Origin: an uncultured Bacillota bacterium
GTDB taxonomy: Bacteria; Bacillota_I; Bacilli_A; RF39; UBA660
NCBI GenBank assembly: GCA_946407495.1
Contig: CAMJOB010000012.1
Span: 1 to 34,162 of the forward strand
Direction of reading: 5' to 3'
DNA: 34,162 nt
Shown here: piece by piece, positions 1 through 34,162 of the stretch
How positions within the stretch are numbered: the first letter of the stretch is position 1
Layout: every line of letters starts with the position of its first letter
Position numbers and translations under genes: made by a program
Notes under the pieces: model-generated
What the model was told of the DNA's origin: nothing
Databases searched by the model: none
The model's input: the letters and a program-made list of their open reading frames with translations, nothing else

Positions 1-1449
1 TTAAACTCTACAAGTGCTACATTTAGTTTCAACCAAATCATTCCTGGTATTAACTTAGAGAATGAAGATGGTGTATTACAAATAGCACCTGCTATTCAAA
101 CAGTTAAGTTCGATGCTGATGTTTATGGTTTCGGTTCATCTACAATTCGTGATAGTAAGGTTTATGTTCAATTATCACTTACTGATGATACTGGTTCTTA
201 CCTAGAACATTATGGTGATCCATATGAATTCTCAATTGATCAAATTAATAATCAAGTTTGTGAAATTGAAGGATTAATTCCAAAACAAAATTATGCGATG
301 GAATTCTTTGCATATATTGATGACGGTCATGGTGGTTGGGAATATAAGAAATTGTATGACCTTGCTGATAACTCTGACCAGAGAATATATTACTTTAAGA
401 CTTTAACTGGTATTAATATTACGAATATGCGTTTCTATTATTTAGCTACAACATATGAAGAGAAAGATATTCGTATTACATACGATGTTGACCGTATAAT
501 GGGTTACGATCGTATTGAGTATAAGATTTATAAACAAATAACAAATGAGATTACTGGTTTACCTGACTGGGAACCAGTAGATGTTGAGATTCCAGATGAT
601 GTTGGATTCCGTTCATCAATGACTAAATATATCCCATGTCCTCCTGGTTCTATCTTCGAGTTTGGTGGAGTTTACAAGATTACAATTACTCCATTTGTTG
701 ATATGACTATCGGTGGAGAAGAAGTACATATCGCACTTGACCAAGAAAATGGAGAGTTACGTTTCAACCTTCGTTCATTACATGAACCATTAGTTGGTGT
801 TACTTCTACAGTTGGTACAAGTAGTAATCCTGATTATGCTGCTCTAGAATTTAAAGTTAATATCTACGATACAGATAAAGTTATAGTTGGTGGTAACTAT
901 GCGGTTTATATTACAGAAGGTTCTGTTAATGGAACTGATGTAACTCCTGCAGAATATGCAAGTTCAACTTATCCAGTTACTACAACAAACCGTTCATTCG
1001 TAGTTGATAACCTAGAAGAAGGTAAAACTTACTTCTTCCACGTTGTATATCAATCAGATATTAATAACTTAGGTCCTGGACATTATAAATCAGAAGATAA
1101 AGCATTTAAGGCTAACGCCTTGAACTATGATGCGATTAGCGTTGGTTCTATTTCAGCCACTGCTAACTCATCATCACCAAATCAAATCGATTTGAACTTT
1201 AGTTATTCTCAGAACATTACTGAGATTGACCACTTACGTTACTCAATTTACAACTCATTGAATGGTTCATCATTCGATAACGATATTGAGTTTAACTTAA
1301 CTCGTAAGACTATTTCTGGTACTACAATTTACTCAATTACATTACCTGAGTACTTAAATAGTGCTGGTATCTATTACTTACAATTACAATTCATCTCTAA
1401 CGATGAAGTTGTTGAAGAACAAACTATTGAACATAGTTACTTCGGTTAG
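1..1449 (+). CDS. C-terminal part of a large surface protein with Fn3/Ig-like beta-sandwich repeats (5' end outside window)
   Basis: Frame 1 is open from base 1 (LNSTSATFSFNQIIPGINLENEDG...) straight into the listed ORF at 298, so M298 is internal. Fn3-like pattern, e.g. 'FVVDNLEEGKTYFFHVVYQSD'. No LPXTG or C-terminal TM; ends ...EEQTIEHSYFG. Confidence 0.75.
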   Translation, partial: LNSTSATFSFNQIIPGINLENEDGVLQIAPAIQTVKFDADVYGFGSSTIRDSKVYVQLSLTDDTGSYLEHYGDPYEFSIDQINNQVCEIEGLIPKQNYAMEFFAYIDDGHGGWEYKKLYDLADNSDQRIYYFKTLTGINITNMRFYYLATTYEEKDIRITYDVDRIMGYDRIEYKIYKQITNEITGLPDWEPVDVEIPDDVGFRSSMTKYIPCPPGSIFEFGGVYKITITPFVDMTIGGEEVHIALDQENGELRFNLRSLHEPLVGVTSTVGTSSNPDYAALEFKVNIYDTDKVIVGGNYAVYITEGSVNGTDVTPAEYASSTYPVTTTNRSFVVDNLEEGKTYFFHVVYQSDINNLGPGHYKSEDKAFKANALNYDAISVGSISATANSSSPNQIDLNFSYSQNITEIDHLRYSIYNSLNGSSFDNDIEFNLTRKTISGTTIYSITLPEYLNSAGIYYLQLQFISNDEVVEEQTIEHSYFG

Positions 1450-1469
1450 TTTGAAAGGAAGAGGATAAT

Positions 1470-2915
1470 ATGAAAAGAAAATTAGGAAAGAAGAATATAA
1501 GATTATTTGTATTATTCTCTTTTCTTGTCTTAGGTGTTGTTGGTATCTTTGGATATGGTATATATACTGCCATGTCCTTTGACCATAACATTTATAAAGT
1601 TGCTTCTGGTAGCTTTACTTATGATGCAGATAACAGTTATGTTAATCTTGAATCTGAAGGTGAGTTATCTCAGAAGTGGGATAAGAAATATTACTTATCT
1701 GTAAAAGATAAGAGTAAGTCAAAAGTTATTGATTTAGGAAATGATGTTGTTATCTATCATGATAATGATATGAATCTTAAATTATATGGTACAAATTATC
1801 GTATAGCTACTAATGGTGATGTAGTATTTAGTGATTCTGAATTAGAAGTACCTCGAAATACTTCTCCTTCAATCTTTAAATTAGCTGATCGTCGTTACTT
1901 AGTAGTTGGTAAAGAAATCGCTACTGAAAAGAAAGGTATTGATACTAAAGGATACTTAATAGTAGAGATTGATAAGAGTGGTAATGCTTTACTACTTAAT
2001 AATGAATTAAATGTTAAAACATTAAGTACTATAGTTTTAAAGACATCAGGATTTGATTTTGATGTTGCTAATGAAAAATTAATTTTAAATAATAAAAAGA
2101 CTATTGATTTAAAGAAAGTCAGTGGTTCTAGTAACCAATACGTAGAGCCTGTAAAGGAAACTAAAGTAGAGGAAGATAAAAATAAAGATAATAACAATAA
2201 TAATAACAATAACAATAATAATGGTGGAGGAAGTAATAATACAAACTTAAATGCTGCTAGTGGAGCTACTGGTTCTGCTGGAAGTAGTATAGTTAATAAT
2301 ACTTCTGTTAATGATGCTGTTAAGTTAAACATTGTTAAGTCTGCATTTATTTCTAGTGTTGCTGCTTATACTTCTTACATAGATGTATATTATAATGTTA
2401 ACGACCCTAAGAATGAATATATCTCAGTTTTCTTAGATGTTAAAGGTACAGATGGTTATGAAGATCGTATTATTCTTAATAAAGATTTAACTCGTAACCG
2501 TTTACGTAATTTAACTCCTAATACAGAGTATTCTATTAGTTTTGGATATACTTATGCTAGTCAAGGAAATACAGATATCTTATTAGAAGATACTTCTAAT
2601 TCATTTGTAATTCGTACTAGTAAGAATCAAACAAGATTAGATATTACAAAGATTAGTGGTAATCGTATTTATTATAATGTTAAATTCGACCCATCTTATG
2701 CATTTGATTTTGCTACTGTTGTAGTATATTCTGATAATATCAGTATCGCCAGAGGTGCTATCGATGTAGTTACTGCTGTTAAAGGTTCTGGTTATGATGG
2801 ATATGTTGATTGTGATGGAGAATTTGGTTATGAAATAGTTGTAAGACTAGAGGAATGTAAATACGATGGAGAACCTGTTGAGGTCGACATTAAATCTAAA
2901 TTTATAAATGGGTAA
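1470..2915 (+). CDS. Membrane-anchored extracellular protein: N-terminal TM, poly-Asn linker, Fn3-like C-terminal region
   Basis: Single N-terminal hydrophobic segment (LFVLFSFLVLGVVGIFGYGIYTA) after basic residues; central DKNKDNNNNNNNNNNNGGGSNN linker; Fn3-like 'LRNLTPNTEYSISFGYTYAS'. SD-like ggaagagg before ATG. Confidence 0.75.
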   Translation: MKRKLGKKNIRLFVLFSFLVLGVVGIFGYGIYTAMSFDHNIYKVASGSFTYDADNSYVNLESEGELSQKWDKKYYLSVKDKSKSKVIDLGNDVVIYHDNDMNLKLYGTNYRIATNGDVVFSDSELEVPRNTSPSIFKLADRRYLVVGKEIATEKKGIDTKGYLIVEIDKSGNALLLNNELNVKTLSTIVLKTSGFDFDVANEKLILNNKKTIDLKKVSGSSNQYVEPVKETKVEEDKNKDNNNNNNNNNNNGGGSNNTNLNAASGATGSAGSSIVNNTSVNDAVKLNIVKSAFISSVAAYTSYIDVYYNVNDPKNEYISVFLDVKGTDGYEDRIILNKDLTRNRLRNLTPNTEYSISFGYTYASQGNTDILLEDTSNSFVIRTSKNQTRLDITKISGNRIYYNVKFDPSYAFDFATVVVYSDNISIARGAIDVVTAVKGSGYDGYVDCDGEFGYEIVVRLEECKYDGEPVEVDIKSKFING

Positions 2916-2921
2916 GAATAA

Positions 2922-3182
<261 letters not shown>

Positions 3183-3184
3183 TT

Positions 3185-3934
3185 ATGGAACCATTAATAA
3201 TTGGCGTTCTATTAGTATTTGTTGCTTTATTAATCTTAGTAATGTTTCTTTTCTTAAAAAAGACTGTTGCTAAGATTAATCAACAGTCTAAAGATTACTT
3301 TGTTGATAAATTACAAGCTTATGATAATTTAATTAAAGAAAGAGAAGAAAAGTTACAAGGATTAAATAAAGATATAGAAGAAAAACAAAAAGAGTTAGAA
3401 AAAGAAGTTGTAAGACCTGAAGTTAATAGTAAGGTATACTTATATGATATTAAGAATATTGACTTCCAAGATGAGAAGATTTTCACTAAAATGAAGGAAG
3501 TTGATCAACGTTTTAATATCGATACAGTAAAATTAATTAAAAGATTTTTAAAAGAACACTTTCAAGACGATACAGTTTTGGAGTATAATAACTATATGAG
3601 GGTAAGGGATTTGTTTGACCAAAAAATGATATTTCGTTTAATATCAATGAGATCAAGCGAACAAGAAAAAGAAGTAAAAGAATTATTAAGGGATTTGGCT
3701 TATCTAGTTGATGATTTCAAAAAGAAGAATAAAAGGTTTGAAGTTAAAAAATTCATTTCTTATTTTGATGATATCATTAGTAAGGTTGATCCTTATGTAT
3801 ATGTATATGTAGGAAGTAAAGATGAAAATTATGATTCAATTGATAAGTTCATTAGAACTAAAGTTGATTCTAATATTTATCGTGGAGTATCTATTGTATA
3901 CAAAAGTAAATTATATGATTATAGCTTAAAATAG
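3185..3934 (+). CDS. b/delta-like peripheral stalk fusion protein
   Basis: N-terminal TM then a charged coiled-coil-like segment (b-like); C-terminus 'RTKVDSNIYRGVSIVYKSKLYDYSLK' resembles the delta/OSCP C-terminal '[21 protein letters not shown]' strand. Lies between c-like and alpha-like genes. Confidence 0.65.
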   Translation: MEPLIIGVLLVFVALLILVMFLFLKKTVAKINQQSKDYFVDKLQAYDNLIKEREEKLQGLNKDIEEKQKELEKEVVRPEVNSKVYLYDIKNIDFQDEKIFTKMKEVDQRFNIDTVKLIKRFLKEHFQDDTVLEYNNYMRVRDLFDQKMIFRLISMRSSEQEKEVKELLRDLAYLVDDFKKKNKRFEVKKFISYFDDIISKVDPYVYVYVGSKDENYDSIDKFIRTKVDSNIYRGVSIVYKSKLYDYSLK

Positions 3935-3946
3935 GAGGTGAAACTC

Positions 3947-6889
3947 ATGGATCAAGATTATGTAGATAAAAAAATCGACGCCAAGATTATCGAGATTAAT
4001 AATAGTGATAATATCTACGAAATTGGTACTGTTGTTAATGTTAAAGAGTTCATCATCGAAGTAACCGGTATTAATAATGTCATGTTCTATGAGAAGATTA
4101 ATATTGCCAACAAGGCTCTCGGTTATGTTAATAGTATTAATGAGAGTTCTGTAACTGTCGCAGTATTAAAGATTGATTCTCCTATTAATGTTGGAGATAT
4201 GGTATATTCTACCAATACATTATATATGGGAGCTTATTCTCCAAGCTCTTTTGGTAGAGTAATTGATTTATTCGGTGTAGATAAACTTTCTGGTCGTAAA
4301 TATAACGATTTAACAGAAATTCCAATTGAACGTAAAACTATTCCAATTATGGATCGTGGTACAGTTAATCGTCCATTACTTACTGGTATTTCCGGTATCG
4401 ACTTAATGTATCCGATTGGTAGAGGTCAACGTCAGTTAATTATCGGTGATAAGAGAACTGGTAAGACACAAATAGGATTAGATGCGATTGTTAATCAAAG
4501 AGGACAAAATGTACTTTGTTTTTATGTTGCAATTGGAAAAACTAAGAAGGAAGTTAAGAATATATATAATGAGTTAATGAAAAAAGGTGCTCTTGATTAT
4601 ACTACTATAATCACTGCATTCAACGATGAGTTACCTCCAGTTATTTCATTAATTCCTTATTTCGCATTAAGTGTTGCGGAAAATTATATGATGCAAGGTT
4701 ATGATATCTTAGTTGTAATCGACGACTTAAAACGTCATGCTGAAGCTTATCGTGAAATTTCACTTATTTCTGGTAAGACTCCAGGACGTGATGCATATCC
4801 TGCAGATATTTTCTATACACATTCGAGATTGCTTGAAAAAGGTTGTCAACATAAGAATGGTGGTTCTATTACAATCCTTCCAATTGTTGAGACTAAGGGT
4901 GGAGATATTACAGATTATATTTCTACTAACGTTATTTCAATTACTGATGGACAAATCGTTTTATCAGATAAAGCATTCCAAAAAGGTGAGAAACCAGCAA
5001 TCAACTATGGTCTTTCAGTATCACGTTTAGGTGGTGCCGTTCAAGAAAAAGACATGAAAGCAGTTGGTTCTGTAGTTCGTCGTAAGTTATTAAGTTATTT
5101 GGAAACTCGAAGCGTATACGAATTAGTTAACATGGATGAAATGAGTCCTGAACTTCGTAATCAGTTTATTGAAGGTAAGGAAATCTTAAGTAAATTATTA
5201 CAATATAAATTCTCTCCTAAGACACCTCAACAAATGATGGCTATGTTTGATGAGATTGTTAATGGACCTAAGGATCCAGAGAAGAGTAAAGATGATCAAT
5301 TCTTAACACAAAATAAAGAAGATTCAGTATTTGATCGTAATAGTGATGATGGTAAATTTGATGAACCAGGAAGCGCTATTCCAGTTCCTAATGCTGATCC
5401 TAATGCACTTGAAGAAGTTACACCTAGTGTTGAGAGAGATATAAGTGCAATTACAAGTGATGGCCCTGTAACTGCTGTTGATGCTAATGAAGCAATTACA
5501 GATCCTGCATTTGCTGTAGAAGAAAAAGAACCTGAGGTTGTTGAAACACCTCAAATAGTAACAGATGAGACTGCTGCTGAGGAACCTTCTATTATTGTTG
5601 CTGCTGATGTACCTCCAGAAGAAGTAGTTCCAACTGAAGAGCTTGCTCCTGTTGATGGAGAAGTACCAGCTGAATTAGTAGTTGATACTGATGTTCCAGT
5701 AGAGGGTGAAGTTCCAACTGAAGAGGTTACTCCTGCATTTGATGTAGAAGAAAAATTACCAAATGAAATTAATCTTGAACCTGATAATATTCCTGCAGGT
5801 TCTGATGGATTTGAATTACCAACTATTGATCAAATGGATAATACAATTGAAATTCCAGTTACTGAGATGAATAATCCAGTTCCTGAAACTGATTTTGCTG
5901 AAGAACCAGTAATTAGTATGGTAATTCCAGAAAACGCTACTGAAGAAGAGGTAGAAGATTTAATTTTACATAATGCACCTCCTGCAATGCCTAAGATGAA
6001 TGATATCTTAGATGATGTTGAAGTAGGTGGAGAAGTTTCATTAGATGTTCCTGGATTTGAAACAGATAAACCTAATGAAGATGAAAAACCTAATGTTGAT
6101 ATTGATTATGACTTAGGTGATGTTGCATTTGAATTATCTGATGCTACTCCTACTGATAAGATAGAAGAAGTAACAGATGAACAAAATGCTGTAGAAGTTC
6201 CTACTGAGGTTAGTGAAGTACCAGTAGAAGGTGAAACTCAAACTGAAGAAGCTCAACCAGTAGAGGATGATAATCAATTCTTATTCTCTATTAATGGAGA
6301 AGGTGAACAACCTGAAGAAGAACCAGCAGATGACTTAACATTATCTGGATTAATCGTAAGAGATGCTCCAGATGGAGAATTTGAAAAGGATACAGATGAA
6401 GAAGACACTAATGTTGAAGAAAGTGTCTATGAAGAACAATTTGTTGAAGATAACAACATTGAAAGCAGTGAAAATGTTGAAAATAAAGACAATTTAGAGA
6501 TTCCTGAGGAAGAAGAAGTATATTCTGAAGAGTTTGAATTTGATTTCCCTGAAGAAGAGAAAACAGAAGAAAAGACTGAAGAAGAACCTGTAGAATATCA
6601 AGAAGAGTTTGAAACTCCTGTAGAAGAGAATAAAGAAGATGATAATTTAAATCTTGATACTCCTGAAGAAGAAGTATATTCTGAAGATTTTGAATTTGAA
6701 TTCCCTGAGGAAGAGAAAGTAGAGGAGACAGTAGAAGAAACTACTGAAGAATCTGCTGAAGAAGAAAACCATGAAGAAAAAGAATTTACTCCTTTTGAAA
6801 AGCCTTCTACAAAGAAGAAGACTAATAAAGGTAGAAAGAAAAAGAATAGTACGAACAATAAGAAGAAGTCAGAGGAAGAAGTGATCTAG
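3947..6889 (+). CDS. F1-like ATPase alpha subunit with long acidic C-terminal extension
   Basis: P-loop GDKRTGKTQ, 'GRDAYPADIFYTHSRLLEK', arginine-finger region 'SVSRLGGAVQEKDMK'. ATG 3947 preferred over the ORF-track GTG at 3938 because of the upstream aggaggtg. Acidic repeat tail from about nt 5263. Confidence 0.93.
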   Translation: MDQDYVDKKIDAKIIEINNSDNIYEIGTVVNVKEFIIEVTGINNVMFYEKINIANKALGYVNSINESSVTVAVLKIDSPINVGDMVYSTNTLYMGAYSPSSFGRVIDLFGVDKLSGRKYNDLTEIPIERKTIPIMDRGTVNRPLLTGISGIDLMYPIGRGQRQLIIGDKRTGKTQIGLDAIVNQRGQNVLCFYVAIGKTKKEVKNIYNELMKKGALDYTTIITAFNDELPPVISLIPYFALSVAENYMMQGYDILVVIDDLKRHAEAYREISLISGKTPGRDAYPADIFYTHSRLLEKGCQHKNGGSITILPIVETKGGDITDYISTNVISITDGQIVLSDKAFQKGEKPAINYGLSVSRLGGAVQEKDMKAVGSVVRRKLLSYLETRSVYELVNMDEMSPELRNQFIEGKEILSKLLQYKFSPKTPQQMMAMFDEIVNGPKDPEKSKDDQFLTQNKEDSVFDRNSDDGKFDEPGSAIPVPNADPNALEEVTPSVERDISAITSDGPVTAVDANEAITDPAFAVEEKEPEVVETPQIVTDETAAEEPSIIVAADVPPEEVVPTEELAPVDGEVPAELVVDTDVPVEGEVPTEEVTPAFDVEEKLPNEINLEPDNIPAGSDGFELPTIDQMDNTIEIPVTEMNNPVPETDFAEEPVISMVIPENATEEEVEDLILHNAPPAMPKMNDILDDVEVGGEVSLDVPGFETDKPNEDEKPNVDIDYDLGDVAFELSDATPTDKIEEVTDEQNAVEVPTEVSEVPVEGETQTEEAQPVEDDNQFLFSINGEGEQPEEEPADDLTLSGLIVRDAPDGEFEKDTDEEDTNVEESVYEEQFVEDNNIESSENVENKDNLEIPEEEEVYSEEFEFDFPEEEKTEEKTEEEPVEYQEEFETPVEENKEDDNLNLDTPEEEVYSEDFEFEFPEEEKVEETVEETTEESAEEENHEEKEFTPFEKPSTKKKTNKGRKKKNSTNNKKKSEEEVI

Positions 6890-6890
6890 T

Positions 6891-7661
6891 ATGGGTGTAC
6901 GTAACGTTGTAAAAGTTATGAACTTCCACTCTCTTCTTCGAGTTGATAAAGCTAGAAGAAAAGCTGCTATGTATTTCGATACTGAAGCAGAGTTATTTAA
7001 GGTTATTCGTAAGATTCTTTACAATAGAAATATTATTTTAGATAAGAAAGCTATTAGTCCTAAACCTAATGCTCCTGTCTTAAATATTTATATTGGTAAT
7101 GACTTGGGGTTCTGTGGAGACTTTAACTTTGCGATTAATAAAGAAGTTCGCAATGATTATGAGTATAAGATATTAATTGGTAAAAAGATTCATACTAGAG
7201 AAGATGAAGATAAAGTTATTCTTCATATTACAAAAGATGAATTCTTTGATAGTTTTAAGAAAGTGGAAGATTTAATATATGATGGTGTAGTTGAACGTAA
7301 GTATCGTGAGATTAACGTTATCTATAACCATTATCATAATGTTAACTCATTGGAGTTTACTAAGAAAAAGTTGTTTCCACTTGATTATGATTCTGAATCA
7401 GAGGGTGAAACCTTTGATGAAGACTTTGCAATGGAGACTGATTTAGCTCCAATGCTTAATAACTTAATAGCACTTTACTTGTGTTATGAGTTAAAAATCT
7501 GTGAAATGAATAGTTATGCTGCTGAGAACGTTGTTCGTCAGCAATTAACTAATGAATCACTTAAAAAGATTGACGAAATGGAAGAAGAGAAATTCAAAGT
7601 TCGTCGTAAGCTTAAAAAGCAAAAGGATTTTCAAAAGATTATTGAAAACTTTAGAAAATAA
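6891..7661 (+). CDS. F1-like ATPase gamma subunit
   Basis: Position between alpha and beta; gamma-like 'NIYIGNDLGFCGDFNFAINKEV' and C-terminal helix 'NNLIALYLCYELKICEMNSYAAENVVRQQLTNESLKKID'. Confidence 0.82.
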   Translation: MGVRNVVKVMNFHSLLRVDKARRKAAMYFDTEAELFKVIRKILYNRNIILDKKAISPKPNAPVLNIYIGNDLGFCGDFNFAINKEVRNDYEYKILIGKKIHTREDEDKVILHITKDEFFDSFKKVEDLIYDGVVERKYREINVIYNHYHNVNSLEFTKKKLFPLDYDSESEGETFDEDFAMETDLAPMLNNLIALYLCYELKICEMNSYAAENVVRQQLTNESLKKIDEMEEEKFKVRRKLKKQKDFQKIIENFRK

Positions 7662-7668
7662 TATTTAG

Positions 7669-9280
<1,612 letters not shown>

Positions 9281-9283
9281 AAT

Positions 9284-9835
9284 ATGTCACTTAATCAATT
9301 AATGAGTGTAATGTTAGAATTTACAATGTTTTTTATAGTATTTCTTGTTTTCTTAGAATTATTATCATATGTAGTCTTAGATAAAAAAAGTAAGAATAAT
9401 ACCATTGAGGGTGTAAGAGTTCATTTCTTTGGTTTACTTATGGAGCTTGAAGATTTTACTATTCTTGCATTATCTGTATTATTAATTCGTTTTGTCTTTG
9501 TTATATGGACATTGTTTGATAATATAGCAATTAGTGATTTCCATGTTGTTGTATTAATTGCATTTACAATATTATATGGATTGTTTTCTAAGAGTATTAA
9601 GAATTTAGTATTTGAATCATTTAATAGTTTTACTTTATACTTTGCTTTACTTGCAAGTAGAGTATTAACTAATTATTTGATTGAAGTACGTTATGAATGG
9701 TATGTATTTACTGGTGATATATTATTAAAGATCTTTATCATTATCTATTCGACATTCTTCTTATTAAGAAATATCAATAGTTTAATTGTTAAGACTCGAT
9801 ATATCAGGAGGGAAAGAAATGAAGAAAGTATTTAG
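9284..9835 (+). CDS. Polytopic (~5 TM) membrane protein of the F1-like ATPase cluster
   Basis: 183 aa, about five hydrophobic segments, 3 nt after epsilon stop. Confidence 0.7.
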   Translation: MSLNQLMSVMLEFTMFFIVFLVFLELLSYVVLDKKSKNNTIEGVRVHFFGLLMELEDFTILALSVLLIRFVFVIWTLFDNIAISDFHVVVLIAFTILYGLFSKSIKNLVFESFNSFTLYFALLASRVLTNYLIEVRYEWYVFTGDILLKIFIIIYSTFFLLRNINSLIVKTRYIRRERNEESI

Positions 9836-10532
9836 TAGAAGTAATTTAAAATGGCTTGCTTTATTAATAATAATTATTATTCTAGCTATTTTGTTTTCTT
9901 TCAAACGTGATATTGATGTTATTGAAATAAAGAATCGTACTTTATACCAATATTTTGCTGGTATTAAAGTAGAATATAAAGGTTCTATACGTATTAATAA
10001 GACAGAAGATGAAGTAACAGAATTAACTTTTAAAGATCAAGATATTGAATTAGATACAACTCCTATATTCTTTAAAGGAGAAAAACGTGTTTTATTTCCT
10101 AAGAATATGGCAGTTATCTATCCTTTAAGAGGAGTTCAATACAAAATTAACTATTATTCTGAATTATATGAAGACTATACTGAGTTTTCTTTAAAAGATG
10201 GTAGTTTAGATAAGAGATTATTTGATGCATTAATTTATGATGGAAATGATATTTACTTATTTACTGAAAAGACTACTGTTACTTTTGGAGATAAGAAGTT
10301 TGAATTAGATCCATTATCTTATGTAATAGTTGATACTTTAAATAATCAAGTTTCTGTGTATGATTATACACATGATGAATTCCAATTATATGAAAATGTT
10401 AGTGATCAAGTAATTATTACTAATGGTAAATATAAAGTAAATGCTAGTTTGGATTTAATGTATTATAATGATACTTCTAAGTTATTTATAAAAGATGTAT
10501 CTAAATTAATGAATTTACCTAAAAAAGATTGA
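9819..10532 (+). CDS. Single-TM protein with large predicted extracellular domain, last gene of the cluster
   Basis: ATG 9819 preceded by SD aggaggg; N-terminal KKVFSRSNLKWLALLIIIIILAILFSF then a beta-rich soluble region; overlaps the preceding gene. Confidence 0.75.
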   Translation: MKKVFSRSNLKWLALLIIIIILAILFSFKRDIDVIEIKNRTLYQYFAGIKVEYKGSIRINKTEDEVTELTFKDQDIELDTTPIFFKGEKRVLFPKNMAVIYPLRGVQYKINYYSELYEDYTEFSLKDGSLDKRLFDALIYDGNDIYLFTEKTTVTFGDKKFELDPLSYVIVDTLNNQVSVYDYTHDEFQLYENVSDQVIITNGKYKVNASLDLMYYNDTSKLFIKDVSKLMNLPKKD

Positions 10533-10550
10533 TTTTCAATCTTTTTTCTT
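10521..10550 (+). terminator. Rho-independent terminator of the F1-like cluster
   Basis: Perfect 12-bp stem AAAAAAGATTGA-TTT-TCAATCTTTTTT, overlapping the stop codon of the last gene. Confidence 0.85.
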
Positions 10551-10599
10551 TCTATATTAATCTTCATGTGATAAAATAATGACGTTTGGAGGGGAACCT

Positions 10600-11784
10600 A
10601 TGAATAAAGTAATATTAATTAAATATGGTGAATTAAGTACTAAGAAGGGAAATAGAAATTTCTTTATTAATACTTTATATCGTAATATACAAAGTAAATT
10701 AAGTAAGTTTGATGTTCGAATTCGTAAAGATCGTGCACATATGTATATCGAATTTGTTGATTCTGATTTAGAGAATATTAAGAAGAATATTGATAAAGTA
10801 TTTGGTATACATAAATATCATGTTGCGAATATTGTTGAGACTGATTATGAGAGTATTGCGGCTAATGTATTAGAAGTTGCTAAGAATAGTACTTTTAAGA
10901 CGTTTAAAGTAGAGACTAAGAGAAGTGATAAGAACTTTCCTATTCCTAGTTTAGAAATGAGTCAAAAATTAGGTGGAGTAGTTCTTCGTAATATTCCTAA
11001 TATTAAAGTAGATGTTCATAATCCTGAATTATTAATTCAAGTAGAAATTCGTGAAGAGAATACATATGTTTACTGTGATAGTTATATGGGTGCTGGTGGA
11101 TATCCTGTAGGTACTCAACCAACTGCATTATTAATGCTTAGTGGTGGAATTGATTCTCCTGTTGCTGGATATCTTGCTATGAAGCGTGGTATTCAATTAG
11201 AGTGTGTTTATTTTGAAGCAATTCCTCATACTAGTTTAGAGGCACGTAATAAAGTTATTGAATTAACTCGTAAGTTATGTGGTTATACTAATTCAATTAA
11301 TCTACATATAGTTAATTTTACTAAGATACAAGAGTCTATTTATAAGAATTGTAGAGGAGACTATTGTATTACTATTATGAGACGTATGATGTATAGAATA
11401 ATGGAAAGACTATGTACTAAGTATAAAGGTCTTGCAATAGTAAATGGAGAAAGTGTTGGACAAGTAGCTTCTCAAACTTTAAATAGTATGTCTGTTATTA
11501 ATTCAGTTACTAATGTACCTGTTATTAGACCTGTTGCTTGTTATGATAAGTTAGAGATAATGGATATAGCTCGTAAGATAGATACTTATGATATTAGTAT
11601 TTTACCTTATGAAGATTGTTGTACTATATTTGTTCCTAAGCATCCAGTTATTAATCCTAAGATTGAAATAGCTGAAGAAGAGGAAGAAAAGTTTGATTAT
11701 AATGATTTAATTGATGAGGCAGTTGAAAACTTAAATACTATTAAAGTACAAGAGATTGTCGAAGATTATAACGATTTATTATAA
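10600..11784 (+). CDS. thiI: tRNA 4-thiouridine sulfurtransferase ThiI (no rhodanese domain)
   Basis: 'LIKYGELSTKKGNRNFF', PP-loop 'LSGGIDSPVAGYLAMKRG'; ATG 10600 after ggagggg. Confidence 0.93.
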   Translation: MNKVILIKYGELSTKKGNRNFFINTLYRNIQSKLSKFDVRIRKDRAHMYIEFVDSDLENIKKNIDKVFGIHKYHVANIVETDYESIAANVLEVAKNSTFKTFKVETKRSDKNFPIPSLEMSQKLGGVVLRNIPNIKVDVHNPELLIQVEIREENTYVYCDSYMGAGGYPVGTQPTALLMLSGGIDSPVAGYLAMKRGIQLECVYFEAIPHTSLEARNKVIELTRKLCGYTNSINLHIVNFTKIQESIYKNCRGDYCITIMRRMMYRIMERLCTKYKGLAIVNGESVGQVASQTLNSMSVINSVTNVPVIRPVACYDKLEIMDIARKIDTYDISILPYEDCCTIFVPKHPVINPKIEIAEEEEEKFDYNDLIDEAVENLNTIKVQEIVEDYNDLL

Positions 11785-11836
11785 TTTTAGTATAAATAAA
11801 TAATAGTTTCACAAACTAGAAGTAGGAGGTGAAACT

Positions 11837-12067
11837 ATGGCAAAAAGAGGTAGAAAACCAAAAGTTCATAATGCTTCTACTAAGAAGTCTACCAATAAGA
11901 CTAGTGTTCCTGGTGCCAATCATGCAGTTGAAAATATGAAGTATGAAATTGCGAATGAATTTGGTGTTAATTTAGGTGCTAGTGCTACTAGTACGGATAA
12001 TGGACGTGTTGGTGGTGAAATGACCAAACGTTTAGTAGAAATGGCAAAAAACAAGAAAAATAAATAA
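11837..12067 (+). CDS. Alpha/beta-type small acid-soluble spore protein with basic N-terminal extension
   Basis: 'VPGANHAVENMKYEIANEFGVNLGASATSTDNGRVGGEMTKRLVEMA' matches the alpha/beta SASP signature; N-terminus MAKRGRKPKVHNASTKKSTNK. Confidence 0.92.
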   Translation: MAKRGRKPKVHNASTKKSTNKTSVPGANHAVENMKYEIANEFGVNLGASATSTDNGRVGGEMTKRLVEMAKNKKNK

Positions 12068-12071
12068 TAAT

Positions 12072-12101
12072 AAAAGAATAGGTTAATACCTGTTCTTTTT
12101 T
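12072..12101 (+). terminator. Rho-independent terminator after SASP gene
   Basis: AAAAGAATAGG-TTAATA-CCTGTTCTTTTTT. Confidence 0.8.
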
Positions 12102-12102
12102 G

Positions 12103-12131
12103 TTGAAATAATTGGTATTGTTTGGTATCAT
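12103..12131 (+). promoter_or_regulatory. Sigma-A-type promoter for ackA
   Basis: TTGAAA - 17 nt - TATCAT upstream of ATG 12157. Confidence 0.55.
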
Positions 12132-12156
12132 ATGTAAGTGAAAGGGAGATATAGAT

Positions 12157-13353
12157 ATGAAATTTTTATGTGTTAATGCTGGTAGTAGTTCTTTAAAATT
12201 TCAATTATTTGAAATGCCAGAAGAAAAAGTAATCATTAGTGGTTATATTGAAAAAATTGGTTTTGAAGATTCATTCTGGAATACTAAAATCAATGGAGAA
12301 AAAATTAGAGGAGAAAAATATTTAAAGAATCATACTGAAGCAGTTCAAGTTATGTTAGATGAATTAATTAAACATAAAGCTGTTGAATCTTTAGATGAAA
12401 TTAAGGGTGTAGGACATCGTGTACTTCATGGTGGAGAAAAATATTCTGATTCAGTATTAATCGATGATCAAGTAGTTCAAGATATCAAAGATCTTACTAA
12501 ATTAGGACCTCTTCATCACCCAGGAAACTTAGCTGGTATTGAAGCAATGCAAAAAGCATTACCAGGAGTTCCTAATGTTGCTGTATTCGATACTGCATTC
12601 CATCAAACAATGCCTGCAGTAAATTATATGTACCCAGTACCATATGAATGGTATGAAAAATATGGAGTACGTAAATATGGATTCCATGGAACAAGTCATA
12701 AATATATTACTGAAACAATGAAGAAGATGTTAGGAAAAGATGATGTTAACCTAATCATTTGTCACGTTGGATCTGGAGCTTCTATTAGTTGTATCAAAGA
12801 TGGTAAATGTTATGATACTACTATGGGTCTTACTCCACTTGATGGTTTAATGATGGGAACTAGATGTGGTTCTATCGATCCATCAATTATTGAATATGTT
12901 TGTAAAGAATCAGGAAAAGATGTTTCTGAAATCACTAATGATTTAAATAAGAAGAGTGGTTTAATTGGTATTTGTGGATTTAACGATAATAGAGACGTTG
13001 AAAAAGCAATTGCTGCTGGAGATGAAAGAGCTAAACTTGCTTTAGATATGTACATCGATATTATTAATCGTTATATTGCTGAATACTATATTGAATTAGA
13101 TGGTAAAGTAGATGCTATTGTTATGACTGCTGGAGTATTAGAAAACGGTAGTGAAACAAGAGAAGCTATTCTTACTAAATTAAAACCATTAGGTATTGAA
13201 GTTAATAAAGAAGTTAATGATAAGATTGCTGGATTTAAAGAATTACATGAAGGATGTATTACAACTGATAAATCTTCAATCCCTGCATATGTAATCCCTA
13301 CAAATGAAGAGATTATGATTATTAGAGACACATATAAAATATGTAATAAATAA
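12157..13353 (+). CDS. ackA: Acetate kinase
   Basis: 'VNAGSSSLKFQ', 'GHRVLHGGE', 'FDTAFHQTMP', 'YGFHGTSHKY', 'MGTRCGSIDPS', 'IPTNEEIMIIRDT'. Confidence 0.96.
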   Translation: MKFLCVNAGSSSLKFQLFEMPEEKVIISGYIEKIGFEDSFWNTKINGEKIRGEKYLKNHTEAVQVMLDELIKHKAVESLDEIKGVGHRVLHGGEKYSDSVLIDDQVVQDIKDLTKLGPLHHPGNLAGIEAMQKALPGVPNVAVFDTAFHQTMPAVNYMYPVPYEWYEKYGVRKYGFHGTSHKYITETMKKMLGKDDVNLIICHVGSGASISCIKDGKCYDTTMGLTPLDGLMMGTRCGSIDPSIIEYVCKESGKDVSEITNDLNKKSGLIGICGFNDNRDVEKAIAAGDERAKLALDMYIDIINRYIAEYYIELDGKVDAIVMTAGVLENGSETREAILTKLKPLGIEVNKEVNDKIAGFKELHEGCITTDKSSIPAYVIPTNEEIMIIRDTYKICNK

Positions 13354-13380
13354 GATTGGGTAACCAATCTTTTTTCTTTT
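13352..13380 (+). terminator. Rho-independent terminator
   Basis: AAGATTGG-GTAA-CCAATCTTTTTT. Confidence 0.8.
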
Positions 13381-13435
13381 ATTCTCCTTATTCTTGTTGT
13401 ATAATATTAGTAGATTTGGAAGAAGGAGAGATTAT

Positions 13436-14620
13436 ATGAAAATATTATCCATTAATTCTGAAAATAATAAATTAAGATTTTTTTTATTTGATATGAGAGA
13501 TGAAAGTATTATTGCAGATGGATTATTTGAACGTATTGGATTAGATGGTAGTACTTTTAGTATAAATCTTGGAGAAGAGAAGATTATTCAAGAAATAGAA
13601 GTTACAACTCATGAAGATACAATTCCAATTATTGTAGATAAATTAATTGCTTTAGAAGTAATTAAATCTGTAGATGAAATATCTGCTTTTGGACATAGAG
13701 TAGTATATGGAAAGGATTTATTCCCAGAATCAGTAATGGTTACTGATGAAGTAATGGCTAAATTAGATAGTATTAAAGAATATAGTTCTATTTATGGACC
13801 TTCTAATGATTTAGCTATTTCTAAATGTAGAGAATTATATCCTACTATACCTAATGTAGCAGTATTTGATACTTCATTTAATAGTACAATTGAAGAGAAG
13901 GAATATTTATATTCTGTACCATATAAATGGTTTAAAGATTATGGTATTCGTAAATATGGATATCATGGTACTTCTCATAGATATATTACTGAGTGTTTTA
14001 GAGAAATGCTTGGAAGAGATGATTTTAAATTAATTAGTTGTCATATGGGTACTGTTGGTAGTATTAGTGCAATTAAGAATTTAAAATGTGTTGATACTTC
14101 TACTGGATTTACTCCATTAGCTGGTATTATGACTGGTACTAGATCAGGTGATATTGATCCATCTATTTTACCTTTTGTAATGGAAAGAGAAGGAAAGAAT
14201 GTTGGAGAAATACTTGATGATTTAAGTAGAAGTAGTGGTTTATTAGGACTAAGTGAATTTTCATCAGATATGCGTGACATTAATGCTAAATGTGATGAAG
14301 GTGATGAAAGAGCTTTAGTTGCTAGAGCCATTTATGTTAGAAAAGTTGTTGATTACATTGCTCAATACTATGTATTATTAGGAGGAGCAGATGTTATAGC
14401 ATTTACTGCTGGTATTGGAGAAAACTCTATTCCAGTACGTAGATTAATATGTGAAGCTTTAGCTCCATTAGGTGTTAAGATTGACTTAGATGCAAATAAT
14501 TGTATGGGAGAAAAAGTTAAGATTAGTACACCTGATTCTAAGATTGAGGTATGGGTAATACCTACTCAAGAAGGATTAATGATTGCTAGAGATACAATGA
14601 ATATAATAAAGAATAGATAG
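13436..14620 (+). CDS. Divergent acetate kinase paralogue
   Basis: Full-length similarity to ackA ('YGYHGTSHRYI', 'TGTRSGDIDPS', 'TAGIGENS', 'IPTQEGLMIARDT'), but N-terminal motif is 'INSENNKLRFF' and HGG is 'YGK'. ATG 13436 after ggagag. Confidence 0.85.
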   Translation: MKILSINSENNKLRFFLFDMRDESIIADGLFERIGLDGSTFSINLGEEKIIQEIEVTTHEDTIPIIVDKLIALEVIKSVDEISAFGHRVVYGKDLFPESVMVTDEVMAKLDSIKEYSSIYGPSNDLAISKCRELYPTIPNVAVFDTSFNSTIEEKEYLYSVPYKWFKDYGIRKYGYHGTSHRYITECFREMLGRDDFKLISCHMGTVGSISAIKNLKCVDTSTGFTPLAGIMTGTRSGDIDPSILPFVMEREGKNVGEILDDLSRSSGLLGLSEFSSDMRDINAKCDEGDERALVARAIYVRKVVDYIAQYYVLLGGADVIAFTAGIGENSIPVRRLICEALAPLGVKIDLDANNCMGEKVKISTPDSKIEVWVIPTQEGLMIARDTMNIIKNR

Positions 14621-14623
14621 GAA

Positions 14624-15574
14624 ATGCGTATGTTTCAGGAAATATATAATAAAATAAAGGAATATGACACAATTGTTATTGCAAGACATATAGGAGTAGA
14701 TCCTGATGCTTTGTGTAGTCAGCTTGCATTACGTGATGCCATTCGTTTAACTTTCCCAGAAAAGAAAGTTTTAGCTATTGGTACTGGTAGTGTTAAGTTT
14801 ACGGCAATTGGCAAGTTAGATAAGTTAGAAAAAGTTGAGAATGCACTACTTATAGTTACTGATACTCCAGATCAAAGAAGAGTAGATTCAGTAGATTTTT
14901 CTCAATTTGCTTATAAAATTAAAATTGATCATCATCCATTTGTAGAGAAGTTTTGTGATATAGAATATATTAATGATAAAGCTTGTTCTGCATGTGAGAT
15001 ATTGATGCAATTCTTATTAGAAGTACCATTAATGTGTGATAGTACTATTGCACAAACATTATATATGGGACTTGTAAGCGACTCTAATAGATTCTTATTT
15101 GATAGTTGTACACCTGAAACATTCTCTTTAGTATCTAGATACTTAGAAAAATATCCTTTTTCTTTAAGTGATTCTTATTCTAAATTATATTTAAGACCAA
15201 TGAATGAAGTTAGACTAGAAGGATACATTTCATTAAATATGAATGTTACTGAGAATGGTCTTGGTTATATTGAAATAAAAGATGATATTATTAAACAATT
15301 TGAAGTAGATAGTGCATCTGCTGGTAATATGATAAATAACTTTAATTATATTAAAGAATTTAATGTATGGGTTACAATGACTGAAGATATTAAGAATGAT
15401 CAAATTCGTGTATCTATTAGATCTCGTGGACCTGAAATTAATAAGATTGCAGAATCTCATGGAGGAGGCGGACACAAGTTTGCTTCTGGTGTTAAAGTTA
15501 AGACATTTGATGATGCAATGAAGATAGTAAAAGAATTAGATGCTTTATTAAAAGAGTATAATGAAATATTATAG
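14624..15574 (+). CDS. DHH/DHHA1 phosphoesterase, NrnA-like (oligoribonuclease/pAp phosphatase)
   Basis: 'ARHIGVDPDALCSQLALRDAI', 'TDTPDQRRVD', 'IDHHP', C-terminal 'GGGGHKFASG'. Confidence 0.9.
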   Translation: MRMFQEIYNKIKEYDTIVIARHIGVDPDALCSQLALRDAIRLTFPEKKVLAIGTGSVKFTAIGKLDKLEKVENALLIVTDTPDQRRVDSVDFSQFAYKIKIDHHPFVEKFCDIEYINDKACSACEILMQFLLEVPLMCDSTIAQTLYMGLVSDSNRFLFDSCTPETFSLVSRYLEKYPFSLSDSYSKLYLRPMNEVRLEGYISLNMNVTENGLGYIEIKDDIIKQFEVDSASAGNMINNFNYIKEFNVWVTMTEDIKNDQIRVSIRSRGPEINKIAESHGGGGHKFASGVKVKTFDDAMKIVKELDALLKEYNEIL

Positions 15575-15585
15575 GAGGGATAGAT

Positions 15586-16173
15586 ATGGTAATAAATGAG
15601 GCAAACTTAGATATTATTGCGACACGTCGTAGTCAATATCCAGAAAATGGTAGACCTGAGTTTTTATTAGTTGGTCGTAGTAACGTTGGAAAGAGTAGTT
15701 TTATTAATGCTATCCTTTCTAGAAAGAATCTTGCACATACATCTGCACATCCTGGAAAGACTAAGACACTTAATTTCTATGGAGTAAATGATCAATTCTA
15801 CTTAATAGATGTACCAGGATATGGTTATGCTGCAGTAGATAAAAAGACACAATCAAAATTTGGTATGATGATTGAAGAGTATTTAGAGAAGAGAGATACA
15901 TTAAAGAGAGTATTCTTATTAATAGATTTTAGAATGAAACCAACAGAAGATGATATGTTAATGTATAACTTCTTAAAATACTATAATTTACCTGTTACTG
16001 TTATTGCGACTAAAGCAGATAAAGTATCTGGTAGTAAAAAAGAAAAATGTTTAAAAGATATATTAGTTACTTTAGACTTAGTAGTTGGTGATGACTTAAT
16101 TGTATTCTCTAGTCAAACTAAGTTAGGAGTTAAAGATGTTCATAAAAAGATTGAGGATTTAATTAATTCTTAG
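15586..16173 (+). CDS. engB: Ribosome biogenesis GTPase EngB/YsxC
   Basis: 'GRSNVGKSSFINAI', 'HPGKTKTLNFY', 'DVPGYGYA', 'ATKADK'. Confidence 0.95.
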   Translation: MVINEANLDIIATRRSQYPENGRPEFLLVGRSNVGKSSFINAILSRKNLAHTSAHPGKTKTLNFYGVNDQFYLIDVPGYGYAAVDKKTQSKFGMMIEEYLEKRDTLKRVFLLIDFRMKPTEDDMLMYNFLKYYNLPVTVIATKADKVSGSKKEKCLKDILVTLDLVVGDDLIVFSSQTKLGVKDVHKKIEDLINS

Positions 16174-16183
16174 TCTTTTTTTT

Positions 16184-16210
16184 GACAAAAAATATTCTTG
16201 TGATAGAATA
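16184..16210 (+). promoter_or_regulatory. Sigma-A-type promoter with extended -10
   Basis: TTGACA - 16 nt - TAGAAT with upstream TGTG, before ATG 16231. Confidence 0.5.
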
Positions 16211-16230
16211 TAGTGCAAGTGGTGAGTATT

Positions 16231-16929
16231 ATGAATAAAGGAAAAAGAGTTGTTTATTTATTCTTCTTTCTAATTGGGCTTGTCGTATTGTTTGTTGGGT
16301 ACTTATCTATTGGATATGTATTCCAAGAGTTTTTATTAAAAAGAGAGATTTCTTCTTTAACTAAATTAGATATTAGTAAAGATGATTTTAATCGTAAGTT
16401 AGTTACTACTGGTAATTATAGAGTAGTAGAGAAGACTATTAAAGATTACTTAAATCAATATTCTAATAATATTAAGAATGTTAATAATTTAGTTACTGAT
16501 GAATCATTCACTAATTTATTAACTTATGATCATATGAGTCAAGATGGTGATTATAGTAATTCTTTAACTACAATAGATGATGTTAAAAGTAAATTTAATG
16601 TGTATATAGATCAAATGATAGATATGTGTTCTGTTGAGAGTATAAAGAAACCTATATTAGAGACTAATGTAGAAACATATTATGTTACATTATATGAGAA
16701 ACTAATGTTAGATGATAGTATATCTACTAAACTTAGATTTAATGTAGAATACTTAGAGAAATATAAGAAAGAAATGAATAGTAAGTTTGATACTTGTACA
16801 GATTTATTTAATTATTTAAGAGATCATTCTGAAGATGTAGAGTATAAAGATGGAGAAATAAAATTACGTACTGAGGATATGATTAAAGAATATAATTCTT
16901 ATATGGATAAGATTAATAAAAAAGGGTAA
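16231..16929 (+). CDS. Hypothetical protein with one N-terminal TM
   Basis: N-terminal 'VVYLFFFLIGLVVLFVGYLSIGYV' then a soluble helical region; ATG 16231 after ggtgag. Confidence 0.6.
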   Translation: MNKGKRVVYLFFFLIGLVVLFVGYLSIGYVFQEFLLKREISSLTKLDISKDDFNRKLVTTGNYRVVEKTIKDYLNQYSNNIKNVNNLVTDESFTNLLTYDHMSQDGDYSNSLTTIDDVKSKFNVYIDQMIDMCSVESIKKPILETNVETYYVTLYEKLMLDDSISTKLRFNVEYLEKYKKEMNSKFDTCTDLFNYLRDHSEDVEYKDGEIKLRTEDMIKEYNSYMDKINKKG

Positions 16930-16947
16930 GCTTTGCTTATCCTTTTA
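16919..16947. terminator. Bidirectional terminator between convergent genes
   Basis: AAAGGGTAAGC-TTT-GCTTATCCTTTT between a + gene and spoIVA (-). Confidence 0.65.
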
Positions 16948-18408
16948 TATTACAATGGCAATCATATTATTTGAGCCTTTATTTACTACTTTAGATAGAG
17001 TAGTTTGTAGTTTATATCTAATGTTATCTGGCATTAGATTTATTTTTGATTGAATACCTTCTTGGACTATTGAATCTAGACTTCTACCAAATATTTCACT
17101 TCTCCAAATATCATTATCATTCTTTGTTAGATAATCAATTAATTCTTTAGATTGAACTTCACTTCCAATGATAGGTTCGAAAGTAGATTCTACATCAACT
17201 CTAATCATATGGATAGATGGAGCAACTGCTTTTAGTTTTACTCCGTATCTTGGTCCTTGTTTAATTATTTCTGGTTTATCTAATTTCATATCATCAATAG
17301 ATGGAGTAGCTACTCCATAACCTGTTTGTTTTACCATCTTTAAAGCGTATTTAATTTGGTCGTATTCTTTCTTTGCAGTATTAAAATCTTGGAATAAAGA
17401 TAGTAGATCTGCTTTATTCTTAACATCTATTTTTATTATCTCTGTTAGAGTTTTATTATAAAGATATGGTGGGGCAGTTAAGTTTACTTTTATTATTCCA
17501 GTAGAAGGATCTACTTCTGATAAGTAACATTTTTCAATATCCTTATTTTCTAAGAAGTGTTTTGTGATATGTTCAATATCTTTTAACTTATCTATTTCTA
17601 TTACACTTTCTCTTATTGAATTAATATAACTTTGTTTTATAGGGTGATCTGGGTTTAGTATAGCAATCCATTCTGGCATGTTTACTTTTACTTCTAAGAC
17701 TGGGAATTCATATAGTGCTTCTCTTAGTATTTGGTACATGTCTTTTTCGTTCATTCCATCAATATTCATAGGTATTACTGGTACATTATGTTGTTCTTCT
17801 AAATCTTCTTTTATTTTAATCGTTTCTGGAAGTGTAGGGTGAGCAGTATTTAAGACAATAATAAATGGTTTACCTATATTTTTTAATTCTTCTATTACTC
17901 TTGCCTCACTATCAATATAATCATTTCTATCAAATTCAGTTACTGAACCATCTGTTGTGATGACAATACCAATAGTAGAGTGATCTTTAATTACTTTTTC
18001 TGTTCCTATTTCTGCAGCTTCTGTGAATGGTATCTCATCTTGATACCATGGGGTTTTAACCATACGTGGGCCATTCTCATCATTTGCCCCTTGTGCTTTA
18101 TCTATCATGTATCCTACACAATCAATTAATCTAATATTACAAGTAAAGTCATCAATCTTTATTTTGGCGGCATTATTAGGAACGAATTTAGGTTCTGTAG
18201 TCATAATAGTTTTACCAGCAGCACTTTGAGGAATCTCATCTAAGGCTCTTTTTTTCTCATATTCATTTTCCATATTAGGAACTATTAGAGTTTCTACCAT
18301 ACGTTTAATAAAAGTAGATTTTCCTGTACGTACTGCACCTACGACACCTAAATAAATATCTCCGCCACTTCTTGCCGCAATATTCTTTATTATTTCATGT
18401 TTATCCAT
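16945..18408 (-). CDS. spoIVA: Stage IV sporulation protein A (spore coat morphogenetic ATPase)
   Basis: 'YLGVVGAVRTGKSTFIKRMVETLIVPNM', 'SAAGKTIMTTEPKFVPN', 'IDCVGY', 'TDGSVTEFDRNDY'. ATG at 18408 (MDKHEI) after aggagaatgat. Confidence 0.96.
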   Translation of the reverse strand: MDKHEIIKNIAARSGGDIYLGVVGAVRTGKSTFIKRMVETLIVPNMENEYEKKRALDEIPQSAAGKTIMTTEPKFVPNNAAKIKIDDFTCNIRLIDCVGYMIDKAQGANDENGPRMVKTPWYQDEIPFTEAAEIGTEKVIKDHSTIGIVITTDGSVTEFDRNDYIDSEARVIEELKNIGKPFIIVLNTAHPTLPETIKIKEDLEEQHNVPVIPMNIDGMNEKDMYQILREALYEFPVLEVKVNMPEWIAILNPDHPIKQSYINSIRESVIEIDKLKDIEHITKHFLENKDIEKCYLSEVDPSTGIIKVNLTAPPYLYNKTLTEIIKIDVKNKADLLSLFQDFNTAKKEYDQIKYALKMVKQTGYGVATPSIDDMKLDKPEIIKQGPRYGVKLKAVAPSIHMIRVDVESTFEPIIGSEVQSKELIDYLTKNDNDIWRSEIFGRSLDSIVQEGIQSKINLMPDNIRYKLQTTLSKVVNKGSNNMIAIVI

Positions 18409-18460
18409 TATCATTCTCCTCATTTAGTACATATTTATGAGGTACGAATAATATTTAGAA

Positions 18461-18697
18461 CTAAAACATTTTATCTACATTATTTGGTACTTTATCCTTT
18501 AATATAGCTTCTACTATTTTTTCTTCCTTTTCTTTAGATACTTCTTTACCTGTTAGTTCTGATAAGTTATGGATTACTTCTCGAATAGTTTTTTCATCTT
18601 TTGTGTTATTTTGAAGTTTTTTAGCTAAGTCTAAAATAGTATTTTTATTAACATTAGTTTTATTTTCTACTTTTTTAAAGAAATTATCTCCGAACAT
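18461..18697 (-). CDS. spoVIF: Stage VI sporulation protein F-like
   Basis: 'FFKKVENKTNVNKNTILDLAKKLQNNTKDEKTIREVIHNLSELTGKEVSKEKEEKIVEAILKDKVPNN' resembles SpoVIF. Confidence 0.8.
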   Translation of the reverse strand: MFGDNFFKKVENKTNVNKNTILDLAKKLQNNTKDEKTIREVIHNLSELTGKEVSKEKEEKIVEAILKDKVPNNVDKMF

Positions 18698-18701
18698 AAT
18701 A

Positions 18702-18733
18702 AAACCTCCTACATAAATATATGTAGAAGGTTT
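18702..18733 (-). promoter_or_regulatory. 14-bp RNA hairpin containing the spoVIF Shine-Dalgarno
   Basis: Minus strand AAACCTTCTACATA-TATT-TATGTAGGAGGTTT (one T-G pair); AGGAGG in the 3' arm, 7 nt region before ATG. Confidence 0.6.
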
Positions 18734-18736
18734 ATT

Positions 18737-19018
18737 TTATTTGTTTCTTTTTTTACCTAGTATTTCACATTGTTTATTAAATTCATCTAATGTGATTAAT
18801 CCTTGTGAAAGACGTTCATGTAGCATAGCAAGTGTTTTATCAGACATTTCATCTTTACTATTAACATTTGCATGTATTTGTTCTTTTATATCTTTTACAA
18901 ATACATTTCTTCCTTTATGGCTTTCACCATTTTCATTATAACGTTTGAATTTGTTTTCGAAGTTATTTCCTTGAAAACCATTTCCATTTCCATTAAATCC
19001 ATTGTTTCCAATAATCAT
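18737..19018 (-). CDS. Small protein with SHOCT-like C-terminal segment
   Basis: Gly/Asn-rich N-terminus, C-terminal 'TLAMLHERLSQGLITLDEFNKQCEILGKK'; overlaps der stop by 1 nt (TAATG). Confidence 0.6.
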   Translation of the reverse strand: MIIGNNGFNGNGNGFQGNNFENKFKRYNENGESHKGRNVFVKDIKEQIHANVNSKDEMSDKTLAMLHERLSQGLITLDEFNKQCEILGKKRNK

Positions 19019-20328
19019 TAATCTTCATCTCCGCTTCGGTTCTTAAATTGAATTATAATAGGTGTTCCTTCAAAATCAAAGTTTTCTCTTATTTTATTTT
19101 CTAAGTATCTTTCATAAGAGAAGTGTACTAAACCTTTATTGTTTACTCTTAAAGTAAATTTAGGTGGTTTTGTACCTGTTTGAGATGAGAAGTATACCTT
19201 TAATCTCTTACCTTTATATGAAGGTGGAATATTTAATTGGAATGCATCCATAATTACTTGATTAAATACAGATGTTTTTACTTCACGTTTAATATTTTCT
19301 GATACTTTAATTACTTCAGGCATTAAAGTATGAATACGTTTCTTAGTTAATGCGGATAAGAATACGATAGGTGCGTATGTTGCGAATTGAAATTCTTCAC
19401 GCATTAATTTTTCGAATTCTTGTATTGTTTGATCTTTTACAGTATCCCATTTATTTACTACAAAGATAAGTCCTTTACCTTTTTCAATAGCGTATCCAGC
19501 GATATGTTTATCATGTTCCATGATACCTTCTTCAGCATTGATTACTACTAAACAGATATCACTACGGTCTATTGCTTGTAGAGAACGTACAAGAGAGTAT
19601 TTTTCAATTGCTTCAAATACTTTACCTTTTTTTCTCATACCAGCAGTATCTATTAGAACATATTCTTCATTATTATAACGTAATACTGAGTCGATTGAAT
19701 CACGTGTAGTACCAGCAATATTAGATACTACAACTCTTTCTTCATTAAGTAGAGCATTCATTAATGAACTTTTACCAACGTTTGGTCTACCAATTAAACA
19801 GAACTTAACTCTTTCATCTACTTTTTCTTCTTTTTCATGGAAGTCTTTTGTGATAGCATCCATTAATTCTATATATCCAGTATTATGAATGGAACTGATT
19901 GGAATATAATCATCAAATCCTAGTTCATAAAAATCATATATATTATCTTGAGATGCTTTAACATCCATCTTGTTTATAGCAACGATTACTTTTTTATCTG
20001 TTTTTCTTAAGATATCTCTTACTAATAAATCATTATGAGTAAGTCCTTCTTTACCATCAACTACAAATACTACTATATCAGCATCTTTAATAGCGATTTC
20101 TGCTTGCATTTTAATTTCATCATTAAATGTCATTTTAGTGGCATCAATTCCACCAGTGTCGATTAAATAAAATTTTTTATTATTATATTTAGCTTCTTGA
20201 TAGATACGATCTCTTGTTACTCCAGGAGTATCTTCTATAATAGAAACCTTTTTTCCACATATCTTATTAAATAGGGTACTTTTTCCAACATTAGGTCTTC
20301 CGACTAATGCGACAGTAGGTATAGCCAT
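19018..20328 (-). CDS. der: Ribosome biogenesis GTPase Der/EngA (two GTPase domains)
   Basis: 'VALVGRPNVGKSTLFNKI' and 'CLIGRPNVGKSSLMNAL', 'DTPGVTRDR', 'NKWD', KH-like C-terminus. Confidence 0.97.
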   Translation of the reverse strand: MAIPTVALVGRPNVGKSTLFNKICGKKVSIIEDTPGVTRDRIYQEAKYNNKKFYLIDTGGIDATKMTFNDEIKMQAEIAIKDADIVVFVVDGKEGLTHNDLLVRDILRKTDKKVIVAINKMDVKASQDNIYDFYELGFDDYIPISSIHNTGYIELMDAITKDFHEKEEKVDERVKFCLIGRPNVGKSSLMNALLNEERVVVSNIAGTTRDSIDSVLRYNNEEYVLIDTAGMRKKGKVFEAIEKYSLVRSLQAIDRSDICLVVINAEEGIMEHDKHIAGYAIEKGKGLIFVVNKWDTVKDQTIQEFEKLMREEFQFATYAPIVFLSALTKKRIHTLMPEVIKVSENIKREVKTSVFNQVIMDAFQLNIPPSYKGKRLKVYFSSQTGTKPPKFTLRVNNKGLVHFSYERYLENKIRENFDFEGTPIIIQFKNRSGDED

Positions 20329-20428
20329 GATATCCCCTCCAATTCAAGGGTATTATAACATATTCTTTTTCTTTTTGAAAGAACTTTCTTTTCTTGTGAT
20401 ATAATTATAGTAATAGGTGGTGGTATGA

Positions 20429-21361
20429 GTGAATAAAGACTCTTGGTATAACAAAGCTAGCGTTGTTACAAATGTGATTATTGTGATTGTTTCACTTTCT
20501 ATATTACTTAGTCAATCTTTTGCGATTAACAATAATCTAAGTGCGGTATTAATATTACGTGATATCGTAAATCATAATATGAATTATTTATTAGTATTAC
20601 TATATTTTATAGTAATAAAGTTTACTGTAGGTAAGAAGCATTTTCATTATTTGAATATATTCTTATGTTTCTTCTTCTTACTAAGTACGATTACTTCATT
20701 TTTATCAGTATTTCAAGCAGTATCATTAGTAAGTATATTATCATTATTTATTAAAGTACTTATGTGTTTATTCTTATTACATTCTATGTTTAGGGATACA
20801 CATTATTGGAAAGATTATTTTCATAAGTCTCCATTTAATGAATTAAATAATGATTTCTATTTCTATACTATATTTGCAGTATGTATTATATTACTTGCGA
20901 TTAACTTAATAAAAGTAACTGATGTTGATGGGGCATTTATTACTATATTAGATTGTGTATATCATATATTATTTGCAAGATATGTATTCTTATATCATGA
21001 ATATGTAGATCATAATACTAAAGATGCTATGTTTATGGAAGTTGATAAACTAAAGAAGGGACTACCTAAACTTAATAATGTAAGTGAAGAGGTACAAAGA
21101 ATTAAGCTTAATTATTATCAACAAATAACAATAGTAATCTTTATTATAGGTTTAGTTGCAGGTATATTTATGGGTAATCTATTCCCATCTTGTGGTTCTT
21201 CTTCTGAGTATTTCTCTAATGTATGTGATACAACAGAGTTTAACTTATCATTAATGGTCTTTATTTGGTTTTTAGATTTCTTATTATGTATGCTTTTCTA
21301 CGGAATAGGTACGATTATTTCATTGCTAAGTTCTATTAATGATAAATTAAGTAAAAAGTAG
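20429..21361 (+). CDS. Hypothetical polytopic membrane protein (GTG start)
   Basis: Multiple hydrophobic segments; upstream TATAAT with TGTG (20397-20405) and taggtggtgg SD. The in-frame start is GTG; the nearby ATG opens only ATG AGT GAA TAA. Confidence 0.6.
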   Translation: MNKDSWYNKASVVTNVIIVIVSLSILLSQSFAINNNLSAVLILRDIVNHNMNYLLVLLYFIVIKFTVGKKHFHYLNIFLCFFFLLSTITSFLSVFQAVSLVSILSLFIKVLMCLFLLHSMFRDTHYWKDYFHKSPFNELNNDFYFYTIFAVCIILLAINLIKVTDVDGAFITILDCVYHILFARYVFLYHEYVDHNTKDAMFMEVDKLKKGLPKLNNVSEEVQRIKLNYYQQITIVIFIIGLVAGIFMGNLFPSCGSSSEYFSNVCDTTEFNLSLMVFIWFLDFLLCMLFYGIGTIISLLSSINDKLSKK

Positions 21362-21448
21362 GATTTTTATTGCTTTTTCAATATATACGTGGTAAATTTA
21401 ATATGTAAGCATAACATGTGCTTAATAAACATAGGGAGGTATAAATTT

Positions 21449-21721
21449 ATGAAAAAAGTTGAATTAGTAGAAGCAGTTGCTACAGCTACTGGACTTACTA
21501 AAACAGATTCAGCTAAAGCTATTGATGCTACATTCGAAGCAATCACTAAAGCTTTAGTAAAGGGAGACAGAGTTCCACTAGTTGGATTTGGTACTTTCGC
21601 AGTTTCTAAGAGAGCTGCTCGCGAAGGACGTAATCCAAGAACTGGAGAAACTGTTAAAATCGCTGCTAGAAAAGCTGTTACTTTCAAAGCAGGTACTGCT
21701 TTAAAAGATTCTGTAAACTAA
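21449..21721 (+). CDS. hup: HU-family DNA-binding protein
   Basis: 'MKKVELVEAVATATGLTKTDSAKAIDATFEAITKALVKGDRVPLVGFGTFAVSKRAAREGRNPRTGE'; ATG 21449 after gggaggt. Confidence 0.96.
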   Translation: MKKVELVEAVATATGLTKTDSAKAIDATFEAITKALVKGDRVPLVGFGTFAVSKRAAREGRNPRTGETVKIAARKAVTFKAGTALKDSVN

Positions 21722-21740
21722 TTATAGATTTATCAAAAAT

Positions 21741-21766
21741 AAAGAACCTTAATAAAGGTTCTTTTC
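21741..21766 (+). terminator. Rho-independent terminator after HU gene
   Basis: AAAGAACCTT-AATA-AAGGTTCTTTT. Confidence 0.8.
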
Positions 21767-21820
21767 TTTATATGTGTTATAATGTTTCTAGGAGTAAACA
21801 ATTAAGAATGGCGGTGACTT

Positions 21821-22918
21821 ATGGTAGACTTAGATATGGCTTTAAAAGTTGTTGACGAGATTAATCAGCATGGATATAAGGCGTATTTAGTTGGTGGTAT
21901 GGTAAGAAACCATTTATTGGGATTACCATCTAGTGATGTGGATATTACAACGAATGCTACTCCAAAAGAAATAATGGAAATATTTGAAGATTCTGTTCCT
22001 ATGGAAGAATATGGGGCAGTTACTGTTAATAAAAAGGGTATTAAATATGAGATTACTACATTTAGAAAAGAATTTAATTATGTAAATCATAGAAAGCCTA
22101 GTGAAATTAAATATATAGATGATTTATACCAAGATCTACAACGAAGAGACTTTACTGTTAATACTATTTGTATGAATGGTGAAGGGGAAATTATAGATTA
22201 TTTAGGTGGAGAAGAGGACTTAAAGAAACATGTATTAAAGTCTGTAGGAGATCCTTTTGTTAAGTTTGATGAAGATGCCTTACGTATATTACGTGCTGTA
22301 CGTTTTGCTACAATACTTGATTTTACTTTAGATGATAAAGTAGTTGAGGCTATTAAAGAAACTAAGAAATATATACGTGAATTGTCTTATGAACGTAAGA
22401 AAGAAGAATTAGATAAAATATTCTCTTGTCCTAATGCTTATAAGGGAGTTCAATTATTACTGGAATTAGGGTTAGATGAGGACTTAGAGTTAGATAGATT
22501 AAAGGATATTACTCCTAATAATACTTTTATTGGTATATGGAGTGTTTTAAATGTAGTTGATAAGTACCCATTCTCTAATAATGAGAAAGAGTTAATAGAG
22601 TCTATTAATCGTGCTATAGAGCGTAATAATATGGATCCTATGACTTTATATACATATGGTTTATATGCTAATAGTGTTGCGGGTACTATTAAGAATATTG
22701 ATATTAAAGATATAGCTGAATCTTATAATAATCTTGTTATTCATGGTCGTAAGGAATTAGATATTACTAGTGAAGAGATTATGAATGTATTAAATAAAGA
22801 ACCAGGAGAGTATATGTCTAATATATATGAGGATATAGAAAGAGAAGTTCTTTATAAGAGATTAATTAATGAGAAGAGTATATTAACTAAATATATTATT
22901 GAACATTATAAAGATTAG
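21821..22918 (+). CDS. cca: CCA tRNA nucleotidyltransferase
   Basis: 'AYLVGGMVRNHLLGLPSSDVDITTNATP', 'RRDFTVNTI', 'DALRILRAVRFA'. Confidence 0.94.
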   Translation: MVDLDMALKVVDEINQHGYKAYLVGGMVRNHLLGLPSSDVDITTNATPKEIMEIFEDSVPMEEYGAVTVNKKGIKYEITTFRKEFNYVNHRKPSEIKYIDDLYQDLQRRDFTVNTICMNGEGEIIDYLGGEEDLKKHVLKSVGDPFVKFDEDALRILRAVRFATILDFTLDDKVVEAIKETKKYIRELSYERKKEELDKIFSCPNAYKGVQLLLELGLDEDLELDRLKDITPNNTFIGIWSVLNVVDKYPFSNNEKELIESINRAIERNNMDPMTLYTYGLYANSVAGTIKNIDIKDIAESYNNLVIHGRKELDITSEEIMNVLNKEPGEYMSNIYEDIEREVLYKRLINEKSILTKYIIEHYKD

Positions 22919-22980
22919 AAGGGGACTTCTATCTTTTTCTTTGATTTTATGATATTATAGGGAAAACTGGAGATGATTAT

Positions 22981-23655
22981 ATGAAGGGTTCTAAGTTGAT
23001 GGATTTTTTTAAGGATGGAAATCTTGTTATACCTATGTATTTTTTGAAACGGTATAAAGATTTTGATTTAGATATGAATGAGTTTATCTTTCTTATGTAT
23101 TTATATAATTTAGGAGAGAATATATCTTTTGATCCTCAAAAGTATGCGACTGATTTAAATATTGAATTAATGACTGCTATGGAATATGTAGAAAAACTAT
23201 CTGATAAGAAGTTAGTTAGAGTAGAAGTTGTTAAAGAAGATAGTGGTGTACGTAGGGAAGTATTATTATTAGATGATTTTTATAGACGTTTATCTTTAAT
23301 TACAATGGATGAGGCTGTACAAGAAGAGAAGAGTAATACAGAGAATTCTAATGTATTTGATGTTTTAGAGAAAGAATTTGGTAGAAAACTTACTCCTATG
23401 GAGTTTGAGATTAGTAAGGCTTGGTTAGATAACGGAATTAGTGAGGAACTAATTAAAGAAGCTATTAAAGAGGCTAGTTTTAGTGGAGTTGCAAATTTAC
23501 GTTATATAGATAAGATTTTATATGAATGGGGTAAGAACGATATTAAGACTGCGAAAGATGTAGAGGCTAATAGGGCAAAACGTAAGAAAGATGCTGATAA
23601 GAATCCAGAAGATGTTGATTTGGATATAGTTGATTGGAATTGGTTTGATGAATAA
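22981..23655 (+). CDS. dnaD: DnaD-family replication protein
   Basis: DnaB/DnaD C-terminal domain-like 'LEKEFGRKLTPMEFEISKAWLDNGISEELIKEAIKEASFSGVANLRYIDKILYEWGKN'; followed by nth. Confidence 0.9.
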   Translation: MKGSKLMDFFKDGNLVIPMYFLKRYKDFDLDMNEFIFLMYLYNLGENISFDPQKYATDLNIELMTAMEYVEKLSDKKLVRVEVVKEDSGVRREVLLLDDFYRRLSLITMDEAVQEEKSNTENSNVFDVLEKEFGRKLTPMEFEISKAWLDNGISEELIKEAIKEASFSGVANLRYIDKILYEWGKNDIKTAKDVEANRAKRKKDADKNPEDVDLDIVDWNWFDE

Positions 23656-24277
23656 TACTGATATTATTGAATCATACTTAGATGAATTATTTCCTGATCC
23701 TAAATGTGAGCTTATTTATCATACTGATTATGAATTGTTAATAGCTATTATGCTTAGTGCACAATCTACTGATAAGAGAGTGAATACTGTTACTCCTGTT
23801 ATATTTTCTAAGTATCCTACATTAGATAAGTTAGCTAATGCAGATATTCATGATTTAGAGAATATTATTCATTCAGTAGGTTCGTATCATAAAAAAGCGC
23901 AATATACGAAAGATATTGCGAATAGATTAGTTACTGAATTTGATGGTAAGGTACCTGTAGATAGAAGTATATTGGAGACTTTTCCTGGAATTGGTAGAAA
24001 GACTTGTAATGTCTTTTTTAGCGAGTTTTATGGCTTACCTGAGATTGCGGTGGATACACATGTAGAAAGAGTCTCTAAGAGACTTAAATTAGCCTATATG
24101 GGAGATAATGTATTACAAGTAGAGAATAAGTTAAAGAAGAAGTTCTTAAAAGAAAATTGGGGTAAGAGACATCTTCAGTTAGTTCTCTTTGGTAGGTATT
24201 ATTGTAAGGCTGTTAAACCTGAATGTAGTTCTTGTAAATTAAAAGATATATGTAGAGAGAAAAAGAAAAACCTATAA
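23648..24277 (+). CDS. nth: Endonuclease III
   Basis: 'LLIAIMLSAQSTDKRVN', 'FPGIGRKTCNVFFSEFYGLPEIAVDTHVERVSKRL', FeS Cys pattern C-x6-C-x2-C-x5-C. ATG 23648 preferred. Confidence 0.95.
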   Translation: MNNTDIIESYLDELFPDPKCELIYHTDYELLIAIMLSAQSTDKRVNTVTPVIFSKYPTLDKLANADIHDLENIIHSVGSYHKKAQYTKDIANRLVTEFDGKVPVDRSILETFPGIGRKTCNVFFSEFYGLPEIAVDTHVERVSKRLKLAYMGDNVLQVENKLKKKFLKENWGKRHLQLVLFGRYYCKAVKPECSSCKLKDICREKKKNL

Positions 24278-24297
24278 GATTTACTTATAGGTTTTTT
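24266..24297. terminator. Bidirectional terminator between nth and PBP1A genes
   Basis: AAAAACCTATAAG-ATTTA-CTTATAGGTTTTTT. Confidence 0.8.
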
Positions 24298-24298
24298 A

Positions 24299-26938
24299 TT
24301 ATTCAGTTGAATTGTTTGTTGTCTCACTATTAGTGCTTGGTGATTCAGTGTTTTCTGTATTTTGTGGTTGTGGTTTTGGTTCTTCTTTCTTAGGTTCTGT
24401 TACCTTTACAGAAGATTCTTGAGTCTTGATTTCACTGTAACTCTTATATGTACCAATTACTTTATATGTACCGAATGGATTAGATTCACTTGCGGTATAT
24501 GAAGTTTGATCGGTCCATCCTAGTAGTTTACCATCTTTATATACATTATATCCGAATTTACCATATTCACTCTTAGCAAGAACTCCTGGATCAACAGCTC
24601 CCCAAGTTAATGTAACTTTCTTATTAGATTCATTATAACTTGCACGTAAGTTTCTTGGTCCTGGTAATCTGATTTGACTTGTGTCATATTCAGTAGGTTC
24701 AGTACCTTTCTTGAAGTATTCATATACTGTTTCAGTTCCTGGGTAAGCTAATTTTGGAGGATTAGATCTAGCCGAGATACCAACTTTTACTACACTTGAT
24801 GGTTCTTGGAATGCTGATCTGTCACCTTCCATAACTCCAGAGTAAACTAAAGCATTGAATAAGTGGTCTTTTTGAATTGTAGCAGGTACGTTATGTAATA
24901 CGTATCCATTATTAACCATCTCTTGGTTCATTGTATCGTATCCATACCACATACCAATTGTAGTCTTAGTAGAGAATCCGATAACCCATGAATCACGTAC
25001 TGCATCATCTGGCATATGTAATTTATTCATATATGCATCATCATAGTTTGTAGTACCTGTTTTACAAGCTACATTATATGGTGTTCCACCATTTAATTGT
25101 ACGTTTTGTAATACACTTGCGATCATGAATGCAGTTGCTTCTGACATTACACGTTTCTTTTCATATTTAATATTTTCTTCTTTTCCAGTTGAACGGAAGA
25201 TTATACGATATACAGTATGTGGTTGAATATAATATCCACCGTTTGAGAATGCTGCATATGCGCCTGCCATCTCTAATGGAGATACACCAGTGAAGGCTCC
25301 AATTGCATGGGCTTCATGGATATGTCCGTTTTCAATTTCTGGATGAATTCCTAAGCTTGTTACGAAATCAACAATCTTTTTATTATCAACTTTTTGGAAT
25401 GCTTTAAGTGCTGGAATATTTCTTGAAGTAGAAAGGGCAGTTCTTAATGAAATTTGTCCATAGTATCCACCATCCCAGTTTTTAATACTTCTTCCATTTG
25501 AATAAGTATAAGGTGCATCATCAAATTGTTCATATGTTGACCAGTTATTATATTCAATACCTGGACCATAATCGAATAATGGTTTTGCAGTAGAACCAGG
25601 TTGTCTCTTAATTTGTGTTGCGTAGTTATAACTGTTGTATCCTGAACGGTTACGACCATTACCGATAGCAATGATTTCTCCAGATGCAGATTCAATTACT
25701 GCTACACCTGTTTGAACTTTATCATTAATCCATTGATATGTTTCTCCGCTTAATACTTTATTAACAGCATCTTGTCTTCCTGGATCTAGAGTTGTATAAA
25801 CTTTTAATGAAGTTGTATATGCATTAACTTCATAAATATTTTTAATTTCTTTAACTACAGTATCAATATATCCTTGATATGGATTAGCAGCTTGTACATT
25901 TTCTACTACTAAAGATCTTACTGGTACTGCATTAGCAGCAGCTTCTTCTTCTTTAGTAATATATCCATGTCTTCTCATTAAATATAGAACTGTTTTTCTT
26001 CTAGCTTCTGCGTTATCTGGATGTGTATCAGGTTTATAGTATGTAGGTGATTTAAACATACCAGCAATAATTGCAGCTTCACTTAAGTTTAAATCAGTTA
26101 CGTGTTTTCCGAAGTAATATAAACTAGCTTCTTCAACACCATATATATTTCCACCTAAGAAGTGGTTATTAACATAGTATTCAACAATATCTTCTTTAGT
26201 AAATTCTTTTTCTAGTTTAAATACAGCTAGATAAATATCAGTAAACTTTCTTACTACACCAGCCATACCTGAATCTGCTTTTGCATCAGTAAAACTGTTT
26301 TTAATAACTTGCATTGATAGTGTAGAAGCACCACCGGCACTTCTGTTACCTAATGCTTGTCCAAAAGCAGCTTTTACGAAACGTGGAGTATCGAATCCGT
26401 TGTGAGTAAAGAATCTTGAATCCTCTGTAGCAACGATAGCATCGATTAATACTTCAGGTAATTGTTCATAAGTTACTTTTTCACGTCTTTCTGAACCAAG
26501 CTTTGCAAACTCTCTACCATACTTATCATATAAAGTAGTAGTTTCAGCAGTGTTTAAGTTTTGTTTCTTTTCTTCATAAATTGGATCTGCAACTGACTTG
26601 ATATATAGTAAGAATGCTCCTAGAGCAGTCATACCAGCAATACCACATGCTAATGCAAATAGAAGTAGGGCAGTTAAGATTTTCTTAATGTTACCTCCAC
26701 GCATTCTACGTACTATTGCATAGATTCCAATGATTACTGCTAGGAATCCACCAATACCTGCAGCAGCGATACTTCCTGCTGCTAAGTAAACAAGTAGAAC
26801 TATTAAAATATATAGAGCTAATATAGCTAGTTTCACACTTGTTTTTAATTTCTTTTTCTTATCTACTCTTTTTTTGATATTCTTAGGTTCATATCGAGTA
26901 GAGCTGTTATATCTTTTTCTTTTTACTTCTTTTTTCAT
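24299..26938 (-). CDS. ponA: Class A penicillin-binding protein (PBP1A) with C-terminal Fn3-like domain
   Basis: GT51 'EDSRFFTHNGFD', 'GGASTLSMQVIKN'; transpeptidase STAK, SRN, KTG; C-terminal 'PRNLRASYNESNKKVTLTWGAVDPG...YNVYKDGKLLG' Fn3-like; Thr/Ser/Asn-rich tail. Confidence 0.95.
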   Translation of the reverse strand: MKKEVKRKRYNSSTRYEPKNIKKRVDKKKKLKTSVKLAILALYILIVLLVYLAAGSIAAAGIGGFLAVIIGIYAIVRRMRGGNIKKILTALLLFALACGIAGMTALGAFLLYIKSVADPIYEEKKQNLNTAETTTLYDKYGREFAKLGSERREKVTYEQLPEVLIDAIVATEDSRFFTHNGFDTPRFVKAAFGQALGNRSAGGASTLSMQVIKNSFTDAKADSGMAGVVRKFTDIYLAVFKLEKEFTKEDIVEYYVNNHFLGGNIYGVEEASLYYFGKHVTDLNLSEAAIIAGMFKSPTYYKPDTHPDNAEARRKTVLYLMRRHGYITKEEEAAANAVPVRSLVVENVQAANPYQGYIDTVVKEIKNIYEVNAYTTSLKVYTTLDPGRQDAVNKVLSGETYQWINDKVQTGVAVIESASGEIIAIGNGRNRSGYNSYNYATQIKRQPGSTAKPLFDYGPGIEYNNWSTYEQFDDAPYTYSNGRSIKNWDGGYYGQISLRTALSTSRNIPALKAFQKVDNKKIVDFVTSLGIHPEIENGHIHEAHAIGAFTGVSPLEMAGAYAAFSNGGYYIQPHTVYRIIFRSTGKEENIKYEKKRVMSEATAFMIASVLQNVQLNGGTPYNVACKTGTTNYDDAYMNKLHMPDDAVRDSWVIGFSTKTTIGMWYGYDTMNQEMVNNGYVLHNVPATIQKDHLFNALVYSGVMEGDRSAFQEPSSVVKVGISARSNPPKLAYPGTETVYEYFKKGTEPTEYDTSQIRLPGPRNLRASYNESNKKVTLTWGAVDPGVLAKSEYGKFGYNVYKDGKLLGWTDQTSYTASESNPFGTYKVIGTYKSYSEIKTQESSVKVTEPKKEEPKPQPQNTENTESPSTNSETTNNSTE

Positions 26939-27516
26939 TTTGTACCTCCAATTAATTGGTCTACTATTTTTAAATAATCAACTCTTGGGTTATAACCATC
27001 TTTAATAGGATAAGCATTTTCTTTAAAATAATCAAGGGGTATCGATTTACGATCATTATTATCTAAAAATGAAGTCAACTTATCTGTTGTTAAAAGATAA
27101 GTTTCATTTAAAGATGTAAATCTAACAATTAAAAAGGATATTCCTTTATGTCTTTCTATATTTTGCAAATGCTTAATTTGATGTGGATGAATATTACTTA
27201 AAGCAAATGAGGTATTACTTTTACTTTCTTTTGCCTCAAAGTCTATATAGTATCCTTTATAGATTCCATTATAGTCTGTTGTAGATGGAATCGTAAAAAA
27301 GGCTTCTTTAATTATTGTTTTATCTCTTGATGGATAATCTACTTTAGTAATTTGAATAGGAGTAGGTTTTTTATAGATATAAGCTTTATCTATATCTCGA
27401 TAATATTGATTAGTATTATTAAGTTCTTCCTCAAGATTCATACCTCTATTCTTATGACTTACTGGAGTAGAAAATGTATTAGTTGTTTTCTTTTTTAAGC
27501 CATTTGGATAGTTCAT
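26935..27516 (-). CDS. recU: Holliday junction resolvase RecU
   Basis: 'NRGMNLEEELNNTNQYY', 'STTDYNGIYKGYYIDFEAKESKS', 'IHPHQIKHL'; paired with PBP gene as in Bacillus. Confidence 0.94.
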   Translation of the reverse strand: MNYPNGLKKKTTNTFSTPVSHKNRGMNLEEELNNTNQYYRDIDKAYIYKKPTPIQITKVDYPSRDKTIIKEAFFTIPSTTDYNGIYKGYYIDFEAKESKSNTSFALSNIHPHQIKHLQNIERHKGISFLIVRFTSLNETYLLTTDKLTSFLDNNDRKSIPLDYFKENAYPIKDGYNPRVDYLKIVDQLIGGTK

Positions 27517-27650
27517 CTCATCACCTATGTTTTATTATACTATATATGCAACTTTTTTTCCATAGAAAAAGGAGTTGTAATTATTTTTCTTCTTTTGTCG
27601 ATTTTATTACTTTTTTAGATAAATATATTATTATGGAAAAGGTGATTAAA

Positions 27651-27773
27651 ATGGATACAGTTGATGTTTTATATTTCTTTAAACAGATGTCGAAAAAGAC
27701 AAATAATGCTTGTTTTTACTTGGACTGCTATTATATAATAAATGGGTTACCAATTGACAAAAAAGCCTTATAA
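27651..27773 (+). CDS. Possible 40-aa small protein
   Basis: ATG 27651 with SD-like aaggtga; MDTVDVLYFFKQMSKKTNNACFYLDCYYIINGLPIDKKAL. The track ORF start at 27483 is antisense to recU and unlikely. Confidence 0.3.
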   Translation: MDTVDVLYFFKQMSKKTNNACFYLDCYYIINGLPIDKKAL

Positions 27774-27812
27774 TGTAATAATAATGATATAGGTAAGGGA
27801 TTGGTGATATGA

Positions 27813-28199
27813 ATGTATCAAAATAAAATTACGCTTATGCCACAAGATATTCTTGAAAAAGAGTTTAAAATTGATACTCGAGGATATCGCTTAAAAGAGG
27901 TTGATCAATTTCTAGATATTATTATTGGAGACTATGAACAATTCTTCAATATCATTAATAGTCTTGAAAAAGAGAAAGCTGATTTACTTGCTGAAATAAT
28001 GTCTTTGAAGCAAGAACTTCGTAATTCGAAGTTAAGTGTTGAAGTTGCACGTAGTAATGGTGACGTTCCAGAAATGACTAACGTTGATATTATTCGTCGT
28101 GTTTCTCAACTTGAGAAAATGGTTTATGGTGTTAAGAATCATGAAGAAAAGAAAGAAGAAGATGATTCTGATACAGAAGAAGAAATAGTAGAAGAATAA
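27813..28199 (+). CDS. gpsB: GpsB/DivIVA-domain cell division protein
   Basis: 'LMPQDILEKEFKIDTRGYRLKEVDQFLDIIIGDYE' and following coiled coil; adjacent to rnpB as in Bacillus. Confidence 0.93.
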   Translation: MYQNKITLMPQDILEKEFKIDTRGYRLKEVDQFLDIIIGDYEQFFNIINSLEKEKADLLAEIMSLKQELRNSKLSVEVARSNGDVPEMTNVDIIRRVSQLEKMVYGVKNHEEKKEEDDSDTEEEIVEE

Positions 28200-28556
28200 C
28201 GATATATATAGACAAACGCTGGAATCTTTAAGATTCTTGAGGAAAGTCCATGCTAGCACATTCCTGCGATGGATGTAGTGATCGTGTTCAGGGAACAAAT
28301 AACCTGGAGTAGCTTATGCTAACGGCGGTTAATAGACCTAAGTGTTTCATATGGTCTAACCGTAAAGTGCCGCAGTGACGAATCTTTTGGAAACGAAAGA
28401 GTGAAACGTGGTAAACCCCGCGAGCTAGAAACCCAAAATTGGTAGGGGAGTCTTAACGAAAGAATTGAATGGAGTTAAGGACTAGGAAACTGGTAGATAA
28501 ATGTTTGTCACTCCGTAAGGAGTACGGAACATGGCTTATTTATATATTGTTTATCA
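28200..28556 (+). ncRNA. rnpB: RNase P RNA, type B
   Basis: 'GAGGAAAGTCCATGCTAGCAC', 'AAAGTGCCGCAGTGACGAA', 'GTGAAACGTGGTAAACCCCGCGAGCTAGAAACCCAAAATTGGTAGGGGA', 'GGAACATGGCTTA'. Ends approximate. Confidence 0.96.
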
Positions 28557-28571
28557 CTAGTGAGGTGTAAT

Positions 28572-29063
28572 ATGAAAGAATTAGGGGCATATTTAAAACG
28601 TACTAGAGTTTCTAATGGTGTTAATATTGCCGAAGCAGCTGAAGATTTAGATCTTTCTGTTCCTGAACTAGAGAATATAGAATCCGGTAATGTTAAAGCA
28701 TTTAAAGATCTTTATGAGTTAAAAGCAAACATAAAGTCTTATGCAAAGTACTTAGGTTTAGATCCTGAAAAGGTTGTGGATCAATTTAATGGTTTCTTGT
28801 TTGAGCATACTTCTAAAATTTCTATTGAGGATATTAAAAAGGCTCAAAAGAAAGAAGAAGATAAACAGGATAAAAAGATTAAATCTCCATATACTAAGGA
28901 GTATAAACCAAAGACTAACAAATTACCGATTTTTTTAGTTGCGATGTGTTTTGTAGTTGTGTTTGTAGCAATCATACTTGTTATAGGTTCACATCATAAG
29001 AAAACACCAACTAGAACAACAGAATTATTTGGAGAGGAGATACATTATGAATTTGCCTACTAG
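28572..29063 (+). CDS. RodZ-like HTH/TM protein
   Basis: N-terminal 'LGAYLKRTRVSNGVNIAEAAEDLDLSVPELENIESG' and single TM; upstream of pgsA as ymfM is in Bacillus. Confidence 0.8.
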   Translation: MKELGAYLKRTRVSNGVNIAEAAEDLDLSVPELENIESGNVKAFKDLYELKANIKSYAKYLGLDPEKVVDQFNGFLFEHTSKISIEDIKKAQKKEEDKQDKKIKSPYTKEYKPKTNKLPIFLVAMCFVVVFVAIILVIGSHHKKTPTRTTELFGEEIHYEFAY

Positions 29064-29643
29064 ACTAACTGTTCTAAGATTAATATTATCTGCTTTTGTT
29101 ATTTTCATCTTATGTTTTCCATTTTATGAGGTTGGAGTTCAATTCCCTAAGTTCGATGTAAACGGAATTATAGTTGAATCTCAATATATTATTGCTGGTG
29201 TTGTATTTATTATCGCTAGCTTTACTGATTTCTTAGATGGTTATTTAGCTCGTAAGAATAATCAAGTTACAGATACTGGTAAAATGTTAGATGCTATTGC
29301 TGATAAAGTACTAGTTAACTCTGTATTAATTATCTTAGCAGCACATGGTGCTATTCATGTAATTATTCCAGTAGTTATTGTATTACGTGATATTATTGTT
29401 AATGCAATTAAGATGGAAGCTGCAAGCAAAGGTAAAGTAGTAGCTGCAATTAAATCAGGAAAATGGAAGACTGCAACTTTAATGGTTGGTATCGTATTAA
29501 CATTCTTCTATAATATTCCATTTGAATATGTTAATGTTCGTGTTTCTGATTTCTTATTATATATTGCAGTTATCTTATCAGTTATTTCTGCAATTCAATA
29601 TTTTACATTGAATAAGAGCATTATTTTTTCAAACGAAGAATAG
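29047..29643 (+). CDS. pgsA: CDP-diacylglycerol--glycerol-3-phosphate 3-phosphatidyltransferase
   Basis: 'MNLPTRLTVLRL' and CDP-alcohol phosphotransferase motif 'DFLDGYLARKNNQVTDTGKMLDAIADK'. ATG 29047. Confidence 0.95.
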   Translation: MNLPTRLTVLRLILSAFVIFILCFPFYEVGVQFPKFDVNGIIVESQYIIAGVVFIIASFTDFLDGYLARKNNQVTDTGKMLDAIADKVLVNSVLIILAAHGAIHVIIPVVIVLRDIIVNAIKMEAASKGKVVAAIKSGKWKTATLMVGIVLTFFYNIPFEYVNVRVSDFLLYIAVILSVISAIQYFTLNKSIIFSNEE

Positions 29644-29645
29644 TT

Positions 29646-29675
29646 AAAAGTACTGAAAAATCAGTACTTTTTCTT
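29646..29675 (+). terminator. Rho-independent terminator after pgsA
   Basis: AAAAGTACTGA-AAAA-TCAGTACTTTTTCTTTT. Confidence 0.8.
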
Positions 29676-29688
29676 TTAAACAAAAAAT

Positions 29689-29702
29689 AAAACACATGTT
29701 CG
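29689..29702 (+). promoter_or_regulatory. LexA (SOS) box upstream of recA
   Basis: AAAACACATGTTCG matches 11/14 of the Gram-positive consensus CGAACATATGTTCG; immediately upstream of the -35. Confidence 0.55.
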
Positions 29703-29712
29703 AAAAAAACTC

Positions 29713-29741
29713 TTGCATTTCTTAAAATAGTAAGATACAAT
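29713..29741 (+). promoter_or_regulatory. recA promoter
   Basis: TTGCAT - 17 nt - TACAAT. Confidence 0.65.
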
Positions 29742-29772
29742 GAATATGTAAGTTATTAACTAGGAGGGTTTT

Positions 29773-30825
29773 ATGAAAACTGTAGAAAAAGATGTTTCTA
29801 AGGATAAAGCTTTAGAACAAGTGTTAAGTGATATTGAAAAACAATTTGGTAAAGGATCAATTATGAAGCTTGGTGAAAACAAGCATATTAAAGTAGATGT
29901 TTGTTCTAGTGGATGCCTTTCATTAGATATTGCCTTAGGTGTAGGTGGATATCCTAGAGGTCGTATTATTGAAATTTATGGACCTGAATCAAGTGGTAAA
30001 ACTACTTTCGCATTACAAGCAATTGCTGAGCATCAAAAATTAGGTGGACGTGCTGCTTTCATCGATGCTGAACATGCATTAGATCCTGAATATGCTGAAC
30101 GTTTAGGTGTTAATATTGATGAGTTATTATTATCTCAACCAGATACTGGAGAACAAGCATTAGAAATTTGTGATGCTTTAGTTCGTAGTCAAGCTATTAG
30201 TATTATTGTTATTGACTCTGTAGCTGCTTTAGTACCACAAGCTGAAATTGATGGTGAAATGGGAGATTCTCATGTTGGTCTTCAAGCTAGACTTATGTCT
30301 CAAGCATTACGTAAGTTATCAGGTACTATTAGTAAGACTAATACAACATGTATCTTTATTAATCAATTACGTGAAAAAGTTGGAGTTATGTTTGGTAATC
30401 CTGAAACTACTCCAGGTGGTAGAGCTTTAAAATTCTATTCATCTGTTAGACTTGAAATTCGTCGTAGTGAACAATTAAAGATGGGTGAAGGTGTAGTTGG
30501 TAATAAGACATCTATTAAAGTAGTTAAAAATAAAGTTGCTCCTCCATTTAAAACTGCTACTGTTGATATTATGTATGGTGAAGGTGTTTCACGTGAAGGT
30601 GAAATTGTTGACTTAGCTGCAGAAGCAGGTATTGTTGAAAAGACTGGTGCTTGGTATTCATATCAAGGCGAGAAACTTGGTCAAGGTAAAGAAAATGTTA
30701 AACTTATCTTAAAGGATAATCCTGAACTTAGAGATGAGTTAGAACAAAAAGTACGTGAGTACTATGATATTTCTTTAGATAAGGATAAAGAAAAAGAAAC
30801 TAAGAAAAAAGAAAAAGATGCGTAA
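29773..30825 (+). CDS. recA: Recombinase RecA
   Basis: '[12 protein letters not shown]', '[17 protein letters not shown]', '[36 protein letters not shown]'. Confidence 0.98.
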
Positions 30826-30828
30826 ATT

Positions 30829-30861
30829 TGAAAGGGAAGTATTTCCCTTTCTTTTTTTTTC
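30829..30861 (+). terminator. Rho-independent terminator after recA
   Basis: GAAAGGGAA-GTA-TTTCCCTTTC then a T-tract. Confidence 0.8.
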
Positions 30862-30892
30862 GAATACAATGTTTATAGGAGGGATTTCGATC

Positions 30893-32275
30893 ATGAAGAT
30901 AAATGAATTAATCGAAACCAATTTGGATATTGATATATTGGGTGTTACTGATGATTCTCGTGAAGTTAGTAATGGATTTTTATTTGTTGCTACTAAGGGA
31001 TTTAGAGTAGATCATTTTAATTATATTAATGATGCGATTAGTAAGGGTTGCGTTTGTGTAGTTACTGATCGTAGTTGTGAATTAAGTGTTCCGAATATTG
31101 TCGTTACTGATGTTAATAATGCATATTTAGAAATATGTCGTAAGTTTTATAATGTTAGCGTTAATAATTTTTCTTATATTGGTATTACTGGTACTGATGG
31201 TAAGACTACTACGGCTACTATTATTAGAAATATATTAAATACTATTAAACCAACTGCTTATATGGGTACTAATGGAGTTGATTTTTTAGATAAACATCTT
31301 AAAAGTAACAATACAACTCCTTGTGCAAGAGACTTGTATAGCTTCTTAGGTGAGATTCAAAAGACTAATTGTAAAGATATAGTGATGGAAGTGTCTAGTG
31401 AAGCGCTATTACACGATCGTATACATGATTTGTCATTTGATGTGATTGGTTATACCAATATAACTGAGGATCATCTTAATGTTCATGGTACTTTGGAGAA
31501 TTATATTGAGTGTAAAAAGAGTTTAATTAACCACTTAAAAAGTGATGGAATATGTATTCTTAATGGTGATGATGCTTACTGTAAATCATTAACTACTAAT
31601 TGTGTAACGTACGGAATGAATAATGACAATGATTGTGTCATATCAAATGTAAAAGAAATGCCTAATTTGACAATATTTAACTTAACTTATATGGGTAATT
31701 ATTACTCAATTAAGTCTCCTTTTTCTGGTACTTATAATGTTTATAATGTTACTCTTGCTTTCCTTGTTTGCTTACATTATGGATTAGCTCCTGAATATAT
31801 TGTTGATGCTATAAGTAAGTTAGGAGTTGTTAAGGGTAGAAGAGAAAATATTAATTTTGGACAAAACTTTGAAATAATTTTAGACTATGCACATACTTGT
31901 CATGGAATAGAAAGTATTATTAATAGTGTTAAAGATAAGAAGAAAATAGTCGTTACTGGATGTGCTGGTGGAAGAGAGAAGAGTAAGCGTAGAAAGATTG
32001 GCGAGTTTTTAATCAAAAATTGTGATACTTGTATATTTACTATGGATGATCCTAGGTATGAGAGTGTCGATGAAATAATAGACGATATGGTGGGTACGGA
32101 TACTGATTATATTCGTATAATTGATCGTAAAGAAGCTATTTATAAAGCCTTTGATTTAGCTGATTCTAATACTTGTGTTTTTATCCTTGGAAAGGGTAGA
32201 GATGAGTATATGGCAATTGAGGATAAGAAGCTTCCATATAGCGATTATGAAGTTATTTGTAGTTACTTTGAATAG
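30893..32275 (+). CDS. murE: UDP-MurNAc-peptide ligase, MurE-like
   Basis: 'GVTDDSREVSNGFLFVATKGFRVDHFNYI', 'GITGTDGKTTTATII', 'NTTPCARDLYSFL', 'MEVSSEAL', 'DYAHT', 'DDPRYE'. ATG 30893 after aggaggg. Confidence 0.9.
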   Translation: MKINELIETNLDIDILGVTDDSREVSNGFLFVATKGFRVDHFNYINDAISKGCVCVVTDRSCELSVPNIVVTDVNNAYLEICRKFYNVSVNNFSYIGITGTDGKTTTATIIRNILNTIKPTAYMGTNGVDFLDKHLKSNNTTPCARDLYSFLGEIQKTNCKDIVMEVSSEALLHDRIHDLSFDVIGYTNITEDHLNVHGTLENYIECKKSLINHLKSDGICILNGDDAYCKSLTTNCVTYGMNNDNDCVISNVKEMPNLTIFNLTYMGNYYSIKSPFSGTYNVYNVTLAFLVCLHYGLAPEYIVDAISKLGVVKGRRENINFGQNFEIILDYAHTCHGIESIINSVKDKKKIVVTGCAGGREKSKRRKIGEFLIKNCDTCIFTMDDPRYESVDEIIDDMVGTDTDYIRIIDRKEAIYKAFDLADSNTCVFILGKGRDEYMAIEDKKLPYSDYEVICSYFE

Positions 32276-32303
32276 AAAAGGAAATTGCTCCTTTTCTTTT
32301 TTT
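32275..32303 (+). terminator. Rho-independent terminator after murE-like gene
   Basis: GAAAAGGA-AATTGC-TCCTTTTC then T-rich. Confidence 0.75.
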
Positions 32304-32310
32304 AGACTCC

Positions 32311-32339
32311 TTGACTTTGTTTAAAATTAACCTTACAAT
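32311..32339 (+). promoter_or_regulatory. rny promoter
   Basis: TTGACT - 17 nt - TACAAT. Confidence 0.65.
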
Positions 32340-32376
32340 AAAATTAGATTATTTATAATCTAGATGGAGGAATTAT

Positions 32377-33930
32377 ATGGATAATATTTTATTCCCCATT
32401 TTACTACTTGTTGTAGGTGCAATTGTAGGTTTTGTAATCTCATATGTTATGAATAGTATGAAGGTTTCTAGTGCTAATAAGGAAGCTGAAAAGATTATTA
32501 ATAACGCTAAGAAAGAGATTGAAAAAGCAAAAAGAGATGCAGCTATTGAACAAAAAGAAGAAGCTCATAAACAAAAAATGGATTTAGAGAAAGAAATTCG
32601 TGAAAGAAAAGCAGAATTAAAAGAATCTGAAAATAGATTACTACAAAGAGAAGCGAATATTGATAAACGTGATGAAATGTATCAAAAGCGCGAGACTGCA
32701 TTAGATGAACGTGAAGAAAAGTTATCAGAGCGTACTATAGAAATCCAAAACGAAAAGAGTAAAGTGGAGGATATTAAGAGAGAACAACTAGAATTACTAG
32801 AAAAAATATCTGGATTCAGCAAAGATAAAGCTCGTGAACTTGTAATGAGCCAAGTTCGTGAAAATATGAATAAAGAAATTGCTGAATATATTAGAGAGCG
32901 CGAAAACGAAGCTAAATTAGAGGCAGATAAGACTGCAAGAGAATATATTGTAAGTTCTATGCAAAGATATGCTGCTGATATTGCTAGTGATCAAACTGTT
33001 ACTGTAGTAGATTTACCAAATGAAGAAATGAAAGGACGTATTATTGGTCGTGAAGGTCGTAATATTCGTACGATTGAAGCAATCACTGGTGTTGATTTAA
33101 TTATTGATGATACTCCAGAAGCTGTCGTTCTATCTAGTTTCGATCCACTACGTAGAGAGATTGCTAGAGTTACTTTGGATACTTTAATTAAAGATGGACG
33201 TATCCATCCAACTCGTATTGAAGAGTTATATGATAAAGTATGTAAAGATATGAAACAAAAGATTATTGAATTTGGACAAGAAGCTACTTTCGAGTTAGGT
33301 CTTACTAAATTCGATCCTGAGTTACTTGAAACTATTGGTAAATTACATTTTAGAACAAGTTATGGACAAAATGTATTACAACATTCAGTTGAGGTATCTC
33401 ATTTATCAGGATTACTTGCTGCTGAACTTGGAGAAGACGTTGTTCTTGCTAAAAGAGCTGGTTTACTTCATGATATCGGTAAAGCAATTGATCATGAAAT
33501 TGAAGGAAGCCATGTAGATATTGGTGTAGATATTGCTAAGAAACATAAAGAAGATCCAGTTGTAATTAATGCAATTGCATCTCATCATGGAGATACTGCA
33601 GCAACTAGTGTTATTTCAAACATTGTTGCTATCGCTGATGCTTTAAGTGCATCACGTCCAGGAGCTCGTAATGATTCATTAGAAAACTACATTAAACGTC
33701 TATCTCAATTAGAGGAAACTACTAATGGAATGAAGGGTGTTGAAAAAACATTCGCAGTTCAAGCAGGTAGAGAATTACGTGTTATTGTTAAACCAGAAGA
33801 TATTGATGACTTAGAAGCACACAAGATTGCTCGTGAAATTAAAGAGAAGATTGAAGCTACTATGAAATATCCTGGAACTATTAAGATTACAGTAATTCGT
33901 GAAACAAGAGCACAAGAAGAAGCAAAATAA
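32377..33930 (+). CDS. rny: Ribonuclease Y
   Basis: N-terminal TM and coiled coil, KH region '[31 protein letters not shown]', HD domain '[21 protein letters not shown]'. Confidence 0.97.
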
Positions 33931-33946
33931 TTTGCTTCTTTTTTTA
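33919..33946 (+). terminator. Rho-independent terminator after rny
   Basis: AGAAGCAAA-ATAA-TTTGCTTCTTTTTTT. Confidence 0.8.
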
Positions 33947-33989
33947 TGAAAATCCTTTTATATTACGAATAATAATATAGGAGGTAGTT

Positions 33990-34162
33990 ATGTTTAAGAA
34001 TATAATATATTGGAAAATAGGTAAGCATTTGTATCAAATACGAAATAAACACGAGAATTCTCTTGCTTACTTATCTAATTACTATTCATATTATTTTGGT
34101 AGTAATTTCTTTAATAGAGAAAATATTCGTTATATGAAAAGATTTTATTTATACTTTCCAAT
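33990..34162 (+). CDS. N-terminus of a DUF1016/YhcG-like protein (truncated by window end)
   Basis: ATG 33990 after aggaggt; 'IIYWKIGKHLYQIRNKHENSLAYLSNYYSYYFGSNFFNRENIRYMKRFYLYFP' resembles the DUF1016 N-terminal 'YWxIGK...FGxGFSxRNLRYMRxFYxxFP' pattern. Confidence 0.65.
   Translation, partial: MFKNIIYWKIGKHLYQIRNKHENSLAYLSNYYSYYFGSNFFNRENIRYMKRFYLYFP

Follow-up and report, generated by a model that had tools for sequence, protein, structure and literature searches.

Gene content of the locus

The window, i.e. the whole stretch of 34,162 nucleotides from an uncultured Bacillota bacterium analysed here (genome completeness 68%), harbors a module of F1-like ATPase subunits and membrane-anchored surface proteins with the following features, all of which are encoded on the forward strand.

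1-1449, +, giant membrane-anchored surface protein, C-terminal 482 residues (profile match, synteny in relatives)
1470-2915, +, 481-aa single-pass surface protein (AlphaFold2 pLDDT 78.6, Foldseek)
2937-3182, +, c subunit, 81 aa (PF00137, 32 bits, over cut-off)
3185-3934, +, b/delta-like stalk protein, 249 aa (N-terminal TM; C-terminal 28 residues like the delta C-terminus)
3947-5266, +, F1 alpha body, residues 1-440, C-terminal domain truncated (Pfam, orthologue comparison)
5267-6886, +, acidic, predicted disordered C-terminal tail of alpha, 540 residues (composition, AlphaFold2, charge-hydropathy)
5942-5971, +, only predicted tail helix, residues 666-675, coinciding with a short motif that recurs in same-genus tails (AlphaFold2, motif count)
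6812-6868, +, Lys-rich segment, residues 956-974, not conserved in the relatives' long tails (composition, orthologue comparison)
6871-6885, +, AGAGGAAGAAGTGAT, coding for the conserved EEEV(I) end, where the ribosome-binding site of gamma (ATG 6891) must be (orthologue comparison)
6891-7661, +, gamma subunit, 256 aa (PF00231, E 7e-24)
7684-9054, +, beta subunit with intact P-loop, catalytic GER motif and DELSEED-like loop (Pfam, motif check)
9032-9280, +, epsilon-like subunit of about 82 aa, restricted to the N-terminal domain (position, length, sequence pattern)
9284-9835, +, hydrophobic membrane protein with several spans, 183 aa, where subunit a would stand (relatives' alignment, hhalign)
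9819-10532, +, single-pass membrane protein, part of it predicted to be extracellular (TM248; conserved in the module)

The operon set used for comparison comprises the window and 39 relatives (40 loci, 39 of which include alpha). The order giant surface protein, 481-aa protein, c, b/delta-like protein and alpha is conserved, followed by gamma, beta and epsilon in one of two orders and, at the end of the module, by the 183-aa membrane protein and the second single-pass protein. In the relatives the giant surface protein is approximately 1700-2000 aa long at full length with an N-terminal TM segment, and its fn3-like domains are weak (fn3 E 1.1e-4, below the curated cut-off). The 481-aa protein is composed of a TM segment (7-35), a beta domain, a disordered Asn-rich linker (227-288) and two fn3-like domains, and the best Foldseek matches of its model are tandem fn3 proteins. 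The b/delta-like protein is aligned to canonical delta by hhalign with an E value of 5.6e-5 (probability 66%) and has no significant match among PDB sequences; its assignment, made from synteny and this weak match, carries moderate confidence. The epsilon-like ORF, if started at GTG, begins at 9023 and gives no Pfam match.

Further observations concern individual genes in and around the module. Directly behind ackA (12157-13353) the window encodes a second acetate kinase copy (13394-14620) with the N-terminal motif NSENNKLRF in place of NAGSSSLKF in ackA, and this copy may be impaired; the L032 copy keeps CGSSSLKF. Downstream of the module, two relatives (L071:14626-18999 and L136:7019-16609) encode membrane-anchored proteins of very large size, up to 3196 aa, both strongly matching the ALK/LTK glycine-rich domain (E 8.5e-50 and 3.5e-39, respectively). 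Small helical ORFs near the module (L035:11125-11511, L033:13241-16000) are reminiscent of WXG100/LXG-type secreted proteins. The beta gene of L036 (4812-6161, genome G023) is broken by an in-frame stop, which may mark a pseudogene or be an error of the assembly.

The alpha subunit and its C-terminal tail

Alpha is encoded by one open frame of 980 residues (3947-6889, forward strand) with the stop codon TAG at 6887-6889. The start codon ATG 3947 follows a strong, textbook Shine-Dalgarno sequence, AGGAGGTGA, at close distance, and this element includes the alternative start GTG 3938. Residues 1-440, ending with ...FDEIVNG, form the F1 alpha body (Pfam ATP-synt_ab, E 3.5e-72), which is 39-43% identical to canonical Bacilli alphas; no Pfam domain was matched in residues 441-980. 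This tail contains 22.6% Glu and 10.0% Asp (33% D/E) together with 9.8% Val and 9.3% Pro, and its 540 residues carry a net charge of -143. Among 529 ORFs of the window and its relatives, the most acidic 100-residue stretch (50 D/E) is located in the window tail. The frame is coding throughout, with a GC content by codon position of 0.63/0.30/0.12 in the tail.

The disorder expected by the sequence-only reading was found by both predictions employed. AlphaFold2 assigns pLDDT values of approximately 30-40 to most of residues 441-980, in a model built on a shallow alignment in which parts of the body are low as well, and predicts a single short helix in the tail at residues 666-675. The charge-hydropathy analysis classifies the tail as disordered and the body as folded.

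Tails of more than 100 residues are found in the same place in 11 of the 39 alphas (three of them cut by contig ends), so that ten other genomes share this feature and the window tail is no single-assembly artefact. The long tails belong to two clades of eight (including the window) and three sequences, each with 100/100 support. Comparison with orthologues, proposed earlier as a check, gave a divided answer: the long tail is absent from the other 28 alphas, four of which have tails of 27-57 residues and the rest essentially none, and it is present in all seven nearest relatives of the window alpha in the tree. ORF position, composition, coding frame and the ten other tailed genomes agree with the original claim of an approximately 540-residue acidic tail on alpha, and sequence and models together identify it as a genuine, coding, strongly acidic and, by prediction, intrinsically disordered extension. 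Long, disordered, acidic cytoplasmic arms are thereby backed by sequence and prediction.

Two details of the sequence-only reading have to be modified. The tail had been thought to replace the last helices of alpha. The subunit is indeed truncated, but all 39 orthologous alphas end about 60 residues before the canonical end, tailed and tail-less ones alike, so that the loss of the helices characterises the class rather than the tail. Furthermore, the 'basic tips' assigned to the arms did not hold up: apart from the window tail, a Lys-rich end is present only in L036, whose tail is short (57 residues), and a basic tip as a functional element was rejected, as it is not conserved among the relatives. 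The only strictly conserved tail end is formed by the last residues EEEEV(I/L). Since the codons for these residues also hold the gamma ribosome-binding site, they need no explanation at the protein level, and a binding motif at this position was rejected.

Within the window's clade the bodies are 81-90% identical and the tails only 26-38%, a value not far from the expectation from shared composition alone. Long open tails are nevertheless found in all eight members, most of the full-length ones with 26-33% D/E and 0-6% K/R. The tails of the congeners L071 and L072 comprise 120 and 403 residues, respectively, the former with only 12% D/E, and the L035 tail is Lys-rich and near neutral overall. 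Internal repeats exceed those of shuffled sequences in eight of nine tails tested, and the tandem repeats are private to single genomes. A short motif, approximately [TSP]x[EQ][ED]Vxx[AV][VT], occurs in 5, 3 and 5 copies in the tails of L032, L033 and L034, numbers reached by none of 500 shuffles; these statistics are only suggestive, since the motif was defined after the sequences had been seen. The window tail contains one copy, which coincides with the predicted helix 666-675 and lies within chance (p 0.13).

The genus label g8 comprises alphas from two lineages (G348 and G502 versus G012) that differ in gene order, one alpha being tailed and two not, which suggests that the module was transferred horizontally or that the genus is broad.

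In the large tail-poor lineage, a separate acidic ORF directly follows gamma in 13 of 21 loci, several of these ORFs having coiled-coil-like N-terminal parts. Acidic ORFs after gamma next to an alpha without a long tail are seen in L081 (4205-5974), L082, L085 and L086, and shorter ones directly after gamma in L036, L078, L080, L084, L092, L096 and L132. Those of L090, L092, L093 and L096, from two genera, share the C-terminal sequence FPKI(D/E)(K/R)FGSV, suggestive of a short binding motif. With the L086 acidic protein as query, no match was obtained in 11 of 14 genomes, including all eight tailed ones of this set; homology between fused tails and separate acidic proteins is thus not detectable, and a relation by fusion or fission is not supported. 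Some lineages without a long alpha tail may use the separate acidic gene after gamma for a related function. An acidic arm on every motor is not established, since several tail-less loci (e.g. L075, L077 and L079) are also devoid of a separate acidic gene in the locus.

Ion site, catalytic residues and relation to known F1-like ATPases

None of the 40 c subunits carries Asp or Glu at the position equivalent to E. coli D61, which is occupied by Ser (14), Thr (13), Ala (12) or Met (1). In the window c a threonine is found here, and TM2 contains no acidic residue. A single c was detected with PF00137 in each of 14 module-bearing genomes, one of them a single-contig assembly. Subunit a (PF00119) was over the cut-off in none of these 14 and was found in both canonical relatives. 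The 183-aa membrane protein was tried as subunit a and rejected, as hhalign gave no match and neither a conserved Arg nor any invariant residue is present. The epsilon subunit measures 80-91 aa in all members and consists of the N-terminal domain only, lacking the inhibitory C-terminal helices. The catalytic elements are largely kept: the P-loop is present in 33 of 34 betas, the single miss being a broken frame, and the Arg finger pattern in 35 of 39 alphas; the window has the catalytic P-loops, the catalytic Glu context and the alpha Arg finger. By these sequence features the complex is not a normal ATP synthase, which the sequence-only reading had missed. As a separate observation, the c of L032 (4818-5063) is the only one of the 40 with an acidic residue in TM2, an Asp one position before the ion site.

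Among 388 genomes of the family, 33 encode an alpha of the window kind and three a canonical alpha, the rest giving no match; the congener G002 (95% completeness) likewise gives none. In samples of the order (28/385) and of the class (5/395) every hit lies inside the family. All 39 module alphas form one branch of the tree apart from the canonical alphas (100/100), and a published description of the module was not found in the open-access literature searched.

In order to compare the module with known classes, alpha and beta of the window were scored against NCBIfam profiles. Both are below the canonical cut-offs (alpha 382 versus 484, TIGR00962; beta 449 versus 463, TIGR01039, a narrow miss), as well as below those of Type 2/G1 (alpha 376 versus 600, MMOB1660; beta 358 versus 850, MMOB1670), Type 3 (alpha 298 versus 520, MSC_0619; beta 403 versus 570, MSC_0618) and N-ATPase (alpha 356 versus 750, TIGR03324; beta 394 versus 752, TIGR03305). 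The window alpha scores 329 bits to the best canonical alpha versus 273 to M. mobile G1-alpha (9io5_D). Type 2 and Type 3 clusters consist of seven genes including one for a 12-TM protein, without c, b or delta (PMC3369863, PMC12994834), and the window does not show this arrangement. Since alpha and beta fall below the Type 2, Type 3 and N-ATPase cut-offs and alpha is nearer to the canonical one, an independent derivation from the canonical enzyme is more likely than membership of one of the known classes.

The Type 2 G1-ATPase of M. mobile gliding shares with the window module an F1-like head without ion-pumping F0, one subunit that reaches past the canonical fold and a proposed coupling to surface machinery. 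Its extension, however, is located N-terminally on beta and partly folded, whereas that of the window is C-terminal on alpha; the G1-beta extension recruits phosphoglycerate kinase (PGK) and helps to link two motors (PMC11864180). The Type 2 cluster has the 12-TM protein and neither a peripheral stalk nor c; in the window, c and a b/delta-like protein are present and a 12-TM ORF is absent. The Type 3 F1-like X0 ATPase, which is associated with MIB-MIP in mycoplasmas (PMC12994834; PMC3369863), is also a rotary ATPase beside surface-protein genes and no ATP synthase, but it has no c, b or delta homologue, and the window in turn has no recognised MIB or MIP. With canonical F1Fo the module has homologous alpha, beta, gamma, c and, weakly, b/delta as well as the P-loops and the Arg finger in common; it differs by the carboxylate-less c, the missing subunit a, the short epsilon, the truncated alpha, another gene order and the surface-protein genes in the cluster. 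Mycobacterial alpha likewise extends past the usual C-terminal end of F1 alpha, yet by approximately 35 residues on a complete subunit, whereas in the window 540 disordered acidic residues stand in place of the last helices.

Possible function of the motor and its tails

Almost all known rotary F-type ATPases are ion-coupled enzymes, mycoplasmas providing two exceptions (gliding and antibody removal). The module described here would add another exception, apparently of separate origin, to these two mycoplasma types. ATP hydrolysis and rotation by the complex, in the absence of ion movement, are probable, and the residue loss together with the gene neighbourhood indicates that the complex most likely acts on surface proteins. 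A mechanical surface motor is thus probable rather than an ATP synthase, because the ion-site residues are lost and giant surface proteins are encoded alongside. ATP hydrolysis would turn gamma and the ion-free c-ring, and motion or strain would be handed on to the surface proteins.

In solved F1 structures the alpha C-terminal domain is positioned at the membrane-proximal end of the head. From there the tails, three per head, would leave alpha and serve as multivalent flexible arms, which would dock cytoplasmic partners or neighbouring motors via short helical motifs spaced by acidic disordered linkers. Tethering of the heads to each other, to a cytoskeleton or to ribosomes is plausible by analogy with the G1-beta extension of M. 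mobile, and docking arms are favoured on the strength of this parallel. Such a repurposed F1-like rotary ATPase with alpha tails as flexible cytoplasmic docking arms is the reading we prefer, and we consider it about evenly balanced between right and wrong. The motif repeats in three congeners, coinciding with the sole predicted helix of the window, argue for docking; against it, tail sequence, length and even acidity vary, and most orthologues (28 of 39) do without a long tail. The wider proposal is tentative, although a real possibility: the module may represent a further, independently derived F1-like class of rotary ATPase in uncultured Bacilli, in which a c-ring without ion site acts as mechanical rotor (or anchor) driving giant fibronectin-like surface proteins. 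A b/delta-type stalk would hold it, and the disordered alpha tails, or else a separate acidic protein, would connect the motors with one another or with cytoplasmic partners.

Alternatively, the tail could be a nearly neutral low-complexity expansion: after the C-terminal helices of alpha had been lost, tandem duplication and drift would have extended a harmless disordered end, the sole constraint being retention of the ribosome-binding site of gamma. The fast turnover (tails 26-38% versus bodies 81-90%), the large length differences within a genus, the genome-private tandem repeats, the lack of a long tail in most orthologues and the ribosome-binding site as an explanation of the one end that is strictly conserved, EEEEV(I/L), are all consistent with this. 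We nevertheless regard both the neutral origin and this sole constraint as rather unlikely, as long open tails run through the whole eight-member clade, most full-length ones with 26-33% D/E and 0-6% K/R, and as the motif repeats recur in three congeners.

The tail might also regulate ATP hydrolysis or rotation like the shorter mycobacterial alpha C-terminus, which blocks hydrolysis and docks into gamma (PMC8698299). It would exit alpha near the rotor, if known F1 structures are a guide, and epsilon of all members (80-91 aa) is devoid of the inhibitory C-terminal helices. However, 540 residues are far above the needs of a latch, no conserved gamma-docking segment is found between the tails and tail-less orthologues equally lack the epsilon helices, which makes this role improbable. 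That the complex is a conventional ATP synthase or ion pump carrying a decorated alpha is disfavored and very improbable, since despite recognisable F1 subunits (alpha 39-43% identical to canonical Bacilli alphas) and remaining c and b/delta-like subunits, the canonical ion-site carboxylate is absent in 40 of 40 c, there is no subunit a, alpha and beta are under the NCBIfam atpA and atpD cut-offs and most genomes of the family do not have the module.

If the reading as a repurposed motor is true, the module would show how an ion-driven rotor can become purely mechanical, and it would provide a natural test of what a c-ring does without ions while c is still recognisable. The tail would then offer a simple handle for studying how motors of this type are attached to the cell interior.
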